Assembly: GCF_900111935.1 (NCBI RefSeq)
Contig: NZ_FOYN01000003.1
Span: forward strand, 491,800-555,799
DNA from: Halorubrum sodomense
GTDB lineage: Archaea; Halobacteriota; Halobacteria; Halobacteriales; Haloferacaceae
DNA length: 64,000 bases
Reading direction: 5' to 3'
Below the pieces are notes generated by a model. That model was not told where the DNA came from. It did no database searches and saw nothing but the letters and a program-made list of their open reading frames with translations. This document shows positions 1-64,000 of the stretch, piece after piece. Positions within the stretch are counted from its first letter, which is position 1. Every line of letters starts with the position of its first letter. A program made the position numbers and the translations under genes.

Positions 1-569
1 ATCCCCGCCGCGAACGTCTCGTCGACCTCGGCGTCGAACAGCGACAGGAGGATGTCCAGGTCGTGGATCATCAGGTCCTCGACCACGCCGTCGGCGGTAT
101 CGCGGTCTATCGGTGGCCCGAGCCGACGGGCGTCGACCGCGAGGACGTTCATCTCCGGAAGAACGTCTCCGAGGGCCCGCACCGCCGGGTTGAACCGCTC
201 GATGTGGCCGACCTGCAGCCGGAGGTCCTTCCGGTCGGCGAGCGAGATCAGCTCCCGGCCGGTCGCAATGTCGTCGACGAACGGCTTCTCGACGAGGACG
301 TGCGTGTCGGCCTCCAGCGCCTCCCGCACGACCGACGCGTGGAACTGCGTGGGCACGACCACCGAGACGGCGTCGACCGCCTGAAGCAGCGTCCCCCGAT
401 TGAGCGCCCGCGTCCCGTGTTTCTCGGCGATCTCTTTCGCCCGGTCCCAGTCGTCATCGGCGACGCCGACCAGGTCGACCGCGGACGACCCGGCGTACAC
501 GCGGGCGTGGTGGGCGCCCATGCTCCCGACGCCGATGACCCCGACGCGGAGCGGCGCGTCGTCAGTCAT
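1..569 (-). CDS. Gfo/Idh/MocA-family sugar dehydrogenase, partial (WlbA/WbpB-like)
   Basis: NAD-dependent sugar oxidoreductase, cut by the left window edge so that only about 189 N-terminal residues are visible. A Rossmann start (VGVIGVGSMGAHHARVY) sits in the first 25 residues, and the family signature HVLVEKPF with its catalytic-site Lys is near residue 95. The ATG at 569 overlaps the end of the aminotransferase gene by 8 nt, so the genes are one operon. Together with the next two genes this matches WlbA/WlbC/WlbB (WbpB/WbpE/WbpD), where the dehydrogenase oxidises UDP-GlcNAcA at C3. That substrate is inferred from gene order; the family alone does not fix it. Confidence 0.85.
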   Translation of the reverse strand, partial: MTDDAPLRVGVIGVGSMGAHHARVYAGSSAVDLVGVADDDWDRAKEIAEKHGTRALNRGTLLQAVDAVSVVVPTQFHASVVREALEADTHVLVEKPFVDDIATGRELISLADRKDLRLQVGHIERFNPAVRALGDVLPEMNVLAVDARRLGPPIDRDTADGVVEDLMIHDLDILLSLFDAEVDETFAAG

Positions 570-1689
570 TCGCGATCACCTCCGCCTCCGGCAGGCCGTA
601 GTGGTCGCGGACGGCGTCGGCGATCCGGGTGAGGTCCTCGTCGGTGACACCGGGGTGGACGGGCACCGACACGACCTCGTCGACGATCCGACTCGCCGTC
701 GGAACCGACGCTTCGTACCCGTCGTACGCCGGCTGGTCCGGGATCAGCGTCGGGTAGTAGACGGCCGTGTCGACGCCGCGATCGTCGAGGTGCTCCCGGA
801 GCGCCGCCCGGTCCGGACAGCGGATCGTGTACTGGTGGTAGACGTGACGGCGCTCCGGCGGCTCCACCGGCAGCGTCAGCGCCGAGACGTTCTCGAGCGC
901 CGCCGAGAGCCCCGCCGCGTTCTCCCGGCGGCGCGCGTTGTACGCCGGGAGCTTCCGGAGCTGTTCCACCCCGATAGCGGCCGAGAGGCTCGTCAGTCGG
1001 AGGTTGTGCCCGACCGAGACGTGATCGTAGCCGCGGTCGGCGGAGTCCGACCGCCCGTGGTTGACGAAGCGGGCGGCGCGCTCGGCGACCCCCTGATCGT
1101 CGGTGACGACCATCCCGCCCTCGCCGGTCGTCATGTTCTTCGTGGGGTAAAACGAGAAGCAGGCGGCGTCACCGAACGTGCCGACGGCCGTCCCGTCGTA
1201 GGCAGCTCCGTGCGCCTGCGCCGCGTCCTCTATCAGCGCGACGTCGTGTTCCTCGGCGATGTCGGTCAGCCGGTCCATCTCCGCGGCCAGCCCGTACAGG
1301 TGGACCGGGAGAATCGCAGCGACGTCGTCGGTCGCCTCGACGACGGCCTCGACCGAATCGGGGTCAAGCGTGTACGTCGCCGGGTCGATGTCGGCGAACA
1401 CCGGGCGCGCGCCGCAGAGCCGGACGGCGTTCGCGCTCGCGACGAACGAGAAGGGCGTGGTGACGACCGCGTCGCCGTCGCCGATCCCGACGGCTTCGAG
1501 CGCGGTCTGTAAGGCGGCGGTCCCGTTGGCGACCGCGACCCCGTGGTCGGCGCCGCAGAAGTCAGCGAACTCGCGTTCGAACTCGCGGACGACGGGGCCG
1601 TCCGCCAGTCGGCCGCTCGCTAACACCTCGCGGACGCGCTCGAGTTCCCGTTCGCCGACGTCGGGGTCGGCGATGGCGACCCGGCTCAT
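562..1689 (-). CDS. DegT/DnrJ/EryC1 aminotransferase (WlbC/WbpE-like)
   Basis: PLP-dependent sugar aminotransferase of 375 residues, normal for the family. Visible marks are the N-terminal GRLADGPVVREFEREFADFCGA-type region, the cofactor motif VALIEDAAQAHGA near residue 160, and the Schiff-base lysine in FSFYPTKNMTTGEGG near residue 190. The ATG at 1689 overlaps the acetyltransferase stop by 4 nt (ATGA), which fixes the start. In the trio it would aminate the 3-keto sugar made by the dehydrogenase, giving a 3-amino uronic acid nucleotide sugar. The family is certain; the exact sugar is an inference from the neighbours. Confidence 0.92.
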   Translation of the reverse strand: MSRVAIADPDVGERELERVREVLASGRLADGPVVREFEREFADFCGADHGVAVANGTAALQTALEAVGIGDGDAVVTTPFSFVASANAVRLCGARPVFADIDPATYTLDPDSVEAVVEATDDVAAILPVHLYGLAAEMDRLTDIAEEHDVALIEDAAQAHGAAYDGTAVGTFGDAACFSFYPTKNMTTGEGGMVVTDDQGVAERAARFVNHGRSDSADRGYDHVSVGHNLRLTSLSAAIGVEQLRKLPAYNARRRENAAGLSAALENVSALTLPVEPPERRHVYHQYTIRCPDRAALREHLDDRGVDTAVYYPTLIPDQPAYDGYEASVPTASRIVDEVVSVPVHPGVTDEDLTRIADAVRDHYGLPEAEVIAND

Positions 1690-2306
1690 GCTATCGTGTT
1701 GGAGTCGTCGAGCGGTTCCGGGAGGTCTCGGTGTTCGGCGGGGACGCCGGCGGCGAGCGTCTCGGGCGGCACGTCGTCGGTGACGACGGCGCCGGCGGCC
1801 ACGAACGCCCGTTCGCCGACGGAGACGCCGGGGAGGACGGTCGCGTTGGCGCCGATAGAGACCGAGTCGGCGAGCGTGGGCCCCTCGAGGTCGCCGTTCC
1901 GGCGGACGGGGTAGGGGTCGTTCGTCAGCACCGCGCCCGGTCCGACGAACACGCCGTCGCCTATCGCGGTCTCCCGGGGGACGTACACGTTCGTCTGGAG
2001 GCTCACGTGCGAGCCGACCGTCGTCTCCCCGTCGATGACGCTGTTGGTGCCGACGAGGACGTCGTCGCCGAGCTCGGTCCCTTCCCTGACGAGGGCGTTG
2101 TGTCCGGTCGTGAACCCGTCTCCCGCACGCACGTCCGCGTACACGATCGAACCGGACCGCACCGTCGCGTCGGCGCCGAGGACGGTCGCACCGGCGCCCT
2201 CGGCGTACTCGTACCCGACCGTCGCGCGCTCGCTCACCGTCGACCGCGGACCGAGTTCGACGTTCGTGACCGTCGAGGCCGGGGCGTTCCGTTGTAAATC
2301 GTCCAT
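1686..2306 (-). CDS. Hexapeptide-repeat sugar N-acetyltransferase (WlbB/WbpD-like)
   Basis: Left-handed beta-helix acyltransferase of 206 residues. Hexapeptide repeats run through most of the protein (SIGANATVLPGVSVGERAF and similar steps) and it ends with the usual AAGVPAEHR loop. WlbB-type enzymes acetylate the 3-amino group of UDP-GlcNAc(3NH2)A. This is the first gene of the operon, followed by the aminotransferase and dehydrogenase. The ATG at 2306 was chosen because the protein then begins just before the first repeats. A TATA-like element lies about 43 nt upstream. An upstream ATG at 2342 lies inside that element and is unlikely. Confidence 0.88.
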   Translation of the reverse strand: MDDLQRNAPASTVTNVELGPRSTVSERATVGYEYAEGAGATVLGADATVRSGSIVYADVRAGDGFTTGHNALVREGTELGDDVLVGTNSVIDGETTVGSHVSLQTNVYVPRETAIGDGVFVGPGAVLTNDPYPVRRNGDLEGPTLADSVSIGANATVLPGVSVGERAFVAAGAVVTDDVPPETLAAGVPAEHRDLPEPLDDSNTIA

Positions 2307-2339
2307 GACTGACTCGTGTGGCGATGCGGCCGGTCCGGT

Positions 2340-2350
2340 CATTGTTATGG
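2340..2350 (-). promoter_or_regulatory. TATA-like element CCATAACAATG, sugar trio
   Basis: On the minus strand this reads CCATAACAATG, about 43 nt before the acetyltransferase ATG. The core CATAACAAT recurs in front of several other genes of the glycan region, usually 33-34 nt before the start. Confidence 0.55.
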
Positions 2351-2595
2351 AGAGGCTTGTCGGGGTACGATCTGCATACTCGGTCGGCCCCGACCGGCGA
2401 CCGAATCCACGCTGAAGCGGGCGAAATCGGGCGAGAGGACCATTCGAAAGGCGCTCGGCGCGGATCTGGATCGACGGCCGGTCCGCCGAGCGGAACGCCG
2501 ACGAGGGCCCGCGTCGACGGAGCCACGGACGCGACCGGGGCAGAATGCCGTGAACCCGACGACGGAGTAAGGAGTGGGCACGCGGCTCACGTCTC

Positions 2596-2658
2596 GCGTT
2601 ACTCGCCTCGCCTCCGGCGTTACTCACCTGTCCCCCGGCGTTACTCGGCTCGCGCCAG
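2596..2658 (+). repeat. Three 21-bp imperfect tandem repeats in intergenic region
   Basis: The 9-mer GCGTTACTC starts at 2596, 2617 and 2638, exactly 21 bp apart, with similar C/T-rich fill between copies. The array sits about 60-120 bp before the promoter of the secreted protein at 2752. A spacing of two helical turns puts the copies on one DNA face, which would suit a multimeric regulator. No binding protein is known. The remaining intergenic DNA (2351-2751) shows no convincing gene. Confidence 0.6.
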
Positions 2659-2718
2659 CGGGGGATCGCTATCGCGCCGCTCCCCCTGTTCGAGCCCGCT
2701 CTCCCGAGGTATGCCCAT

Positions 2719-2728
2719 CGTAACAAAG
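2719..2728 (+). promoter_or_regulatory. TATA-like element CGTAACAAAG
   Basis: CGTAACAAAG begins 33 nt before the ATG at 2752, the spacing expected for a leaderless haloarchaeal transcript. It is a variant of the CATAACAAT element seen at other genes of the region. Confidence 0.55.
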
Positions 2729-2751
2729 TCGACATTCGCGGACACTCACGT

Positions 2752-4536
2752 ATGGAGATAACCGGTATCCACGCGGTGGCTGCGGTGCTGCTCGTCGTCG
2801 GCGGGACCGTCGGTGCCGCGTCCGTCGCGGATCTCGGAGGCGGTGCGTCGGTGACCGTCGATGACACGGAGACGGTGAAGCCGACCACCGGCGACACCGC
2901 CTTCGAGGTGCGGACCACGCTCAACAACAGCGACGCCGCGAACGCGACGCGATCGTACGACCTGGTCGTCGAAGGCGGGAGCGGCTCCGCCGTCACCGTC
3001 GACGAGCGGACGGTGACCCTGTCGGCCGGGGAGACGCGCCGGCTCACCCTCTCGGCCCCGAGGGACGCGCTGAGACCGGGACGGTACAACTTCACGCTGA
3101 GCGACGGCTCGGAGGCGTTGGCGACGGGCAACGTCACCCTCGATCCGCCCGCGTTCGTCCTCTCCGACGCCGGCGCGGGCGAGGTCGTTCGCGGCGATCT
3201 AGGGACCGTCGACGTGACCGTTCGCAACCGCGGCGACTTCCGCGGGCTGCGGAACGTTGATCTTCTCCTCGACCGCGACCGCGACGGCGCGTTCGAGGTC
3301 GGGGAAGCCGTCGCCACGAGGGCGCCGACACTCGGGGCCGGAGCCGACACGACCGTGCGGTTTTCGGTCGGGACCGACGGGCTCGATCCGGGGACCTACG
3401 CGTACCGCATCGAAACGGCAGATGGCGCTCGGGAGGGGGTACTCGTCGTCCTCCGCCCGGCGACGTTCCGCGTCGCGGGAGCGACGATGACCACCGACGC
3501 CGTCAGGGGCGACCGGTTCAACGGGTCGGTGACGCTGACGAACGCGGGCGACGTCCCCGGCACGGAGACGGTCTGGCTCGACGGCCCGGCCGAGTCGTTC
3601 GACTGGAACCGGTCGGTGACGCTCGACGGGAACGAGACGAGGACGTTCGAGTTCGCGGCGGCGACGGCGAACCTCACCCGCGGGAACTACTCGGTCGCCG
3701 TCGCGACGGCGAACGACTCGGCCACGGCGACGCTCCGCGTCCGCGAGAGCTTCTTCAAAGTCGACGACGTCGACGGACCGGAGTCGGCCGACGTGGACGG
3801 CGACGTCGAGTTCACCGCGCGGGTGTCGAACATCGGCGACGCGGCCGGGAACGAGACCGTCGAACACCGCATCGATCTGAACGGCGACGACGACCCGGAG
3901 ACGGTGACCGGGAACCGGACCGTGACCCTCGCTCCGGGCGAGCGGACGACCGTCGAGTTCGTGATTCCCGCCGACAGCGACCGGTTCACCGACGACGACC
4001 TGCTCGGCACGCACGTCTTCGGCGTGTACACCGGAGACACCAACGCGACCAGCGTCGTGGTCGTCCGGGACTACTACTCGGGCGGTGGTGGTGGGTCCGC
4101 CTCGTCGTCGTCATCTTCCTCGTCGAACGACGAGACCGAGACGGTCTCGAAGGACGTGATCACCCAGGAGAAGTACGGGCTCGACTACGACGAGGTCAGC
4201 AGCGAGACGCAGTCGCAGGTCGACGAGATCTACGAGCGGCAGCCGTTCGCGGACGGGCTCGTGATCACCGAGGTCCTGACCCGCGAGGAGATCGCGCGAC
4301 AGGAGTTCGGCCTCGACGTCGAGCGGAACGACGACTTCGATTTCACCTCGATCGACGTCGAGACCCAACAGGAGATCGAGGCCGCCTTCGACGAGCAGTT
4401 CGAGTCCGACGACGGCGACCGGATCGAGTCGTGGGACGAACTGGCCAGGGCGGAGTTCGACAGCGAGTACGAGGCGCTTAACGAGGAGCGAAAAGAGACG
4501 ATCCGCGAGCGGTACCGAGCGCAGTTCGACTCCTGA
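2752..4536 (+). CDS. Secreted CARDB-like protein with C-terminal helical repeats
   Basis: Exported protein of 594 residues. Residues 1-24 form a Sec-type signal (hydrophobic HAVAAVLLVVGGTVGAAS). Residues 40-440 contain four to five Ig-like CARDB-type units with phrases such as VTVRNRGDF, VTLTNAGDVPG and ARVSNIGDAAGN, plus many N-glycosylation sequons. A Gly/Ser linker (about 444-462) leads to an acidic helical tail with three copies of a roughly 35-residue unit resembling LTREEIARQEFGLD...ETQQEIEAAFDEQF. The same unit ends the convergent neighbour at 4586. It is probably a cell-surface or secreted structural protein. Its role is unknown; location in a glycan region suggests envelope work. Confidence 0.85.
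   Translation: MEITGIHAVAAVLLVVGGTVGAASVADLGGGASVTVDDTETVKPTTGDTAFEVRTTLNNSDAANATRSYDLVVEGGSGSAVTVDERTVTLSAGETRRLTLSAPRDALRPGRYNFTLSDGSEALATGNVTLDPPAFVLSDAGAGEVVRGDLGTVDVTVRNRGDFRGLRNVDLLLDRDRDGAFEVGEAVATRAPTLGAGADTTVRFSVGTDGLDPGTYAYRIETADGAREGVLVVLRPATFRVAGATMTTDAVRGDRFNGSVTLTNAGDVPGTETVWLDGPAESFDWNRSVTLDGNETRTFEFAAATANLTRGNYSVAVATANDSATATLRVRESFFKVDDVDGPESADVDGDVEFTARVSNIGDAAGNETVEHRIDLNGDDDPETVTGNRTVTLAPGERTTVEFVIPADSDRFTDDDLLGTHVFGVYTGDTNATSVVVVRDYYSGGGGGSASSSSSSSSNDETETVSKDVITQEKYGLDYDEVSSETQSQVDEIYERQPFADGLVITEVLTREEIARQEFGLDVERNDDFDFTSIDVETQQEIEAAFDEQFESDDGDRIESWDELARAEFDSEYEALNEERKETIRERYRAQFDS
4146..4533 (+). repeat. Three copies of helical C-terminal repeat
   Basis: Three protein repeats start near 4146, 4261 and 4427. 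Each has the pattern hydrophobic-x-(K/R/E)-(Y/F)-G/D-x2-(Y/F)-x-x-(L/V)-S/N-x-E-T, about 10 residues, then (I/L)YxxQF. Two further copies lie at the end of the convergent gene (about 4815-4590, minus strand). Confidence 0.7.
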
Positions 4537-4585
4537 AGCCGCACGTGTTTGCGCCCGTCGCGGGCGTCGAGTCGCCCGCCGACGC

Positions 4586-5785
4586 CTACGGCGGACCGTC
4601 GGGGAACTGGGCGCGATAGAGCGTCGTTATTTTTCCCTTCGTCTCCCCGCTCAGTTCCGAGAAGGGCATCTCGTAGCGCATCCGCGAGAGCTCGTCTTTC
4701 GTGAGCTTCGTCTCGGCGTCCTGCCGGTCGTGGACCGACCGGACGAGCCGAGCAGTCGGCTCGCTCAACTCGTCGAAGGGTATCCCGTACGCGACTCGTG
4801 AGATCTGGTCGAGCGACTGCGTCCCGTTTTCCGGCACCGGTTCCGCGGTGACCGCCGACTCGTCGACGGTCACGTTCAGCTCGTAGGGCCCCGAGCTGTC
4901 CGCTACGTCCGCCACGGCGACGAAGTACCACTCGCTCTCCTCGGCGCTGAACCGGATGGTGGCGGGAGCCCCGCTGCCGACGTACCGCGTCGCGGTGTCG
5001 GTCGGCTCCCCCGCGGGGGCGGTGTCCACGTTCAGCACCGAGACACCGTCCGCCGACTCCCGGTCGACCGTGACGGTGACCGGGACCGTCACCGACCGCG
5101 GCTGCTCGGGCGTCTCGTAGTCGGGGAGCGTGAACGCGTAGTAGTCGACGTCGGCGCCCTCGAGGTCAGCCGAGACCGTCGCGTTGCGTCCCGCGTCGGT
5201 GGCGGTGAGTTCGAGCCGCGTCGCGTTCTCCCGGTCGTCGTTCGGCTCGTCCGGCACGTCGGCGGTCTGCGCTATCTCGAGCGAGAGTTCGAACGTCCCG
5301 GTGGCGCGGACGGTGGTGCTCTCGACTCTGACCGTCGCTCGGCCCGGCGCCTTCGTCGTCGCGTTGAATCGCCCCGTCTCCCCGCTCTGAACGCCGAGAC
5401 CGGCGCTGTCGGGGGCCACACTGCCGTCGGGCATCTCGGCCCGAACCGACGCCGTGTAGACCATCGACGTGTCTGTCGGTTCCTCAAGCGAGAACTCGAT
5501 CGTGGCCCGCTCGCCGGGCTCGATGTCGAACGCGTAGACCGGGAACGCCGACAGGGTCCCGGTCACCGTCTCGCCCGGTTCGATCACCGCGGGACCCCCC
5601 TCGGTCTGGCGCCGGACGTCCCCGGGCGACGCCCGTCCGCGGTCCGGCTCGTCGGCGACCGCCGTTCCGTTACCGGCGTCCGAGACGGGGGCGCTCGCCC
5701 CGTAGACGCCGGCGGCTATCCCGCCCGCTGCGACCAAGCAGACGGCGATCAGTACGACGGTTCGCTCCATGTGTCTCTTGGACAT
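4586..5785 (-). CDS. Secreted PPC-like protein sharing the helical C-terminal repeat
   Basis: Exported protein of 399 residues. An N-terminal signal (RTVVLIAVCLVAAGGIAAGVYGA) is followed by a Thr/Asp-rich stretch and two beta-rich domains. The second begins with the DEPNDDRENATRLEL motif typical of pre-peptidase C-terminal (PPC) domains and continues DVDYYAFTLP. The last 75 residues hold two copies of the helical unit (LDQISRVAYGIPFDELS and LTKDELSRMRYEMPFSELS) also found in the convergent gene at 2752. The start may be ATG 5785 or ATG 5770; the former gives a more basic n-region. The two genes end 49 bp apart. Function is unknown; the shared tail suggests the same partner or location. Confidence 0.82.
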   Translation of the reverse strand: MSKRHMERTVVLIAVCLVAAGGIAAGVYGASAPVSDAGNGTAVADEPDRGRASPGDVRRQTEGGPAVIEPGETVTGTLSAFPVYAFDIEPGERATIEFSLEEPTDTSMVYTASVRAEMPDGSVAPDSAGLGVQSGETGRFNATTKAPGRATVRVESTTVRATGTFELSLEIAQTADVPDEPNDDRENATRLELTATDAGRNATVSADLEGADVDYYAFTLPDYETPEQPRSVTVPVTVTVDRESADGVSVLNVDTAPAGEPTDTATRYVGSGAPATIRFSAEESEWYFVAVADVADSSGPYELNVTVDESAVTAEPVPENGTQSLDQISRVAYGIPFDELSEPTARLVRSVHDRQDAETKLTKDELSRMRYEMPFSELSGETKGKITTLYRAQFPDGPP

Positions 5786-5952
5786 AAGCGGGCGAGCGCG
5801 TGACCGCACCGCCGCATTGTAATTCAGAGAGTAATACGGGTAGGGACGCCGTAGCGCGACCGGTCGGGCGGTACCCGGGTCTCACCCGCCGGGCCGGTCG
5901 AACACGACCCGTCGCACGGATTTGACCGTCGAGCCCGCGGCGAGGACGCCCG

Positions 5953-7170
5953 CTACCGGTCGGGAGCCGACGCGTCCACCGCGGGCGCTTCGTCGGCGAC
6001 CCGGGACACCGCTTCGGGCGGGACGCGCATCACTGATCCGCCGTCGCTCCGCGCGTTGAACGGGTTAACGAACAGTCCGAGTCGCTCGTCGGCGGCGAGG
6101 AACACGTACGCGCTCGCGGTGGGGACCCCCGGAACGCGCTCACCGACCGGCCGGCGGCGGCGGAACGCGGCCAGCTCGTACCACGTCTCGTACGACGACG
6201 ACGAGGAGGCGACCAGCACCCGCGCCGCGTCGCCGCTGCGGTTCCGCCGACCCGCGGGCGCGGTGCTGTCATCGCCGATCTCTGCCGCCGTCGCGACGGC
6301 GACCCAGAGGTCACCGTCGACCGTCAGCGTCGCCGCGTAGTACGCCGACGCGTCCGTACGTCCGACCGTTTCGGGCTCTGCGGGACCGTCGCGGCGCAGC
6401 CGAAGGAGCTCCACGTCCGCCGCGTACGAGCAGTCCATCCCCCACAGCACGGCCGTCGGCGTGAACGCGAGCCCGACCGCCCGCCACCGCTGGCTCCCGC
6501 TCCCGACGCGGACGAACTCGCCGTCGACGAGGCGACCGACCGCGCTCTCGTCGTCGGTGTCGCCCGCCGTCGCCCACAGGGCGTCCCGGTACGGGTCGTG
6601 GAAGACGCCGTGGAAGTGACGGACTTCGGTCGTCTCGACGCGAATCTCCCACGTCCGCCCGTCGTCATCGCTGCGGAGGATCCGAGCCGGGTCGTCCCCG
6701 AGCGTGTACTCCGCGAGGTAAACGTCGCCGCCGTGGAGACAGACCGAGGTCGGGAGCGTGCCCATCGGTCCCGACGAGTCGGGGAGCCGATGGACCGGCG
6801 CCCACGACCGCCCGGAGTCGCCGGAGCGGAACACCCGCCGCCCGACTGTCGCGAGCAGCGTGCCGTCGCGGAGCGGCCAGAGGTTCGTCGTCGTCCACGA
6901 GCCGACGACGGGACGTAAGGCCACCTTCGCGAACCGGCCGTGTCGCAGGCGAAAGGCCGCGTCAAGCCGCCCGTCCCCCGGCGTCGGGAGGGTACCGAGC
7001 GAGACGCCTCCCTCGGACCGCGTCCAGACGCCGACCGTCCGCCCGCGCGTCCAGTAGAGGCGTCCGTCTCTCACCCCGCCGATCCGCGCCTCCGGACCGA
7101 GGTCAAGCGGTTCGCTCCGCATCCCAACGACGCCGCGCTCGGTCGCCCGCTCGAGGTGGCGTCGGGTCAT
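5953..7170 (-). CDS. Asp-box (BNR/sialidase-like) beta-propeller protein
   Basis: Protein of 405 residues with sialidase/BNR Asp-box motifs: RSGDSGRSWAPV near residue 120 and RSDDDGRTWEI near residue 170, plus further blade-like strands. No signal peptide or membrane segment is visible, so it may be cytoplasmic. The sialidase Arg triad cannot be recognised, so hydrolase activity is doubtful. The ATG at 7170 lies 10 nt after the stop of the upstream dehydrogenase gene, making a two-gene operon. Similar fold-only proteins occur in glycan clusters. The ligand is unknown. Confidence 0.7.
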   Translation of the reverse strand: MTRRHLERATERGVVGMRSEPLDLGPEARIGGVRDGRLYWTRGRTVGVWTRSEGGVSLGTLPTPGDGRLDAAFRLRHGRFAKVALRPVVGSWTTTNLWPLRDGTLLATVGRRVFRSGDSGRSWAPVHRLPDSSGPMGTLPTSVCLHGGDVYLAEYTLGDDPARILRSDDDGRTWEIRVETTEVRHFHGVFHDPYRDALWATAGDTDDESAVGRLVDGEFVRVGSGSQRWRAVGLAFTPTAVLWGMDCSYAADVELLRLRRDGPAEPETVGRTDASAYYAATLTVDGDLWVAVATAAEIGDDSTAPAGRRNRSGDAARVLVASSSSSYETWYELAAFRRRRPVGERVPGVPTASAYVFLAADERLGLFVNPFNARSDGGSVMRVPPEAVSRVADEAPAVDASAPDR

Positions 7171-7180
7171 CGGGGACGGG

Positions 7181-8392
7181 TCACCGTTCGGCGGCCGACC
7201 CGTCGTCGGACCCGTCCGCGGGGGTGTCGGCGGCGGACGCCGCGCGGTCGGCCGCGGGACCGAGCCACCCGGTGTCGATCATCGCGACGAGCGGGTTGTC
7301 CTCGATTTCGAGCGGGAGGTCGACTCGCCCGCGCCGTCTGGCCGACTCCCACGCGGCGAAGACCACCTCCGTCGACCGGAGCGCGTCCCGTCCGGACAGT
7401 TCGGGCTCCGACCCCGTCTTCAGCCCCTCGACCGCGTCCGCGATGGCCCGCTCGATGAACACCGGTCGCTTCTGAACCTCGGTCGAGACCAGCGGCAGTC
7501 GCGCCCGCACACCGCGCAGCGCGGCGCCGAGGTATCCCTGGAAACCGAGGCCGTGGAGGTTCTCGCCGTCCGTCTCGACCGACTGCCACGTCCCGCCGTC
7601 GGTCCGGTAGCGGAGCGTCGGTCCGCCGTCGACGCCGAGTTCGATGGCGCCGTCCGTGCCGGCCAACCGGAGGTAACACGCCCCCTCCGGGGCCGACTCG
7701 CCGGTGGTCGCGATCCCCACCGTCCCGTCGGCGTCGCGCCACTGAACGAGCGCCTGCGTGGCGTTCGGCGTCCCGAACCACCGGTTCTCCTCCCGGTAGT
7801 CGACCTGCGCCAGCACCCACTCCACGTCGACGCCGTCGGTGAAGTACCGGGAGAGGTCGACCTGGTGGATCCCGGCGTCGAACAGCGTCTCGTCCGCGAA
7901 CTCGATCCGCGTGAGCGAACCGATCGCGCCGTCGTCGAGGAGCTCCTTGGCCCTCCGGAACGGCGCGCCGAACCGGCGCTGGTGGTTGACGGTGAGCTGG
8001 ACCCGGTTCCGGTCGCAGGTCCGGACCATCGACTTACAGTCGCCCCAGGTGTCGGCCATCGGTTTCTCGCAGTGGATCGCCGAGACGTTCCCGCTCTCGG
8101 CGCAGTCCTCGACGATCGCGGCGTGGATCCCCGGCGGCACGCAGACGCTCACGAGGTCCGGCTCGACCGCGTCGAGCATCGTCTCGTAGTCCTCGTAGAC
8201 GGTTCCCTCGCGCAGGTCGAACTCGCGGGCGAAGGCCCGTCCGTTCTCGAGGACGATGTCCGCGCACGCGACGAGCTCGCAGTCGTCGTTGCTCTCGTAG
8301 GCGCGCCCGTGACGATACCCCATCGCGTATCCGTCTCGGTCGGGGTCGGAGGGGTCGGGGCCCGTGCCGATGACCGCGACGTCGTAGACCAT
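7181..8392 (-). CDS. Gfo/Idh/MocA-family oxidoreductase
   Basis: NAD(P)-dependent sugar-type dehydrogenase of 403 residues. The N-terminal Rossmann motif is unusual: VIGTGPDPSDPDRDGYAMG has an insertion where GxGxxG normally continues. The signature IHCEKPMADTWGD with the catalytic Lys is near residue 120, followed by VNHQRRFGAPF and a DAGIHQVDLSRY segment with a likely catalytic His. The C-terminal 40 residues are acidic and low complexity. It is the first gene of a pair with the Asp-box protein. It differs clearly from the trio dehydrogenase at 1-569. Its substrate is unknown. Confidence 0.87.
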   Translation of the reverse strand: MVYDVAVIGTGPDPSDPDRDGYAMGYRHGRAYESNDDCELVACADIVLENGRAFAREFDLREGTVYEDYETMLDAVEPDLVSVCVPPGIHAAIVEDCAESGNVSAIHCEKPMADTWGDCKSMVRTCDRNRVQLTVNHQRRFGAPFRRAKELLDDGAIGSLTRIEFADETLFDAGIHQVDLSRYFTDGVDVEWVLAQVDYREENRWFGTPNATQALVQWRDADGTVGIATTGESAPEGACYLRLAGTDGAIELGVDGGPTLRYRTDGGTWQSVETDGENLHGLGFQGYLGAALRGVRARLPLVSTEVQKRPVFIERAIADAVEGLKTGSEPELSGRDALRSTEVVFAAWESARRRGRVDLPLEIEDNPLVAMIDTGWLGPAADRAASAADTPADGSDDGSAAER

Positions 8393-8422
8393 TTCGAGCG
8401 GAGAAGGCCACCCCCGACCAAA

Positions 8423-8430
8423 GAGTATAG
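8423..8430 (-). promoter_or_regulatory. TATA-like element CTATACTC
   Basis: CTATACTC on the minus strand begins 38 nt before the ATG at 8392 and is the best promoter candidate for the dehydrogenase/propeller pair. Confidence 0.45.
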
Positions 8431-8527
8431 ACCGCCTACCGCACGCGGTCGAATCGAACCGCCGGGCTGCGGGCCGATTCGACGGGCGACGTTCGAACGA
8501 GCGTCGAGCGGGGGCGGCGGTACGATT

Positions 8528-8541
8528 CCCATAACAATACC
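8528..8541 (+). promoter_or_regulatory. TATA-like element CCCATAACAATACC
   Basis: The core CATAACAAT starts 33 nt before the GTG start at 8563. The same string TAACAATACC recurs before the GT2 gene at 21364. Confidence 0.6.
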
Positions 8542-8562
8542 GCCGCTCTCGGATACCCCGTT

Positions 8563-9573
8563 GTGGCTCCCACTCCCAGCCCCTCGACCGGCGAGACCCG
8601 CCTCGGCGAGGCGAGCGACGGCACCGACGCATCGGGTGACGGACTGCCGTTCGTCTCGGTGGTGATCCCGGTGTACAACGACCCGGCCGGAATCGAGGCG
8701 ACGCTCGACTCGCTCCGGCGACAGACCGCGACCACCGACCGGTACGAGGTGATCGTCGTGGACAACGGGTCGACGGACGAGACGCGCGACGTCGTCCGCG
8801 AGTACCTCGGGGACGAGACGTTCGAGGGGCTGCGGTTGTTCGTCGAGGACGACGTTCAGGGCTCGTACGCCGCCCGGAACGTCGGTATCTCCGCCGCGAC
8901 GGGGTCGGTGGTCGCCTTCGTCGACGCCGACATGGTCGTCGATCCCGGGTGGGTCGAGGCCGTCGCGCGGGAGATGGCCCTGACGGACGCGGCGTACCTC
9001 GCCTGCGACGTGCGGCTGTTCACGACCGGCGACGAAGGGACGGTGGCCAAGTACAACCGGCTGAAGGACCTCAACGTCCAGCGGTTTGTCGAGGAACTCT
9101 CGTTCGGGCCGACCTGTTCGCTGGTCGTCACGCGGACGCTCCTCGAGGACGTCGGCGGGTTCGACGCGCGGCTCCGGTCGAGCGGGGACGTCGAGTTCGG
9201 GAACCGCGTTGCGGCGAGCGGCCGCGAACTCCGATACACCCCAGACATCGTGGTGTATCACCCGACCCGGACGACCCTCGGCGCGCTCCTCCGGAAGTCT
9301 AGGCGGGTCGGACGCGGGAAAACTCAGCTGCGGCGGTACTACCCCGAGCGCTACGGGCCGCCGGTTCTCGCCGCGCTCAACCCCGCCGCCTTCCTCCCGC
9401 CGCGGCCGAGTTTCATGCGCCGGTCGGTGCGCAATTGGGCGGACCTCCCCGTCCGCCAGCAGGTCGCGTTCCTCCTGTTGAGCTACATCGCGTCGCTCGC
9501 GAAGGCGTACGGGCAACTGCTCGAACTCGCGTCGCCGACGGACACGGGCGCCGAGAAACCGTCCAGTCGCTGA
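8563..9573 (+). CDS. GT2-family glycosyltransferase
   Basis: Cytoplasmic-face glycosyltransferase of 336 residues, GT-A fold. Visible marks are FVSVVIPVYNDPAGIEATL near residue 30, VIVVDNGSTDET near 65, AARNVGISAATG near 105, the metal-binding FVDADMVVDPGW near 125, and an acidic SSGDVEFGNRV near 205. Hydrophobic residues near the C-terminus could be a membrane contact. The start is GTG 8563, fixed by the promoter element 33 nt upstream. It probably adds a sugar to the surface glycan or lipid-linked oligosaccharide made by this region. The donor is unknown. Confidence 0.9.
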   Translation: MAPTPSPSTGETRLGEASDGTDASGDGLPFVSVVIPVYNDPAGIEATLDSLRRQTATTDRYEVIVVDNGSTDETRDVVREYLGDETFEGLRLFVEDDVQGSYAARNVGISAATGSVVAFVDADMVVDPGWVEAVAREMALTDAAYLACDVRLFTTGDEGTVAKYNRLKDLNVQRFVEELSFGPTCSLVVTRTLLEDVGGFDARLRSSGDVEFGNRVAASGRELRYTPDIVVYHPTRTTLGALLRKSRRVGRGKTQLRRYYPERYGPPVLAALNPAAFLPPRPSFMRRSVRNWADLPVRQQVAFLLLSYIASLAKAYGQLLELASPTDTGAEKPSSR

Positions 9574-9614
9574 CGCGCTCGGGCCGGGTCACCGCCGACG
9601 CGGTCGCCGTCGCG

Positions 9615-9842
9615 TCAGGAGTCGTCGGTCTCCTCGAACGCCTCGACGCCCGGTAGGTCGGAGACGCCCTCGTGTTGGCCGACGTACGCCGCCGACTCCG
9701 TCTCCGACTCGAAGGTCTCCTCGTCCGGGTACTCGCGGACGGTCAGGACACGTCCGTCGTCGACGGCGAACACGATCTCCACCGACCCGTCGGCGTGTCG
9801 GTACTCCGCGGCATTCCTCGCCGAGTCGCCAGAGTCTGCCAT
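9615..9842 (-). CDS. Small conserved-looking haloarchaeal protein
   Basis: Acidic protein of 75 residues. A strand-rich core (YRHADGSVEIVFAVDDGRVL followed by TVREYPDEETF) ends in YVGQHEGVSDLPGVEAFEE. It has no signal peptide or membrane segment and I do not recognise a named family. ATG 9842 is preferred over the TTG at 9863. It is separated from its neighbours by short gaps and is probably transcribed alone. Confidence 0.65.
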   Translation of the reverse strand: MADSGDSARNAAEYRHADGSVEIVFAVDDGRVLTVREYPDEETFESETESAAYVGQHEGVSDLPGVEAFEETDDS

Positions 9843-9938
9843 CCGCTCGTGTTCGTGTCTCAACGGCTTAGCCGTTTCGCCCGTGATCGGTGTCGCGACC
9901 CGGTTTCGACCGGGAGATCGGTCGATCCCTCGTCGCCC

Positions 9939-10157
9939 CTATCTGTTGTCGAGCAGGTCCGCGACGGCCGTCGGCTCGGCGACGATGAACGCCTCCTCTC
10001 GGAGCATCTCCTCGTCGTCCGGGAGGTACAGGAACTTCTCCGACTCGGTCCCCGTCGCCCGGATCTGTTCCCAGTCGTCGAGATCGTATCCGAGGTCCTC
10101 GCTGCCCGGGTCGTCCGGCTGGTCCTCCCACTCGACCTCGAGCGAACTCCGCGTCAT
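9939..10157 (-). CDS. Small acidic haloarchaeal protein
   Basis: A 72-residue, very acidic protein (LEVEWEDQPDDPGSEDLGYD at the start, FLYLPDDEEMLREEAFIV in the middle). No known domain is recognised. The ATG at 10157 is preceded by a good ribosome binding site (GGAGGGAG), unlike the leaderless neighbours, so it may be co-transcribed with the beta-helix gene that ends about 110 nt upstream. Confidence 0.65.
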   Translation of the reverse strand: MTRSSLEVEWEDQPDDPGSEDLGYDLDDWEQIRATGTESEKFLYLPDDEEMLREEAFIVAEPTAVADLLDNR

Positions 10158-10265
10158 GCTCCCTCCGCCGTGCGGTCGCTCCCCGTCGCGAGGCTCCCTG
10201 CGGGACGGTGTCGACGCGGACCGAGCGGCGGCTCTCCGAGAGGGCTGCGGCGTGGCGCCATCAGT

Positions 10266-13200
10266 TCACCTCCGGAAGGTGAGCGACGCGTCGCCGTCGA
10301 TCCGTAGCCGCGTGACGTCGCCGGAGAAACCGAACGTGTCGCGGTCCTCCGCGACGGTCCCGCTGGCGACGCCGCCCGTCGCGGCGTCCGACGCCTCGGC
10401 GCCCCAGCCGCCGTCGCGCTTCGCGACCGAGCCGGTCGTCTCGACGAGGTAGCTCGCCTCGGCGCCGTCGCCGTCGACGACGAGCTCGTGCGGCAGGTCG
10501 TGACCACCGTTCAGGGTCGACGGGTCGACGGGCTCACCGTCCACGCGGACGACGAGGTCGCTCTCGACCTGGAAGTTCGTGAACGCACCGGTGACCGCGT
10601 AGGCGCTGGTGTCCCCCTCGGCGCGTCCGGTGACCGTACCGTCGGTCACGTCCGCGTCGGTCGCGCCGTCACCGGCCGTCACGCTCCCGTCCACCGTGAA
10701 CGTGTACGCGAGCGGGTCGTCCGTCTGGCTGCCGTCGACCTCGACCGTTCGGGCGGGTTCGACGCCCAGCTCCGAGGGCTCGACCGTCTCGCCGTCCAGG
10801 CGAACGGGGATGTCGCCGTCGAGTTGGAAGTCGGTGAACGCGCCGGTGACGAGGAACGAGTCGATCCCGCCCTCGACGTGGCCGGTGACGGTCGAGCCGT
10901 CGATCACGTCGCTCCCGTTCGCTCGCGGCCCGGGCTCGACGCTCCCGTCCATCACGAACGCGTACTCGACGCGGTCGGACGTGCCGCTCCCGTCGACGAC
11001 GAGTTTGCGCTCTTTCGTCGTCTCCGTCGCAGAGCCGTCGGACATCGTGTCGTCGCCGGTCGAGCCGTCGCCGGTCGAGTCGTCGCCGGTCGAGTCCACT
11101 AACTCCGAGGGGTCGACCGTCTCGCCGTCCAGGCGAACGGGGATGTCGCCTCCGAGTTGGAAGTCGGTGAACGAACCGGTGACGATGAACGAATCGATTC
11201 CGCCCTCGACGTGGCCGGTGACGGTCGAGCCGTCGATCACGTCGCTCCCGTTCGCTCGCGCGCCGGGCTCGACGCTCCCGTCCACCGCGAACGTGTACTC
11301 GACGCGGTCGGACGTGACGCCCCCGTCGATGACGAGCTTCGCCTCATCGACCGTCGAGTCGGTGTCGCTGGTGGAATCGGTGTCGCCGGTCGAGTCGCCG
11401 TCGTCAGTCGTCCCGTCGGTCGAGCCGGTGCCGTCGGTTGAATCGCTGGTCGAGTCGGTCGTCTCCGAGACGACCAGCTCGGACGGGTCGACCGTCTCGC
11501 CGTCCAGACGGACTTCGGGGTTGCCGTCGACCTGGAAGTCGGTGAACTCGCCGGAGACCCAGAAGGAGTCGATCCCGCCCTCGACCTGCCCGGAGACGGT
11601 CGTCCCGTCGATCTCGTCGCTGGCGTTCGCTCGCGGCCCGGGCTCGACGCTGCCGTCCACCGTGAACGTGTACGTGAGCCGGTCGGTGGTTTGGCTGCCG
11701 TCGACGACGAGCTCCTGTGTTCCGTCGGGAGCGGTCGACGTCGAGCCGTCGGCCGAGTCCTCCGTGCCGGTAGACTCCGTGTCGTCCGTCGAGTCCGTGG
11801 ACGCCGCCTCCGGATTCGGGAACGGACACGACCCGTCCTTGGTTATCGACGAGCTCGACGCCGTCGAGTTCTCGAGGGTGACCTCCCTGCCGGTCACGTC
11901 GACGGTGGAGTCCTCGACGACGCCGCCGCTCGAGTCCACGAAGTTGACACCGTCGCGGCTCGACCCCGTCTGGTGGACACAGCAGTTCCGGACGATCGAG
12001 TCGTCGGCCTCGACGAGGCGGATCGCCTCTCGACCCGACGCCGACCCGGTGATGCTGACGTTCTCCATCCGGATCCAGTGCGGTTTCGGTGGCGTCCGCT
12101 GCCACTCGCGCCACGGGATGACGCCGGGGCGGCCCCGCCGGACGGCCCACATGTCGTCGATGTCTACCCGGACGCGGGTGTTCTCGACGCGCACGCTCCG
12201 TCCCTGCGGCGAGAGGTTGATCATCGCGATGCCGTTCGGGGCGTCCGCGCCGACGAGTTCGCAGTCGCGGACCTCCGCACCCGCCGGGATCGACTCGGCG
12301 CCCTCGAGTTGAACGCCCTGATCGATGTGGATCCCGCGCATCCCGAACCCGGTCGAGATGTCGCCGAGCGCCGGTCCGGTGTACTTCTCGAAGTCGATTT
12401 CCACCGTACAGTTCTCGATGTAACTCCCCTCCCCGCCGATGCGGACGTTTGCGGCGTTGTTGTTGAGGAAGTAGCAGTCGACGATCTCGACCTGTCCGGG
12501 CGTCCGGGAGGTGTACGTGCCGTTGTTGCCGAACTCGCGGAAGTCACACCCCTCGATCCGGACCGTTCCCTTGTTCGACCAGCCGACCCAGACACCGATC
12601 CGTCCGTTACCCCTCGCGTACCCGTCGATGCGAGAGCCCTTCTTCGCCACCGCGTCCCGCAGCACCCCGCGGCCGCTCTCGCTCGTGATCCCGAGCAGGA
12701 AGGCGCTGACCTGCCCGGAGTTATCCGTGAGCCCGCGGCCGAGGAACTCGACGTCTTGGATGTGGAAGTGGTTCCGGCAGCGCAGCCGGATCCCGGTTGT
12801 GGTGTCATCCGCCCGCATGTCCACGTCGACGTTCTCGATGAGCACGTCGTCGGGCACCGGGTCGTAGTTGAACAGGAATCCGGAGTAGCCGGTCGGCGGA
12901 ACGAACCGGACGTCGCCGTCGCCGAGCACGCCGACGCGGTCGGCGTCGATCTCGACCACTCCGTCGAAGCTGTACTCGCCCTGGGGGAACCGCACCAGCG
13001 TCCCGTCCGAGAGCGCGTCTTCCAGGCGGTCGTTCACCGGGTCGTTCCCGCTCGGGTCCAGTCCCAGGTCGTCGACCGCGTCCAGCACCCGATCGAACTC
13101 GATCCCGTGGCGGGTCGTTCCCCCCGCGGCGGCGCCGCCCGTCGAGACGGTGGCGACCGTGGCGGCGGCCACGCCCGCCATCTTCAGGTAGCCGCGCCGG

Positions 13201-13349
13201 TCGAGCAGCGACGTGTCGTCACCCCCCTCCGTCTCGATCTCCCGTTCGTCGTCGGCCCCTGTTTCGGACTCGTAATCACGGCCTACCGGACGATCGGCGC
13301 GATAATCGGTTCCTACTGACTCGTCGTCGGGTGCCCGTTCTTTGGACAT
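10266..13349 (-). CDS. Tat-exported right-handed beta-helix protein with five C-terminal repeats
   Basis: Extracellular protein of 1027 residues. A twin-arginine signal (DRRGYLKMAGVAAATVATVS) lies at about 50-70, after a long acidic leader. Residues 85-490 form a pectate-lyase-like beta-helix that starts with HGIEFDRVLDAVDDLGLDP and contains many turn steps such as VEIVDCYFLNNNAANVRIGG. A Ser/Thr/Asp-rich linker leads to five repeats of about 80-90 residues (for example YTFTVDGSVEPGPRANASD, VEGGIDSF, VRLDGETVDPSEL). Proteins with this fold include polysaccharide lyases and uronan C5-epimerases; catalytic residues cannot be assigned here. ATG 13349 fits a TATA element 31 nt upstream. A truncated-tail paralogue lies at 13628. 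Confidence 0.85.
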   Translation of the reverse strand: MSKERAPDDESVGTDYRADRPVGRDYESETGADDEREIETEGGDDTSLLDRRGYLKMAGVAAATVATVSTGGAAAGGTTRHGIEFDRVLDAVDDLGLDPSGNDPVNDRLEDALSDGTLVRFPQGEYSFDGVVEIDADRVGVLGDGDVRFVPPTGYSGFLFNYDPVPDDVLIENVDVDMRADDTTTGIRLRCRNHFHIQDVEFLGRGLTDNSGQVSAFLLGITSESGRGVLRDAVAKKGSRIDGYARGNGRIGVWVGWSNKGTVRIEGCDFREFGNNGTYTSRTPGQVEIVDCYFLNNNAANVRIGGEGSYIENCTVEIDFEKYTGPALGDISTGFGMRGIHIDQGVQLEGAESIPAGAEVRDCELVGADAPNGIAMINLSPQGRSVRVENTRVRVDIDDMWAVRRGRPGVIPWREWQRTPPKPHWIRMENVSITGSASGREAIRLVEADDSIVRNCCVHQTGSSRDGVNFVDSSGGVVEDSTVDVTGREVTLENSTASSSSITKDGSCPFPNPEAASTDSTDDTESTGTEDSADGSTSTAPDGTQELVVDGSQTTDRLTYTFTVDGSVEPGPRANASDEIDGTTVSGQVEGGIDSFWVSGEFTDFQVDGNPEVRLDGETVDPSELVVSETTDSTSDSTDGTGSTDGTTDDGDSTGDTDSTSDTDSTVDEAKLVIDGGVTSDRVEYTFAVDGSVEPGARANGSDVIDGSTVTGHVEGGIDSFIVTGSFTDFQLGGDIPVRLDGETVDPSELVDSTGDDSTGDGSTGDDTMSDGSATETTKERKLVVDGSGTSDRVEYAFVMDGSVEPGPRANGSDVIDGSTVTGHVEGGIDSFLVTGAFTDFQLDGDIPVRLDGETVEPSELGVEPARTVEVDGSQTDDPLAYTFTVDGSVTAGDGATDADVTDGTVTGRAEGDTSAYAVTGAFTNFQVESDLVVRVDGEPVDPSTLNGGHDLPHELVVDGDGAEASYLVETTGSVAKRDGGWGAEASDAATGGVASGTVAEDRDTFGFSGDVTRLRIDGDASLTFRR
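10269..11715 (-). repeat. Five in-frame 80-90-residue repeats
   Basis: Approximate repeat limits on the minus strand are 11715-11471, 11339-11098, 11006-10756, 10755-10488 and 10487-10269. Copies 1-3 are nearly identical at their centres (VEGGIDSF, FTDFQ, VRLDGETV); copies 4 and 5 have diverged. Copies 1-3 are separated by Ser/Thr/Asp/Gly linkers, while 3-5 follow each other directly. Confidence 0.8.
12911..13109 (-). repeat. 199-bp block identical to 14947-15145
   Basis: This segment, encoding the start of the beta-helix, matches 14947-15145 base for base by eye, including synonymous positions. Flanking sequence diverges sharply at both edges. Confidence 0.85.
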
Positions 13350-13370
13350 GCCCCGGCGTTCCGGGGTCAC

Positions 13371-13380
13371 CATAATATTC
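13371..13380 (-). promoter_or_regulatory. TATA-like element GAATATTATG
   Basis: GAATATTATG on the minus strand starts 31 nt before ATG 13349. This argues for that start rather than the ATG at 13373, which lies inside the element. Confidence 0.55.
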
Positions 13381-13627
13381 GTTTTCGCCAGTAACTGACC
13401 GGAAGCGTGCGGATGGGATGGATTGGTTACCAGATGAAGCCCGATTGGTGGCGATACGGTTCATCTCACGTTAGGAACAGATTACTTTCATAATTTTACA
13501 GGACGTATCCGATAACCGGTGAGTAACGGGTCGTAGGACGTGCTTACCGATCCAGACGACGACCAGATCGCCGCGAGTCGCGATCCGGGGCTCGGCTGGC
13601 GCGCGGAGCGCAGCCGCGGGGCGAGCC

Positions 13628-15448
13628 TCACGGTCGGTACAGCACCCGTCCGATCGGCACGTCCCCGTCCAGCGCGTCGACGCTGATCCGGAGCGAGTTC
13701 GAGACCGACTCGGCGTCCGGGAGGGACGGCACCGCCGGACCGAGCCCGAGGCAGATGCGCTCGGTCCCGGCGGTGCGACCGAGCGTCCGGAGGAAGGGCA
13801 CGGCCGCGGTGAGATCGACGCCGGACCCGTCGTCGCCGAACCGCTCCAAGACGGTCTCGACGCCGAGACACAGGAGGTGATCGTCGAGCGGTGTCGTCAG
13901 GTCGGCGTCGACGACGATCGGGTGACCGTCGGTCCGGATCTCGCTCCCGCTCACCGCGCTCCGCGGCGAGTGATCCAGGAACACCCCGTCTCGGTCCCGC
14001 CCGGGACAGTCGATGTCGCAGTCGATCACCGCCGACCCGGGCGCCAGTCTGAGGTCGACGGCGACGCCGCCCGCCGCGTCCCCGTCGACGGTGACGTTCC
14101 GCAGTTCCGTCCAGTGTGGCGGCGGCGGGCGCCGTCGGTCCGGGCGGTAGGGGAGCGCTCCTACCGGGCCGCGGCGCACCGCCGGTGTCCCGTCGATGTC
14201 GCATCGGATCTCCGTGTCGCGGACGACGAGACTCCGCGCCACCGGCGACTGTTCGACGACGGACTGGGACAGCGGCGACGACCGGGCACGGATCGTGCAG
14301 TCGCGGATCTCCGCGCCCGCGGGTAACGGCGGCGCGCCCTCGCGTTGGACGCCCTGTTCGACGACGACCGCCCGCGTGTTGAACTCATCCGACGCGTCCA
14401 CCGCGCCGCCGGTGTAGCGACTGAGATCGATCTCGATCGTGCAGTTCTCGACGTAGCTCCCAGCGCCGCTGATGCGGGCGCTCGTCGCGTTGTTGTTGAG
14501 GAAGTAGCAGTCGACGATCTCGACGTTTCCCGGCGTCCGGGAGCCGTAGACGCCGTTGTTGCCGAACTCGCGGAAGTCACACCCCTCGATCCGGACCGTT
14601 CCCTTGTTCGACCAGCCGACCCAGACACCGATCCGCCCGTTCCCTCCCTTGTACCCGTCGATGCGAGAGCCCTTCTTCGCCACCGCGTCCCGCAGCACCC
14701 CCCGTCCGTCCTCGTCGTTGACCGCGAGGGCGAACGCGCTCGGCGTTCCGCCGTCCGATTCGCTCGTCCCGCGGCCGAGGAACTCGACGTCTTGGATGTG
14801 GAAGTGGTTCCGGCAGCGCAGCCGGATCCCGGTCGTGGTGTCGTCGGGGCGGACGTCGACATCGACGTTCTCGATGAGCACGTCATCGGGCACCGGGTCG
14901 TAGTTGAACAGGAGCCGCGTGTAGCCGGCCGGGAGAACGAACCGGGCGTCGCCGTCGCCGAGCACGCCGACGCGGTCGGCGTCGATCTCGACCACTCCGT
15001 CGAAGCTGTACTCGCCCTGGGGGAACCGCACCAGCGTCCCGTCCGAGAGCGCGTCTTCCAGGCGGTCGTTCACCGGGTCGTTCCCGCTCGGGTCCAGTCC
15101 CAGGTCGTCGACCGCGTCCAGCACCCGATCGAACTCGATCCCGTGACGCGTCCCGAGGTCTCCGTCGTCGGGCTCGTCCGCGGACCCGCCGTCGGGGCCG
15201 TCGTCCGACGCCCCGTCGTCCGCGCCCGGATCGTCGGGAGCGGCGTTCGCCGCCCCGTCCGACCCCAGACCGAGACAGCCGGCCGCCGAGGCCACCGCGG
15301 CACCGACGACCCCGAGATAGGGGCGCCTGCCGCAGGAGCCGGGCCCGCCGCCGACGCCACGCGAACCGTCGCCCCGATCCGAGCCATCGTCGTCGGGTGA
15401 ACCGTCGTCGCTCTCGGAACGGTGGTCGTCATCCCGGCCGGCGTTCAT
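13628..15448 (-). CDS. Beta-helix lipoprotein, paralogue of the 10266 gene
   Basis: Exported protein of 606 residues. The N-terminus is Asp/Gly-rich, then GRRPYLGVVGAAVASAAGCLG gives a Tat-like signal ending in a lipobox Cys near residue 58, so it is likely membrane-anchored. A low-complexity Asp-rich linker precedes the beta-helix, which shares long stretches with the 10266 protein (HGIEFDRVLDAVDDLGLDP, FHIQDVEFLGRG, GVWVGWSNKGTVRIEG). It lacks the five C-terminal repeats of its paralogue. Its ATG overlaps the upstream hydrolase stop by 4 nt, so it is the second gene of that operon. A lyase or epimerase role on an acidic glycan is possible but not shown. Confidence 0.85.
   Translation of the reverse strand: MNAGRDDDHRSESDDGSPDDDGSDRGDGSRGVGGGPGSCGRRPYLGVVGAAVASAAGCLGLGSDGAANAAPDDPGADDGASDDGPDGGSADEPDDGDLGTRHGIEFDRVLDAVDDLGLDPSGNDPVNDRLEDALSDGTLVRFPQGEYSFDGVVEIDADRVGVLGDGDARFVLPAGYTRLLFNYDPVPDDVLIENVDVDVRPDDTTTGIRLRCRNHFHIQDVEFLGRGTSESDGGTPSAFALAVNDEDGRGVLRDAVAKKGSRIDGYKGGNGRIGVWVGWSNKGTVRIEGCDFREFGNNGVYGSRTPGNVEIVDCYFLNNNATSARISGAGSYVENCTIEIDLSRYTGGAVDASDEFNTRAVVVEQGVQREGAPPLPAGAEIRDCTIRARSSPLSQSVVEQSPVARSLVVRDTEIRCDIDGTPAVRRGPVGALPYRPDRRRPPPPHWTELRNVTVDGDAAGGVAVDLRLAPGSAVIDCDIDCPGRDRDGVFLDHSPRSAVSGSEIRTDGHPIVVDADLTTPLDDHLLCLGVETVLERFGDDGSGVDLTAAVPFLRTLGRTAGTERICLGLGPAVPSLPDAESVSNSLRISVDALDGDVPIGRVLYRP
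14947..15145 (-). repeat. 199-bp block identical to 12911-13109
   Basis: This is the second copy of the identical segment shared by the two beta-helix genes. Shorter near-identical stretches also occur at about 12541-12660 versus 14579-14700. Confidence 0.85.
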
Positions 15449-17034
15449 AAGTAACCCAGGCCGCGAAGGCGCTCTTCGACCGCTTCGTCGCTCCCGGGAC
15501 CGTCGGTCGCCGCGTCCGAGGAGGCGTGGTCCCGCTCGACTACATCCCGGGTTGCCGGCGGCGACCCGGGCTCGAACAGCTCCGTCAGCACGCGGCCATG
15601 GGCGGCCGCGGGAACGGGCTCGCCGAGCCCGTGGAGCAGGGTCGGCGCCACGTCGACGACCGTCGCCCCTTCGACCGCGATGTCGGCGGCTATCGGGGGG
15701 CCGCGGGCGAAGAGGACGCCCTCGGGCCGGTGATAGCCGGCGATCCCGTCAGCGTCGACGACGGTCTCGTCGGCGAGTCCGGGCTTGACATGATACCCCT
15801 CGACGCCCTCAACGACCACGTCGGGCGCGAACTCGTCTTCGGGGTTGAGGTCGTCGCCGTCGCGGACGGAGAGCACCCGCTCTCCGGTCTCGGGGTCGGT
15901 CACCGCCGCGAGCGCGGACATCACCTCCGACTTGACTCGGTCGCGCTCGCCGGGGGCGACGGCCCCGTCGTCGAACCGCGACGTGTCGTTGACGTAGACG
16001 CTGCCGAGCCCGTGGAGGAACGCCCGCGTCTGCGCGGAGTCGACGTCGTAGAGGGCGTGGTCGCCGGGCACCGCCCGCGCGACGCTGTCGACGACCGACG
16101 CCGGAAGCCGCTCGACGAGCGTCTCGTCGTCGATGCCGATCCGTGCTAACGCGTTCAACACGGTCGACTTCGACACCCCGGCGCGCGAGAGCACGCCCCG
16201 GGCCCCCGTCGAGCGCTTCGGCGTCAACAGTCCCGCGTCCGCCAGCGCTCGGTTGACGTTGACGACCCGCGATATCGGCCCGAACCCGTGGTCGGAGACG
16301 ACGTACAGCGTCGCGCCCAGCCGGTCGCAGTAGGTCATCACCTCGGCGAGGACCGCGTCCAGCTCCCGGTAGTGTTCCAGGATCACCTCCTCGTCCCAGA
16401 TCAGATGCTGGAGCCTGTCGGGCGCCGTGAAGGTGAAGAAGAACAGTCGCCAGTCTTCCCGCTCCGTGAGCGACCGCAACAGCTCGCGGCGCGCCTCGAA
16501 CAGCGACGCGAAGTCCGCGAGGAACTCGTCGCGCCGGTCCTCGCCGTACTCGTGCCACCTGAGGCCGACTCGGTAGTCGGGAATCTCTTCGCGGATCGCC
16601 TCGCCCAGCCGGGCCGGCTGCGTGAACCCCGCCGCGTCGGTCGAGCTCGTCATCATTCCGGCGACCATCGCTCCGTCGTCGCCGACCCCGCCGGCCGGGT
16701 ACGTCATCGGCACGTTCGCGACGACGGCGGGCGAGAGCAGCTCCCAAAGCGGCGGCTGTCGGAGGTCCTCGCGGTTGTAGGGCCGCTGACTGTAATCGCT
16801 CCCCAGTTTCATGAACTCGTAGAGTCCGTGTCGGTCGGGCCAGGTACCGGTCGCGATGGAGGGCCACGCGACCGGCGTGTTCGCTGGCGTCGTGCTCCGG
16901 AGGGGACCGGCGGCTCCCGTCTCGATCAGCTCGGCGAACGCGGGGAGCTCCCCAGCTTCGATCCACGGCCGGACGAGCGGCCACGGGACGCCGTCAAGCC
17001 CCAACACGAACGCGCGGTTACCGTCGTCGCTCAC
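15445..17034 (-). CDS. Alkaline-phosphatase-superfamily phosphohydrolase/phosphomutase-like protein
   Basis: Protein of 529 residues, type I phosphodiesterase/nucleotide pyrophosphatase fold. Metal and nucleophile positions are visible: FVLGLDGVPW (Asp14), STTPANTPVAWPSIATG (Thr region about 48-53), APDRLQHLIWD near 210, VVSDHGFGPIS near 255, and GYHRPEGV near 460. The C-terminus EERLRGLGYL is usual for this group. No signal peptide is seen. Substrates in related proteins are phosphate diesters or sugar phosphates; the real substrate here is unknown, but a glycan-linked phosphate fits the location. The start is GTG 17034, overlapping by 4 nt (GTGA) a 13-codon frame. Confidence 0.85.
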   Translation of the reverse strand: MSDDGNRAFVLGLDGVPWPLVRPWIEAGELPAFAELIETGAAGPLRSTTPANTPVAWPSIATGTWPDRHGLYEFMKLGSDYSQRPYNREDLRQPPLWELLSPAVVANVPMTYPAGGVGDDGAMVAGMMTSSTDAAGFTQPARLGEAIREEIPDYRVGLRWHEYGEDRRDEFLADFASLFEARRELLRSLTEREDWRLFFFTFTAPDRLQHLIWDEEVILEHYRELDAVLAEVMTYCDRLGATLYVVSDHGFGPISRVVNVNRALADAGLLTPKRSTGARGVLSRAGVSKSTVLNALARIGIDDETLVERLPASVVDSVARAVPGDHALYDVDSAQTRAFLHGLGSVYVNDTSRFDDGAVAPGERDRVKSEVMSALAAVTDPETGERVLSVRDGDDLNPEDEFAPDVVVEGVEGYHVKPGLADETVVDADGIAGYHRPEGVLFARGPPIAADIAVEGATVVDVAPTLLHGLGEPVPAAAHGRVLTELFEPGSPPATRDVVERDHASSDAATDGPGSDEAVEERLRGLGYL

Positions 17035-17072
17035 CGCGACCGCCCCCGTCGACGCCGCTCGGTCCGAATCAT
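17031..17072 (-). CDS. Candidate leaderless mini-ORF before the hydrolase
   Basis: The 13-residue frame MIRTERRRRGRSR has its ATG at 17072, 34 nt from the TATA-like element at 17099-17109, and its TGA overlaps the hydrolase GTG by 4 nt. The position suits a leaderless transcript start with translational coupling to the main gene. Expression is unproven. Confidence 0.4.
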   Translation of the reverse strand: MIRTERRRRGRSR

Positions 17073-17098
17073 TGAGCCTCGTTTGGGGAAAGACGAAA

Positions 17099-17109
17099 TT
17101 TGTTATGAC
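17099..17109 (-). promoter_or_regulatory. TATA-like element GTCATAACAAA
   Basis: The core CATAACAAA on the minus strand lies 34 nt before the mini-ORF ATG at 17072 and about 72 nt before the hydrolase GTG. Confidence 0.55.
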
Positions 17110-17163
17110 TGCCGTACCCGAGTAAGACGGCCTTACCCTCGAAAACGGGGTTCGCGAGCGGTC

Positions 17164-18396
17164 TCAGTCGACGTCGAGCTCGAAGCGACTGGCGTGCGTC
17201 AGCGTTGTCCACCCGAGGATCCGCCGGTCGTACAGCGGTCGTCCGATCGACTCGAGCACCTCGCGGAATTCTGAGCGGTCCCACCGGGAGTACGCGAGCT
17301 CGTACACCGACCCTGCCGCCGTTCGGTCCGCGTCGGTGTATCCGTTCTCGCCGGTGCCCCACTCCCACTTCTCGGCGTCGATGACGTACGGACAGAGGCC
17401 TTCGAAGGCCCGTAGGAGCGCGCTCACGTCGTCTTCGGGGAGCGTGTGACCGTAGAGGTCGACGCCGTAGTGCCGGGCTATCTCCGCGGTGAACGCGAGC
17501 GCCTTGAGCCCGTACACCGAGTACTCCAGCCCGTCGACCCGCTGCCGCTCGTGCCGCAGGAGGCCGTTCGGTTCGAGCTGGTCGAAGCCGTGCTCGCGCC
17601 AGTCGTCGAACGCGCGCGTCAGCGCCTCGCGGTCGTCGAGGTACGCCGCCGCGGTCGCTCTCGCGAGGATCCACCAGGCGTAGATGTTGTTCTTGACCAC
17701 GCCGGTGTAGCGCTGCTTCCCCCGTCCGTCCTCGAGGTCCGCGAGGTACGTCTCCACCCACGAGCGGAGCGCCTCGCGGTCCGCCCCGACGGTCGACCAC
17801 CGCGGGGAATCGCGGACGAGCGCAGCCCCGTAGATGAGCGTCGGCAGCGTGATGTGAAGTTCGATGGAGAAGTACGTCTCGCCGAAGTTCCGGCCGGAGG
17901 GGTACATCCGCGTCTCGGGGTCGAGAAACCAGTGATCGAGCAGCCGGATCGCCTTGCTCGCGAACCGCTCTCGGCCGGTGAACACGTAGCCGATCCCCAG
18001 GTCCCGGACCCACGTTCCCATCTCGATGGCCGCCCGGTAGTCAGGGCGGTCCTCGCCCGTGGCGAACCGATGCTCGTCGACGCCCGCGGGCGACCCGTCG
18101 TCGACGACGCTCCTCGGCGTCGCCGCCAGGGCTCGATTCGCGTCCCTGATCTGGGCGTCGTAGGCCGTCTTCCACGGGTCCTGACCGTCCTCGACACGTT
18201 CGCGAATCGCGACGACCTCGTTGGCGTCGAGGAACCCGGCGTACACCGCGGGGTCGTCGCGCAGTTCCCGGGGTGATCCGGAGCCGGCCCGGTCCGAGTC
18301 GGAGCCGCAGCCGGCAATGATCCCGGCGACCCCGAGCGAGGCGGCGCCGCGCAGGAGGTCGCGCCGGCGCTTGCCGTCCTCGTCGCGTTCAGTCAC
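17164..18396 (-). CDS. Alginate-lyase-family lipoprotein
   Basis: Protein of 410 residues. The N-terminus KRRRDLLRGAASLGVAGIIAGCG carries a Tat-like signal and lipobox Cys near residue 30, so it acts outside the membrane. The body is an alpha/alpha-toroid like the alginate_lyase (PL5-type) family: GTWVRDLGIGYVFTGRERF, RNFGETYFSIELHITLPTLI, and VVKNNIYAWWILARATAA, which holds the conserved Asn-Asn and aromatic residues of the active-site helix. A beta-elimination role on a uronic-acid polymer is the best guess and fits the 3-acetamido-uronate genes nearby. The start is GTG 18396, overlapped by a short upstream frame that bridges the gap to the FG-GAP gene. Confidence 0.78.
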   Translation of the reverse strand: MTERDEDGKRRRDLLRGAASLGVAGIIAGCGSDSDRAGSGSPRELRDDPAVYAGFLDANEVVAIRERVEDGQDPWKTAYDAQIRDANRALAATPRSVVDDGSPAGVDEHRFATGEDRPDYRAAIEMGTWVRDLGIGYVFTGRERFASKAIRLLDHWFLDPETRMYPSGRNFGETYFSIELHITLPTLIYGAALVRDSPRWSTVGADREALRSWVETYLADLEDGRGKQRYTGVVKNNIYAWWILARATAAAYLDDREALTRAFDDWREHGFDQLEPNGLLRHERQRVDGLEYSVYGLKALAFTAEIARHYGVDLYGHTLPEDDVSALLRAFEGLCPYVIDAEKWEWGTGENGYTDADRTAAGSVYELAYSRWDRSEFREVLESIGRPLYDRRILGWTTLTHASRFELDVD

Positions 18397-18449
18397 GCCC
18401 AGCGTCCGGCCCCCGTCGCCGGAGTTCCGATCGATCCGCGCTGCGTCAC
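18393..18449 (-). CDS. Candidate bridging mini-ORF between FG-GAP and lyase genes
   Basis: An 18-residue frame starts at GTG 18449, overlapping the FG-GAP stop (GTGA), and its own stop overlaps the lyase GTG (GTGA). It would give continuous coupled translation across the 49-nt gap. It could arise by chance in such GC-rich DNA. Confidence 0.25.
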   Translation of the reverse strand: MTQRGSIGTPATGAGRWA

Positions 18450-19618
18450 CGGTCGCCGCCCCCCTCGTTGTGCCAGATGTCCACGTGGTGGTCCGGCGTG
18501 TAGGACTTCCCGACCACGTCCGGGAGGCCTGTCCCCGAGACGTCGACCGCCTTCGCCTCGTGGGTCTCGGCCCCCTCCGCGACGACGGTCCGCTCGAACC
18601 GACCGTCCCCCTCGTTCGTGAACAGGTAGTGGCGCGGAGTCTCGTTCTCGCCGAGGCTCATCTCCGCCGCGTACACGTCGAGCCGCCCGTTCCCGTCGAA
18701 GTCCGCGAGCTGGAGGGTATGCGGACAGAACAGGTCCTCGCCGATGACGGTCTCCGCCCAGCCGTCGGCCTGCCGATCGAACAACCCTACTCGACCGGGG
18801 TGGGTGCCGTAGGTGGGGGAGTCGCCCTCCGCCAGCACGACCTCGTGTTCGCCGTCGCCGTCGACGTCACCGACCGCGACGCGGACGTCATCCCAGCCGG
18901 TGACGATCGGCTCGCGGTCCCACTCGTGGGTCCCCTCGCGGCGCCGATAGATGCCCGTGCCGACGACGAGTTCGGTCCGACCGTCCCCGTCGACATCGCC
19001 GATCCACACGCCCTCGGCGTCGCTGTCGCCGTCCACGACGTGACAGTTCTCGTCGGGCCACGGCCCGCCGGTCGGGCCGTCGGGGATGTCGTAGTAGAAC
19101 ACCACCCCCGACCGCTGTGACAGCCCGACCACCTCGGGCTCGCCGTCGTCGTCCACGTCGCCGAAGGCGAGGTCGTGGTACTTCTCGAATCGCTCGGTCA
19201 CCAGGTGCGGCTCCCACCGCGACCGCGGGTCCGGGGGTTGTTCGAACCAGTATACCCCGTTATAATGAATGCCCTGTCCGGCGAGGACGTCGACCCGGCC
19301 GTCGCCGTCGACGTCGCCGAGCGCGCAGCCGACCCCCAGCTGGGGAACGTCGGCGATCGCGTGTCGCTCCCACCCGGGGTTCTCGTACCAGAACAGTGTC
19401 GGCCCGGCGAGCCCCGCCACCTGCTTGATCCCCTCTAGGCTCGGCAGTCGGGTGCGGCCGCCGCCCACGAACAGCTTCGTCTCCGGGCCGGCCCCGCCGA
19501 CGATGACGTCCGGGCGACCGTTGCCGGTGAGGTCGGTCGTCAGACAGATTCCGAGCTTCGTCGTCGGGGGAGCGGGGTCGATGACCTCGTGGCGAAAGCG
19601 AAGTCGCCGTGTCTGCAT
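18446..19618 (-). CDS. FG-GAP/VCBS-type beta-propeller protein
   Basis: Protein of 390 residues with at least six Asp-rich calcium-loop repeats of the integrin-alpha/FG-GAP kind: DLTGNGRPDVIVGG, DVDGDGRVDVLAG, DVDDDGEPEVVGL, DVDGDGRTELVVG, DVDGDGEHEVVLAEG and DFDGNGRLDVYAAEM. These make up a whole propeller. No signal peptide is visible, which is odd because most such proteins are secreted. It starts a transcription unit with the lyase and perhaps the hydrolase genes. Binding of a carbohydrate or surface partner is likely; there is no sign of catalysis. Confidence 0.82.
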   Translation of the reverse strand: MQTRRLRFRHEVIDPAPPTTKLGICLTTDLTGNGRPDVIVGGAGPETKLFVGGGRTRLPSLEGIKQVAGLAGPTLFWYENPGWERHAIADVPQLGVGCALGDVDGDGRVDVLAGQGIHYNGVYWFEQPPDPRSRWEPHLVTERFEKYHDLAFGDVDDDGEPEVVGLSQRSGVVFYYDIPDGPTGGPWPDENCHVVDGDSDAEGVWIGDVDGDGRTELVVGTGIYRRREGTHEWDREPIVTGWDDVRVAVGDVDGDGEHEVVLAEGDSPTYGTHPGRVGLFDRQADGWAETVIGEDLFCPHTLQLADFDGNGRLDVYAAEMSLGENETPRHYLFTNEGDGRFERTVVAEGAETHEAKAVDVSGTGLPDVVGKSYTPDHHVDIWHNEGGGDR

Positions 19619-19643
19619 GGGTCCACACTAGGCGGTAGTCGGC

Positions 19644-19655
19644 TTTGTTATCAAC
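19644..19655 (-). promoter_or_regulatory. TATA-like element GTTGATAACAAA
   Basis: GATAACAAA on the minus strand begins 34 nt before ATG 19618 and is another member of the shared promoter motif. Confidence 0.55.
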
Positions 19656-19678
19656 CGCCTACGATGCGGGCTCGACGG

Positions 19679-21184
19679 TCAGATCGCGCCGGCGAAGTTC
19701 CGGAGCGTCTCCCGTAGCCCCCAGTTCAGTTGCGTCTCGAACACCAAGACGGCGGTCCCGTACACCGCGCCCCCGGCCGCGACGAGGACGAGCAGCTCGA
19801 GGAACACCCACGGGAGCGACAGCGTCGCCTGTAACCAGAGGACGACGCCACCCATGAGGAGGCTCGCGACGGCCGGGTACGACACCTCTCGGAGCAGCCG
19901 ACCGAGGCTCGTCTCCACCGACTTGATCACCAGGTACACGTCGATCGGCATCACCGGGAACACGTAGACGCCGAGGACGGCCGCGGCGGCGCCGACGATG
20001 CCGAACTCGCGGGTGACGGGGACGATGATCAGCGCGGTCACCACGAGCCGGAAGGCGCCGAGTTTTACCATGTAGTCTGGGCGCCCCAGGGCCTTCCACA
20101 CCGGGGAGTACGTCGACCCGAGCGCGATGAGGAGCCCGTACACCGCGACCAGTTGCATCACCGGCACCATCGGCAGCCAGTCGGTGCCGAAGACTGCCTT
20201 GACGAAGGTCGGAGCCACCACCGCGATGCCGACCGAGGCGGGAAACGCGATCACTATCGTCACCTGGAGGGTTTGGTAAAACGCCGACCGGAGGGCGGGG
20301 ATGTCGTCCTGGAGCTTCGAGTACGCCGGGAAGGCGACGCTCGAGATGATCTGCGAGATCTCCGTCGCCGGCGCCTTGGCGAACTGGTAGGCGACCTGAT
20401 ACAGCCCGAGCGACGCGGCCGACAGCAGCCAGCCGATGACCGCGTCGTCGCCCTGATTGATGAGGAAGTAGACGCTCTCGGAGCCGGTGATCCACTTCCC
20501 GAACCCGAAGAGGTCGCGGGCGATCTCGACGTCGAAGTCCGGCCACGGACGGTAGCCGTGGACGGCGTACGACGCCAGCATGCGGGCGGCGTCGGAGGCG
20601 ACGTAGCCGAGCACGAGCGCCCAGACGCTCTGGGTCGCGAGCGCGACGGAGAGCGCGACGGCGAAGTTCGTCACCGATCCGCTCATCGTGTAGACGAACT
20701 GCTTGTGGAACTCGAGGTTCTTCTTGAAGTAGACGATACCGGGGTTTCGCAGCCCGAGGAGCAGCGGCGTGAGCGCGATGACCCGGAGGACCGGAGTGGC
20801 GCGCGGTTCCCCGAAGAATCCGGCGACCAGCGGGGCGATGAGCGCGAGGATCCCGGCCAGCAGGAGGCCGCGGAGGATCTCGATGCTCCAGTAGGTGTTG
20901 AGGTAGTCGTCGACGTTGCCTGACGCATTCTGGATGAGCGCCTGGTCGAATCCGATGTTGGAGAAGCGCTTGAACGCCGTCAGCGTCAGCAGGGCGATAC
21001 CGAGCAGCCCGAAGTCGGCCGGCGTGAGCATCCGGGCGAGGATCGCGATCATCAGCAGTTGGAGGCCGCGGTCGAGGATATTGGTGATCGTGGCCCAGAT
21101 ACCGCTTTTCACCGTCTGTTCGGTGAGATCGCCGCCCGGCGTCAGGCGGACGAGGAGTCGACGAACCGACGAGAGAGCGGACAT
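19679..21184 (-). CDS. Wzx-type polysaccharide/oligosaccharide flippase (MOP superfamily)
   Basis: Integral membrane protein of 501 residues with about 12-14 hydrophobic helices. The N-terminal region (TVKSGIWATITNILDRGLQL, then ARMLTPADFGLLGIALLT) is typical of Polysacc_synt_3/COG2244 flippases such as Wzx and archaeal AglR-like proteins. It would move lipid-linked glycan across the cytoplasmic membrane. It is transcribed divergently from the GT2 at 21364, and both carry the same kind of TATA element. ATG 21184 follows the element by about 47 nt, giving a short 5' leader. Confidence 0.9.
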   Translation of the reverse strand: MSALSSVRRLLVRLTPGGDLTEQTVKSGIWATITNILDRGLQLLMIAILARMLTPADFGLLGIALLTLTAFKRFSNIGFDQALIQNASGNVDDYLNTYWSIEILRGLLLAGILALIAPLVAGFFGEPRATPVLRVIALTPLLLGLRNPGIVYFKKNLEFHKQFVYTMSGSVTNFAVALSVALATQSVWALVLGYVASDAARMLASYAVHGYRPWPDFDVEIARDLFGFGKWITGSESVYFLINQGDDAVIGWLLSAASLGLYQVAYQFAKAPATEISQIISSVAFPAYSKLQDDIPALRSAFYQTLQVTIVIAFPASVGIAVVAPTFVKAVFGTDWLPMVPVMQLVAVYGLLIALGSTYSPVWKALGRPDYMVKLGAFRLVVTALIIVPVTREFGIVGAAAAVLGVYVFPVMPIDVYLVIKSVETSLGRLLREVSYPAVASLLMGGVVLWLQATLSLPWVFLELLVLVAAGGAVYGTAVLVFETQLNWGLRETLRNFAGAI

Positions 21185-21221
21185 TGTGCGGTGTTCCGTC
21201 TCGAAAAACCCTCGTTTCGGG

Positions 21222-21231
21222 CATTGTTATG
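21222..21231 (-). promoter_or_regulatory. TATA-like element CATAACAATG
   Basis: CATAACAATG on the minus strand lies about 47 nt before the flippase ATG at 21184. Confidence 0.5.
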
Positions 21232-21329
21232 TACGCGTTACCGTCCCGTCGCGCCGGGGCTACCCGCGTCACGCCCGACCGCCGCGCGGTCACGGGGGGC
21301 TCGACGCGAGCACCCCCGGTAACGACCGT

Positions 21330-21341
21330 CCTAACAATACC
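21330..21341 (+). promoter_or_regulatory. TATA-like element CCTAACAATACC
   Basis: This element starts 34 nt before the GT2 ATG at 21364 and shares TAACAATACC with the element at 8528-8541. Confidence 0.6.
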
Positions 21342-21363
21342 GCTGCCGGGGCACGTCCACCCA

Positions 21364-22374
21364 ATGGAGACACGGGACCGACCGCTAGTGAGCGCGGTCG
21401 TGATAACCCGCGATCGACCGGCGAAGCTCGCTGACGCGCTCGCCAGCGTCCGGGCCCAGACGTACCCGAACCTCGAACTCGTCGTCGTCGACGGCTCCGA
21501 CGAGCCGGTCGAGTCGCTCGTGCGCCGCCGCGCCGGGGACCGCCCGGTGACGTACCGCCGCGACGACGGCGAGGGCCCGGGGGCCGCCCGGAACATCGGG
21601 ATCCGGGCCGCGAGCGGGGAGTACGTCGCGTTCCTCGACGACGACGACAGGTGGCTCCCCGAAAAGGCCGAGCGCCAGGTGGCGGCGTTCGAACCCGGCG
21701 TCGCCGTCGTCTACACGGGCCAGTTCGCCGTGCGGGACGGCGAGCGCGTCGGCGGACGCTCTCCCTCGCTGTCCGGCGACGTCACCGAGGCGCTCCTCCG
21801 CGGGGTCCCGTGCGCCCCGACGTCGACGGTCATGGTGCGGCGGGCGACGATAGACGACGCCGGGGCGTTCGACGAGGGGCTCCCGATCTGGGAGGACCGC
21901 GAGTGGTACGTCAGGCTCTCGGAGCACGGGGAGTTCAGACCGGTCCCCGAAAAACTGGTCCAGCGCGGGATCGGGGAGTACGACCAGCTCACCGACGACT
22001 TCGAGGCCGCTCGAGACGTCGCCTATCCGCGGTTCCTCGACGCGCACCGGGAGCGGGCCGCGGAGTACGGCGCCGGCTGCGAGCGGATGCTCGTCGCGTC
22101 GCTCTCGCGGAAACTCGGTGCGACCGCGATGGAGAACGGGCTTTACGGGGAGGCGCGCCGCTGGCTGGCGCGCTCGCTGCGTCACGAGCCGGGACGGCGA
22201 CGGACGTGGGTCTACCTGCTGGTGTCGCTCGGCGGAGCCCCGGCTTGGCGGGGCGTGCGACGCCTCCGACGGACCTATCGGTCGCTCACGAGCCGTGGGA
22301 CGACGACGCAGTCCCCGGATTCGTGCGGTACTCGCGGCGATCCTGACCGGACGCAAGAGGACGGGCGGGACTGA
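21364..22374 (+). CDS. GT2-family glycosyltransferase
   Basis: GT-A glycosyltransferase of 336 residues. Motifs are VSAVVITRDRPAKLADAL near residue 10, LELVVVDGSDEP near 45, GPGAARNIGIRAASGEYVAF near 75, the metal-binding LDDDDRWLPEKAE near 95, and the acceptor-side IWEDREWYVRLSEHG near 175. The C-terminal 60 residues are basic with hydrophobic stretches. It runs divergently from the flippase and converges on glmS with a 9-bp gap. It probably builds the repeat unit exported by the flippase. Donor and acceptor are unknown. Confidence 0.9.
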   Translation: METRDRPLVSAVVITRDRPAKLADALASVRAQTYPNLELVVVDGSDEPVESLVRRRAGDRPVTYRRDDGEGPGAARNIGIRAASGEYVAFLDDDDRWLPEKAERQVAAFEPGVAVVYTGQFAVRDGERVGGRSPSLSGDVTEALLRGVPCAPTSTVMVRRATIDDAGAFDEGLPIWEDREWYVRLSEHGEFRPVPEKLVQRGIGEYDQLTDDFEAARDVAYPRFLDAHRERAAEYGAGCERMLVASLSRKLGATAMENGLYGEARRWLARSLRHEPGRRRTWVYLLVSLGGAPAWRGVRRLRRTYRSLTSRGTTTQSPDSCGTRGDPDRTQEDGRD

Positions 22375-22383
22375 CCGCGCGGC

Positions 22384-24198
22384 TCAGACCGTGACGCTCT
22401 TTGCGAGGTTGCGCGGCTTATCGATGGCCCGCCCCCGCTGTTTCGCGGCGTGATACGCGACGAGTTGGAGCTGGACGTTGGCGAGCACGCCGGCGAGCTC
22501 CGGATGGGTCGACGGGACCGACAGGACGTGGTCGACGGTCTCCGCGAGGTCGGAGGTCTCGCCGCCCGCCACCGCGACGACCGGGCCGCCGCGCGCACGT
22601 ATCTCCTTGACGTTACCGAGCGTCTCCGTGTCGTCCGTCCCGCCGTTGAACACCGCGAACACCGGCGTCTCCTCGGTGACGAGCGCGAGCGGCCCGTGTT
22701 TCAGCTCCGCGGCGGTGAACCCCTCGGCGTGCTCGTAGGTGATCTCCTTGAACTTCAGCGCCCCCTCCAGCGCGACCGCGTGTCCCGGGCCGCGTCCGAT
22801 AAAGAAGTACGACTCCGAGTCGGCGAACGCGTCGGCGATCCGCTCCGCCGCGCCGCTCTCGACGACCCGGCGGACCTGATCCGGTAGTCGCGTCAGCGCG
22901 GAGAGGAACGCCGCCGCGTCCGGCGACGGGTCGCCGACGGCGTCCCGGCGGATCCGCTCGGCGAGCAGCGACAGCGTCGCGACCTGTGCGGAGAACGACT
23001 TCGTCGCGGCGACGCCGATCTCCGGTCCGGCACGGACCAATAGCGTGTCGTCGCACTCCCTCGTCAGCGACGAGCCGACGACGTTCGTCGCCACCATCGT
23101 CCGCTCCGCGCTGGCCGCCCTGACGGCCGCGATCGTGTCCGCGGTCTCGCCGCTCTGTGAGATCGCTATCACGAGCGTCCCGTCCTCCTCGGGCGGCGTT
23201 GACCCCGCGTACTCGGAGGACATGAACGCGCGTGCGGGAACCCCCCGGCGTGCGAGCAGCGATTCCGCGTACATCGCCGCGTGATACGAGGTCCCCATCG
23301 CGACCAGGTGAACCCGGTCGATCCCGTCGAAGCTGCCGGGCAGGAACCCATCGAGGTCGACCTCCTCGCCGCCCGAGTCGGTCCGACCGCTGACCGATCG
23401 GCCGAGGGCGGTCGGCTGCTCGTTGATCTCTTTGAGCATGTAGTGGTCGTATCCGCCCTTCCCGGTGTCTTGCGGGTCCCAGTCGACGGTCTCGGTCGCG
23501 CGGTGGACGCGCTCGCCGCGCTCGTCGGTGACGGTGAAGCCGGACGGCGTGACCCGGACGACGTCGCCGTCCTCGAGGTACGCCACACGGTCGGTGAACT
23601 CCAGGAACGCCGGCACGTCGCTCGCGAGGTACTGCGTCGAATCGCTCGCGCCGACCACCAGCGGTGAGTCGTTTCGAGCCGCGTACACCGCCTCCCTGCC
23701 GCCGATGACCGCGGCGACGGCGTAGCTCCCCTCGATCCGATCGATGGCCGCGCGGAACGCCGCCGCCGGGGCCGCCCCGTCCGCGAGCGCCGACTCGATC
23801 AGGTGCGGGATTACCTCGGTGTCGGTGTCGCTCTCGAAGGCGTGTCCCGCGTGAGAGAGCTCGCGACGGAGCCGTTGGTAGTTCTCGATGATCCCGTTGT
23901 GAACGACGGCGACGCGCCCCGAGCAGTCCGTGTGCGGGTGTGCGTTCGCGTCGGTCGGCGGTCCGTGGGTGCTCCACCGCGTGTGACCGATCCCGAGGGA
24001 CCCGCTCGGGGGGTCCGCCGCGAGCGCGTTCCGGAGGTCGTCGATGCCGCCCGCCTGCTTGCGGACGTCCACGTCGCGGTCGGTCTGAACGGCGAGGCCG
24101 GCCGAGTCGTAGCCGCGGTACTCGAGGTTTTCCAGCCCGACGAGCAGTTCGTCGACCGCGTCGTCGGCCGCTCCGATCCGAGCCACGATGCCGCACAT
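22384..24198 (-). CDS. glmS: Glutamine--fructose-6-phosphate aminotransferase (isomerizing)
   Basis: Makes glucosamine-6-phosphate from fructose-6-phosphate and glutamine, the first step to UDP-GlcNAc. Length is 604 residues, normal. The class II glutaminase domain starts with MCGIVARIG (Cys2 nucleophile), then GLENLEYRGYDSAG, GHTRWSTHG and VHNGIIENY. Two SIS isomerase domains follow (AMGTSYHAAMYAESL, IAISQSGETADT, GRGPGHAVALEGALKFKE), and the end KPRNLAKSVTV is canonical. The ATG at 24198 shares one base with the TAA of a 31-residue frame that begins 33 nt behind a TATA element. Supply of amino-sugar to the adjacent glycan genes is the likely link. Confidence 0.96.
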   Translation of the reverse strand: MCGIVARIGAADDAVDELLVGLENLEYRGYDSAGLAVQTDRDVDVRKQAGGIDDLRNALAADPPSGSLGIGHTRWSTHGPPTDANAHPHTDCSGRVAVVHNGIIENYQRLRRELSHAGHAFESDTDTEVIPHLIESALADGAAPAAAFRAAIDRIEGSYAVAAVIGGREAVYAARNDSPLVVGASDSTQYLASDVPAFLEFTDRVAYLEDGDVVRVTPSGFTVTDERGERVHRATETVDWDPQDTGKGGYDHYMLKEINEQPTALGRSVSGRTDSGGEEVDLDGFLPGSFDGIDRVHLVAMGTSYHAAMYAESLLARRGVPARAFMSSEYAGSTPPEEDGTLVIAISQSGETADTIAAVRAASAERTMVATNVVGSSLTRECDDTLLVRAGPEIGVAATKSFSAQVATLSLLAERIRRDAVGDPSPDAAAFLSALTRLPDQVRRVVESGAAERIADAFADSESYFFIGRGPGHAVALEGALKFKEITYEHAEGFTAAELKHGPLALVTEETPVFAVFNGGTDDTETLGNVKEIRARGGPVVAVAGGETSDLAETVDHVLSVPSTHPELAGVLANVQLQLVAYHAAKQRGRAIDKPRNLAKSVTV

Positions 24199-24293
24199 TA
24201 CGCGACCACCCCGTCGACCGCGTCGCCGTCCGCGCGGCGAGGCGCGCGGCGGCGGCGCACACCGGTCGTGATCGCTTTGGGGCCGATTTGCAT
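24198..24293 (-). CDS. Candidate leaderless mini-ORF before glmS
   Basis: A 31-residue frame starts MQIGPKAITTG, has an Arg-rich centre, and stops with TAA overlapping the glmS ATG as TAATG. Its ATG sits 33 nt from the TATA element CCATAACAAAG, while the glmS ATG is about 128 nt away. If the transcript is leaderless, ribosomes would meet this frame first. It may be a leader peptide or a long untranslated leader. Confidence 0.4.
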   Translation of the reverse strand: MQIGPKAITTGVRRRRAPRRADGDAVDGVVA

Positions 24294-24318
24294 ACCCACC
24301 GCATGCCGAGAGGAATAC

Positions 24319-24328
24319 TTTGTTATGG
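24319..24328 (-). promoter_or_regulatory. TATA-like element CCATAACAAA, glmS
   Basis: CCATAACAAA on the minus strand matches the shared glycan-region element. It is followed by an ATG at 24293 at the leaderless distance. Confidence 0.6.
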
Positions 24329-24670
24329 ACCGGATTTTGCCGCCGTTCACCGGTAAGTGACGGATAGCAAGCGGAAGCCTCGCCCTTACGCGAGGGAGTC
24401 AATGATACGCTCGGTCGGCGTTTCACTGTTCCTCTCGCCTGTTGCCGGTCGCCGTCTCGCTTTCTATGCCACCGAACTCTCGGTACTCGTGGGGGAGAGC
24501 GACGACGAAACTTGTCGTGCGAAGAACACGATATTTCTCCCGTATACGGCCGCGACGATACTGTTTACTCAATTATTCAGTACAGAAATGCTTCGTGAAG
24601 ATGTGATAGAGTTAAGTGGATTACATGAGTAGCGGCAACATGACCCGCTATACCCTGTTCGACCCGTGAA
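24329..24670. other. AT-richer intergenic region, no supported gene
   Basis: This stretch is clearly richer in A and T than the flanks, especially after 24530. A 91-codon open frame from GTG 24357 exists, but its composition is unlike the acidic neighbours and it has no recognisable start signal. I treat the stretch as non-coding, marking the border between the glycan region and the regulatory island. Confidence 0.5.
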
Positions 24671-24674
24671 ATGA

Positions 24675-24681
24675 TATAATA
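24675..24681 (+). promoter_or_regulatory. TATA box TATAATA
   Basis: TATAATA starts 28 nt before ATG 24703 and 87 nt before the DUF7344 ATG at 24762, so a leaderless transcript would begin at the short frame. Confidence 0.6.
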
Positions 24682-24702
24682 CCGAAACTCCCCACGATAA
24701 CG

Positions 24703-24765
24703 ATGTACGACAACGTAACGAGAACAGACGACGTTGCGACAGATCAAAACGGTGGTGTACGATGA
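24703..24765 (+). CDS. Candidate leaderless mini-ORF before DUF7344 gene 1
   Basis: A 20-residue Asp/Thr/Gln-containing frame (starts MYDNVTRTDD) ends with TGA overlapping the next ATG by 4 nt. A strong TATA box sits at the right distance for its ATG. Confidence 0.4.
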   Translation: MYDNVTRTDDVATDQNGGVR

Positions 24766-25361
24766 GTGCCGACTCAGAAGCGAAAACGCGGGACGCGGCC
24801 CAGGCCGATCGGGAGTTCTCGGGACCGGAAACCGATGCTTCGAGTACTGAGCCGGAGAATATCGAGCGAGCAGAGATCGGCTTCGATCAGCTGTTCGAGA
24901 TCCTGAAAAACAAGCGGCGCCGACGGGTGATACGGTACCTGCTGGAAGGCAAGAACGAGGAGGCGACGTTGGACGAGCTGGCCGAGGCCATCGCCGCGCG
25001 CGAGACGGGCAAGGACATCAAACAGATCTCCTCGCAGGAACGCAAGCGCGTGTACGTCGGACTGTATCAGTGTCACCTGCCGAAGATGGACGACTACGGC
25101 GCGATCTCGTACAACAAGCCGCGCGGCCGGATCGAGACCGCAGAACACACGGACCTGTTCGAACGCTACCTCTCAGTCGACGACGATGTCGATGGTTCCG
25201 GGTGGACGCGGTACCACTCGACGCTGTCGCTCGTCGCCGGCGCCTTCCTCGTCGTTCCCGTCGTCGTCGGGGCGTTCATATCGAACGCGGCGCTTCAGGT
25301 GGTGACCGCTCTCCTCGTCGGAGCGCTCGTCGGCGTGTCGGCGTACCGGTACTTCGAGTGA
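24762..25361 (+). CDS. DUF7344 winged-helix membrane protein 1
   Basis: Protein of 199 residues. An acidic leader (1-40) is followed by a winged-helix DUF7344 domain (about 42-145): FDQLFEILKNKRRRRVIRYL, EEATLDELAEAIAARETG, then ERKRVYVGLYQCHLPKMDDY. Two hydrophobic helices form the tail (about 150-195), so the DNA-binding-like domain is tied to the membrane. A paralogue follows at 25549. Such proteins are widespread in halophiles; the signal sensed and the targets are unknown. The ATG overlaps the mini-ORF stop. Confidence 0.85.
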   Translation: MSADSEAKTRDAAQADREFSGPETDASSTEPENIERAEIGFDQLFEILKNKRRRRVIRYLLEGKNEEATLDELAEAIAARETGKDIKQISSQERKRVYVGLYQCHLPKMDDYGAISYNKPRGRIETAEHTDLFERYLSVDDDVDGSGWTRYHSTLSLVAGAFLVVPVVVGAFISNAALQVVTALLVGALVGVSAYRYFE

Positions 25362-25471
25362 CGCGGCACGGGCAGCGCTCCGGTTTCGCGGCCGGTTCAG
25401 CGACTTTTGGGCGAGAAGTGAAAGTGACGCGAATATGGGTTAAAAGCGTCCTAAGTCCGGATAAGCCAGAC

Positions 25472-25479
25472 CATAACTA
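25472..25479 (+). promoter_or_regulatory. TATA-like element CATAACTA
   Basis: CATAACTA starts 33 nt before the mini-ORF ATG at 25505 and 77 nt before the DUF7344 ATG at 25549. Confidence 0.45.
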
Positions 25480-25504
25480 TGTCCCGTTTGCGAAAGGAAC
25501 GAGC

Positions 25505-25546
25505 ATGGAAAGAGACGGGACCGACGAACAGGACCGGTGCTCCTGA
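25505..25546 (+). CDS. Candidate leaderless mini-ORF before DUF7344 gene 2
   Basis: The 13-residue frame MERDGTDEQDRCS stops 2 nt before the main ATG. Its ATG has the leaderless spacing from CATAACTA. Like the mini-ORF of the first DUF7344 gene it is rich in Asp, Thr and Gln. Confidence 0.35.
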   Translation: MERDGTDEQDRCS

Positions 25547-25548
25547 CG

Positions 25549-26103
25549 ATGAGTTCCGCTGACACCGAGCCGTTGACGCCCGACGGTGTCTTCGAGCTAC
25601 TGAGCAACCACCGGCGCCGAATGGTGTTGTACTACCTCCGGACGAAGGGCGGATCGGTCGACGTCCAGGAGCTCGCCACGGAGATAGCGGCGATGGAAAA
25701 CGATGTCTCGGCCGACGAACTGACCAGCCAGCAGCGGAAGCGCGTCTACGTGTCCCTGTATCAGACCCATCTCCCGAAGATGGCGGAGATGAACACCATC
25801 GAGTACGACAAAGACAGCGGGACCGTTCGGCTCGCAGACCGGGCGGACGACATCGACGAGTACCTCACGACGGACGACCAACCGACGTACCCGTGGCGAT
25901 TCCACTACTTCCTCCTCACGGTCGGCGGGGCGACGGCGCTGTCGCTCACGGTGCTGAGTGTTCCCGGCTTCGGCGCCGTCCCCCTGCCGGTGGTAGGCGC
26001 AGCCGTACTCCTCGTGTTCACCCTCTCGGTCGCGTGGCAGTACTGGCAGGCGCAGAACCGCACGGAGCCGGTTCCCGTCGAACTGCGTCAGTACGACCAG
26101 TAA
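25549..26103 (+). CDS. DUF7344 winged-helix membrane protein 2
   Basis: Protein of 184 residues and paralogue of the preceding gene. The winged helix spans about 12-110: GVFELLSNHRRRMVLYYLRT, VDVQELATEIAAMEND, QQRKRVYVSLYQTHLPKMAEM. Two membrane helices (about 122-165, FLLTVGGATALSLTVLS and LPVVGAAVLLVFTLSVAW) and a short polar tail follow. Order and spacing suggest tandem duplication with separate promoters. ATG 25549 is chosen over the upstream GTG at 25537 because it matches the family start. Likely a membrane-bound regulator. Confidence 0.85.
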   Translation: MSSADTEPLTPDGVFELLSNHRRRMVLYYLRTKGGSVDVQELATEIAAMENDVSADELTSQQRKRVYVSLYQTHLPKMAEMNTIEYDKDSGTVRLADRADDIDEYLTTDDQPTYPWRFHYFLLTVGGATALSLTVLSVPGFGAVPLPVVGAAVLLVFTLSVAWQYWQAQNRTEPVPVELRQYDQ

Positions 26104-26299
26104 GCGGTCGTTCTCGGCGTCTCGTGTGCGGTCGTTCTCGGCGTCGGAAAGCCGCACGCGCCCGCTCCCGCTCGCGACGCCGGTAACTTTCAGCTCGCGT
26201 ACATGTAAGAGTAACACACGAACGGCGCGGTTCGAGTAAGCACGAGGGGGGCAGAATATGTACTTTATTATTAATTATCTGGGGTGTGAACGCGTATCC

Positions 26300-26563
26300 A
26301 TGAGTAGTGCTCACGAGGAAATCTGTGTGACCGTGAGCGAGACCGTCTCCGAGGCGCGCGACGAACCCGTCGACGCGCTCCCGCCGCTCTCGGACGCGAT
26401 CGACACCGACGGGCTCGACGCGATAGTGACGGGAGATTCCTCACACGACGTAACGGTCGCGTTCTCGTACGCCGGGATGGCCGTGTTCGTCTACGCCGAC
26501 TCCACCGTCTACGTTCGTCCGGAACGCCCCCGCGAGGACAGTGTACCGGGCGCACACGTGTGA
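26300..26563 (+). CDS. HalOD1 output-domain protein
   Basis: An 87-residue protein that is essentially one halobacterial output domain 1 (HalOD1). The pattern is LPPLSDAIDTDGLDAIVTG in the middle, then VTVAFSYAGMAVFVYADSTVYV. The ATG at 26300 lies about 33 nt behind a T/A-rich TATA region (TTATTATTAAT). HalOD1 domains are found at the ends of halophile signalling proteins and as stand-alone small proteins. Their molecular partner is unknown. Confidence 0.82.
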   Translation: MSSAHEEICVTVSETVSEARDEPVDALPPLSDAIDTDGLDAIVTGDSSHDVTVAFSYAGMAVFVYADSTVYVRPERPREDSVPGAHV

Positions 26564-26705
26564 GCCCAGTGAACACGCTACCGCTGTGACTACGACGAAA
26601 TCACGCAGACGTGTCCACTCCGAAACGCGTGGAACACACCGACGTGTCGGCTACTAAAGCGGTCGACGCCTACGAGAGGGACGAACGGTCGACCACGAGA
26701 GCGTC

Positions 26706-26855
26706 GTGGGGGTCGTCGCGGCCCTCGTAAGCGACGGTCCGACCTCGTTCGGCCCGCTGTACGCCCGAATCGACCCAGACGCGCCGGAGGCCACCCTCCG
26801 GTCGGACGGGAGCGAGCGAGGCCTCCTCGAACAGGGTGCGGCACGGTCTCAATAA
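26706..26855 (+). pseudogene. HalOD1 remnant
   Basis: A frame reading VVGVVAALVSDGPTSFGPLY and then ARIDPDAPEATLRSDGS matches the first half of HalOD1 (compare LALPQLYGAIDSDALDTLFRS in the next gene), then loses the strand-rich second half and stops at 26855. An in-frame TAA at 26655 and the lack of a good ATG suggest a decayed copy. The rest of the 427-bp gap around it shows nothing else convincing. Confidence 0.5.
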
Positions 26856-26990
26856 CCGTGCGCAGAGGTGCGATCGCATCGTCCCGGTCGCCGGGCCGTC
26901 CCGGAAAAACGTCGAAAACGTCGCTGTTCGGCCTTTACCGTTGTAATCCACAAGAGTTAGTAGTGCCTTCGTCCTATCGATAGTAACTGA

Positions 26991-27302
26991 ATGAAGGAAG
27001 CGAATCAAAATATTTCCAATCACGTAGCTAAGGAGACCCCGGAGGTCCGGGCGACGTACGACTGGGACTCAACGCCGCCGAGCACCGGCGTGGTCGAAGT
27101 GGTATCAAGCGCGACAGGCCGCGAGCCGCTGGCGCTTCCGCAGCTCTACGGCGCCATCGACTCGGACGCACTGGACACGCTGTTTCGTTCGAGCACCGTC
27201 GAGACGTCTCTCACCTTCGCGTTCGCCGACTGCGAGGTAACCGTCACGGGCGACGGTGAGGTCGTCGCGAAGCTGGATTCCGATCTCGACTCGGGCCGGT
27301 AG
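26991..27302 (+). CDS. HalOD1 output-domain protein
   Basis: A 103-residue protein. A short N-terminal part (VRATYDWDSTPPSTGVVEVV) leads into HalOD1: EPLALPQLYGAIDSDALDTL, then TVETSLTFAFADCEVTVTGDG. No membrane segment. It stands alone between two short intergenic stretches and is the best-conserved of the HalOD1 copies in this island. Confidence 0.85.
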   Translation: MKEANQNISNHVAKETPEVRATYDWDSTPPSTGVVEVVSSATGREPLALPQLYGAIDSDALDTLFRSSTVETSLTFAFADCEVTVTGDGEVVAKLDSDLDSGR

Positions 27303-27432
27303 CTCCGCGATTTCGCAGAGCGCCGTCGCCCCGCCGGGGCGAGTTCGACAAGCGCGTCGGACGCGGTGCGTCCGTCTCCGCACAGTCCGTTTCTGCTAGC
27401 GGCCGGTCCGGACCGCGGCCGCGTAGGTCGCT

Positions 27433-27444
27433 CATAACAATCCC
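27433..27444 (+). promoter_or_regulatory. TATA-like element CATAACAATCCC
   Basis: Starts 39 nt before ATG 27472 and is nearly identical to the element used in the glycan region. Confidence 0.5.
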
Positions 27445-27471
27445 GTTCGCTGCGGTGTCCCCTCATATCCG

Positions 27472-27648
27472 ATGGACACGGACTCACCGACCCCGCGATA
27501 CGAGGCGTACGAGGCGGCCGTCGTCAGCGACCACGGGGGGTCGACCGAATGTACGATATTCCCGAGGGACGCCGACGACGACCGCCGAACGACCGCGTGG
27601 ATCACCGCCCGCGAGGAGGCCTACTGCTCGGCGGCCTCAATGCGGTGA
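27472..27648 (+). CDS. Small DUF7511-like protein
   Basis: A 58-residue protein: after an N-terminal SPTPRYEAYEAAVVSDHGG comes STECTIFPRDADDDRRTTAW and ITAREEAYCSAASMR. The pattern xxVxxxxGxxECTIxPxDAxxxxRTTxWI is that of small haloarchaeal proteins I recall as DUF7511, usually found near regulators or HalOD1 genes. It has its own CATAACAAT-type promoter. The function is unknown. Confidence 0.65.
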   Translation: MDTDSPTPRYEAYEAAVVSDHGGSTECTIFPRDADDDRRTTAWITAREEAYCSAASMR

Positions 27649-27905
27649 CCACGTGCTCGGGACCTCGCGCCGACCGCTTCGCCCCCGTCTCGCCTTCCGA
27701 AGCCACTTTTCCTTACAACGTCCGAAGGAGCCGACCGCCGATCGGACCGGACACAGAACACGGGTTCGACCGAAGGGCGGCTGAGCCGGCCTTTCGTCCG
27801 CTTCAACAGGTGTATCCGGGGCACGCCCGGGATCGGGTCGAGTAATATCCGATTACCGTCGGGAACGACCTAATTACTCAAGTTACCCGAGCTTAACGGC
27901 CGTGT

Positions 27906-28010
27906 ATGGAAAGTTCCATCACAGAGGCCGACAAGCAGCGAATCGAGACGTTCGTGTCGACCCCGAAGTACAAACGCGATCCCGAGATGCTCGTCCCCGA
28001 CGACGAGTAA
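27906..28010 (+). CDS. Tiny acidic protein of 34 residues
   Basis: A short frame with MESSITEADKQRIETFVSTP at the start and KYKRDPEMLVPDDE at the end. The amphipathic character, clean ATG and short spacing to an AT-rich upstream stretch look like a real gene rather than noise. No family name is offered. Confidence 0.5.
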   Translation: MESSITEADKQRIETFVSTPKYKRDPEMLVPDDE

Positions 28011-28040
28011 CGTCGTCGTTCGGCAGTCGTCGAACGGCGT

Positions 28041-28277
28041 TCAGCGGGCCTCTCGGACCGTTTCGCCGTCGACGAGGATCCGTCCGGTCCCCGTGACCTC
28101 GACGACGTGGTCCGGCGTCTCGAACTGGAGGCGCCACGAGTCGCTGTCGTGGCTCGCGAGGTTGCGGACCGCGTCGGTGGAGACGTGATTCTCCAGGGAG
28201 ACGTCGAGCTCCTCCGGGTCCACCGATTTGACGTCAGCGAGGGCTCTCGCTATCTTTTCGGTGAGGTCAGCTGTCAC
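28041..28277 (-). CDS. HalOD1-like protein
   Basis: A 78-residue protein: an N-terminal helix (TADLTEKIARALADVKSVDP) and then the output-domain pattern VSTDAVRNLASHDSDSWRLQ, FETPDHVVEVTGTGRILVDG. The start is GTG 28277, with a TATA-like ACTTTTGATTA about 31 nt upstream. It is the third intact HalOD1-type gene of the island and the only one on the minus strand. Confidence 0.72.
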   Translation of the reverse strand: MTADLTEKIARALADVKSVDPEELDVSLENHVSTDAVRNLASHDSDSWRLQFETPDHVVEVTGTGRILVDGETVREAR

Positions 28278-28604
28278 GTTCGATCATTTCAATGTTCATA
28301 ATCAAAAGTTTGTCCATCTTTCGCGTCGTCGATCGCACGCGGCGAGTCGGAACGAAATAGTGACTCGATTAATCAGAAATCTAATTTCCGTGACCACGTC
28401 GACAGTTGAGTCCCGTTCCCGGCGAGAGGCGCGGGAACATGTGACAGTCGTTTCGACGCCGCCCTCGGTCTCGTCGCGGCCGGACCGCGACCGGGCCGAG
28501 GACGCGATCCGGTATCGATCGGATCGACGCGTCGAGGCGGTGTCGGACGCGCCCCCCGCGGAGGACGCCGGATCGCCCCCGAAACGCAGCGCAGGGGTCG
28601 GCGG
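28278..28604. other. Intergenic region, no gene seen
   Basis: AT-richer near 28280-28400 (promoter of the HalOD1 gene), then GC-rich. I looked for the missing C-terminal half of the TrmB-like gene here in all minus frames and did not find it. Confidence 0.5.
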
Positions 28605-29156
28605 TCAGTCCGCGTCCTCGCTCTCTAACCGCCGGTTGATCGAGACGCCGCGCGCCGCGGCATCGCTCAGCCCGTCGATCAGTTCGTCGTTGAGGAGGTC
28701 CTCGACGGTCATGTAGACGATCTCCTCGTCCACGTCCGCGAAGAACTCGAGGGTCCGCTCCGAGACGGCCCGCTGTCCGTCGACCGTCCAGACGCCCCGT
28801 TGTTCGGTTCCTCGGTCGGCGGGTTCGAGCTCGCTCAGCGCGGTCCGGAGGACGTCGACCCGGTGTCGGAGCTCGTGTTCGAGCGTCCGACTCGTGGTCT
28901 CGGCCGAGATCGCACGAAACCGTTTCGGCGACGATTGAAGGACATCGACGAGTCCCCTGTCGCGGAGCTCGTCTATCGCGTCGTACACTCGCGTCCGCGG
29001 GACCGCCGACACGCGACTCACGTCTCTGGCCGTTCCCGACTCCAGTGCGGAGAGCGCGACGAACGTCCGCGCGGCGTACTCCGTCAGACCGAACTCCGTG
29101 AGCTGCTCGACGGCTGTGGACCGCGGGTCTGCGATTGGCTCGTCGGTCATGGACAT
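28605..29156 (-). CDS. TrmB-like regulator, C-terminally short
   Basis: Protein of 183 residues. The N-terminal winged helix is clear: AVEQLTEFGLTEYAARTFVAL, DVSRVSAVPRTRVYDAIDEL, RGLVDVLQSSPKRFRAIS. A helical coiled linker follows, then the start of the effector domain (EEIVYMTVEDLLNDELIDGL) which ends abruptly after about 40 residues. Relatives, including the gene at 30778, run about 265 residues, so roughly 80 effector residues are missing. It may still bind DNA. The start is ATG 29156 or 29150. Confidence 0.8.
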   Translation of the reverse strand: MSMTDEPIADPRSTAVEQLTEFGLTEYAARTFVALSALESGTARDVSRVSAVPRTRVYDAIDELRDRGLVDVLQSSPKRFRAISAETTSRTLEHELRHRVDVLRTALSELEPADRGTEQRGVWTVDGQRAVSERTLEFFADVDEEIVYMTVEDLLNDELIDGLSDAAARGVSINRRLESEDAD

Positions 29157-29320
29157 TGGTGAGTTCCGAACGGCCGGCCACCTCGAAACGAGGTGACCGC
29201 ACCGGGCACGCAGCAGTTCGCGTGGTTGGGACACTCGAGTTAGCTGCGTGCGAGTACAGCAGCGGTTCCCAGACAGTTATTCTTTCTGTGATTAACTGAG
29301 TCACCAGAAGTGAGGCGAGA

Positions 29321-29368
29321 ATGCCCCTTCCTCAAGGAGCGACCAACGGGAGCGAGTAGGGAGGGGAT
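29321..29368 (+). ncRNA. Orphan omegaRNA-like stem-loop upstream of tnpB
   Basis: Outer stem CCCCTTCCT (29324-29332) pairs with AGGGAGGGG (29358-29366, one G-U pair). The loop contains TCAAGGAGC and GCGAGT. This is the same design as the stem-loop at the tnpB 3' end (CCCCACCCTCAACGAAGC... GAGTAGGGTGGGG). It may be a left-over 3' end from another IS1341-type element. Confidence 0.5.
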
Positions 29369-29427
29369 GAATCGCCGCACACCAGTACAAACCATTAACA
29401 CAACATATCGATAATCAATAGACAGCG

Positions 29428-30678
29428 ATGGAATACAGTCACCGCTACCATGCCTACCCGACACAACAGGTAGCGGCTGAACTAGACTACCATATCGACA
29501 TTCATCGCCAAGCGTACAACTACACCCTGTACGAGTACGAGAACGTGGACGCCGACGACATCGGCTCTGCGTACAAGCACCACTCCCGACTCCCCGACTG
29601 GAAAGATGAGTTCCCCGTTTTCTCGGAAGTCAACTCGAAGGCTCTACAACGAACCGTCACTCGGTTCTACCAGAATCTCACTGGACTCTCCGAGCAGAAG
29701 CAAAACGGACGCAAGGTCGGGAAGCTCAACTGGAAGTCTCCGAGAGAGTTCCAGAGTATGACGTATTCGCAGTCTGGCTTCGAACTCAAAAACACGAGTG
29801 GCAGACGCGCGACGCTCTAGCTCTCCAAAATCGGAGATATCAAACTCCGCTACCACCGCGAGATCCCTGACGAAGCAGCTATCAAAGAAGTCACAGTGAA
29901 AAAAGAGACGACCGGTGACTGGTTCATCTCTTTCGGGCTGGAAACCGACGAGGGTGACCTGCCTGAGAAACCCGACGTGGACTCGCTCAACGCGGACAAT
30001 AGCGTCGGCGTTGACCTCGGCATCCTCAACTATATCCACACGTCGGACGGGACGACTGTGGACTGGATCGACCTCGAAGACGAATACGAGCGTCTGTACC
30101 GTGAACAACGCAAACTCTCACGGAAAGAACACGGGTCAAACAACTACGAAAACCAGCGCCAAGCGGTTGCGAAGGTCAAACGCCACATCCGTCAGAAGGT
30201 GCTGGACTACCAGCACAAGCTCACGATATGGCTCGTCACAGAGTACGATGCGGTGTTCGTGGAAGACCTGAACGTCGCTGAGATGCTTCAAGGCGATGGG
30301 AACGCGCGGAACAAGCAGGCTGCGGCGTGGCGACAGTTCATCACTCTTCTGGAATACAAAGGTGAGCTGTACGGGACACACGTCGTACAAGTCGAAGCAG
30401 CGGGAACGACGAAAGAGTGTGCGACGTGTGGTGTGGAGACAGCGAAACCCATCTGGGTCAGAGAGCACTCGTGTCCGAGTTGTGGGTTTGAGTGTAACCG
30501 TGACGCGAACGCGGCGATGAACATCTTACAGAGAGGCTTTGCTGAACTAGGGCTGGGATGGCCCGAATCAACGCCTGTGGAGACTGTGCTCCCTACGGAC
30601 ACCACTCGCGTGTCTGCAAAGCGCGTCGTCGAAACAGGACGCCCCACCCTCAACGAAGCCACGCCTGTGGCTGAGTAG
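29428..30678 (+). pseudogene. tnpB: IS1341-type transposon endonuclease TnpB, amber-interrupted
   Basis: RNA-guided nuclease of IS200/IS605-family elements, with 416 codons. The frame is intact except for TAG at 29818-29820 (codon 131), between ELKNTSGRRATL and LSKIGDIKLRYHREIP. RuvC catalytic residues are present: Asp in VGVDLGILNY, Glu in VFVEDLNVAEML, Asp in NRDANAAMNIL. The zinc-finger CATCG...CPSCG is whole. Base use is poorer in GC than the neighbours, typical of a mobile gene. One nonsense change implies recent loss; read-through or a restart downstream cannot be excluded. No tnpA lies nearby. Confidence 0.88.
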
Positions 30679-30694
30679 GGTGGGGTAGTTCACC
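30642..30694 (+). ncRNA. Probable omegaRNA/sotRNA core at tnpB 3' end
   Basis: A perfect 9-bp stem, CCCCACCCT (30642-30650) with AGGGTGGGG (30677-30685), encloses an inner stem AGCCAC (30657-30662) with GTGGCT (30667-30672). A GGTG...CACC hairpin follows. The structure overlaps the last codons and the stop of tnpB, as known for guide RNAs of IS605-type TnpB and the sense-overlapping RNAs of halophile elements. Confidence 0.65.
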
Positions 30695-30777
30695 GTCACC
30701 TCAAAAGTAACAATACCTATCTGTCCTGAGGGAGAATCCACAGGCGAATTCCGGGGGGACCCGGAAGGTTGGGACAC

Positions 30778-31578
30778 ATGAACACATCAAACAACGGGGA
30801 GGAAGCGATTGACATCCTCCAGCAACTCGGATTAAAAGAGTACGAGGCCCGATGCTTCGTCGGATTAGCTCGGCTTGACACCGGCACGGCGAAGAAGCTC
30901 AGCGAGATCACGGAGGTCCCTCGGACCCGGGTGTACGACGCGATACGGGTTCTGGAGGCGCAGGGGCTGGTCGAAGTCCAACACTCGAGCCCGCAGCGGT
31001 TCCGGGCGGTTCCGCTGGACGAGGCGACCGAGACGCTTCGCGACCAGTACGAGGAGCGCGTGGGGCGGCTCCAGAGCGCACTCGACGCCGTCGACATCGT
31101 GGGCGACGACGAGGAGTCCCCGACACAGGAGATCTGGGCCATGTCCGGTCGGGACGCGATCGAGAACAGGACGAACCGGCTCATCGGCGCGGCGAAAGAA
31201 GAGGTCGTCCTCGTCGTCGCCGACGAGACGCTCCTCACCGACGATCTCACCGAGACGCTCAACGGCGTCGACGACGACATCGACCTGGTCATCGGAGCCC
31301 TCTCTGAGCCGCTTCGAGAAGAGTTAGAATCGGCCGTTCCGCGCGCAACGACCTTCGTTTCCGGGCTTGAGTGGTTACAGGATCGAGACGTGCCGGCAGA
31401 CGAGACGGGGATCGGGCGGCTCCTCTTGATCGACCGCTCGACGATCCTCGTGAGTTCGATCATCCCCGACAACAAAGCGGAACAGGCGATCTTCGGCGAG
31501 GGGTTCGGGAACGGTCTCGTCGTGATCGCCCGGCGACTCATGGCTCAGGGGCTGATCCCCGCTCGCGACCCGCAGTAG
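30778..31578 (+). CDS. TrmB-family transcriptional regulator
   Basis: Full-length regulator of 266 residues. The winged helix (about 8-80) reads DILQQLGLKEYEARCFVGLA, LSEITEVPRTRVYDAIRVLE, VEVQHSSPQRFRAVPL. A coiled linker follows, and then a TrmB effector domain (about 115-260) with ENRTNRLIGAAKEEVVLVVAD and GRLLLIDRSTILVSSIIPD. ATG 30778 is preferred to the in-frame TTG at 30769. It resembles the shortened paralogue at 28605, and the IS element lies between them. The ligand is unknown; relatives control sugar and metabolic genes. Confidence 0.9.
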   Translation: MNTSNNGEEAIDILQQLGLKEYEARCFVGLARLDTGTAKKLSEITEVPRTRVYDAIRVLEAQGLVEVQHSSPQRFRAVPLDEATETLRDQYEERVGRLQSALDAVDIVGDDEESPTQEIWAMSGRDAIENRTNRLIGAAKEEVVLVVADETLLTDDLTETLNGVDDDIDLVIGALSEPLREELESAVPRATTFVSGLEWLQDRDVPADETGIGRLLLIDRSTILVSSIIPDNKAEQAIFGEGFGNGLVVIARRLMAQGLIPARDPQ

Positions 31579-31771
31579 CGGTCTGACCCGCCGACGGTGT
31601 GGCGTCCGCGTCGCGAGGGGACTGTGTCACCGAAAATGGCCGACAGCGACTGTACACGGACGACGTCCGGCCTCCGACGCGAACGCCGACGACGGGCCGA
31701 ACCCGTTCGTCCCGCCGAGCAACCCTCGCCCCGACGCGGCGGTTTAAGAGTCCCGAGCGACAGGGGCGAGT

Positions 31772-33562
31772 ATGAGCGAACAGCAGCCGCGATCCGACGA
31801 CGACGAGCGTCGTCGGCGACGGGAGGACTCGGACCGATTCGCCGGCGAGAAAGACGGAGACCTGCGGAGCCGAGACGTGACCGAGGGACCGGACAAGGCG
31901 CCACACCGGGCGATGTTCCGCGCGATGGGGTTCGACGACGAGGACCTCTCCTCCCCCATCGTCGGCGTGCCGAACCCGGCCGCCGACATCACGCCGTGTA
32001 ACGTCCACCTCGACGACGTGGCGGACGCCGCGCTCGACGGCATCGACGCCGCGGGCGGGATGCCGATCGAGTTCGGAACGATCACCATCTCCGACGCCAT
32101 CTCGATGGGGACCGAGGGGATGAAGGCGAGCCTGATCTCGCGAGAAGTGATCGCGGACTCCGTCGAGCTCGTCTCCTTCGGCGAGCGCATGGACGCGCTC
32201 GTGACGGTCGCCGGCTGCGACAAGAACCTCCCAGGCATGATGATGGCCGCGATCCGGACGGACCTGCCGAGCGTCTTCCTCTACGGCGGATCGATCATGC
32301 CCGGGCAGCACGACGGCCGCGACGTGACGATCGTCCAGGTGTTCGAGGGCGTCGGCACCTACGCGCAGGGCGACATGGACGCCGAGGAGCTCGACGATCT
32401 GGAGCGTAACGCCTGCCCGGGCGCGGGCTCGTGCGGCGGGATGTTCACCGCGAACACGATGGCGTCGCTCTCGGAGGCGCTCGGGCTGGCGCCGCTCGGC
32501 TCGGCCTCGCCGCCCGCCGAGGACGAGGCGCGCTACGCGGTCGCCGAGCGGGCGGGCGAGCTCGCGATGGACTGCATCGAGAACGACCGTCGGCCCTCCG
32601 ACATCCTCTCGCGAGAGTCGTTCGAGAACGCGATCGCGGCCCAGACCGCGATGGGCGGCTCGACGAACGCGGTCCTCCACCTGCTCGCGCTCGCGGGCGA
32701 GGCCGACGTGGACCTCTCGATCGAGGACTTCGACGAGATCTCCGAGCGCACGCCGAAGATCGCGAACCTCCAGCCGGGCGGGAGCCGCGTGATGAACGAC
32801 CTCCACGAGGTCGGTGGCGTGCCGGTCGTCCTCCGCCGCCTGCTCGAGGCCGACCTGCTCCACGGCGACGCGATGACCGTGACCGGTCGGACGCTCGCCG
32901 AGGAGATCGCGGCGCTGGAGGAGCGCGGCGAGCTCCCGGACGACGACGAGATCGAGGCCGACTTCCTCTACAGCGTCGACGACCCGAAGGAGGCGGAGGG
33001 CGCGATCAAGATACTCGACGGCAACCTCGCGCCCGACGGCTCGGTGCTGAAGGTGACCGGCGACGACGAGTTCTACCACGAGGGGCCCGCGCGCGTGTTC
33101 GAGAACGAAGAGGACGCGATGGAGTACGTCCAGTCCGGCGGCATCGAGTCCGGCGACGTGATAGTCATCCGCAACGAGGGGCCTCGCGGCGGCCCCGGGA
33201 TGCGCGAGATGCTCGGCGTCACCGCCGCGGTCGTCGGCGCGGGCCACGAGGACGACGTGGCGCTGCTCACCGACGGCCGCTTCTCGGGCGGCACCCGCGG
33301 CCCGATGATCGGTCACGTCGCGCCCGAGGCCGCGGTCGGCGGCCCGATCGGGCTCATCGAGGACGGCGACCACGTCACCGTCGACATCCCCGAACGCGAC
33401 CTGACGGTGGACCTCTCCGAGGCGGAACTCGACGAGCGCCGCGAGGCGTGGGACGCGCCCGAACCCCCGTACGAGGGCGGTATCCTGGCGAAGTACGGCC
33501 GGGACTTCGCCTCCGCGGCGGACGGGGCAGTGACGAACCCGCGGCTCACGCGGGAGTTATAA
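31772..33562 (+). CDS. ilvD: Dihydroxy-acid dehydratase
   Basis: Branched-chain amino-acid enzyme that dehydrates 2,3-dihydroxy-isovalerate and -methylvalerate. Length is 596 residues; the first 35 are an acidic halophile extension. Iron-sulfur ligands are seen in [25 protein letters not shown] and the [20 protein letters not shown] block. The C-terminal lyase signature [19 protein letters not shown] is intact. A TTTAAGAG TATA element lies about 30 nt before the ATG. It stands alone, away from other ilv genes. Confidence 0.97.
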
Positions 33563-33722
33563 ACGGGACGGGCGGATACTCCGTGGATCTAAATACGCGG
33601 TGACGAGCTGGGGGGTGAGGCTGCGGTGCGGTTGCGGCCGGGTGGGACGCAAAGGGGTTCCGGAGGCGTTCGCCGCAGAAGATCGTTCGTTCGTCACTCG
33701 CCGCTGCCGACGTTCTCGACCG

Positions 33723-34295
33723 CTATCGCGTCGAGGCCGATTCGCTCTCCGCCTCATCTTCGTCGCTCACGGACTCGCCCCTCGTATCGCCGTCGAGCGT
33801 CACGGAGCCGTTAGCGGCGTTCCGCAACGCGTCCGACCGGCCGAACTCGCCGGGCGCGATGGCGAGCGTCCGGATCCCGTAGCCGTTCGCCGTCTCGACG
33901 ACCGGCTTGAAGTCCGTGTCGCGGGAGGCGATCGCGAGCGTCTCCATCCGGCCCTCGGCCGCGAACCGCGCGGCGTCGACCGCGAGCTTCACGTCCACGT
34001 CGCCGCTCGTCATCACGACCTCGAAACCGCGGGCCTCCGCGGCCTGGATCAGCCCCGGCGTCGCGTGCTCGTCGAGATAGAGCCGGGCGGTCACCAGCGG
34101 CCCCTCCGCCTCGGCGGCCCGACGCACGTCATCTAAGTCGACGTCGAACTCCTCGCGCAACACGTTCGGGCCGTCGACGAACAGCGCAACGCCGCCGGCG
34201 TCCGCGTCCGTCACGCCGTCCGGTCCGACCTCGCCGTCCGCGCTCGTCTCGCCGTCGGCCGTCGCCGCGCCCTCCGGCCCGTCGCCTCGGTCCAT
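33723..34295 (-). CDS. NYN/LabA-type domain protein (DUF88-like)
   Basis: Protein of 190 residues. A low-complexity acidic leader (1-35) is followed by a PIN-like NYN domain: GGVALFVDGPNVLREEFDVD with the first acidic site, then GFEVVMTSGDVDVKLAVDAA and LAIASRDTDFKPVVETANGYG with further acidic residues. NYN proteins are predicted RNA nucleases. The C-terminus is Ser/Glu-rich. ATG 34295 is used; an upstream in-frame ATG at 34379 adds residues of non-protein-like composition. Confidence 0.85.
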   Translation of the reverse strand: MDRGDGPEGAATADGETSADGEVGPDGVTDADAGGVALFVDGPNVLREEFDVDLDDVRRAAEAEGPLVTARLYLDEHATPGLIQAAEARGFEVVMTSGDVDVKLAVDAARFAAEGRMETLAIASRDTDFKPVVETANGYGIRTLAIAPGEFGRSDALRNAANGSVTLDGDTRGESVSDEDEAESESASTR

Positions 34296-34505
34296 GGCCG
34301 GCCTTCGCCGTCGCGGGAGATAGGGATGGTGATTCCCTCGCGGCCCCTTCGACCCGTCTTCGATGCGCAGTCCGTCCACTAATCACCCGTATTCCTGCCG
34401 ATTGTTCTGAAAATTTAACACCTTATATCGATATTACGACCTGACTCACGTCTGTAGTGGGTATACGCAGAATTGAAGTAAGGTGTTCAATAATAACGGA
34501 GTAAG

Positions 34506-34760
34506 ATGTCACAATCGAACGCGTACACCGTTACTTCCGCACAGAACGATCATGATTGTACCACAGTACGTGCCCATCCGCGCAACGAGACGTTCCACGT
34601 CGTCGAGTACGCCGACGAGGACGCCCGCGAGCGCGTTGCGGACCTGCCGGTGGGCTCGGTCGTGAAGATGGAGCTGTCGCGCGCCGGCCGTCGGAGCAAC
34701 GTCTGGTGCGCCGAGTCGGTCACGACCGCACGGACCGACGGCGGGACGAGCGGGGAGTAG
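34506..34760 (+). CDS. Small haloarchaeal protein, unknown
   Basis: An 84-residue protein with a strand/helix core (RNETFHVVEYADEDARERVA, then DLPVGSVVKMELSRAGRRSN). It is preceded by an AT-rich promoter region (34400-34500) and a GGAG-like site 8 nt before the ATG, so it may have a real 5' leader. The pattern of a short OB-like or SH3-like barrel is possible but not established. Confidence 0.65.
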   Translation: MSQSNAYTVTSAQNDHDCTTVRAHPRNETFHVVEYADEDARERVADLPVGSVVKMELSRAGRRSNVWCAESVTTARTDGGTSGE

Positions 34761-35076
34761 AGCGAGCGGTTCTCGACACGGTATTCCGGGGCGTTCGATC
34801 TCTTCTATTGTGAAGAATCGCCCGCACCGTCGGATCGACGGGTGCCGGCACCGAAGCCCGCCTCACGGCTGCCCTTTGCGTCCCGCCCCGCACAGCACCT
34901 CACGCCTCACACCTCCCCAGCCTCGCGGCTCACGCTCCGCGGCCGCGCCGCTCGCGTTCGCCGCGTCCCTCGCGCCGCGCTCCTCGCGGCCGCTCGTAGG
35001 CACGCGCCGGTCGCACCGCATTTGACGGGCGCGACCGGAGGCCGAATTGAACGCCGTGTCGCCCTGTCGGACTGTC
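34761..35076. other. GC-rich low-complexity spacer
   Basis: The stretch is dominated by short CTCACG/CTCGCG/CCGCG runs (about 34860-35010), which look like degenerate intergenic repeats. No gene or RNA was recognised. Confidence 0.5.
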
Positions 35077-35739
35077 TCACCGCCGTCGTTTCCGCCGAAT
35101 CCGTCCCAGCAACAGCGTCCCGACTCCCCCCGCGAGGCCCGCGAACCCCACCAGGACGACGCCGGTTGCGACCCCGCCGTATCGCGCGGCCGTCGCGTCG
35201 ATCCCCACCCGGATCCAGCCGAGGTTCGGCACCGCGAACAGCGCCTTCCCGACGATCCACTCCTCCGGGACGACCGGGGCGATGCCGGCGCTCTGGTCGT
35301 ACAGCCCGTTCGCGTCGCCGTGCGTGACGTACCCGTCGTACGGCGCCGGGCAGGTCGAAAGCTCCGCACAGTCGGCGGCGAGGAGCGCCGGGTCGGCGCG
35401 CTTCGTCCAGTCCTCGCCCGCCTCGACGCGGAACGCCAGCCGGTGGAACACCGGTCTCCCCCCGGCGCCCGGAACGGTGTAGACGACCACGTCGCCCGTC
35501 CCGCCGAGGCGGGTCGGCGCGTCGGAGTCGGCGGCGGTCGAGAGGTCTCCCCACGGCGCCCGGTCGGGGGCCGTGACGACGACGAGGTCGCCGCGCTCGA
35601 CGCCGGGCGCCATGCTGCCGCTCTCGACCGCGACGAACGGCGGCCACGTTCCGACGAGCGCGCCGACGAGGACCGCGATCAGCAGGACTGCGACCACGGG
35701 CGCGAGCGGACCGGCGCGAGCGGGTCGAGGGCTGCTCAC
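35077..35739 (-). CDS. Signal peptidase I, archaeal (S26B) type
   Basis: Removes Sec signal peptides. Length is 220 residues. A membrane anchor (about 12-31, LAPVVAVLLIAVLVGALVG) precedes the catalytic Ser42 in VAVESGSMAPGVERGDLV. The partner His is in RPVFHRLAF, and the box VTHGDANGLYDQ follows. A second hydrophobic helix and a basic tail end the protein. The Ser/His pair instead of Ser/Lys is typical of Sec11-like archaeal enzymes. The start is GTG 35739, divergent from gcvT. Confidence 0.92.
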   Translation of the reverse strand: MSSPRPARAGPLAPVVAVLLIAVLVGALVGTWPPFVAVESGSMAPGVERGDLVVVTAPDRAPWGDLSTAADSDAPTRLGGTGDVVVYTVPGAGGRPVFHRLAFRVEAGEDWTKRADPALLAADCAELSTCPAPYDGYVTHGDANGLYDQSAGIAPVVPEEWIVGKALFAVPNLGWIRVGIDATAARYGGVATGVVLVGFAGLAGGVGTLLLGRIRRKRRR

Positions 35740-35866
35740 GCCCGAGAGGGAGAGCGGCGTCCGCTTGAGGCTGTCGCCCGAGTCGGTCGTCGACGGGGGA
35801 GTCCGCGGCCGGCGCGGGGACCACCGATGTCACAAAAGCTTAGGTTCGTCCGGGAGAGGTGCGAGT

Positions 35867-37051
35867 ATGACCGATCGGCTCCCTCCGCTTCACGAATCCC
35901 ACGACGCGCGCGGCGCGAAGTTCACCGACTTCGGCGGCTGGCAGATGCCCGTCGAGTTCGACTCGATCCGCGAGGAACACGCCGCGGTCCGCGGGTCGGT
36001 CGGCGTCTTCGACGTCTCGCACATGGGCGAGATCGAGGTCTCCGGACCGGACGCGACCGAGCTGATGAACCGACTCACGACGAACGACGTTCGCGCGCTC
36101 GACCCCGGCGACTCCCAGTACGCCGCGGTCACGGACGAGGACGGCGTGATGCTCGACGACACCGTCGTCTATCGGCTCCCCGACGGCACCGCGGCCGGCG
36201 AGGGGGCGTCGTCGCTCGCGGACCTGGAGGCGACCCACGACGGCGACCTCGACGCGCCGAGCGGCGACCCCGCGTACCTGTTCGTCCCGAACGCGGGCCA
36301 CGACGCCCAGATGTTCGATCGCTGGACGGCCCACCGGGACGAGTGGGACCTCGACGCGACCGTCGCCAACGCCACCGACGACTGGGCGATGCTCGCGGTC
36401 CAGGGCCCCGACGCGGCCGACGCGCTCGACGAGGCCACGCCCCGCGACGGAGTCGTCGATCTCTCGAAGTTCGAGGCGACGACGGCGGCGGTAGCGGGCA
36501 CCGAGAGCTGGGTCGCGCGCACCGGTTACACCGGCGAGGACGGCTTCGAGGTGATGTGTCCCGCCGGCGCCGTCGACCCCGTCTGGGCGGCGTTCGTCGA
36601 CGGCCCCGATCCGGCCCAGCCCTGCGGGCTCGGCGCGCGCGACACGCTCCGAACCGAGATGGGGTTCCTGCTCTCCGGACAGGACTTCGACCCCGACGAC
36701 GAGCCACGGACACCGTACGAGGCGCGGATCGGCTTCGTCGTCGAGCTCGACGCGGAGTTCGTCGGCCGCGACGCCTTGGCGGCCCGGAAGGAGGAGGGCG
36801 TCGACGAGACGTTCGTCGGGGTCAGGCTCCTCGAGCGCGGCGTCCCTCGAAGCGGCTACGCGGTCACCGACGGCGATCTCACCCGCGTCGGGAAGCTGAC
36901 CTCCGGAACGATGAGCCCGACCCTCGACGAGCCGATCGGTCTGGGCTACCTCCACGAGTCGTACGCCGACGCCGGCACCGAGGTGAGCGTCGTCGTCCGC
37001 GGCGACGAGAAACGGGCCGAGGTCGTGATTCCGCCGTTCCTCGACCGCTGA
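35867..37051 (+). CDS. gcvT: Aminomethyltransferase (glycine cleavage T protein)
   Basis: Transfers the aminomethyl carbon from H protein to tetrahydrofolate. Length is 394 residues. Typical blocks are KFTDFGGWQMPVEFDSI, GVFDVSHMGEIEVSG, MLDDTVVYRL, ARTGYTGEDGFEV, GLGARDTLRTEMGF and LTSGTMSPTLDEPIGLGYL. A halophile-specific acidic insert lies near residues 105-130. The gene has its own promoter region (CAAAAGCTTAGG about 35 nt upstream). The gcvH and gcvP genes are not in the window after it, which is unusual only if the species keeps them adjacent. Confidence 0.95.
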   Translation: MTDRLPPLHESHDARGAKFTDFGGWQMPVEFDSIREEHAAVRGSVGVFDVSHMGEIEVSGPDATELMNRLTTNDVRALDPGDSQYAAVTDEDGVMLDDTVVYRLPDGTAAGEGASSLADLEATHDGDLDAPSGDPAYLFVPNAGHDAQMFDRWTAHRDEWDLDATVANATDDWAMLAVQGPDAADALDEATPRDGVVDLSKFEATTAAVAGTESWVARTGYTGEDGFEVMCPAGAVDPVWAAFVDGPDPAQPCGLGARDTLRTEMGFLLSGQDFDPDDEPRTPYEARIGFVVELDAEFVGRDALAARKEEGVDETFVGVRLLERGVPRSGYAVTDGDLTRVGKLTSGTMSPTLDEPIGLGYLHESYADAGTEVSVVVRGDEKRAEVVIPPFLDR

Positions 37052-37088
37052 ACGGGTCGACGCGACCGCAACCGCCGGGCTCCGGCAG

Positions 37089-37637
37089 CTACTCTCCGAC
37101 CGGCTCCTTCCGCTTCTCGACCACTTCCACGTCCGCGATCCGCGTGTCCGGATACCCGCCGTCCGCGTCCTTCTCGGCGGCCTTCACCATGTCCCAGACG
37201 GTGTTGAGTCCGGTCGTAACGCCCTCTAACGCCTCCATTTCACACCCCGTCTTCCCCGTGGTCTCGACCGCGACGGTCAGTTCGATCCGGTCGTCGTCGA
37301 CGACGAACTCGGTGTCGACGTTCGTGATCGGGATCTGGTGGCACATCGGGATCGTCTCCCAGGTGTGTTTGACCGCTTGAACCGCGCCGATCCGGGCGGT
37401 CGCGAGCACGTCTCCCTTCTCGACCGCGTCCGCCTCGACCGCGGCGACCGTCTCCGGCGTCATCCGTATCTCGCCGCGGGCGACCGCGCGTCGGCTGCTG
37501 TCGGCCTTCGCGCCGACGTCGACCATCTGAACGTCGCCGGAATCGTCGGTGTGGGTCAGCGCGTCGGCGCGTCCGTCGCTCCCGTCGGCGCGTCCGTCGC
37601 TCCCGTCGTCGGACCGGGCCGCTCCCTCGTCACTCAT
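37089..37637 (-). CDS. moaC: Cyclic pyranopterin monophosphate synthase
   Basis: Molybdenum cofactor enzyme that makes cyclic pyranopterin phosphate together with MoaA. Length is 182 residues, with an acidic N-terminal extension containing a near-perfect 21-bp tandem repeat (GSDGRAD twice, about 37566-37607). The conserved core includes MVDVGAKADSSRRAVARG, TIPMCHQIPITNVDTEF and TTGKTGCEMEALEGVTTGLN. The ATG overlaps the nnr stop by 8 nt, so it is the second gene of a two-gene operon. Confidence 0.95.
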   Translation of the reverse strand: MSDEGAARSDDGSDGRADGSDGRADALTHTDDSGDVQMVDVGAKADSSRRAVARGEIRMTPETVAAVEADAVEKGDVLATARIGAVQAVKHTWETIPMCHQIPITNVDTEFVVDDDRIELTVAVETTGKTGCEMEALEGVTTGLNTVWDMVKAAEKDADGGYPDTRIADVEVVEKRKEPVGE

Positions 37638-39129
37638 TACGCATCGCCTCCGGCAGCCGGTCGGGTAAGTCCGTCGCCACCAGTCCGTTCCCGTTCGCGT
37701 CCGCGGCGGCGTCGCCCGCGCGACCGACGGCGTAGGCGCCCACCGCGGCCGCGTGAAACGGGTCGGTCGCGGCCGCCAGCGCCCCGACCGTCCCCGCCAG
37801 CACGTCGCCGGTCCCGCCGACGGTCATCCCGGGGTTGCCGGTGCGGTTCAGCCGCACGTCGTCGCCGTCGGAAATCACGTCGACGGCGCCCTTCACGAGC
37901 AGCGCGTGGCCCAGGTCGGCCGCGAACTCCCGGACCAGTTCGGCGCGCTCGTCGGGGTCCGGCGCCGTCTCGCCGCCCATGTCGACGAGTTCGCCCTGGT
38001 GCGGGGTACAGACCAGGTCGGCGCCGGTGTCGACCTCGGGGACCGCCCGGAGCGCGTCGGCGTCGACGACGGCGCGCCCCTCGAACTCCGTCAGGAACTC
38101 GCGGACGAACTCCCGGGTTCCGTCCCCGTCCCCGAGCCCGGGACCGAGGACGACGGCGTCGCTCGCGGCCGCGAGCGACGCGACCCGCTCGGCGCGGGAC
38201 GGTCCGACGCGGTCGCCGGGCAGCGCGCGGACGATGAGGTTCGGCGAGAACCCCTGAACCTCGCTCGCGACCGACTCGGGACAGGCCACCCGAACGAGGT
38301 CCGCGCCGGTCCGGAGCGCGGCGAGCGCGGCCAGCGTCGGCGCGCCGGCGTAGGGGCCACCGCCGACAACGAGGACCTCGCCGTTGTCCCCCTTGTGGGA
38401 GTCCGGGTCGCGGTCGAGCCCGAGCAGGTCGCCCGGCCCGGTGAACCGCTCCGCGGCGGTCGGGATCCCGATGTCGGCGACCGTTGTCTCGGCGTCGAGC
38501 CCGGCCAGCCCGGGCTTCTCGTCGTGGAACGTCACCACCCGGTCAGCGTCGACGGCGACGGGGTCGGTCGTCGCGTCGCCGTCGACGGGGGCGGCGGTGT
38601 CGTCGGCCGAGTCGCCGGTCGGCTCGCCGGTGTCGGCGTCGATCCCGGAGGGGACGTCGACCGCGATCACCGTCGCGTCGCTCGCGTTGATCGCGGCGGC
38701 CGCGGTCCGCTCCGGCTCGCGGAGCCCGCCCGAAATGCCGGAGCCGAGCATCGCGTCGACGACCACGTCCGGGTCGTCGCCGTCGGAGTCGATGAGGTCG
38801 AAGTCGCGCGAGTCGGTGACGGTCTCCCGGGGGATCTCCGCGTTTCCGAGCGCCGCCCAGTTCTCGCGGGCGATGTCGGTCCGGATCGTCTCCGGACGAC
38901 CGAGCAGGTGGACCGTGACCTCGTATCCGCCGAGAAACCGCGCGGCGACGAGCGCGTCGCCGCCGTTGTTGCCGCGGCCACAGACGAGCGCGACCGTCGC
39001 GCCGGGCTCCGCGACGGCTCGCACCTCGCGAGCGACCGCGTTGCCGGACGACTCCATCAGCTGCTTGCGGGGCACGCCGAGCGCGGCCGCGTTGGCGTCG
39101 ACGGCCGCCATCCGGTCGGTCGTGATCAT
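37630..39129 (-). CDS. nnr: Bifunctional NAD(P)H-hydrate epimerase/dehydratase
   Basis: Repairs damaged NAD(P)H hydrates. Length is 499 residues. The N-terminal epimerase domain (YjeF_N) has VALVCGRGNNGGDALVAARF and VVDAMLGSGISGGL. An acidic linker separates it from the C-terminal ADP-dependent dehydratase domain (carbohydrate-kinase fold) with GEVLVVGGGPYAGAPTLAAL, VVLGPGLGDGDGT and the signature RTGNPGMTVGGTGDVLAGT. A TATA-like GCTTAATCC lies about 30 nt upstream of ATG 39129. Confidence 0.95.
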   Translation of the reverse strand: MITTDRMAAVDANAAALGVPRKQLMESSGNAVAREVRAVAEPGATVALVCGRGNNGGDALVAARFLGGYEVTVHLLGRPETIRTDIARENWAALGNAEIPRETVTDSRDFDLIDSDGDDPDVVVDAMLGSGISGGLREPERTAAAAINASDATVIAVDVPSGIDADTGEPTGDSADDTAAPVDGDATTDPVAVDADRVVTFHDEKPGLAGLDAETTVADIGIPTAAERFTGPGDLLGLDRDPDSHKGDNGEVLVVGGGPYAGAPTLAALAALRTGADLVRVACPESVASEVQGFSPNLIVRALPGDRVGPSRAERVASLAAASDAVVLGPGLGDGDGTREFVREFLTEFEGRAVVDADALRAVPEVDTGADLVCTPHQGELVDMGGETAPDPDERAELVREFAADLGHALLVKGAVDVISDGDDVRLNRTGNPGMTVGGTGDVLAGTVGALAAATDPFHAAAVGAYAVGRAGDAAADANGNGLVATDLPDRLPEAMRNE

Positions 39130-39211
39130 GACCGTCCGTTCGGCCGCCCGGGGATTAAGCGAGGGGGATCGGGGCGCACCGGCTCCGAGGTGCCCCGGCG
39201 CGGCGGTGTGG

Positions 39212-39289
39212 CGCCGTTCCGCCTCGCTTCGAGGCGTGACGCCGTTCCGCCTCGCTTCGAGGCGTGACGCCGTTCCGCCTCGCTTCGGG
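39212..39289 (+). repeat. 28-bp tandem repeat, 2.8 copies, with small hairpins
   Basis: Copies start at 39212, 39240 and 39268 (the third is partial). Each contains CGCCTCGCTTCGAGGCG, a 6-bp inverted repeat with a 5-nt loop. The array lies in the 361-bp gap between the divergent nnr and GT4 genes. Confidence 0.8.
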
Positions 39290-39335
39290 AAATGAAAATG
39301 TTGAAGCGGTCAGGTGGCGAACCCCGCGAGTAACC

Positions 39336-39494
39336 GTGGTATCGGCACTATACGTCGGCGCGGCCGCCCCGCTACCCTCCTCCCCGGCCGAGGCGGCCGA
39401 CCCGTCCCCTCCACTCCGAGACCGCTGCGACCGCTGGGACCGACGCGACGGCCGCGGCCGATCGCGCCCCATCGACCGCCAGACGCCACTATGA
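39336..39494 (+). CDS. Weak candidate upstream ORF before the GT4 gene
   Basis: A 52-residue frame from GTG 39336 ends with TGA overlapping the GT4 ATG (ATGA). An AAAATGTTGAAG stretch lies about 35-40 nt upstream. Pro/Ala then Arg/Asp-rich composition looks like shadow sequence, so this is weak. Confidence 0.2.
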   Translation: MVSALYVGAAAPLPSSPAEAADPSPPLRDRCDRWDRRDGRGRSRPIDRQTPL

Positions 39495-40555
39495 ACATCG
39501 GCTTCTTCACCGACAGCTACTTCCCCGGGATCGACGGCGTCACCTACACCATCCAGGCGTGGCGGGAGCGCCTCGAAGCCCGGGGCCACGACGTGTACGT
39601 CGTCTATCCCGCGAGCAGCCACGATCCCGACGACAACGAGATACCCGTCCCCTCGCTGCCGAACCCCTTCTACCGTCAGTACCGCCTGCCGACGTACCGT
39701 CGCCTGTCGACGCTCCCCGACCTCGACGTCGTTCACTGCCACGGCCCGGCGTCGACCGGCCTGATGGGGATCCGGTACGCGAAGCGGTACGGCGCGAGGT
39801 CGGTGTACACGCACCACACGCCCGTCGAGGACTACTTCGTCCAGGGGCTCAAGTCCGAGCGGCTCGCCGCGCTCGCCGGGAAGGCGTACGTCGCCTACGA
39901 GAACCGATTCCTGAACGCGTTCGACTGCGTCACGGCCTCGACCTCGCGGATCCGGCGGGACGTGGAGCCGTACCGCCTGCCCGTCGGGATCGAGATGGAC
40001 CGGTTCCGGCCGCGCGAGGACGGCCGCGTCGCCGCGCTCGCGACCGACGGCGGCCCGACCGCGGCGGACGCCCCGGTGATCGGGTACAGCGGTCGGATGA
40101 CCCACAAGAAGAACGTCGACCAGATCCTCCGGCTCGCGGAGCGGCTGCCCGAGGTGCGGTTCGAACTGGTCGGCGAGGGACCGGTCCGGGCGGACCTGCT
40201 CGCGGACGCGCCCGCGAACGTCCGGTTCCACGACTTCCTCCCGCGGGACGAACTTCCCGACTTCTACGCCGCGCTCGACGTGTTCGTCACCGCCTCCACC
40301 TGCGACACGCTCGGACTCTCGACGCTGGAGGCGAACGCCTGCGGCACCCCGGTGGCCGCCGCGGACGTGGCGCCGTTCGACGAGACGATCGGCCCCGAGA
40401 ACGGTGCCAGATTCGCGCTGGGTGACCTCGACGACATGGAGCGCGCGGTCCGGGACTGCCTCGACGGGGACAGGGACACCCGCGCGGCCGTCCAGCAGTT
40501 CTCGGTGGAACAGACGATAGACGAGCTCGAGTCGATCTACGGGGTGACCGCGTAG
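39491..40555 (+). CDS. GT4-family glycosyltransferase
   Basis: GT-B glycosyltransferase of 354 residues. The N-terminal domain begins MNIGFFTDSYFPGIDGVTYT with the Gly-rich acceptor loop, then DVVHCHGPASTGLMGIRYA. The C-terminal domain shows VIGYSGRMTHKKNVDQILRL, VRFELVGEGPVR and the donor-site motif STCDTLGLSTLEANACGTPV. Such enzymes often add mannose or glucose to phosphatidylinositol or diacylglycerol lipids. The stop is directly followed by the ATG of the DUF2070 gene, so the two are co-transcribed. Confidence 0.92.
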   Translation: MNIGFFTDSYFPGIDGVTYTIQAWRERLEARGHDVYVVYPASSHDPDDNEIPVPSLPNPFYRQYRLPTYRRLSTLPDLDVVHCHGPASTGLMGIRYAKRYGARSVYTHHTPVEDYFVQGLKSERLAALAGKAYVAYENRFLNAFDCVTASTSRIRRDVEPYRLPVGIEMDRFRPREDGRVAALATDGGPTAADAPVIGYSGRMTHKKNVDQILRLAERLPEVRFELVGEGPVRADLLADAPANVRFHDFLPRDELPDFYAALDVFVTASTCDTLGLSTLEANACGTPVAAADVAPFDETIGPENGARFALGDLDDMERAVRDCLDGDRDTRAAVQQFSVEQTIDELESIYGVTA

Positions 40556-42322
40556 ATGGGCGCGGACAACGTCGACGCCTTCCAGCGGTTCATTTTCTCG
40601 GTTCCACCCCTCAGGATTCAGGCGGCCGCGCTCGTCGTTCTCAGCGCCGTGTACGCCGTCGGCACGTTCGGCGGAATCTGGCTCTTCACGCCGTTCGCGC
40701 CGGACCCGTCTCGGATCGTCCCGGTGGCCGCACTCATCTTCTTAGTCCCGTTCGTCGTCGCCGCGGAGCTGTTCCCTCGCGTCCTCGACGGCTACCCGCG
40801 GCCGTGGAGCTACTTCCTCGCGCTCACCTCGCAGTTCGTCCTGTTCGTGTACGCGCTGGTGCTCTCCGGCGCGAACGACGTCGGGAACGCCTGGAGCATC
40901 ATCTGGCTCAGCTTCATCACGCTGTACCTAGTCAACATCCTGGTGCTCGTCGTCTCGACGGGCATCGACCGCTCCGACCGGATCCTCCTCGTGTCGCTGG
41001 CGGAGCCGGGGCTGCTCATCACCGCCTTCTACGCGCTGGGCGGCAGCGACTTCGGCTTCTCGACGTACCGCCACGTGTTCGCGTTCGCCTCGCTGCTCAT
41101 CGCGGCGGGCTTCCTCGTGTTGGTCCTCGTGGTCGTCGACTACCTGATCAAGAGCAACACCGACGTCTCCGCGTTCGCGCTCACCTCCGGGCTCCTCCGG
41201 AACGACCGCGAGTCGCTGGACCTGGGCGTCGAGGCCCGCCCGTCCGTGGAGACGTTCGCCGTCGACAACGGGGCCCGGCTCACGGTCGCGGCCCCGTGGG
41301 TCCACCCCGGCCCCCTCGGCGGGTTCGGCGGCGGTCAGCTGAGCGGGAACCTGATCGACTCGCTGAACGGGGGTCGAGGGGACGGTGCGGGGCGCGATCC
41401 CGCCGAGGTCGCCGCCGACGGAGGAGCCGAGACCGCTGCGATCGACGGCGGGACCGGCGCGGCCTCGGACGGCTCGGCCGGGTTCTTCTTTCACGTCCCG
41501 TGTACGCATAAGGAGGACCTCTCGAACCCGGCGGACGCGGAGCGGATCCTCGACGCGATCGCGGAGCCGGAGCGGACCGAGCGCGCATCCCGGCTCGTCA
41601 CCGAGTCGTACGGCGAGCGGGAGGGGTACGCGGACGTGCGATTCCACGGCCGTCGGATCGGGGAGAAGGAGGTGATCGTCCTCCACGGCGAGGGGATCGA
41701 CGACTACGACACCGGCGTGTTCATGCGCGACGTCGACCACGACGACGTGCTGCTGATCGACCAGCACAGACACGACATCCAGAACGGCCCCGACGTCGAG
41801 ATCCAGTACGGCTCCGCCGAGGCCGACCGCCTCAAGCGCGCGTTCGACGACTTCCGCGACCGGCTCGCGGCCGCCGAGCTCGCGGACGACTACGCCGCCG
41901 GGTTCGAGGTGACCCGGACCGGGCAGGACGCGCTGGCGATGGTCGAGTCGGTCGACGGCCAGGAGGTCCTCTGGATCGGCGTCGACACGAACGGGCTCAC
42001 CCCTGACGTGCGGGCGACGGCCGACGCGTACCGCGAGGAGTTCGACGCGGTGATCCCCTTCTCGACGGACACCCACGCGTCGATCCACGAGCTGGCGAAC
42101 ATGCGCGAGTCCGACACCGACGCGATCGAGCGCGCGGTCGACAGCGCCGTCGACGACGTCGCGCCCGCGACGGTCGGCTTCGAGAGCCGCCGCACGGAGC
42201 CGGTGAAGCTCCTGAAGAACGACTACAACGGGCTCGTGTTCAGCGTCAACATCCTCATCCGCCTCACGCTCATCGCCCTCGTGACGCTGTACGTGCTGCT
42301 CGTGCTGTGGCTCTTCTTCTGA
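40556..42322 (+). CDS. DUF2070 archaeal membrane protein
   Basis: Protein of 588 residues. About six or seven membrane helices lie within residues 20-200 (LVVLSAVYAVGTFGGIWLF and others), followed by a large soluble domain (about 220-555) with VAAPWVHPGPLGGFGGGQLS, FFHVPCTHKEDLSNP, VLLIDQHRHDIQNGP and FSTDTHASIHELANM; the many His/Asp residues suggest metal binding. One last helix (about 565-585) ends the protein. The family is restricted to archaea and has no proven function. Tight coupling to a GT4 hints at a role in envelope lipids or glycans. Confidence 0.9.
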   Translation: MGADNVDAFQRFIFSVPPLRIQAAALVVLSAVYAVGTFGGIWLFTPFAPDPSRIVPVAALIFLVPFVVAAELFPRVLDGYPRPWSYFLALTSQFVLFVYALVLSGANDVGNAWSIIWLSFITLYLVNILVLVVSTGIDRSDRILLVSLAEPGLLITAFYALGGSDFGFSTYRHVFAFASLLIAAGFLVLVLVVVDYLIKSNTDVSAFALTSGLLRNDRESLDLGVEARPSVETFAVDNGARLTVAAPWVHPGPLGGFGGGQLSGNLIDSLNGGRGDGAGRDPAEVAADGGAETAAIDGGTGAASDGSAGFFFHVPCTHKEDLSNPADAERILDAIAEPERTERASRLVTESYGEREGYADVRFHGRRIGEKEVIVLHGEGIDDYDTGVFMRDVDHDDVLLIDQHRHDIQNGPDVEIQYGSAEADRLKRAFDDFRDRLAAAELADDYAAGFEVTRTGQDALAMVESVDGQEVLWIGVDTNGLTPDVRATADAYREEFDAVIPFSTDTHASIHELANMRESDTDAIERAVDSAVDDVAPATVGFESRRTEPVKLLKNDYNGLVFSVNILIRLTLIALVTLYVLLVLWLFF

Positions 42323-42480
42323 GACCGGGGCGTTTCCGAGCGAGCGGTTCCCCGTGGCGTTTGTGCCCCCTCGTCGACGTGCCCGCACGGTCTCGCGAGC
42401 CCTCCTCCTCGGCACCGACCGGACCCCGAAACGCGCGTTCGGAGCGGTCGCGGTCGCGTTCGTCGCCGCGTCGCTCCTCG

Positions 42481-43494
42481 TCACTCCAGCACGCGCACGC
42501 CCAGCGCGGACGCCGAGAGGCCGCCGATGAGCATCGGCAGCCAGTAGACCGCGCCGCGGAAGATCAAGACCGCGGCGGTGATCGCCGAGGCGGCGACCCC
42601 GGTCGTCGGGACGAGCAGGCCGACGAGCGCGGCCTCGATACCGCCGAGCCCGCCGGGCAGCGGCGTCGCGCCCGCGACGTACGACAGCGGGACGACGAAG
42701 ACGGGGATCAGCGGCGAGATCGGGTGCCCGACCGCGGCGAACGCGACGGTGAGCGCGGCGGCCTGAAAGAGCCAGCCGACGAGCGAGAGCGCGACGATCC
42801 CCAGGAGCCGCCGTCGGTCGGTGCCGACGCGCTCGATGTCGGCGAAGAAGTTCCCCAGCCGGTCCGCCAGCCCGGCCTCGATCGTCTCGGCGTCGAAGCG
42901 GTCGAACCGCCCGAGGAACGGTCCGACGGCGCCCGGCACGCGGTCGACGACCGCCACGCGGTAGCGCCAGACGAACGCGATCGCCGCGACGATCGCGGCG
43001 ACCAGCGCGACCGCGCTCGCGACGGCGAACCCGACGCGCTCGCCGATGGCGGTGGTGGCCGCGTACGACCCCACGCCGACGAACACGAGCGAGACGGAGG
43101 GGACGACGTTGAGCACGTCGACGCTCGCGATGCCGACGAGCCCCGTCTCGTACCGCGCCTCGCCCACCTTCGAGATGAGGGCCGCGGCGACCGGTTCCCC
43201 GCCCGCCTGTCCGAACGGGGTGACGTTGTTCGCGAAGGCGGCGCCGCTGTACACGAGGAACGCGGTCCGGACCGACAGCCGGACGTCGAGCGCCCCCAGC
43301 ACGGCGCGCAGCATCAGGCTCCACGACGCGAGCCAGCAGAGGCCGAGTCCGGCGGTCGCCGCGACGAGCGCCGGGTCGGCGGCCGCGAGCGCGTCGACCA
43401 CGCGCTGGACGCCGACGACGACGAACAGCACGGCGAAGAGGATGACGGCGCCGGCCGACCCGAGGATCAGCGCGCGCCGTTGTGAGCCGTTCAT
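42481..43494 (-). CDS. AglD/MprF-type membrane protein (LPG-synthase TM, UPF0104)
   Basis: Membrane protein of 337 residues with about eight helices. The family pattern shows in FLVYSGAAFANNVTPFGQAG, VDVLNVVPSVSLVFVGVG and AGATPLPGGLGGIEAALVGL. Such domains occur in MprF and at the C-terminus of AglD and are thought to flip or handle lipid-linked groups. ATG 43494 is preferred because a TATA-like stretch lies about 31 nt upstream and the first helix follows at once; ATG 43614 would add 40 polar residues and leave only 28 bp for the divergent promoter. Confidence 0.82.
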   Translation of the reverse strand: MNGSQRRALILGSAGAVILFAVLFVVVGVQRVVDALAAADPALVAATAGLGLCWLASWSLMLRAVLGALDVRLSVRTAFLVYSGAAFANNVTPFGQAGGEPVAAALISKVGEARYETGLVGIASVDVLNVVPSVSLVFVGVGSYAATTAIGERVGFAVASAVALVAAIVAAIAFVWRYRVAVVDRVPGAVGPFLGRFDRFDAETIEAGLADRLGNFFADIERVGTDRRRLLGIVALSLVGWLFQAAALTVAFAAVGHPISPLIPVFVVPLSYVAGATPLPGGLGGIEAALVGLLVPTTGVAASAITAAVLIFRGAVYWLPMLIGGLSASALGVRVLE

Positions 43495-43642
43495 AAACGA
43501 GGTGACGCGGTAGCGAACTTGAAACGTCTGCTTCGTCTCTGCGGGGTGCGAGCCGTCGGCGGCGCCGGTCGTGTCGGAGGGGTCGGCGCCCGGAGCGACC
43601 GAATGAGAATACATACGTACCGGCGGGCCGACGACCCACCCA

Positions 43643-44506
43643 ATGGAAGATCAGCGGTTCCTCGAGTCGGAGTGGGATTACTGTCTGGTGCTCGACGCGT
43701 GCCGGTACGACGTGTTCGCAGACGTGTACGACGAGTACCTCGACGGGACGCTCGAGAAGCGGAAGAGCATCGGCTCGTCGACCCCGGAGTGGGCCTACCG
43801 GACGTTCACCGGCGACCACGACATCGCGTACTTCTCCGGGAACCCCTTCATCAACGACCTGGGGATCCCGCTGAACGAGCTCAAGTGGGGCGCGTCCTGC
43901 GACTACGAGTGGACCGCGTCAGAGCACATCAGCGACATCCACGACGTGTGGAAGACCGACTGGGACGACGACCTCGGGACCGTCCCGCCGGAGGGGCTCG
44001 CGGACGCGTTCCACCGCAATCGGGACGCGGTCGAGCGCGCCGACCGCACCGTCCTCCACTACATGCAGCCGCACGCCCCCTACCTCTCGCGGGGCAAGGG
44101 CCAGAAGCTCAAGCAGATCCAGAAGGGGATCAAACGCCAGGAGGAGGAGGCCGAGGGCGGAAGCGACGACGACGGCGGGCTGCTCTCCTCGCTCAGCGAC
44201 TCGGTCCGGCCGAAGATCGAGAGCCGGCTCGACGACAGCGAGTTCGCCCAGAAGGCCGGGCTGTGGCTCGAACTCGACCCGAAGGACCTCGTGAAGGACG
44301 GCACGCGCGTGACGGCGCTGTCGATGTACGAGGAGAACCTCCGGATCGCCTTAGAGAGCGTCTCGGAGCTCGTCGCGGAGCTCGACGGCGACGTGGTCGT
44401 CACCGCCGACCACGGCGAGGCGTTCGGCGAGGAGGGCGTCTGGGAACACCACATCGAGACGTACATTCCCGCACTGATGGAGGTCCCGTGGCTGGAAGTC
44501 GAGTAG
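43643..44506 (+). CDS. Alkaline-phosphatase/sulfatase-fold hydrolase
   Basis: Protein of 287 residues. The metal site Asp is in YCLVLDACRYDVF (about 13-25), a likely nucleophile or phosphate-contact Ser/Thr lies in SIGSSTPEWAYRTF, HYMQPHAPYL is near 145, and the closing metal motif VVVTADHGEAFGEEGVWEHH is near 255. It is short for a sulfatase and has no signal peptide, so it would act in the cytoplasm or on the inner membrane face. TATA-like ATACATA lies 35 nt upstream. It precedes a GT4 gene by 58 nt, and a shared role in glycan or lipid modification is likely. Confidence 0.85.
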   Translation: MEDQRFLESEWDYCLVLDACRYDVFADVYDEYLDGTLEKRKSIGSSTPEWAYRTFTGDHDIAYFSGNPFINDLGIPLNELKWGASCDYEWTASEHISDIHDVWKTDWDDDLGTVPPEGLADAFHRNRDAVERADRTVLHYMQPHAPYLSRGKGQKLKQIQKGIKRQEEEAEGGSDDDGGLLSSLSDSVRPKIESRLDDSEFAQKAGLWLELDPKDLVKDGTRVTALSMYEENLRIALESVSELVAELDGDVVVTADHGEAFGEEGVWEHHIETYIPALMEVPWLEVE

Positions 44507-44564
44507 CCGTCCGCACCGACGGCCACGGCGCGGTCGGCGCGCGGACCGGAGCCGCTCCCCACCG

Positions 44565-45602
44565 ATGAAGGTCAGCCACTACTTCGAGTTCGAAGACCAC
44601 GTCACCGGGGGGATGGCCGCCTCCGTCGACCACCAACGAAAGATGTTCGACCGGGTCGGCATCGAGTACACCACGGAGCCGACGCTGGACGCCGACGTGC
44701 TCCACTGCAACCTGATGGGGCCGCGCTCGGTCTGGTACGCGCGCCGCGCCCGGAAGGCGGGCGTTCCCGTCGTCGCCCACACCCACGTCACCGCCGAGGA
44801 CTTCGGTGACAGCTTCCGGTTCACGAACGCGCTCGCGGTGCCGCTCAGGCCGTACCTCCGCCGTGCGTACGGGCTCGCCGACCGCCTCGTCTGCCCCTCA
44901 GAGTACAACCGCGAGGTGATCGAGGGGTACGCGGACGTGCCCGCGACCGTCGTCTCGAACGGCGTCGACCGCGAGAAGCTGACGGGGTTCGAGTCGCTGG
45001 AAGCCGAGTACCGCGAGCGCTACGACCTCGACCCGCCGACGGTGTTCATGGTCGGTCACGTCATCAAGCGGAAGGGGTTAGAGACGTTCGTCGAGACGGC
45101 CCACCGGATGCCAGACGTGGACTTCGCGTGGTTCGGCCCCATCGACCGGTCGCTGAAGGGCCGCGAGACGAAGCGGCTGGTCGACGAAGCGCCGTCGAAC
45201 TGTACGTTCACGGGGTTCGTCGACGACATCCGCGGCGCGTACGCCGCGGGCGACGTCTTCTGTTTCCCGACCCACGAGGAGAACGAGGGGATCGCGCTGC
45301 TGGAGGCGATGGCGGCCGGGAAGCCGCTCGTCGTCCGCGACATCGAGACGTTCTCGTGGCTCGACGACGGCGAAGACTGCCTGAAGGTGGGAGACGACGA
45401 GCGCGACGACGGGACGGCCGCGAGCGCGGACGAGACCGACGCCCGCGGCGACGACGTGTCGGGGTTCATCCAAGCCATCGACGAGCTCCGCGACGCCGAC
45501 CGCCGAGCGGAACTGGGCGAGGCCGCCGCGGAGCGCAGCGAGGCGTTCTCGCTCGACGCGATCGCCGAGCGGTACCGGTCGCTGTACGCGGACCTGACGT
45601 AG
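44565..45602 (+). CDS. GT4-family glycosyltransferase
   Basis: GT-B enzyme of 345 residues. Features are MKVSHYFEFEDHVTGGMAAS, VLHCNLMGPRSVWYARRARK, PVVAHTHVTAEDFGDSFRF, then TVFMVGHVIKRKGLETFVET and the nucleotide-sugar motif PTHEENEGIALLEAMAAGKP. A 30-residue acidic insert sits near 280. It follows the hydrolase in the same direction and probably in one transcript. Its product is likely a surface glycolipid or glycan; the sugar is unknown. Confidence 0.92.
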   Translation: MKVSHYFEFEDHVTGGMAASVDHQRKMFDRVGIEYTTEPTLDADVLHCNLMGPRSVWYARRARKAGVPVVAHTHVTAEDFGDSFRFTNALAVPLRPYLRRAYGLADRLVCPSEYNREVIEGYADVPATVVSNGVDREKLTGFESLEAEYRERYDLDPPTVFMVGHVIKRKGLETFVETAHRMPDVDFAWFGPIDRSLKGRETKRLVDEAPSNCTFTGFVDDIRGAYAAGDVFCFPTHEENEGIALLEAMAAGKPLVVRDIETFSWLDDGEDCLKVGDDERDDGTAASADETDARGDDVSGFIQAIDELRDADRRAELGEAAAERSEAFSLDAIAERYRSLYADLT

Positions 45603-45661
45603 CGGGCGCCGAGGCCGAGCCGCTCGGCGGTCCGCGGAAACTTGCGAAAACCGCAGTTGGT

Positions 45662-45694
45662 ATGTCCTCCCACCGACTCCGTAGAGGCAAATGA
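45662..45694 (+). CDS. Candidate mini-ORF before proC
   Basis: The 10-residue frame [10 protein letters not shown] stops with TGA overlapping the proC ATG by 4 nt. A GGAAACTTG stretch lies about 27 nt upstream of its ATG and is the best TATA candidate, so a leaderless transcript could start here. It is basic, like the mini-ORF before the 15.4 kb hydrolase. Confidence 0.3.
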   Translation: MSSHRLRRGK

Positions 45695-46467
45695 CTCGAG
45701 TGAGCGTTATCGGCTGCGGGAACATGGGGGGCGCCCTGCTCAGGGGGCTCGCCCGCGCGGAGGGGTACCACCTCACGGCGATCGACCTCGACCCCGAGGC
45801 GCTCGCCGCGATCGAAGACGCCGTCGACGAGACGACCGAGGACGTGGCGGCGGCGCGCGACGCCGACGTCGTCGTCCTCGCGGTGAAGCCGGACGTGGCG
45901 CCGGCGGTCCTCGACGACCTCGACCTCCGCGCCGACCAGCGGCTCGTGACGCTGGCCGCGGGGCTCCCCCGCGAGTTCGTCGCCGACCGCACCGACGCGT
46001 CGGTCGTCCGGATCATGCCGAACCTCGCGGCCGAGACGGGCGACATGGCGGCGGCGGCGACGAACGAGGGCCTCACCGACGAGGTCCGCGCCATGCTCGA
46101 CGCGGTCGGGGAGTTCGTCGAGGTCGACGAGTCGCTGATGCACGTCTCGACGGCCGTCAACGGCAGCGGGCCCGCGTTCGCGTTCTACCTGATCGACGCG
46201 ATGAAACAGGGCGGGGTCGAGAGCGGGCTCGACCCCGAACAGGCGGAGACGCTGGCGGCGCAGACGTTCAAGGGCGCCGCGGAGACGGTGCTGCGCGACG
46301 ACCGGAGCGTCGACGAGCTCATCGACGCGGTCTGCTCGCCGAACGGCACGACGATCGAGGGGATGGAGGTGCTGTGGGACAGCGACGCCGACGCCGCGGT
46401 CGGGGACGCCGTCGCGGCCGCGGAGCGCCGGTCTCGCGAGCTCGCCGCGGAGTTCGAGGATGCCTGA
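45691..46467 (+). CDS. proC: Pyrroline-5-carboxylate reductase
   Basis: Last step of proline synthesis, reducing pyrroline-5-carboxylate with NAD(P)H. Length is 258 residues. The Rossmann start reads [18 protein letters not shown], followed by [27 protein letters not shown] and the C-terminal [20 protein letters not shown] and [10 protein letters not shown]. It is first in the operon proC-proB-proA, and its stop lies inside proB (8-nt overlap). Confidence 0.96.
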
Positions 46468-47335
46468 GGACGCGGGCGCCGACCGCGTGGGCGCGGCCGA
46501 CACCGACCGCGTCGCGGCCGCTCGGAAGCGGGCGGCCGCGGCCGACCGCGTGATCGTCAAGGCCGGGACGAACTCGCTGACCGACGACGACTCGCGGCTC
46601 GACCGCGTGAAGCTCGACAAGCTCGCCGCGGACGTGATGGACCTCCGCGAGCGCGGCACGGAGGTCGTGCTGGTCTCGTCCGGTGCGGTCGGCGCCGGCA
46701 CGGGCCGACTCGACGAGGGCCCGGAGTCGCGCGACGGCGTCGACTCGATCGCGGAGAGCCAGGCACTCTCGACGGTCGGCCAGGGCCTGCTGATGCGCCA
46801 CTACACGCAGAGCTTCGAACGGTTCGACCAGGACGTCGCGCAGATACTCGTGACGGGCACCGACCTCGACGCGCCGGAGCGGTTCGACAACTTCACGAAC
46901 ACCGTCGAGACGCTGCTGTCGTGGGGGGTCGTTCCCGTCGTCAACGAGAACGATGCGGTGGCGACCGACGAGCTGCGGATCGGCGACAACGACATGCTGT
47001 CGGCGTCGATCGCGATCGGGCTCGACGCCGACCTCCTCGTGACGCTCACGGACGTCGACGGCGTCTACACCGGGAACCCGAAGCGCGACGCCGACGCGGA
47101 GCTGATCGAGGCGGTCGACGACGGGTACGAGCGGCTGCGGGAGATCGTCGGCGACGGCACCGAGACCGACTTCGGCGGCATCCGCACGAAGGTCGAGGGC
47201 GCTCACGACGTGAGCCGGAACGGGATCCCCGCGATCATCGCGGGCTCCGCCGAGCGCGACGTGTTAGCGCGGATCGCAGCGGGTAAGCCGACGGGCACGC
47301 TATTCGTGCCGAAGACGGGTGACGATTATGAGTGA
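46460..47335 (+). CDS. proB: Glutamate 5-kinase
   Basis: First step of proline synthesis, phosphorylating glutamate. Length is 291 residues, and it has only the amino-acid-kinase domain: the C-terminal PUA domain of many bacterial enzymes is absent. Motifs are [49 protein letters not shown] and [19 protein letters not shown]. It overlaps both neighbours by 8 nt, showing tight translational coupling. Confidence 0.95.
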
Positions 47336-48680
47336 GAGCCACACCGAACCGGACACCGACGTGGAAGCCGACACCGACGAGCTGGCCCGGCGAGCCGAGC
47401 GCGCCGCCCTGCGGCTCGCGAACGCGGACGAGGCGACCCGGAACGAGGCGCTCCGGTCGATCGCGGACGCGATCCGCGACCGCGAGTCGGAGATCCTCGA
47501 CGCGAACGCGGTCGACGTCGAGGAAGCGGAACAGCTGCTCGCGGACGGGGAGTACACGCAGGCCTTGGTCGACCGGCTGAAGCTCGACGAGACGAAGATC
47601 GAGGAGATCGCGTCGATGGTCGAGTCGGTCGCCGAACAGGACGACCCGCTCGGCGAGACGCTCGCGGCCCGCGAGCTCGACGAGGGGTTGGAGCTGTACC
47701 GGGTGTCGGTGCCGATCGGCGTCGTCGCGACCGTCTTCGAGTCGCGGCCCGACGCCTTAGTCCAGATCGCGGCGCTCGCCCTGAAGTCCGGCAACGCCGT
47801 CGTCCTCAAGGGGGGCAGCGAGGCCGCCGAGTCGAATCGCGTCCTGTACGAGGCGATCGTCGACGCGACCGCCGACCTGCCCGACGGCTGGGCCGCGCTG
47901 ATCGAGGCCCACGAGGCGGTCGACCGCCTACTCGAACTCGACGACCGCGTCGACCTCGTGATGCCGCGCGGCTCCTCCGCGTTCGTCTCCTACGTCCAGG
48001 CGAACACTCAGATACCCGTGCTCGGCCACACCGAAGGGATCTGTCACGTGTACGTCGACGCCGACGCCGACTTGGAGATGGCCGCAGACGTCGCCTTCGA
48101 CGCGAAGGTCCAGTACCCCGCGGTGTGCAACGCCGTCGAGACCCTGCTCGTCCACGAGTCGGTCGCCGAGGCCTTCCTCCCGGACCTCGTCGCGCGCTAC
48201 GAGGCGGCCGGCGTCGAAGTTCGGGGCGACGAGCGGACCCGCGAGGTCGTCGACGTCGACCCCGCGACCGACGACGACTGGGACACGGAGTACGGAGACC
48301 TCGAACTGTCGATCAAGATCGTCGACGACGCCTACGAGGCGGTCGAACACGTCAACGACCACGGTTCGAAACACACCGAGTCGATCCTCACCGAGGACTC
48401 CGAGACGGCGAAGACGTTCATGACCGGCGTCGACGCCGCGAGCGTCTTCCACAACGCGTCGACGCGGTTCGCCGACGGCTACCGCTACGGGCTCGGCGCG
48501 GAGGTCGGCATCTCCACCGGGAAGGTCCACGCCCGCGGCCCGGTCGGCCTGGAGGGGCTCACGACGTACAAGTACTACCTCGAGGGGGACGGCCACCTCG
48601 TCGCGACGTACAGCGGCGAGGACGCGGTCCCGTTCACCCACCGCGAGCCCGACGCGGAGTGGGGGCTCGGCGGGGAGTAG
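47328..48680 (+). CDS. proA: Gamma-glutamyl phosphate reductase
   Basis: Reduces gamma-glutamyl phosphate to glutamate semialdehyde with NADPH. Length is 450 residues, aldehyde-dehydrogenase fold. It shows [36 protein letters not shown], the catalytic Cys in [18 protein letters not shown], and [23 protein letters not shown] 47328 overlaps the proB stop. The three genes form a complete proline pathway; proline can also serve as a compatible solute. Confidence 0.97.
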
Positions 48681-48707
48681 GGTGAGTCGTCGCTCTCAAG
48701 CCACCGC

Positions 48708-49361
48708 CTAGCCTTGGAGCAGGTTCAATACCTCGTCTGCGACATCGGGTTCGACGGCGACGACGTAGCGCTCGCCCGGAGTCAGCGTCGTCTCGGAGCG
48801 GGCGATCCGCCGACCGTTGGCTCCGGAGACGACCACCGTTCCGGCCGGGAAGCGGACCTCGGAGAGCGCCTTGCCCGCGGCGGGCGCCTCCTCCGCGACG
48901 CGGATGAGCATGATGTCGAGGTTCCCCGTCACGTCGGCCAGCGTCTGGACGTCGCTGCCGAGGACCTCGTTCGCGGCCACCCGAGCCCCGGCCCGCTCGG
49001 GGAACAGCACCGCGTCGACGAACCGCGTGTACGACTCGCCGGCGGCGCGGTCGATGCGGGCGACCGTCCTGACCCCCGGAGAAAGCTCCGTGGCGGCCAG
49101 ACAGACGGCGAGGTTCAGCCCCGTCTCTCCGGTGAGCGCCGCGATCGCGTCTGCCCGTTCGATATCGGCCTGTTCGATGATGTCGGGGTTCGTCGCGTCG
49201 CCGCGGATCACCGTCGCGACGTACTCGTCGGCGATCTCGGAGACGATCCGCTCGTCGCGCTCGATGATCGTCACCTCGTGGCCGCGGTCCGCGAGGATCT
49301 CCGCTGTCTGGAAGCCGACGCGTCCGCCGCCCGCGATCACGACGTCGAGTGAGCTTGGCAT
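48708..49361 (-). CDS. TrkA-like NAD-binding/RCK_C regulator
   Basis: Cytoplasmic protein of 217 residues. An N-terminal RCK/TrkA_N domain (DVVIAGGGRVGFQTAEILAD, with GDATNPDIIEQADIERADAI) binds nucleotide, and a C-terminal TrkA_C domain follows (IMLIRVAEEAPAAGKALSEV). It lies 4 nt after the permease gene, so the two form one operon. Usual partners are K+ transporters; here the partner is probably the amino-acid permease. A paralogue is at 51028. Confidence 0.92.
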   Translation of the reverse strand: MPSSLDVVIAGGGRVGFQTAEILADRGHEVTIIERDERIVSEIADEYVATVIRGDATNPDIIEQADIERADAIAALTGETGLNLAVCLAATELSPGVRTVARIDRAAGESYTRFVDAVLFPERAGARVAANEVLGSDVQTLADVTGNLDIMLIRVAEEAPAAGKALSEVRFPAGTVVVSGANGRRIARSETTLTPGERYVVAVEPDVADEVLNLLQG

Positions 49362-49365
49362 TGGT

Positions 49366-50820
49366 TCAGTCCTCCGTCTCCGGGGTGATGTCGGTGTCGG
49401 TGACCGCCGGTCCCGCCTCCGGCTCCGCGCGCAGCCTGTTGAGGATGAGATACGCGACCCCGCCGAGCAGGATCCAGCCGGCGCTGAGCCCCAGCGCCAA
49501 CGGGTCGGTCCGCAGCAGGTACTCGACGAGCACGCCGGTCAGGACCAGGTTGAGCGCGATGCCGATAAGCGGCGGCGCCGGGTAGAACGGCATCTCGTAG
49601 GGGCGGTGCATGTTCGGCCGTTCGCGGCGCAGCCTGATCGCGGCCACGTTGACGATGACGAACGACAGCAGGAAGAAGAGGCTCGACATGTTGCCGGCGC
49701 TCTGCGTCGGCAGCGCGACCGAGCCGAGCATCACCACCGCGCTGGCGAGGATCGCGACGAACGGCGTCCCGTACCGGTGGTGAATCTGGCCGAACGAGGG
49801 GAGCAGCTGCCCCTCGCGACCCATCGAGAACGCGACCCGGGAGGAGGCGATGACGACCGCGTTCAGCGCCGTCAGCGTCGAGAACACCGCGCCGAAGACG
49901 ACGAGCGCGCCGCCGTTCTGAATGATCGGCAGGCCGGTCGGCATGAACGAGGTCGCCGCCGTCGCGATCCCGGCTTCTCCCGCCTCGGCGAGTCCGTCCG
50001 CCCCGAGCGTCCCGACGGCGACGGTCACGACGGCCAGGTAGACGACCACGGTCACGGCGAGGCTCACGAAGATCGCCTTCGGGATGTTCTCGCGCGGGTT
50101 CTTCACCTCCTCGGTGACGGTCGTGATGAGGTCGTACCCCTCGAAGGCGATGAACGTGAGCCCCATCGCCGGGAGGACGGCGGCCGCCCCGCTCCCCCCG
50201 GGGAACAACGGCTGGAACTCCGCCCCGGAGAACATCGGCGACGCCACCCCGAAGGCGACGAACACCAGCAGGATCGTCACCTTGATTATCGTGAACACCG
50301 TCTCCGTCTTCCCGCTGGCGGCCGTGGAGACGGCGTTGAGCGCCACCAGTCCGAGCACCGCGACGAACGCCAACAGAAACCCGACCGAAATCGCTCGGTC
50401 CACGATCGGGAGGGCGACGGCTCCGACCTCTCCCGGCGGCGGAACGATTCCGTACACGTGGAGGAGTTCGAGGAAGTTCGGGGCGAACCCGAGCGCGTAC
50501 AGCGCCCCCGCGATCATGTAGGCGAACCACAGCATCCATCCCATAATGAACGAGGAGAGGTCGTCGAAGATCTCGCGGACGAAGGCGTACCCGCCGCCGC
50601 TCTTCGGGATCGAGCTGGCGAGTTCGGCGTACGAGAGTCCGGTGAACGCGGTGACAACGCCGTTCAGCGCGAAAACGATGATGGCCGCCGGCCCGGCGAT
50701 CTCGGCTGCCAGTCCGGTCAGCACGAAGATTCCGGCACCGATCATCGCTCCCATACCGATCATCGTCGCGTCCAGCAGTCCGAGCTCGGCGTCCGGCGAC
50801 CGAGTCTGGCTCCCGCTCAT
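49366..50820 (-). CDS. APC-superfamily amino-acid permease
   Basis: Membrane transporter of 484 residues with about 12 helices. The first helix has the family motif TMIGMGAMIGAGIFVLTGLA, followed by GLSYAELASSIPKSGGGYAF and LTFIAFEGYDLITTVTEEVK. It probably imports amino acids or a related cation. ATG 50820 overlaps by 4 nt the stop of an 11-residue frame. The start is supported because the family motif follows a short polar leader. It is co-transcribed with the TrkA-like gene. Confidence 0.92.
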   Translation of the reverse strand: MSGSQTRSPDAELGLLDATMIGMGAMIGAGIFVLTGLAAEIAGPAAIIVFALNGVVTAFTGLSYAELASSIPKSGGGYAFVREIFDDLSSFIMGWMLWFAYMIAGALYALGFAPNFLELLHVYGIVPPPGEVGAVALPIVDRAISVGFLLAFVAVLGLVALNAVSTAASGKTETVFTIIKVTILLVFVAFGVASPMFSGAEFQPLFPGGSGAAAVLPAMGLTFIAFEGYDLITTVTEEVKNPRENIPKAIFVSLAVTVVVYLAVVTVAVGTLGADGLAEAGEAGIATAATSFMPTGLPIIQNGGALVVFGAVFSTLTALNAVVIASSRVAFSMGREGQLLPSFGQIHHRYGTPFVAILASAVVMLGSVALPTQSAGNMSSLFFLLSFVIVNVAAIRLRRERPNMHRPYEMPFYPAPPLIGIALNLVLTGVLVEYLLRTDPLALGLSAGWILLGGVAYLILNRLRAEPEAGPAVTDTDITPETED

Positions 50821-50852
50821 CGGTCGAGGGCCTCGTGTCCGGCGTTGTCCAT
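50817..50852 (-). CDS. Candidate leaderless mini-ORF before the permease
   Basis: The frame MDNAGHEALDR has its TGA overlapping the permease ATG by 4 nt. An A/T-rich GAAAATGAAG lies about 36-39 nt before its ATG and is the likely TATA element, so the transcript could begin at this frame. Confidence 0.3.
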   Translation of the reverse strand: MDNAGHEALDR

Positions 50853-51027
50853 CGTGCGCGTCGATCTGTACGGATTCGACCACTTCATTTTCGGGGGTAG
50901 TTCTCTTGATGTAGTAATCGTGGCGGGGTCTGATAACGTTTATCCGCCACGGGGGGTTCCGAGCGGCGTTCCGGCCGCGTAGGAACGTCGGGCGGATTAA
51001 AGTCGCTGCGCGCCGAGACGCGGCACG

Positions 51028-51681
51028 ATGACCCGGACAAAGCGGTTCGTCATCGCCGGCGGAGGTCGGGTCGGGCTACGGACGGCGGAGAACCTCACGG
51101 AACAGGGCCACGAGGTACTGCTGATCGAGGTCGACGAGGAGCGCGTCGAGGAGTTGGCCGACGCGTATCTCGGCCCGGTGATACGCGGCGACGCCACGCG
51201 CCAGTCGATCCTCCGGCAGGCGGACCTCGGTGACGCCGACGCCATCGCCGCGCTCACCGACGACACGGAGACGAACACCGAGATCTGTCTGACGGCCCAC
51301 TACCTCGAACCGTCGATCCGGACGCTCGCCCGCTCGGAGACGGCGACCGAGCCAGACCACGACGAGGTCGTCGACGCGACGCTGCTCCCGCAGTCGCTCG
51401 GCGGCGACCACGCCGCCGACATGCTCACCGGCGAAGGGATCCGGACGCTCGTGTACCCCACCGCCGACCTCGACATCATCGAGGTGACCGTCGCCGAGTC
51501 GGCCCCGGTCGCCGGGCGGCGGCTCGACGACGTCGCCCTTCCGGCGGGCAGCCTCCTCATCTCCACCGCGGACCGGGAGACGCTCGCCGGGCCGGAGACA
51601 ATGCTGGAAGCCTCGGAGCGGTACATCCTCGCGGTCGAGTCGGATGTCGTCGACGAGGTTATCAACCTCTTCCGCGGCTGA
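51028..51681 (+). CDS. TrkA-like NAD-binding/RCK_C regulator
   Basis: Protein of 217 residues, the same length as the paralogue at 48708. The RCK_N domain begins RFVIAGGGRVGLRTAENLTE, with GDATRQSILRQADLGDADAI; the TrkA_C domain holds IIEVTVAESAPVAGRRLDDV. It is divergent from the permease operon, with GATTAAAG about 34 nt before the ATG. It probably controls the same or a related transporter. Confidence 0.92.
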   Translation: MTRTKRFVIAGGGRVGLRTAENLTEQGHEVLLIEVDEERVEELADAYLGPVIRGDATRQSILRQADLGDADAIAALTDDTETNTEICLTAHYLEPSIRTLARSETATEPDHDEVVDATLLPQSLGGDHAADMLTGEGIRTLVYPTADLDIIEVTVAESAPVAGRRLDDVALPAGSLLISTADRETLAGPETMLEASERYILAVESDVVDEVINLFRG

Positions 51682-51811
51682 GCGTCGCCCGCGGGACGGA
51701 CCCGGTGACCGCGACGGTTCTCGCCGGGCACGTTCGTGGTCGAGTCACCCTCGACGACAACCTCGGAGGACGGAAACCGATGCGTGCCTCCCGTCCGATG
51801 ACATCAGTACT

Positions 51812-51825
51812 CTCTCGTTCGAGAG
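51812..51825. repeat. Perfect inverted repeat CTCTCGTTCGAGAG
   Basis: Two 6-bp arms flank a 2-bp centre, 43 bp before the GTG of the SafE-like gene. A dimeric regulator site is more likely than a terminator, since no T-run follows. Confidence 0.5.
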
Positions 51826-51867
51826 GGACACCAGACGACACAAACCCGTACGCAACCGAGGGCGACC

Positions 51868-52668
51868 GTGATCGAGTCACTCCTCCGAATCGACGTCGTC
51901 CTCTTCGCTCTCATCGGCGTACTCGGCGGCGCACACTGTATCGGGATGTGTGGGCCGTTAGTGACGATGTACTCGAAGCAAATGACGCCGCAGCCAGACG
52001 GCGGGACGGTGACAGCCGACGACCGGCGTGCCGGTCATCTCACGACCTACGAGGTTCGCCAGCACTTCCTGTTCAACGTCGGCCGAGCGACGACGTACGC
52101 GATTCTCGGGACCCTCTTCGGCGCGCTCGGGAGCGTCGTGTTCGTTACCGCTGACCAACTAACACCGATCGCCGATCTCCTGCGGGGTGCTGTCGGTCTC
52201 GCGGTAGGAGGGTTCATTGTGGCGACCGGCGTTCGATATGTCATTGGCGGAAGCGGAGGCGATATTCGAATACCCGGCGTCCAGCGCGTTACGTCGTGGC
52301 TCGCAACGAGAGTTCACCGGCACGTCAACAGCCCGAGTATTGTCGGTCTCGGGGCCGTCCACGCGTTTCTTCCCTGCCCGATGCTGTATCCCGCGTATCT
52401 GTTCGCCTTCGCGAGCGGCTCTCCGACCACCGGTGGAATCGCTCTCGGTGCCCTCGGTATCGGGACGATTCCGGCCGTCTTCCTCTATGGGACGACTATC
52501 CAGTCGATCGACGTTGCCCACCGGCGACGCGTTCATCGGCTACTCGGCGTGGCGTTCGTCGTGCTGGGGTACGTGCTGTTCGCGCACGGACTGGTGGCAC
52601 TCGGTGTTCACCTCCCACATCCGATGTTCCCGCATTACCAGCCCCTCGGGGGGGCGATGGGGCACTGA
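51868..52668 (+). CDS. SafE/DsbD-like copper-associated membrane protein
   Basis: Membrane protein of 266 residues with about six helices. The first helix carries GVLGGAHCIGMCGPLVTMYS, the GxHCxGMCGP signature of the COG2836/DsbD_2-like group, whose two Cys may bind or move metal. A second Cys-Pro site (VHAFLPCPMLYPAYLFA) faces it, as expected for this pseudo-symmetric fold. The C-terminus is His-rich (HLPHPMFPHYQ). Relatives sit with cytochrome oxidase or copper genes, which fits the SCO1 and nos genes that follow. The start is GTG 51868. Confidence 0.85.
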   Translation: MIESLLRIDVVLFALIGVLGGAHCIGMCGPLVTMYSKQMTPQPDGGTVTADDRRAGHLTTYEVRQHFLFNVGRATTYAILGTLFGALGSVVFVTADQLTPIADLLRGAVGLAVGGFIVATGVRYVIGGSGGDIRIPGVQRVTSWLATRVHRHVNSPSIVGLGAVHAFLPCPMLYPAYLFAFASGSPTTGGIALGALGIGTIPAVFLYGTTIQSIDVAHRRRVHRLLGVAFVVLGYVLFAHGLVALGVHLPHPMFPHYQPLGGAMGH

Positions 52669-52773
52669 CCGAGCACTGGATCCTTTTCGCTGGCTCGATA
52701 CAGGCGATGGGTTCCAATCAACAACTACGATGCGGAAAACGACGGTAGCTGGCCTCCCTGAACCAAAGAGCTG

Positions 52774-53460
52774 TCACTCAGTTGCCACTCTTTCGAGGTC
52801 GTCGACGAGCCGTTCGATGTCGGTTCGCGGTCCCCGAGCGTACGCCCGCTCGATGATCCCCTGCTTATTGGCGAGAATGATGAGCCCGTAGTGCGGGAAA
52901 CGATACTCCAGACTCTCGACATCGTCTGCGGGTCGCTTCTCGATCTCCAGACCGAAGTGCTCGTCGTGTATCTCTCGGGCCCGCTCGTAGGTCTCTGGGC
53001 GGAGGAAGTGCCAGTTACCCGCGTCGAAGTCGACCCCCTGCTGGCCGGCGTACTCGCGGAGGGCCTCGGCGGTGTCACGCTCGGGGTCGAACGTGGTGGG
53101 GAGAAACGCGACCCGGTCGCCGTACCCCTCCTCGGCGGCGGCCTCCTGCCCGCGACGGAGTCGGAGAATGAGCGCGGGACACACCCCGTCCGGACAGTTG
53201 GTGTAAAATGACGTCCACAGCACCGCGCGCTCCCCCTCGAACTGGGCCGTCGATATCTCCTCGCCGTGGATCGGGTCGGGGACGGTGAAATCGGGCATAT
53301 TGTCACCGTAGCTCGGGAATGACGCCTCGCTGAGGTCCCGCTCCGGCGGTCCGAGAACGGTTCCTTCGGCGCCACTACTGCCAAGGACACCAAGACAACC
53401 GGCAGTGCCGGCGGTGACTCCCGCGAGGCCGGCTGTTTTACAGAAACTCCGTCGGTCCAT
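52774..53460 (-). CDS. SCO1/SenC-like copper chaperone lipoprotein
   Basis: Thioredoxin-fold copper protein of 228 residues, exported by a Tat-type signal with lipobox (DRRSFCKTAGLAGVTAGTAGCLG, Cys22). The metal motif is TNCPDGVCP, a CX4C spacing; the classical SCO1 motif CPDVCP has CX3C. The third ligand His is in YRFPHYGLIIL near residue 195. It likely delivers copper to an oxidase or to the nos system. It faces the SafE-like gene convergently. Confidence 0.88.
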   Translation of the reverse strand: MDRRSFCKTAGLAGVTAGTAGCLGVLGSSGAEGTVLGPPERDLSEASFPSYGDNMPDFTVPDPIHGEEISTAQFEGERAVLWTSFYTNCPDGVCPALILRLRRGQEAAAEEGYGDRVAFLPTTFDPERDTAEALREYAGQQGVDFDAGNWHFLRPETYERAREIHDEHFGLEIEKRPADDVESLEYRFPHYGLIILANKQGIIERAYARGPRTDIERLVDDLERVATE

Positions 53461-53556
53461 GCGCTCACGTATCGGTCCCGCGGTCTTGAGGTATCTGGTG
53501 TGACCCTCGAACGCGCCACTCGCGTCCGATCCGGGCGGGTTCGGCCAGTCCGCTCC

Positions 53557-54060
53557 TCATTCGAAGAGGCTGTCGACGGTCCGAATGAACCGGTCGACGA
53601 GCCGGTCCGGCAGCGAGGGCGACACCGCCTCAAGCAGTTCATCCGTGCGGTCCGGGCGGGCCAGCGTGATCGTCATCGGGCGGTCGTCGGACTTCGTGAC
53701 GATTCCAGCGTCGCTGAGGTTCGAGACGTGCCACGAGACCGTGCTCCGCGCGAGGTCCAACTCTGTAGTTAGGGTTTCCGGGCGAAGGGGACCGTCCGCA
53801 TGGAGCCGCAGTACGATCTCGCGGGCGGTCTCACGTCGAAGGAACGCGAGCGCGCGCCGTTCCCACGGGTCGAAGGCAGGGTCGAAGTAGTGAGTTCGAC
53901 CAGCGATTCGTTCGACGACCAACTCCTCGTCGTTCACCAGCCGTCGGAGGTGATACTGCGCCTGTCCGGTGGCGATGTCCAGGTCGCGTTCCACCCGGTT
54001 GAAGTGGACGCCGGGCGTCTCGCGGACGTGTCGTCGCACCCGATCCCTGGTCGTCGCCAT
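53557..54060 (-). CDS. Double winged-helix transcriptional regulator
   Basis: Protein of 167 residues with two winged-helix units. The first (about 4-60) reads RDRVRRHVRETPGVHFNRVE and TGQAQYHLRRLVNDEELVVE; the second (about 78-135) reads REIVLRLHADGPLRPETLTT and ARSTVSWHVSNLSDAGIVTK. This is the ArsR/MarR-like pattern common in halophiles. ATG 54060 has a TTTTATTT TATA element about 36 nt upstream. It is divergent from the small membrane gene at 54135, a pairing often seen for such regulators. Confidence 0.85.
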   Translation of the reverse strand: MATTRDRVRRHVRETPGVHFNRVERDLDIATGQAQYHLRRLVNDEELVVERIAGRTHYFDPAFDPWERRALAFLRRETAREIVLRLHADGPLRPETLTTELDLARSTVSWHVSNLSDAGIVTKSDDRPMTITLARPDRTDELLEAVSPSLPDRLVDRFIRTVDSLFE

Positions 54061-54134
54061 CCTGAGTGTTCGCCCGTAATCGACTGAGAAATAAAACCTG
54101 TCGGGGCGTTCCACTCGCCCGGGAACCGTCACCC

Positions 54135-54533
54135 GTGTCTTCTTATCACCCCCAACGCATACTGGCCGGTGTCGTGATCGCATCGCTCATCTCGCGGGTC
54201 GTCCTCCCGGCGCTCGTGCCACTCACCGTCCAGGGGTCGCCCGTGCTGCTGGCCGTCATCGCGTGCGCCGGGATCGGAACCGGTGCGCTGTTTCTCGTGA
54301 GTCTCGTCGCGTATCGACGCCGCCGGACCGGCCGGTACCGACTGATCAGCGCCGCGGTCGGCGTGCTCGTTCTGCGGTCGCTGGTCGGTGCCGGGACCGT
54401 GTTGGGGATCGTCCCGATGCCGGTTCACCACTTCGTCGAACACAGCCTCGATTTCCTGATCGCCGCGATGGTTCTCTACGCCGTGTACGCGTACGCGCCG
54501 GGCTCGCTGAATGACAGCGCCACCGCGGACTGA
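54135..54533 (+). CDS. Small membrane protein, DUF7521-like
   Basis: Protein of 132 residues with four hydrophobic helices (ILAGVVIASLISRVVLPALV, VLLAVIACAGIGTGALFLVS, and two more). YRRRRTGRYRLISAAVGVLV and the final VLYAVYAYAP resemble the haloarchaeal DUF7521 group, usually next to winged-helix regulators as here. GTG 54135 is preferred; a GTG at 54066 would overlap the shared promoter. It may act as the membrane partner or sensor of the regulator. Confidence 0.65.
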   Translation: MSSYHPQRILAGVVIASLISRVVLPALVPLTVQGSPVLLAVIACAGIGTGALFLVSLVAYRRRRTGRYRLISAAVGVLVLRSLVGAGTVLGIVPMPVHHFVEHSLDFLIAAMVLYAVYAYAPGSLNDSATAD

Positions 54534-54614
54534 CTCGATCAGACCCGATCGTGATTGTGCCCGCGCTGCGGCAATCAGTGACCGCCTCCCTCCCGGTCCG
54601 TCCGGTTCGTCCGC

Positions 54615-55187
54615 TCAGTTTCCCGATTGCCGGATCCCTTCGATCAGGGTGCGGTCGATCGCTTCGTAGCCGAACATCTGGCCGCCGTGCGTGTCGATGA
54701 ACGACTGGGCCTCCGCTTGGTCCGAGAACGGGTGGAGCGCCGGGCCCATTCCACCCATCACGTCGCTTTCGGCGACGTAGATGAGATCGGTCGCGTCGGC
54801 GAACGTCTCCGGTGCCGTCGGCGACGGCATTCGCGGCGACCCGTCGCGCTGCCGCACGGTGTAGTCGACGCGCGAGAAGTCGGTCACGTAGACGACGAGC
54901 GGCTCCCAGCCGCGGTCCAGCCGATTGAAGTGGTAGGGAAAGAGGCTGTGGACGAGGGTGTGGAACCACGCCGGGTTGCCCTCGTCCCGCGGATCGGCGT
55001 CTCGATAGAATATCTGCCCGTTCGCGCCGCCGTGGGGGCCGATCGCCATCCCGTGATCGGTGTCGAACTTTCCCTCGAGATCCACCGGATCGGGGAGCGC
55101 TTCCTCGGAGGCGCTCCCGCCGAGACAGCCCGCGAGTCCGGTGACCGCACCGCCGATCCCGGCGGCGACGACGCGGCGTCGGTTCAT
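54615..55187 (-). CDS. nosL: NosL-like copper lipoprotein
   Basis: Protein of 190 residues. A signal with lipobox (RRRVVAAGIGGAVTGLAGCLG) anchors it outside the membrane. The NosL part includes DLIYVAESDVMGGMGPALHP and the following SDQAEAQSFIDTHGGQMFGY; Met and His residues there can bind Cu(I), which NosL brings to N2O reductase. The ATG follows a GATATGA element by about 29 nt. It lies 136 nt after nosY and is probably a separate unit. Confidence 0.88.
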   Translation of the reverse strand: MNRRRVVAAGIGGAVTGLAGCLGGSASEEALPDPVDLEGKFDTDHGMAIGPHGGANGQIFYRDADPRDEGNPAWFHTLVHSLFPYHFNRLDRGWEPLVVYVTDFSRVDYTVRQRDGSPRMPSPTAPETFADATDLIYVAESDVMGGMGPALHPFSDQAEAQSFIDTHGGQMFGYEAIDRTLIEGIRQSGN

Positions 55188-55322
55188 ACTCACGTGTACG
55201 CTCACCCGATCATATCCGTTCTGGTGGGAACGTCGAATTTGCCTCACGCAACGATTGGGTGCGTTGATGCCGCGAAGGGAACGGACGACTCGAATTCCGA
55301 TACGATCCGGCGACCGGATTCC

Positions 55323-56204
55323 TCACTCCGCGAACCGGAATCGGCTCCGTTCGATTACGGTACTCACGCGCTCCCGGAAGGCGAGCGTTCCGACCGAGGC
55401 GAGGCTTCCGAAGAGCGTCCACCCCGCAAGCGAGCCGACCGCCCGGCCGACGTCGACGACGTTCCCCTCCTGCGCGAACGAAACGCCGATCACGGTCTCG
55501 AAGACGAGCCCGCGGAAGGCTCCGTTCGGCGTGAGCGCGGCTCGTCCGGCGACCGCCGACGGGTCGGCACCGGCCATCAGCGACTGAATGAGCGCCAGGT
55601 CGCCCCCGAGCGTTCCGGCGAGGAACGCGAGGACCGCGACCGCGGCCGCGCCCCGCCGGCTCGTCGCTGCCGCCGACACCCACATCGACAGGGCGAGGAA
55701 CGCCGCTCCGAACAGCGTGATCAGTGCGAGAAAACGGACGTACAGCAGCGGCGAGTCGACGCCCGCGTGGGTCGCGAAGATTCCGGTGTCAGGGGCGGCG
55801 GTCACCCAGACGTAGCCGCCGATCACGGCGAATGGGAGGCCGACGACCGCAACCAACGCGACCAGCCGTGCAAGTAGGACGCCGACGACGTAGCCCGCGA
55901 CGCCAACTGAATGCGTCCGGATCACGGCGAACTCGCCGCTGACCGCGTCCGCCAACAGCGCCCGATACCCCAGCACGACCGCGAGCAGCGGCACCAGCAG
56001 CTCGGCCGGCAGGAGGAGGTCGACAACCGCCGGAACGAACCCCGTCGCGCCACCGCCGCCGACGGCGACCAGAAGCCAGAGCACGGCGAGTAAGCCGACC
56101 CCCAGGACGCCGTAGCCGGGCGTGCGCAGGACTGTCGCAAGCTCTCGCCGGAACACGGTCCCTGCGCCGGCAAACGCGTCGGTCACGCCGAGATCCGCGG
56201 TCAT
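55323..56204 (-). CDS. nosY: Nos ABC transporter permease
   Basis: Membrane protein of 293 residues with about six helices. It begins with VFRRELATVLRTPGYGVLGV, typical of ABC-2 permeases, and contains AELLVPLLAVVLGYRALLAD and FRGLVFETVIGVSF. NosY works with NosF and NosD in maturation of the copper centre of N2O reductase. The start overlaps the nosF stop by 4 nt (ATGA). Confidence 0.88.
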   Translation of the reverse strand: MTADLGVTDAFAGAGTVFRRELATVLRTPGYGVLGVGLLAVLWLLVAVGGGGATGFVPAVVDLLLPAELLVPLLAVVLGYRALLADAVSGEFAVIRTHSVGVAGYVVGVLLARLVALVAVVGLPFAVIGGYVWVTAAPDTGIFATHAGVDSPLLYVRFLALITLFGAAFLALSMWVSAAATSRRGAAAVAVLAFLAGTLGGDLALIQSLMAGADPSAVAGRAALTPNGAFRGLVFETVIGVSFAQEGNVVDVGRAVGSLAGWTLFGSLASVGTLAFRERVSTVIERSRFRFAE

Positions 56205-57073
56205 CGTTCGGATACCCCCGTCACGTGGACATCGCGGTCGCCGTCGTCGCCGGGCCCGTTTCGCTTGTCTTCGGCCGCCGCACCACTTCTCGCTGGGTCT
56301 GCGTCGTCGTCGGTCCCGGACAGGGTAGCGTCGCGTCCCGCGGCCTCGTACAGCGCCGTGGTCGTGTCGACGCCGTACTCGTCGCGGAGGGCGTCGAGGT
56401 CCCCGGCGGCCGCGACCCGTCCGCGGGCGAGCATGACGACGCGATCAGCGTGGGCATCGACGAGGTCGAGATTGTGTGTACTCACGACGACCGTCACGTC
56501 GTCGGTCGCGTGGGCGGCCGCAGTCCGGAACGCCCGCTCGCGCATTCCGGGGTCGAGCCCGCTGGCCGGCTCGTCGAGCACGACGAGCGGCGGATCGCCC
56601 AACATCGCCTGTGCGATGCCGAGCAGCCGCTGCATTCCGCCCGAGAGATCCTCGACCGGTCTGTCGGCGGCGTCCGACAGTCCGACCGACGCGAGCGCGG
56701 CGTCGGGGTCTCCGTCGACCAGTCGCGCGTAGAACGCGAGCGTTTCCCGAGCGGTGAACCCCTCCCGGAACGGGACCCGCTGGGGGAGGTAACCGATCGA
56801 CTTCCCACTCCCGTCCTCGACGTTCGGCCGTCGGATCTCCCCGGTGATCGGGGGAACAGTTCCTGCGAGCGCACCGAGCAGCGTGGACTTTCCGGAGCCA
56901 TTCGGGCCGATCACCACGGTGAGTCCCGGCCCGAACGCGAGTGACACCGAATCAAGCACCGGCACGCCGCCGTACGTCCGGGTGAGGTCGTCGACGACCA
57001 CGCGATCTGGTTTAGCGCCGTCGACCGCCGACCCGGCATCGGGCGTCCCCTCCGTCGACGAGCGCTCGGTCAT
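56201..57073 (-). CDS. nosF: Nos ABC transporter ATP-binding protein
   Basis: ATPase of 290 residues. Walker A is VVIGPNGSGKSTLLGALAG near residue 55, the Q-loop is GYLPQRVPF, the signature is VEDLSGGMQRLLGIAQ near 145, Walker B is PLVVLDEPASGLDPG near 165, and the H-loop is VVSTHNLDL. The C-terminal 50 residues are acidic linker. It overlaps nosD and nosY by 4 nt each, so the operon is nosD-nosF-nosY. Confidence 0.93.
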   Translation of the reverse strand: MTERSSTEGTPDAGSAVDGAKPDRVVVDDLTRTYGGVPVLDSVSLAFGPGLTVVIGPNGSGKSTLLGALAGTVPPITGEIRRPNVEDGSGKSIGYLPQRVPFREGFTARETLAFYARLVDGDPDAALASVGLSDAADRPVEDLSGGMQRLLGIAQAMLGDPPLVVLDEPASGLDPGMRERAFRTAAAHATDDVTVVVSTHNLDLVDAHADRVVMLARGRVAAAGDLDALRDEYGVDTTTALYEAAGRDATLSGTDDDADPARSGAAAEDKRNGPGDDGDRDVHVTGVSER

Positions 57074-59169
57074 GGAGACGCCTCCTCGACCGCTGCCCGT
57101 TCGTTCGGCTCGGTACCCCAGTTCGGTCGCGTTGCGTTTCGGTCGTCCGCGGTCATGGGTCGGTCGTCGAGTTGCCGAGCAGCATGGCCGCGGTTATCGA
57201 TCTGCGCCCGCCAGTCGGCGTGGACCGCCGTCCCGTTCGGGTCCGCGGCCGCCGCGATCCGATCGGGAGCGTACGGCTCCGGCGCCGGTGCCGGATCGAT
57301 GATACTCCCAGAACGCGCTCCCGCGACGGTGCCACGGAGTCGTTCGAGAAGTTCGTTCACCGGCGACTCGCGGAGCGCGGCGACGGCGGGTTCCCGGTGG
57401 AGCGCGGCGTCGATCGGCCACGTCGGGCGGTAGGCGCGCTCGCCCGGCTCGTGGAGTCCCGCGTTCGCTCCCTCCCAGTAGTTGCCGCAGTCGCCGTCGG
57501 CCCACACGCGTAGCGGTCCTGCTCCCGCCCCGGCGTGGTGGTCATTCCCCACAAAGTCGTTCGCGACCACGCGGCTCGCGGGCACGACCGTCGTCGCTCG
57601 GGCGCCCACCTCGTTGTCCACGACGACGTTGTGCTCGTACAGCGAGCCGCGGGAGCTGGTCGAAAATCCCAGACCGTTGTGTGCGAGCGTGTTGTAACCG
57701 ATGTACGTCAGCGTGCCGGATGACTGTATCCCGGCCGCCGAGCCGCGGACATCGTTGCCGACGATCGCGTTGCGGGCTGGCCGGGTCATCACCGTGATCC
57801 CCGCGAAGATCTCATCTCGGAACGAGTTGTCCGCGATCAGGGCGTCGCCGGTGTACATGAGATGGACGCCGTAGCGGTTCCGTCTGAACGTCGAGTTCCT
57901 GACGATCGACCCGTCGGCGCGGTGGAGGTAGATCCCGTCGCGACCGTTCGTGAACGTCCCGTTGGTGACCGTCACCCGGGACTCCATCCCGGTGATTCCC
58001 ATGAAGCCGTCGTCCCACTCGCCCGTTCCGTTGACCTCGATATCACGGATCACCGCGTCCGATCCGTCCCGCAGGAGAACGCCGCTCGCGTTCGTATCGA
58101 TCGCCACGTCGTCTATGAACAACCCCGGCGCGTTGAGTCCGCGGATCCCGGCGTCGCCGTAGCCGTATCCGAGTTGGATGTTCGTGTCCCACGACTCCGT
58201 CTCGCTTCCTTGCGCGGCCTCTTCGGCCCGTCGTCGGGCCGCTTCGGGATCCCGGGTCCGATTACCGGTGCCGTCGATCGTCAGTCCTGTGACCGCGACG
58301 TTCGGAGCCCGGACGGTGATCACCGAACCGTTCCCGCCGCCGCTGACGTGTGCGCCTTCGCCGGCGATCGTGAGGGGTTTCGTGACGTTGATCCGCTCCT
58401 CGTAGGATCCAGGCGGCACGACGACCGTCGTGTTCGGCGGGGCCGCGTCGACCGCGGCCGAAATCGTCTCGGCGTCCGCACCGACGGTTACCGAGACGGG
58501 GCGGTCGGCGGTTCGCTCCGCGGCCGTGACCCGTCTGTCCGCCACCTCCCACCGTTCCGGTGCCATCGCCCGCGCGACCGCCCCGGAGTCGACGTCGAAC
58601 GACCGCGTCTGAAGCTCCGCCCAATCGACGGTTTCCCCGCCGTGACTCCCGGTGAACGCCGTTGCCGCGTCCCGAGAGGCAAACGGGATGACCGTCTCGC
58701 CGGCGGGCGTCCGAGCCTCGCTGCCGACGACGTAGACCGCTTCCCGGGCGGGCGTCCACGACGACGGTCTCGATTCGGCCGCCGTGAACAACCCCGTCTC
58801 AGTCGTCCCCGGTTCGGTTCCGTCGAAGGTTTCGACGTACGCGACGAGCGGATAGCCGAACCGACGTTCGGTGTCGCCATCGTCGAGTCGATCGACGAAG
58901 GATTCGACGCCGTTGTATCCGATGACGTACTGAAGCTGCGAGTAAAACACCTGAACGCGCGGGATTCGGCCCGAGTCGGACATTAGCGAGTCCGTCTCCG
59001 TAGACAGCCCGAGCTCGACGGTATCATCGTACGCGACGGGGTCGGGCGCGTTCGCCGCAGGGTCGGAGAGAAACGCTCCGGCGACGACGAGCCCGCCGAT
59101 GGCCGCGAATACGGCAACCCAGGCAAGCACAGCCCGCGATCGGTCGCTGTACGGGTCGAGAATCGCCAC
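57070..59169 (-). CDS. nosD: NosD copper-maturation protein with N-terminal NosL-like region
   Basis: Exported protein of 699 residues. A membrane segment near the N-terminus (AVLAWVAVFAAIGGLVVAGA) acts as signal or anchor. Residues about 60-200 resemble NosL: VYVVGSEARTPAGETVIPFA, then SRDAATAFTGSHGGETVDWA. The rest is a right-handed beta-helix of CASH repeats (VVVPPGSYEERINVTKPLTI, NSTFRRNRYGVHLMYTGDAL, SSGTLTYIGYNTLAHNGLGF), the NosD core. The start is GTG 59169 with GATATATC about 30 nt upstream; longer frames upstream are not protein-like. It is the first gene of nosDFY, but nosZ is not in the window. Confidence 0.88.
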   Translation of the reverse strand: MAILDPYSDRSRAVLAWVAVFAAIGGLVVAGAFLSDPAANAPDPVAYDDTVELGLSTETDSLMSDSGRIPRVQVFYSQLQYVIGYNGVESFVDRLDDGDTERRFGYPLVAYVETFDGTEPGTTETGLFTAAESRPSSWTPAREAVYVVGSEARTPAGETVIPFASRDAATAFTGSHGGETVDWAELQTRSFDVDSGAVARAMAPERWEVADRRVTAAERTADRPVSVTVGADAETISAAVDAAPPNTTVVVPPGSYEERINVTKPLTIAGEGAHVSGGGNGSVITVRAPNVAVTGLTIDGTGNRTRDPEAARRRAEEAAQGSETESWDTNIQLGYGYGDAGIRGLNAPGLFIDDVAIDTNASGVLLRDGSDAVIRDIEVNGTGEWDDGFMGITGMESRVTVTNGTFTNGRDGIYLHRADGSIVRNSTFRRNRYGVHLMYTGDALIADNSFRDEIFAGITVMTRPARNAIVGNDVRGSAAGIQSSGTLTYIGYNTLAHNGLGFSTSSRGSLYEHNVVVDNEVGARATTVVPASRVVANDFVGNDHHAGAGAGPLRVWADGDCGNYWEGANAGLHEPGERAYRPTWPIDAALHREPAVAALRESPVNELLERLRGTVAGARSGSIIDPAPAPEPYAPDRIAAAADPNGTAVHADWRAQIDNRGHAARQLDDRPMTADDRNATRPNWGTEPNERAAVEEASP

Positions 59170-59190
59170 GGAACAGGTACGCGTCGTCGG

Positions 59191-59200
59191 GATATATCTG
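59191..59200 (-). promoter_or_regulatory. TATA element CAGATATATC for nosDFY
   Basis: CAGATATATC on the minus strand begins 31 nt before GTG 59169 and decides that start. Confidence 0.6.
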
Positions 59201-59523
59201 ATCTGGTTCGATTTTCGAATCTCGGTGTGAATTGTCTCATCGCAAAATCGGGTCTCCAGCACCGAACGAGAGGTATTCGACCAGATGGACGAAGACGGTC
59301 GTGGCCGTGGAATCGTCTGCCGTCCACGTCGAAAGGGGATCGCGTCCGACGCGGTTCCTGTACTGTGTGTCGACGCGGCCGCGAGTTTTCGTATAGCGAT
59401 ATATGATACATACGTTCGAATCAGAACAGATATGCGTCGTTCGTTACCCGACAGAATTTGCGGCCGCCGGCCGATCGGAAGGACTCCGGAATAATTACCC
59501 CCGCCGAATCCGCAGCGACGCTC
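59201..59523. other. AT-richer intergenic region between nosD and MBL gene
   Basis: Contains GTATAGCGATATATGATAC near 59391-59410 and GGAATAATTACC (59488-59499), the latter about 35 nt before ATG 59524 and the likely promoter of the hydrolase gene. A 69-codon frame at 59285 has no credible start signal or composition, so no gene is claimed. Confidence 0.5.
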
Positions 59524-60357
59524 ATGGTCGACTCCGACTGGGGCGACTGGCTGCCGCGCGCTGTCGCGGCCGCCGACCCCGACACGGTGGCGCTGTGGTA
59601 CCTGGGCTGTAACGGCTTCGCGGTCAAGGGGAGCGGGGGGACCGTCCTCTGGATCGACCCGTACGTCGGGACCGGCGACCCGCCGCGGACGGTCCGGATG
59701 ATCCCGATCCCCTTCGATCCCGCCGACGTCAACGTCGCGGACGCGGTGCTGGCAACCCACGAGCACACGGACCACGTTCACGGCCCCTCACAGGCCCCGA
59801 TTCTCGAGAACACGGACGCCGACCTCGTCGCGCCCGACGACTCGCTCGCGGTCGCGCGAGAGGAGGAGCGGTGGACCGACGAGTACGCGGTGAGCGAGGC
59901 CGCCTTCACGGAGGTGACGGAGGGCGACGAACTGCGGATCGGCGAGTTCACCGTCCACGTCGTCGAAACGCACGACACGGACGCGACACATCCCGTCGGC
60001 TACGTGATCGAACACGAGGCGGGGACGGTGTTCCACGCCGGCGACAGCAAGCCTTCCCCGTCGTTCACCGAGCTCGCCGAGCGGTTCGACATCGACCTCG
60101 GAATCCTCGCGTTCGGCTCCGAGGGGACGATTCCCGACGGGGAGACGGGCGAACCGGTCCGGACGAAGTGGTACAGCGACGAAAACGAGATCAGCGCGGC
60201 CGCGAACGACCTCGGGCTCGACCGGCTGGTGCCGACTCACTGGGACATGTGGAAGGGGCTGACCGCCGACCCGACCGCGCTCCACGACCACGTTCGGAGC
60301 TATGAGTCGCCGGACCAGCTCGAAGTCGTCGAGATCGGCGACCGGATCGACCTCTAA
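59524..60357 (+). CDS. MBL-fold metal-dependent hydrolase (UlaG-like)
   Basis: Protein of 277 residues. Metallo-beta-lactamase motifs: LGCNGFAVKGSGGTVLWIDP near residue 28, ATHEHTDHVHGP (the HxHxDH site) near 80, GTVFHAGDSKP near 165, and PTHWDMWKG near 240. It matches the UlaG/L-ascorbate-6-phosphate lactonase-like subgroup in plan. The substrate is unknown. It stands alone with its own promoter. Confidence 0.9.
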   Translation: MVDSDWGDWLPRAVAAADPDTVALWYLGCNGFAVKGSGGTVLWIDPYVGTGDPPRTVRMIPIPFDPADVNVADAVLATHEHTDHVHGPSQAPILENTDADLVAPDDSLAVAREEERWTDEYAVSEAAFTEVTEGDELRIGEFTVHVVETHDTDATHPVGYVIEHEAGTVFHAGDSKPSPSFTELAERFDIDLGILAFGSEGTIPDGETGEPVRTKWYSDENEISAAANDLGLDRLVPTHWDMWKGLTADPTALHDHVRSYESPDQLEVVEIGDRIDL

Positions 60358-60451
60358 ACGGGAGTCGAGCGGCCGTTTTCGCGGGATTTCGGTTATCAAC
60401 CACGAAACGCGGCCCGTGGAATTTAAACCCCTGCTCCGGGACCGTGCGGGT

Positions 60452-62212
60452 ATGAGCGAACGGACGGCAGAGGCGACGACGACCGTCGACGAGGACGGGA
60501 TCCGCGTCGAGAAATCCTTCACGGACGACGCGTTCCCCGTGCCCGCGGTGAGGTATCTCCTCTCCTCGAACCGCGAGGACCCCGTACGGGTGCGCATCGT
60601 CGATCGGATTCCGGAGTCGTTCCCGATGGACCGGGTGGGGTTCCACCCGGAGTACGAGAGCGAGAACTGGACGGCGTACAAGGACCACCGGGTGGAGTTC
60701 GAGCGCGTGATCGACCCCGACGAGAGCGTCGAAACGGTGTTCGGGATCCGGGACGACGACCCCGACCTCGACGGGTTCCTCGGCACGCCGGTGATCGAAC
60801 ACGTGCCCGTCGGCGAGGAGATAGAAGACGTGCTCGGCGCCGGCGACACGGACGCGGTCAGGGAGGTCCTCTCCGGCGACCGCGAGACCCTTCCCGGCAT
60901 GGCCGAATCCGACGATCTGCCGCCCGAAGAGCCCGATGAATCGCCCCCCCAAGCGCCTGAGCCCGAAGCGACCGGCGCGGATCCCGAAGGCGACAGTGCC
61001 GACGAGGCGGAGACCGACTCGCCCGAACCCCGGACGGTCACCGACGACGGCGCGGCGGCAGTGACCGAACACGAGGGCGCGCCGCTCGGAGCCGCGGCCG
61101 AATCGGAGACCGAGCCCGACGAGGACGAGCCCGCTGAATCGCCCGCAGTCGACGATTCGGAGGCCGTGGTCGAGGAGGTGGACGAGGGCGTCGACACCGA
61201 GGGAGGAGAGGAGGGCGTCGACACCGGTGAAACGGACGATACCGCCGGCAGCCTCCCGGGTGAGGGGGGTCTGGCGGCCGCGCTGGCGGCCGAGATCCGG
61301 ACGGGCGCGGCGGACGAAGAAGACATCGCGACCATCGAGGAGGCGTTCGACGCGGCCGTTCCCCGCAGCGTCGACGTACGCATCTCCCGACTCCAGTCGA
61401 GCGTGGCCGATATCGAGGCGTACGCCGACGCCCTCGCGGAGTTCATCGACGAGGAGGGGACGGCCCGAGAGATCCTCGACGGCATCGACGAGCGCGTCGA
61501 CGCCGTCGAATCCGAGGTGGACGCGCTCGACGAGCGCGTCGACGTCGCGGACGAGGAGCGCGAGGCGATCGAGTCGGACGTCGAGCGCGTCGATTCCGCG
61601 GTCGATTCGACCTCGGACGCCGTCGACGCGGTCGAAACGCGCGTCGACGCCGTCGAGGGCGAGATCGAGGAGGTCGAAGGCGACGTTCGCAACGTGGAGG
61701 ACGACGTCCGCGACGTCGAGGGCGACGTGCGGGCGGTCGAAGACGAGGTCGCGTCCGTCGACGAGACGGTCGAGTCCGTCCGAGACGCCGTTTCGACGGT
61801 CGAGACCGACGTCGACGACCTCACCGCGGACGTCGAGCGGATCGACGGCCAGGCGGACGCCGTCGCGGAGACGGTCGACGACCTAGGCGACGACGTCGAG
61901 ACGCTGTACGAGGAGGTCGACAAGGCGGCGGAGCGCGCCGAAAACGCCGAGGGTCGGGCCGAAGACGCGGCGGAGCGCGCCGAAAACGCCGAAGATCGCA
62001 TCGACGACGTGGAGTCCGGCCTCGACCGCTTCGACGAGGAGTTCGACGACCTGTGGGACGACCTCGCGGAGATCGACGCGCGGCTCACCGACATCGAGGA
62101 CCGCCTCGGCGAGGACCTCGACGACGTGGCCGCCGAGTTGGACGAGATCAACGATCACCTCGACGAACTCGACGAGTTCCGAACTCGTCTCAACGAGGCC
62201 TTCGGGCCCTAA
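60452..62212 (+). CDS. Acidic coiled-coil protein
   Basis: Protein of 586 residues. The N-terminal 135 residues form a compact beta-rich domain (GIRVEKSFTDDAFPVPAVRY, VRVRIVDRIPESFPMDRVGF). Residues about 145-275 are a Glu/Asp/Pro-rich disordered linker. From about 340 to 580 runs a long coiled coil built of 7- and 11-residue steps (ERVDAVESEVDALDERVDVA, DVRDVEGDVRAVEDEVASVD). The pattern resembles cytoskeletal or chromosome-associated coiled coils, but no ATPase head is present. TTTAAA lies about 28 nt before ATG 60452. The role is unknown. Confidence 0.82.
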   Translation: MSERTAEATTTVDEDGIRVEKSFTDDAFPVPAVRYLLSSNREDPVRVRIVDRIPESFPMDRVGFHPEYESENWTAYKDHRVEFERVIDPDESVETVFGIRDDDPDLDGFLGTPVIEHVPVGEEIEDVLGAGDTDAVREVLSGDRETLPGMAESDDLPPEEPDESPPQAPEPEATGADPEGDSADEAETDSPEPRTVTDDGAAAVTEHEGAPLGAAAESETEPDEDEPAESPAVDDSEAVVEEVDEGVDTEGGEEGVDTGETDDTAGSLPGEGGLAAALAAEIRTGAADEEDIATIEEAFDAAVPRSVDVRISRLQSSVADIEAYADALAEFIDEEGTAREILDGIDERVDAVESEVDALDERVDVADEEREAIESDVERVDSAVDSTSDAVDAVETRVDAVEGEIEEVEGDVRNVEDDVRDVEGDVRAVEDEVASVDETVESVRDAVSTVETDVDDLTADVERIDGQADAVAETVDDLGDDVETLYEEVDKAAERAENAEGRAEDAAERAENAEDRIDDVESGLDRFDEEFDDLWDDLAEIDARLTDIEDRLGEDLDDVAAELDEINDHLDELDEFRTRLNEAFGP

Positions 62213-62310
62213 TTCGACCGTTTACGACGATACACGACTCCTGTCGTCCGGCTCTGTCCGATCGGTTCCAAAACGCAATCCGTTTCACGCGCGCGACCCC
62301 ATCTCGCCCA

Positions 62311-63216
62311 ATGACAGATCCGGTTCCGGTCGCGGTTCCTCGCAAGGGACGCCCGCTCGAGGCCGTCTTAGAGCGGGTCGCGGCCGTCGCGGACGACGAC
62401 CGCATCGACCGGCTCGCGGACACCGTGAGCAACACGCTCCGGTACGAGAAGGCCGTCACGAAGGGCGCGGTCGACGCCGACGACGGTCCCTACGAACGGC
62501 TCGCCGAGTACTCTGACCCGACGACGGAGGCGAAACCGGAGTTCACGCTGCTGCGCGACGACCGGAACGGGAAACCCCGCCGGATCGTCTTCGACGCCGC
62601 AACGGTCGATCTGGGCGGTGTGACGGTCACGCTCGTCGGCCGCGAGGAACCGTTTCGAGCGCTCCGGACCCACGAGTTCGCGCTCGGATTCGACTCCGCC
62701 GACCTCGTGTTAGAGGAGGTGGTCGGGATAAGAGCGACCGGGCTCGGTAACATCTCCGACATCAACGACCGAATCGATCCGGTCGACACCGACGTCCGCG
62801 TCGTCGGCGGACTCGGTGACACGGTGTATCACACTCTGATGGGGCGCGAGAACGGCCGGGCTCCGAGCGAGACGTTCGACCGCGCGTTCCTCGTCGACTA
62901 CGAGGGGCCGCTGTGTATCTCGCCCCGGTACGAGCGTCTCGTCACCGCGGTGCTGGGGACTGACGCGCTCGACGGCGTCGAGTTCGTCTATCCCGAGGCC
63001 GACGAGGAAGAGGAGGCCGCTATCGCCCGAGTCGGCCTCGGCGTGTACCTCACCGTCACCGGTTCGACCGCCCGCGAACACGGGCTCTCGGTCGGCGAAC
63101 AGCTGTTCCCCAGTGAGACGGTTCTGATGCGCAACGCGGCCGAGACGGCGGAGTCGGTCTCGCGCGTGCTTCGAGCGCTCGACCGCGAAGCCGCCGACTC
63201 GGAGATTCGCGTCTGA
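62311..63216 (+). CDS. HisG-like protein of unknown function
   Basis: Protein of 301 residues. The start VPVAVPRKGRPLEAVLERVA looks like the N-terminus of ATP phosphoribosyltransferase (HisG), and the later VTVTLVGREEPFRALRTHEF, ALGFDSADLVLEEV parallels the HisG stretch that ends in a DLGITGxDxxxE motif; the PRPP-binding loop of true HisG is not evident. A second domain (about 140-300) is unassigned. It may be a phosphoribosyltransferase-fold or periplasmic-binding-fold relative that lost activity. It follows the coiled-coil gene by 98 nt. Confidence 0.6.
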   Translation: MTDPVPVAVPRKGRPLEAVLERVAAVADDDRIDRLADTVSNTLRYEKAVTKGAVDADDGPYERLAEYSDPTTEAKPEFTLLRDDRNGKPRRIVFDAATVDLGGVTVTLVGREEPFRALRTHEFALGFDSADLVLEEVVGIRATGLGNISDINDRIDPVDTDVRVVGGLGDTVYHTLMGRENGRAPSETFDRAFLVDYEGPLCISPRYERLVTAVLGTDALDGVEFVYPEADEEEEAAIARVGLGVYLTVTGSTAREHGLSVGEQLFPSETVLMRNAAETAESVSRVLRALDREAADSEIRV

Positions 63217-63576
63217 CGCCGGATACGATATCGCGGGATGCGATATATGCGGTAGTGGTGAGACGGGTATCGACCCCGGCACGTTACCCCGTACTGACCG
63301 TCTCGATGCCGCGAGAAAACGGTAGCAGCTGATCGAGTCGTTCCGATCGGAGTGAGCGACCGACGATTCGGCTCGAACTCGCGCGGGTGTTTCGCACGGT
63401 TATCCACGAAAAGTATATCCGAAGATGTAGTACTAGATTTTCATAGTAGTAGCCCTAGATTACGAGATATTCAATACACGGCGGTCGGCTAAGAGCACTA
63501 GAAAAGAAGATAAGGTCACTTATCCGTAAATCTAGGATAGATTAAAGTCACACGCGCGAGAAACGTCGTTCGAACG
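63217..63576. other. AT-rich intergenic region before the recombinase pair
   Basis: The sequence from 63400 to 63545 is AT-rich, with repeated CTAGATT (near 63434 and 63462) and a GATTAAAG element about 38 nt before ATG 63577. No gene was found. Confidence 0.5.
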
Positions 63577-63957
63577 ATGGGAGGCGATCGACAGTCGGTG
63601 AAGACGTACGTCCCGACGGAACAGAAGGACGTCTGGCGAAACCACGCCGACGAACTCGACATGTCGCTGAGCGAGTTCGTCAGGACGATGGTACAGGCCG
63701 GGCGCAGGGGGTTCACGCCGACCGAGTCGGCGGGGCACGACGAACCCGCTCCCGAGGCCTCCGACCCCCAGGGTCACGACCTCGAAAGGCGGGTCCACGC
63801 GGCTCTCGAATCCGGGCCTCGTTCGTGGGACGAACTCGTCCAGGCCGTCGTCGGTGACGTGGAAGACGAACTGGAGGCGACGCTGGACGACTTACAGGAT
63901 CGCAACCGCGTCCGATACAGCGGCCGGGACGGGGGATACGTGTTGACCGATGAGTAG
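63577..63957 (+). CDS. DUF5805 protein
   Basis: Protein of 126 residues. The N-terminal part is VKTYVPTEQKDVWRNHADEL followed by DMSLSEFVRTMVQAGRRGF, a ribbon-helix-helix-like pattern typical of DUF5805. The C-terminal part (RVHAALESGPRSWDELVQAV) looks like a small winged helix. It overlaps the next gene by 8 nt; in halophiles this family is regularly found just before a tyrosine recombinase gene. It may help the recombinase bind DNA. Confidence 0.85.
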   Translation: MGGDRQSVKTYVPTEQKDVWRNHADELDMSLSEFVRTMVQAGRRGFTPTESAGHDEPAPEASDPQGHDLERRVHAALESGPRSWDELVQAVVGDVEDELEATLDDLQDRNRVRYSGRDGGYVLTDE

Positions 63958-64000
63958 CGCCAGAGCGGCTCCCGATCCGGACGACCCGATCGGCTACTTC
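63950..64000 (+). CDS. Start of probable tyrosine recombinase (XerC/D-like), cut by window edge
   Basis: Only 17 residues are visible (ending DPDDPIGYF). The start with DPIGYF right after a DUF5805 gene matches the usual halophile gene order with a phage-integrase-type recombinase. No catalytic residues can be seen within the window. Confidence 0.5.
   Translation, partial: MSSARAAPDPDDPIGYF

Follow-up and report, generated by a model that had tools for sequence, protein, structure and literature searches.

The type I dockerin (PF00404) is a small C-terminal module of two similar helical units found on modular exported proteins, and PGF-CTERM/archaeosortase anchoring uses a C-terminal feature of haloarchaeal surface proteins. 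The SLH domain, with roughly three mostly helical repeats in tandem at one end of an exported protein, has an arrangement like that of the tail described here, and repeated helical hairpins are a common architecture of protein-binding repeats. How haloarchaeal exported proteins that have neither a lipid nor a PGF-CTERM anchor stay bound to the cell is largely an open question. A repeat domain missing from the catalogues, present on many such proteins and exchangeable with dockerins, offers a direct handle on this anchor-less retention, and one of the species that carry it, Haloarcula hispanica (HAH_RS19005), is tractable. An Ig-domain module of the Thermococcales has a putative C-terminal sorting motif (PMC8416519); this is a different thing from the tail.

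Two convergent genes ending in one repeat

The window that we analysed, 64,000 nucleotides of Halorubrum sodomense DNA, contains two convergent genes separated by 49 bases, P0001 and P0002, with the following features:

2752..4536, + strand: P0001, exported protein of 594 aa; hydrophobic export segment at the N-terminus, then CARDB/Ig-like domains, a Ser/Gly linker and tail units A-B-C
4135..4257, + strand: P0001 tail unit 1, type A; ...KYGLDYDEVS.ET..QVDEIYERQPFADG
4267..4410, + strand: P0001 tail unit 2, type B; LTREEIARQEFG(8-residue insertion)..VETQQEIEAAFDEQF
4417..4533, + strand: P0001 tail unit 3, type C, B-like; runs up to the stop codon
4586..5809, - strand: P0002, 407 aa from a GTG; PPC-like beta body, tail units A-B
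4715..4828, - strand: P0002 tail unit 1, type A; SLDQISRVAYGIPFDELSEPTARLVRSVHDRQ
4595..4714, - strand: P0002 tail unit 2, type B; LTKDELSRMRYEMPFSELSGETKGKITTLYRAQF; the stop follows after a few residues

For P0002, the ATG at 5785 is a likelier start than the GTG. The two genes lie amid genes of surface-polysaccharide type (window 562-9573), coding for a DegT aminotransferase, a hexapeptide transferase, a Gfo/Idh oxidoreductase and a family 2 glycosyltransferase.

The initial annotation of this locus had proposed that P0001 carries three copies and P0002 two copies of one repeat, on exported proteins with otherwise unrelated bodies. The repeat is confirmed by a direct BLASTP alignment of the two tails (E = 3e-6) and by a non-circular profile made of 41 repeat pairs, all from other genomes, which matched P0001 and P0002 with E = 2.9e-27 and 3.4e-14 among 602 ORFs of the window. 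The next best ORF reached only E = 5.8, and nothing fell below E = 3.5 among the reversed ORFs. P0002 was also matched (E = 3.1e-9) by a profile made from P0001 orthologues alone, and a genome search found no carriers in the source genome other than these two proteins. Both proteins have by hydropathy an export-type hydrophobic segment at the N-terminus, in agreement with the proposed export, and the bodies are indeed unrelated: that of P0001 is CARDB (PF07705, E = 1.2e-10, 41.9 bits against a curated cut-off of 22.7), and for P0002 no Pfam family reached E < 0.05. The CARDB-like naming of P0001 stood, and the PPC-like naming of P0002 found no PF04151 match in the body; its residues ~179-328 matched secreted haloarchaeal proteins that have no tail, in which the PPC-like pattern is seen by eye only.

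Two refinements can be made to that first description: copy 2 of P0001 contains an 8-residue insertion, and the units, of ~35-40 residues each, are of two alternating types. Type A has the consensus T+DEI...KYG.DF.ELS.ET...VQ.IY.RQPF.DG, with RQPF at its end, and type B the consensus TREEIA...YG.DF..LS.ET...I...Y..QF, with AQF at its end. They are usually arranged as AB (P0002), ABC (P0001 type) or, in most other carriers, ABAB. Each unit is a predicted helical hairpin, as the initial annotation had expected: AlphaFold2 pairs two short helices in each unit, both in the P0001 tail (pLDDT 84.6, pTM 0.59) and in one ABAB tail (pLDDT 92.9, pTM 0.85). The P0001 tail is strongly acidic, with a net charge of -29 over 132 residues, and the P0002 tail is nearly neutral, with -2 over 78. 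A near-neutral tail (4595-4828) is unusual for an exported protein of a halophile.

No match worth noting was obtained over the two tails with Pfam and NCBIfam, the tail profile matched no PDB sequence, and neither tail model matched a PDB fold below E 0.001, so that no PDB relative by sequence or fold was convincing. The viral structure library gave no relative, and our literature search found no paper describing such a repeat.

Distribution, conservation and carriers of the tail

In the profile survey, 71 of 391 Halobacteria genomes were matched at E <= 0.01, and by our count 45 of the 391 contain strong matches (E < 1e-9), from about twelve genera in two families; named carriers include Halorubrum, Halobellus, Halogranum, Halobaculum, Haloarcula marismortui and H. 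hispanica. Outside the class Halobacteria the matches were weak only, and in a phylum-wide draw of 393 genomes a single genome from another family, outside those two, was matched, weakly (6e-5). A viral or phage source of the tail was rejected, as none of the phage and viral records contained it. The possibility raised at the outset that the profile would occur throughout cytoplasmic proteins was not borne out, strong matches never being on such proteins. Single similar hairpins occur in extracytoplasmic parts of qNOR (L010, L014, L027), a multicopper oxidase (L108) and ferritin-like proteins (L008, L009); these matches are weak single units and are excluded from the family count.

Nearly all of the 48 carrier ORFs analysed have an export-type N-terminus, as called by a simple hydropathy test rather than a signal-peptide predictor, and in about 43 of them no more than 9 residues separate the last repeat from the C-terminus. 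The bodies are diverse (CARDB, PKD, beta-helix, DUF7282, VWA, cohesin-like and others), and only the L098 carrier has a C-terminal membrane segment or PGF-type anchor. In that protein an ABAB set lies in the middle, apart from the PGF-type C-terminal end. The L081 carrier also counts among those with internal copies, and in L102 the units are inside a loop, one that in L081 runs without interruption. In a VWA protein of H. sinaiiensis the ABAB set comes straight after the signal peptide. The annotated start of this protein (WP_004965201.1; L148:1441-3300) lies within the repeats, at 1633, and is probably misplaced, since there is an in-frame signal peptide upstream. These varied positions, together with the tail-less occurrence of the P0002 body domain in other genomes, indicate that the module can be separated from its carriers and that a sorting signal is unlikely. 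The tail is a real, separable and mobile module on unrelated exported proteins.

P0001 is widespread, with tail-bearing orthologues at 14 other loci among the 15 studied, and glycosyltransferase, DUF1616, sugar aminotransferase or Gfo/Idh genes are often close by (a raw co-occurrence). Among distant P0001 orthologues the tail is 50-58% identical, against 26-39% for the four Ig domains and 27% for the linker, which makes the tail the most strongly constrained part of the protein. Full-length P0002 was found here and in G215 only, among 170 genomes of the family searched, adjoining P0001 both times; because it has a full orthologue in just one other genome, the sharing of a tail by two neighbours is not very informative alone. 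In G363, the P0001 stop codon is directly abutted by a broken P0002 remnant, from which the end with the tail and a large part of the body have been lost (L085:7529-7897). A recent local copying of the tail between P0001 and P0002 was rejected: in a tree of 72 repeat pairs, built on 84 columns only and with many forks open, the P0001 tails group in a single clade (98/99), with the P0002 tails on a long branch outside it.

Dockerins and cohesin-like domains in one subclass

One subclass of carriers has cohesin-like bodies with a GVGAY domain. A type I dockerin gene lies within 12 kb in 11 of its 14 tail loci, where 0.29 were expected, although the Poisson figure overstates the significance and is only indicative, since the loci are phylogenetically related. 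Elsewhere a dockerin was near the tail gene in none of 17 other ABAB loci and in one of 14 P0001-type loci. The dockerin genes, where checked, are upstream on the same strand and mostly abut or overlap. Since the dockerin proteins and the tail protein have the GVGAY domain in common (including in Haloarcula sp. JP-L23, QIO24600/QIO24601), dockerin and tail are alternative C-terminal endings of sibling proteins. In hhalign, the GVGAY domain aligned with 13 haloarchaeal cohesins with 74% probability over 117 columns, against at most 17% over 47 columns for Ig-domain controls. It has no PF00963 match and may be a distant cohesin.

Operons of proteins with GVGAY, PKD and CARDB domains and type I dockerin ends were seen at L033, L069, L071, L076, L097 and L149, several with a malectin-domain protein upstream, and they possibly code for an archaeal cohesin-dockerin assembly. 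A canonical haloarchaeal cohesin protein (L088:3356-4987) has at its end a PGF-type anchor, which the tail proteins lack. It belongs to a pair on the - strand beside a P0001 orthologue (L088:3356-6288), a metallophosphatase with a C-terminal dockerin and the cohesin protein with its long TP-rich linker and anchor. A dockerin partnership for P0001 and P0002 themselves was rejected, because searches of the source genome for dockerins and cohesins gave no match; PF00404 matched neither the two proteins nor any other in that genome.

The tail is thereby a candidate for the part that tethers cohesin-dockerin assemblies in archaea. It is conceivable, though we hold it only tentatively, that it represents a surface-docking module of archaea of a new class, a counterpart of the dockerin, which in some haloarchaea caps a cohesin-like scaffoldin, so that a cellulosome-like assembly would be tethered through the tail and its receptor. 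The operon of the tail-capped scaffoldin would then also provide the dockerin-bearing subunits.

Possible function of the tail

Our working proposal, to which we give an even chance, is that the tail is an autonomous domain of repeated helical hairpins for the non-covalent attachment of haloarchaeal surface proteins. It would dock its carrier onto another component of the envelope, either a glycan or a surface protein, of the S-layer or otherwise. The beta-sandwich body would act as a stalk or hold a binding or catalytic part. The proposal draws on the export of the carriers, the free position of the tail, its conservation above that of the body, its confidently predicted hairpin fold and its exchange with dockerins at the C-termini of sibling proteins; from these we infer binding by the tail, a non-covalent mode of interaction and a ligand on the surface of the cell itself. 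Searches of PDB sequences and folds gave no match to known binding modules. Of the docking, anchoring or sorting roles suggested in the initial annotation, the first two are plausible given the exported carriers and the dockerin-like position, and sorting is made unlikely by the internal and N-terminal copies. The common neighbour gene (sortase-like, receptor or S-layer) that it had envisaged did not emerge, the comparison of neighbour genes at the tail loci finding no universal partner. If the N-terminal export segments are retained in the membrane, the tail would be distal and need not anchor anything.

The main rival to docking is homotypic or heterotypic self-association, in which the tails on copies of one protein, or on two different ones such as P0001 and P0002, would pair and polymerise surface fibres. 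Adjacent tail genes do occur, here, in G215 and in G383, where two lie side by side, and charges of -29 and -2 would permit pairing of the P0001 and P0002 tails; however, most tail-bearing genomes have a single tail gene and full P0002 is present in just 2 of 170 family genomes, so we regard this as rather unlikely. Somewhat harder to sustain is the idea of a structural filler, a stable helical cap suited to high salt and without a specific ligand: it would fit the very acidic P0001 tail and the single hairpins of qNOR, the ferritin-like protein and the multicopper oxidase, but not the nearly neutral P0002 tail or a tail more conserved than its body, and such a cap is not expected to alternate with dockerins. 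It is highly improbable that the tail is a sorting or processing signal of the PGF-CTERM or type IX secretion kind, which a dedicated enzyme would read or remove. Most carriers have it at the extreme C-terminus, yet it is internal in L098, which has its own PGF-type end, in L081 and in L102, and it immediately follows the signal peptide of the H. sinaiiensis VWA protein; moreover it is predicted to be 75-170 residues of well-folded helical repeat, whereas known archaeal sorting signals are short.

The type I dockerin is among the known systems closest to the tail, which resembles it in size, C-terminal location, paired helical units and modular exported carriers, and takes its place in sibling proteins of the cohesin-like operons. 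The tail differs in having no Ca-binding DxNxDG loops and in being present also in genomes without dockerin or cohesin. From SLH it differs in its motif, and the SLH profile is absent from the Pfam matches of P0001 and P0002 up to E = 1. It shares with PGF-CTERM its position on haloarchaeal surface proteins, but without the PGF motif, the hydrophobic helix and the basic end, and the two coexist in L098; neither P0001 nor P0002 has the C-terminal hydrophobic peak or the PGF motif of an archaeosortase substrate. One hairpin superposes on the extracytoplasmic hairpin of the Neisseria qNOR (0.6 A over 28 columns, 36% identity), and the tail profile weakly matches haloarchaeal qNOR; the qNOR hairpin is, however, a single unit within a membrane enzyme (Foldseek E = 6), and the two have at most a local motif in common. 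The tail family is undescribed in the libraries that we searched, and the general kind to which it belongs, modular surface attachment, is a known one.

Follow-up and report, generated by a model that had tools for sequence, protein, structure and literature searches.

Leaderless mRNAs that open with an unannotated small ORF, joined to the following gene by an RTGA stop/start, are already known from mycobacteria (PMC4633059, 2015), where the ORF rather than the peptide was proposed to act in cis. Also known are the uORFs of long leaders in Haloferax volcanii (PMC4983044), frames of 15 to 31 residues before normal genes, with two HTH-10 genes listing uORFs of equal length and mass. In Haloferax, all nine of the overlapping gene pairs tested were strictly coupled, and Shine-Dalgarno motifs, which in H. 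volcanii do not serve de novo initiation, were common at overlaps (PMC6728339). For one Haloferax pair, reinitiation decreased by 60% at a distance of 13 nt and was abolished at 22 nt, and reinitiation in E. coli needs no more of the upstream gene than its last 15 nt (PMC10666635). In addition, a bicistronic design for Corynebacterium combines a leaderless promoter, a short fore-cistron, and a coupled gene (PMC10367133).

The haloarchaeal arrangement reported here shares features with each of these systems. Like the haloarchaeal overlapping pairs (PMC6728339, PMC10666635), it has ATGA/TGATG overlaps or a distance of a few nucleotides at most and, in some cases, possibly a Shine-Dalgarno-like motif inside the upstream ORF; the upstream partner in those pairs is a normal gene, whereas here it is a frame of 10 to 51 codons at a predicted 5' end. 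Unlike the mycobacterial small ORFs (PMC4633059), the frames are archaeal, tied to a candidate promoter box and one polysaccharide cluster, kept over genera without peptide conservation, and predicted from sequence alone. The H. volcanii uORFs differ in lying within leaders of 150 to 250 nt, and the uORF section of that paper presents neither a conservation test nor an overlap with the main start (PMC4983044). The Corynebacterium design is a synthetic device (PMC10367133), whereas the present arrangement is natural. No prior description of it in haloarchaea was found in open-licence papers.

In our reading, to which we assign a probability of roughly 0.7, the mini-ORFs are lead-in cistrons, predicted to be translated, that would deliver ribosomes to the main gene by termination-reinitiation. 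Haloarchaeal mRNAs are mostly leaderless (72% of protein-coding transcripts in H. volcanii; PMC4983044), and Shine-Dalgarno motifs reportedly go unused de novo; a conserved leaderless lead-in frame would be a concrete answer to how genes with a promoter tens of nucleotides upstream are translated. Furthermore, annotation can miss such a class of conserved 5' cistrons.

Mini-ORFs at the DUF7344, glmS, and phosphodiesterase genes

The window, that is, the whole 64,000-nt stretch of Halorubrum sodomense DNA that was analyzed, carries two tandem genes for DUF7344 proteins (genes 1 and 2) in the neighborhood of a polysaccharide cluster with glycosyltransferases, a polysaccharide flippase, a DegT-type aminotransferase, a phosphodiesterase, and glmS. 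The features considered are the following:

2720..2728, plus strand: box whose main gene starts directly (ATG 2752, 32 nt on)
15445..17034, minus strand: type I phosphodiesterase gene, GTG start
17031..17072, minus strand: phosphodiesterase mini-ORF, 13 codons (MIRTERRRRGRSR), GTGA overlap, ATG 34 nt from box
17098..17106, minus strand: box of the phosphodiesterase gene (ATAACAAAT)
19643..19651, minus strand: box whose main gene starts directly (ATG 19618, 33 nt on)
22384..24198, minus strand: glmS, MCGIVARIG start
24198..24293, minus strand: glmS mini-ORF, 31 codons, TAATG 1-nt overlap, ATG 33 nt from box
24318..24326, minus strand: box of glmS (ATAACAAAG)
24567..24615, plus strand: promoter-like block of gene 1 (ACTCAATTATTCAGTACA ... 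AGAGTTAA), conserved in the seven-orthologue alignment, putative main promoter
24675..24681, plus strand: TATAATA of the preliminary description, starting 28 nt before the mini-ORF 1 ATG, not conserved
24703..24765, plus strand: mini-ORF 1, ATG 24703, 20 codons (MYDNVTRTDDVATDQNGGVR), stop 24763-24765, ATGA overlap with gene 1
24762..25361, plus strand: gene 1, DUF7344 protein, PF24035 match, start at ATG 24762 supported by orthologues
25473..25481, plus strand: RTAAC(A/T)A box of gene 2 (ATAACTATG)
25505..25546, plus strand: mini-ORF 2, ATG 25505, 13 codons (MERDGTDEQDRCS), stop 25544-25546, predicted leaderless
25549..26103, plus strand: gene 2, DUF7344 protein, PF24035 match, structure model

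Both DUF7344 mini-ORFs were present at the positions and with the lengths, overlap, and gap given in a preliminary description of the window; the gap between the mini-ORF 2 stop and the gene 2 ATG (25549) is 2 nt. That description also stated that two paralogues with the same layout made chance less likely. Two paralogues in one genome are weak evidence, because such frames also occur in the background: of the 188 genes in 464 kb of the same genome whose free upstream stretch is 110 nt or longer, 14 (including gene 1) have an ATG frame of 10 to 30 codons ending at -2 to +4 of the computed start, or 22 if any ATG/GTG candidate start is accepted, a rate that is approximate given that the home-made gene finder set the gene 2 start too far in (25621). 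What exceeds chance is the conservation of the frames, and on that ground the conclusion stands.

The gene 2 mini-ORF occurs in all seven orthologues of the genus, with 13 to 15 codons and an end at -4 or a 2-nt gap. Searches of the genus, family, and class gave 43 gene-2-like loci (G208 is counted twice, for two identical copies, and G257 and G352 are identical in protein). Twenty of the 43 combine an RTAAC(A/T)A box, an ATG at 32 or 33 nt, and a mini-ORF of 10 to 42 codons; 17 have the box without an ATG at 31 to 35 nt, which argues that the box does not depend on a mini-ORF to work; and in 6 the pattern detects no box. Relative to the main start, the 20 mini-ORFs end at -4 (eight loci), +2 (five), -11 (three), -14 (three), and +12 (one), so that 19 end between -14 and +2, the exception being G202, whose mini-ORF stops 12 nt short of the main start. 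On a quick tree, mini-ORF presence needs only two changes: all 17 loci of gene 2's own clade, which branch outside a group of 26, have the mini-ORF, and within the group of 26 one sister clade has it (3/3) and the remaining relatives do not (23/23). ATG 25479 as the mini-ORF start, which would give 27 codons ending 14 nt into gene 2, was rejected; of the seven sequences aligned, G000 and G008 alone have this ATG. Upstream of the gene 2 box, at 25440-25472 and in the orthologues, lie two imperfect inverted repeats (TAGGA..TCCTA and CCGGATAATCCGG-like), a possible operator.

The tandem gene 1-gene 2 pair is present in 7 of 52 genomes of the genus, and six of the seven orthologues keep the gene 1 mini-ORF (20, 20, 20, 19, 20, and 20 codons), which ends in a 4-nt RTGA overlap, ATGA in five and GTGA in one. 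In G040, which has lost the gene 1 mini-ORF, the equivalent ATG stands as far from the gene 1 promoter-like block as the mini-ATGs do and reads in frame into the main protein. This block (ACTCARTT...TTAAT...TATA), taken at its AT-rich octamer, lies 86 to 95 nt before the mini-ATG (the equivalent ATG in G040) in six of seven orthologues and, by scan, 110 nt before it in G042; no RTAAC box was found at 32 to 33 nt before the gene 1 mini-ATG. The TATAATA at 24675, from which the mini-ORF had been considered leaderless, is peculiar to this genome; an AT-rich octamer is likewise seen in G045, at 26 nt, whereas those of the other four genomes with the mini-ORF are weaker. Given that relatives do not conserve TATAATA and that their conserved promoter-like block is placed some 95 nt upstream, the gene 1 mini-ORF is probably leadered, not leaderless; a second, leaderless start may exist in this one species. 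A gene 1-like gene of Haloarcula sp. GH36 has no mini-ORF. The section of the upstream block at 24567-24584 (ACTCARTTAYTCA..ACA) is well conserved over the seven orthologues, resembles a repeated octamer, and is possibly a regulator site.

A look upstream of other DUF7344 genes, the check proposed in the preliminary description, does show similar frames, in particular clades only. A DUF7344-wide trait was rejected, with a mini-ORF in 7 of 77 other paralogues (counted without loci fetched by a box-plus-ATG pattern, in a set whose box survey is biased toward DUF7344 and glmS loci) and none in 23 of the 43 gene-2-like loci. The arrangement is also not confined to DUF7344, being found at glmS and the phosphodiesterase gene of the same cluster. 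In another DUF7344 subgroup (MNETE.LTKDEV; L023, L024, and L026), a 14-codon frame with an ATGA overlap was seen in three genomes, with no RTAAC box at 32 to 33 nt.

At glmS, all nine loci with a box and an ATG at 32 to 33 nt (six genomes of the genus plus G110, G118, and G163) have a mini-ORF ending in an exact 1-nt overlap, TAATG or TGATG. This count covers such loci only; among the rest, several have a different mini-ORF or lack one, and neither L015 nor L016 contains a glmS start. The nine mini-ORFs are 23 to 51 codons long, and their ATG-to-ATG distances all differ (71 to 155 nt) and are all 2 mod 3. The main start is secure, since GlmS begins with a fixed Met-Cys, the Cys of which we take to be catalytic.

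At the phosphodiesterase gene, all seven genus orthologues that keep the cluster have a box, an ATG at 33 to 35 nt, and a 13-codon mini-ORF with an RTGA end (-4); in G009, where the homologue is more distant, the pattern detects no box. Several genomes (L180-L186) have a short inverted repeat of the CCTCC..GGAGG type in the stretch from the box to the mini-ATG, and the G040 gene is apparently split in two (L186 and L188), with a stop inside one match.

A held-out case was provided by a plasmid of Haloarcula sp. GH36, which carries a gene-2-like gene with a box, a 33-nt spacing, 14 codons, and a 2-nt gap and a glmS with a box, a 32-nt spacing, 45 codons, and a 1-nt overlap; the annotated record lists none of these 5' mini-cistrons. 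The plasmid check comprised three hits examined of 64 records. Plasmid genes of Salinibaculum and Halorubrum lacusprofundi have the box and no mini-ORF, and in their 15 N-terminal residues they match members of the mini-ORF-less group.

The RTAAC(A/T)A box

The pattern RTAACWAWG occurs six times in the window, versus 0.15 expected. Its exact form RTAACAAAG has four copies in the nine-contig, 3.03-Mb genome, three of them within about 22 kb here; a control pattern has five copies. Among 70 distinct RTAACAAAG boxes in the loci collected, there were 8 ATGs at 32 nt, 17 at 33 nt, and 2 at 34 nt, whereas 52 further offsets averaged 0.69, the loci fetched by a box-plus-ATG pattern (L131-L133 and L138-L145) being left out. 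At glmS, gene 2, and the phosphodiesterase gene, the ATG found 32 to 34 nt from the box is that of a mini-ORF. Two main genes of the cluster start directly at 32 to 33 nt (ATG 2752 and ATG 19618), and a glycosyltransferase gene has a GTG start 32 nt after a box variant. Two more ATAACAATG boxes, at 2340-2348 and 21222-21230 on the minus strand, have no ATG at 26 to 39 nt.

The spacing of the RTAAC(A/T)A box is about that of a TATA box from a leaderless start, and we therefore infer that the box is a core promoter element. Upstream of gene 2, the motif CATAACTA (25472-25479) begins 33 nt before the mini-ORF 2 ATG. The gene 2 mini-ORF is very likely leaderless by prediction, because the box lies 32 to 33 nt ahead of it in 20 of 20 loci and has the same spacing to main starts elsewhere in the cluster. 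The earlier claim that both mini-ORFs are leaderless therefore survives, by position, for gene 2 and is not supported for gene 1.

No description of the haloarchaeal box was found in open-licence papers, the sole paper listed there with both "taacaaag" and "haloarchae" being one on quinones. The finding would expose a promoter box specific to the polysaccharide cluster. More tentatively, RTAAC(A/T)A could define a polysaccharide regulon as an alternative core promoter element of haloarchaea, with either a dedicated TFB/TBP pair or the DUF7344 regulators themselves perhaps recognizing it; transcripts would start on the AUG, and a leaderless lead-in cistron would be required where the main ORF cannot start there, as with GlmS and its fixed N terminus. 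The odds are somewhat against this broader proposal; if it were true, evolution would have arrived at its own version of the synthetic, leaderless bicistronic design.

Chance, peptide content, and the proposed ribosome handover

For a chance expectation, the stretch between the two ATGs was shuffled with the distance fixed and, in a second version, with random phase. With the distance fixed, 12.9 of the 20 gene 2 frames, 3.3 of the 6 gene 1 frames, and 0.32 of the 9 glmS frames were expected to end at or near the main start, whereas 19, 6 (all exactly at -4), and 9, respectively, did so; with the phase randomized, the expectations fell to 5.7 for gene 2 and 1.0 for gene 1. The P values of these tests overstate the strength, because the loci are related by descent and orthologues within the genus are not independent. 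The overlaps of genes 1 and 2 alone are modest evidence, because an ATGA-type start often supplies the stop at a fixed distance. Their high fixed-distance expectations would suit a by-product without coupling function, in which the box fixes the start, an ATG is tolerated there, and ATGA supplies the stop. At glmS, however, the TAATG/TGATG stops are not supplied by the letters of the start codon, and nine lengths share one phase with an expectation far below the number seen; together with the 7/7 count at the phosphodiesterase gene and the stable presence of mini-ORFs within clades, this makes a by-product decidedly improbable.

The peptides bear on two other explanations. Their richness in Asp, Thr, and Gln, pointed out in the preliminary description, is mild, and it is not common to the orthologues. 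As regulatory leader peptides, the mini-ORFs would through their translation sense something such as an amino acid or ribosome stalling and tune the main gene in the manner of attenuation. In favor of this, the mini-peptide at the phosphodiesterase gene is rich in Arg and conserved in part (mean pairwise identity, 0.73; differences by codon position, 0.14/0.16/0.26), and within the genus the gene 2 peptides have D4, T6, and D10 in common; but no peptide is common across genes or genera, differences at gene 2 codon positions 1 and 3 are equally frequent (0.39 and 0.39), and the glmS peptides, of 23 to 51 residues, have no evident similarity. By eye, no attenuator-type enrichment is common to gene 1, gene 2, and glmS, and Arg richness is found only at the phosphodiesterase gene. 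We consider regulation by a leader peptide unlikely. The mini-ORFs could also encode small proteins with their own function, in an operon with the main gene, as stable clade presence and the partly conserved phosphodiesterase peptide would allow; the peptides, 10 to 51 residues long, are little conserved and have no composition in common, which makes this very improbable. A conserved functional peptide was likewise rejected as the main reading, given the absence of evident glmS peptide similarity and the equal differences at gene 2 codon positions 1 and 3. A frame-shifted N terminus of the main protein was rejected as well, the main starts being fixed by alignment and glmS having its MCG start.

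The frames, their overlaps, the box, and its spacing are conserved. Relatives keep this layout while the peptide varies freely, and for that reason the mini-ORFs probably hand ribosomes on to the main gene, as lead-in cistrons would. We infer the transcript starts, the translation of the mini-ORFs, and the dependence of the main ORFs on them as follows. For gene 2, glmS, and the phosphodiesterase gene, the cluster-specific box, which occupies the TATA position, would make transcription begin on or beside the mini-ORF AUG; the resulting mRNA would be leaderless, with initiation at its 5' end. The ribosome would read 10 to 51 codons, stop at an overlapping or adjacent stop/start (ATGA, GTGA, TAATG, TGATG, or TGAnnATG), and then reinitiate on the main ORF. 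At gene 1, the same relay would run from a different promoter, probably with a leader of about 65 nt. In each case the frame would count, and the peptide would be mostly irrelevant. Several observations speak against this relay: the gene-2-like loci with a box and no mini-ORF or with no box, the early end of the G202 mini-ORF, the weak Shine-Dalgarno-like matches at gene 2, and the absence of a gene 1 mini-ORF from G040 and Haloarcula sp. GH36. Set beside the published distances, mini-ORFs of 10 to 51 codons that end within a few nucleotides of the main start appear to lie within the known needs of reinitiation. The longest Shine-Dalgarno-like matches are 4 to 9 nt at glmS (good; at least 4 nt in 9/9 and at least 5 nt in 6/9), 3 to 6 nt at gene 1 (fair), and mostly 3 to 4 nt at gene 2 (weak); about 33% of background windows have a match of at least 4 nt.

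Products of genes 1 and 2

Genes 1 and 2 both encode DUF7344 proteins (PF24035), with E values of 1.4e-28 and 4.6e-32 and scores of 99.5 and 110.6 bits, respectively, above the curated Pfam score of 27.8. The best named relative of gene 2 is in Halorubrum coriense (86%). DUF7344 was not found mentioned in open-licence papers, and a PDB sequence search gave no significant match. In the structure model of the gene 2 product (mean pLDDT, 84), a helical domain with a two-stranded wing is followed by helices at 116-135 and 146-170, so that the modeled fold is a winged-helix-like domain plus two long C-terminal helices. A Foldseek search with this model gave no match at an E value of 0.001; its top match was a weak one, to an ArsR winged helix (E value, 0.079; probability, 0.99). 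The gene 2 product would likely be a membrane-anchored DNA-binding regulator.
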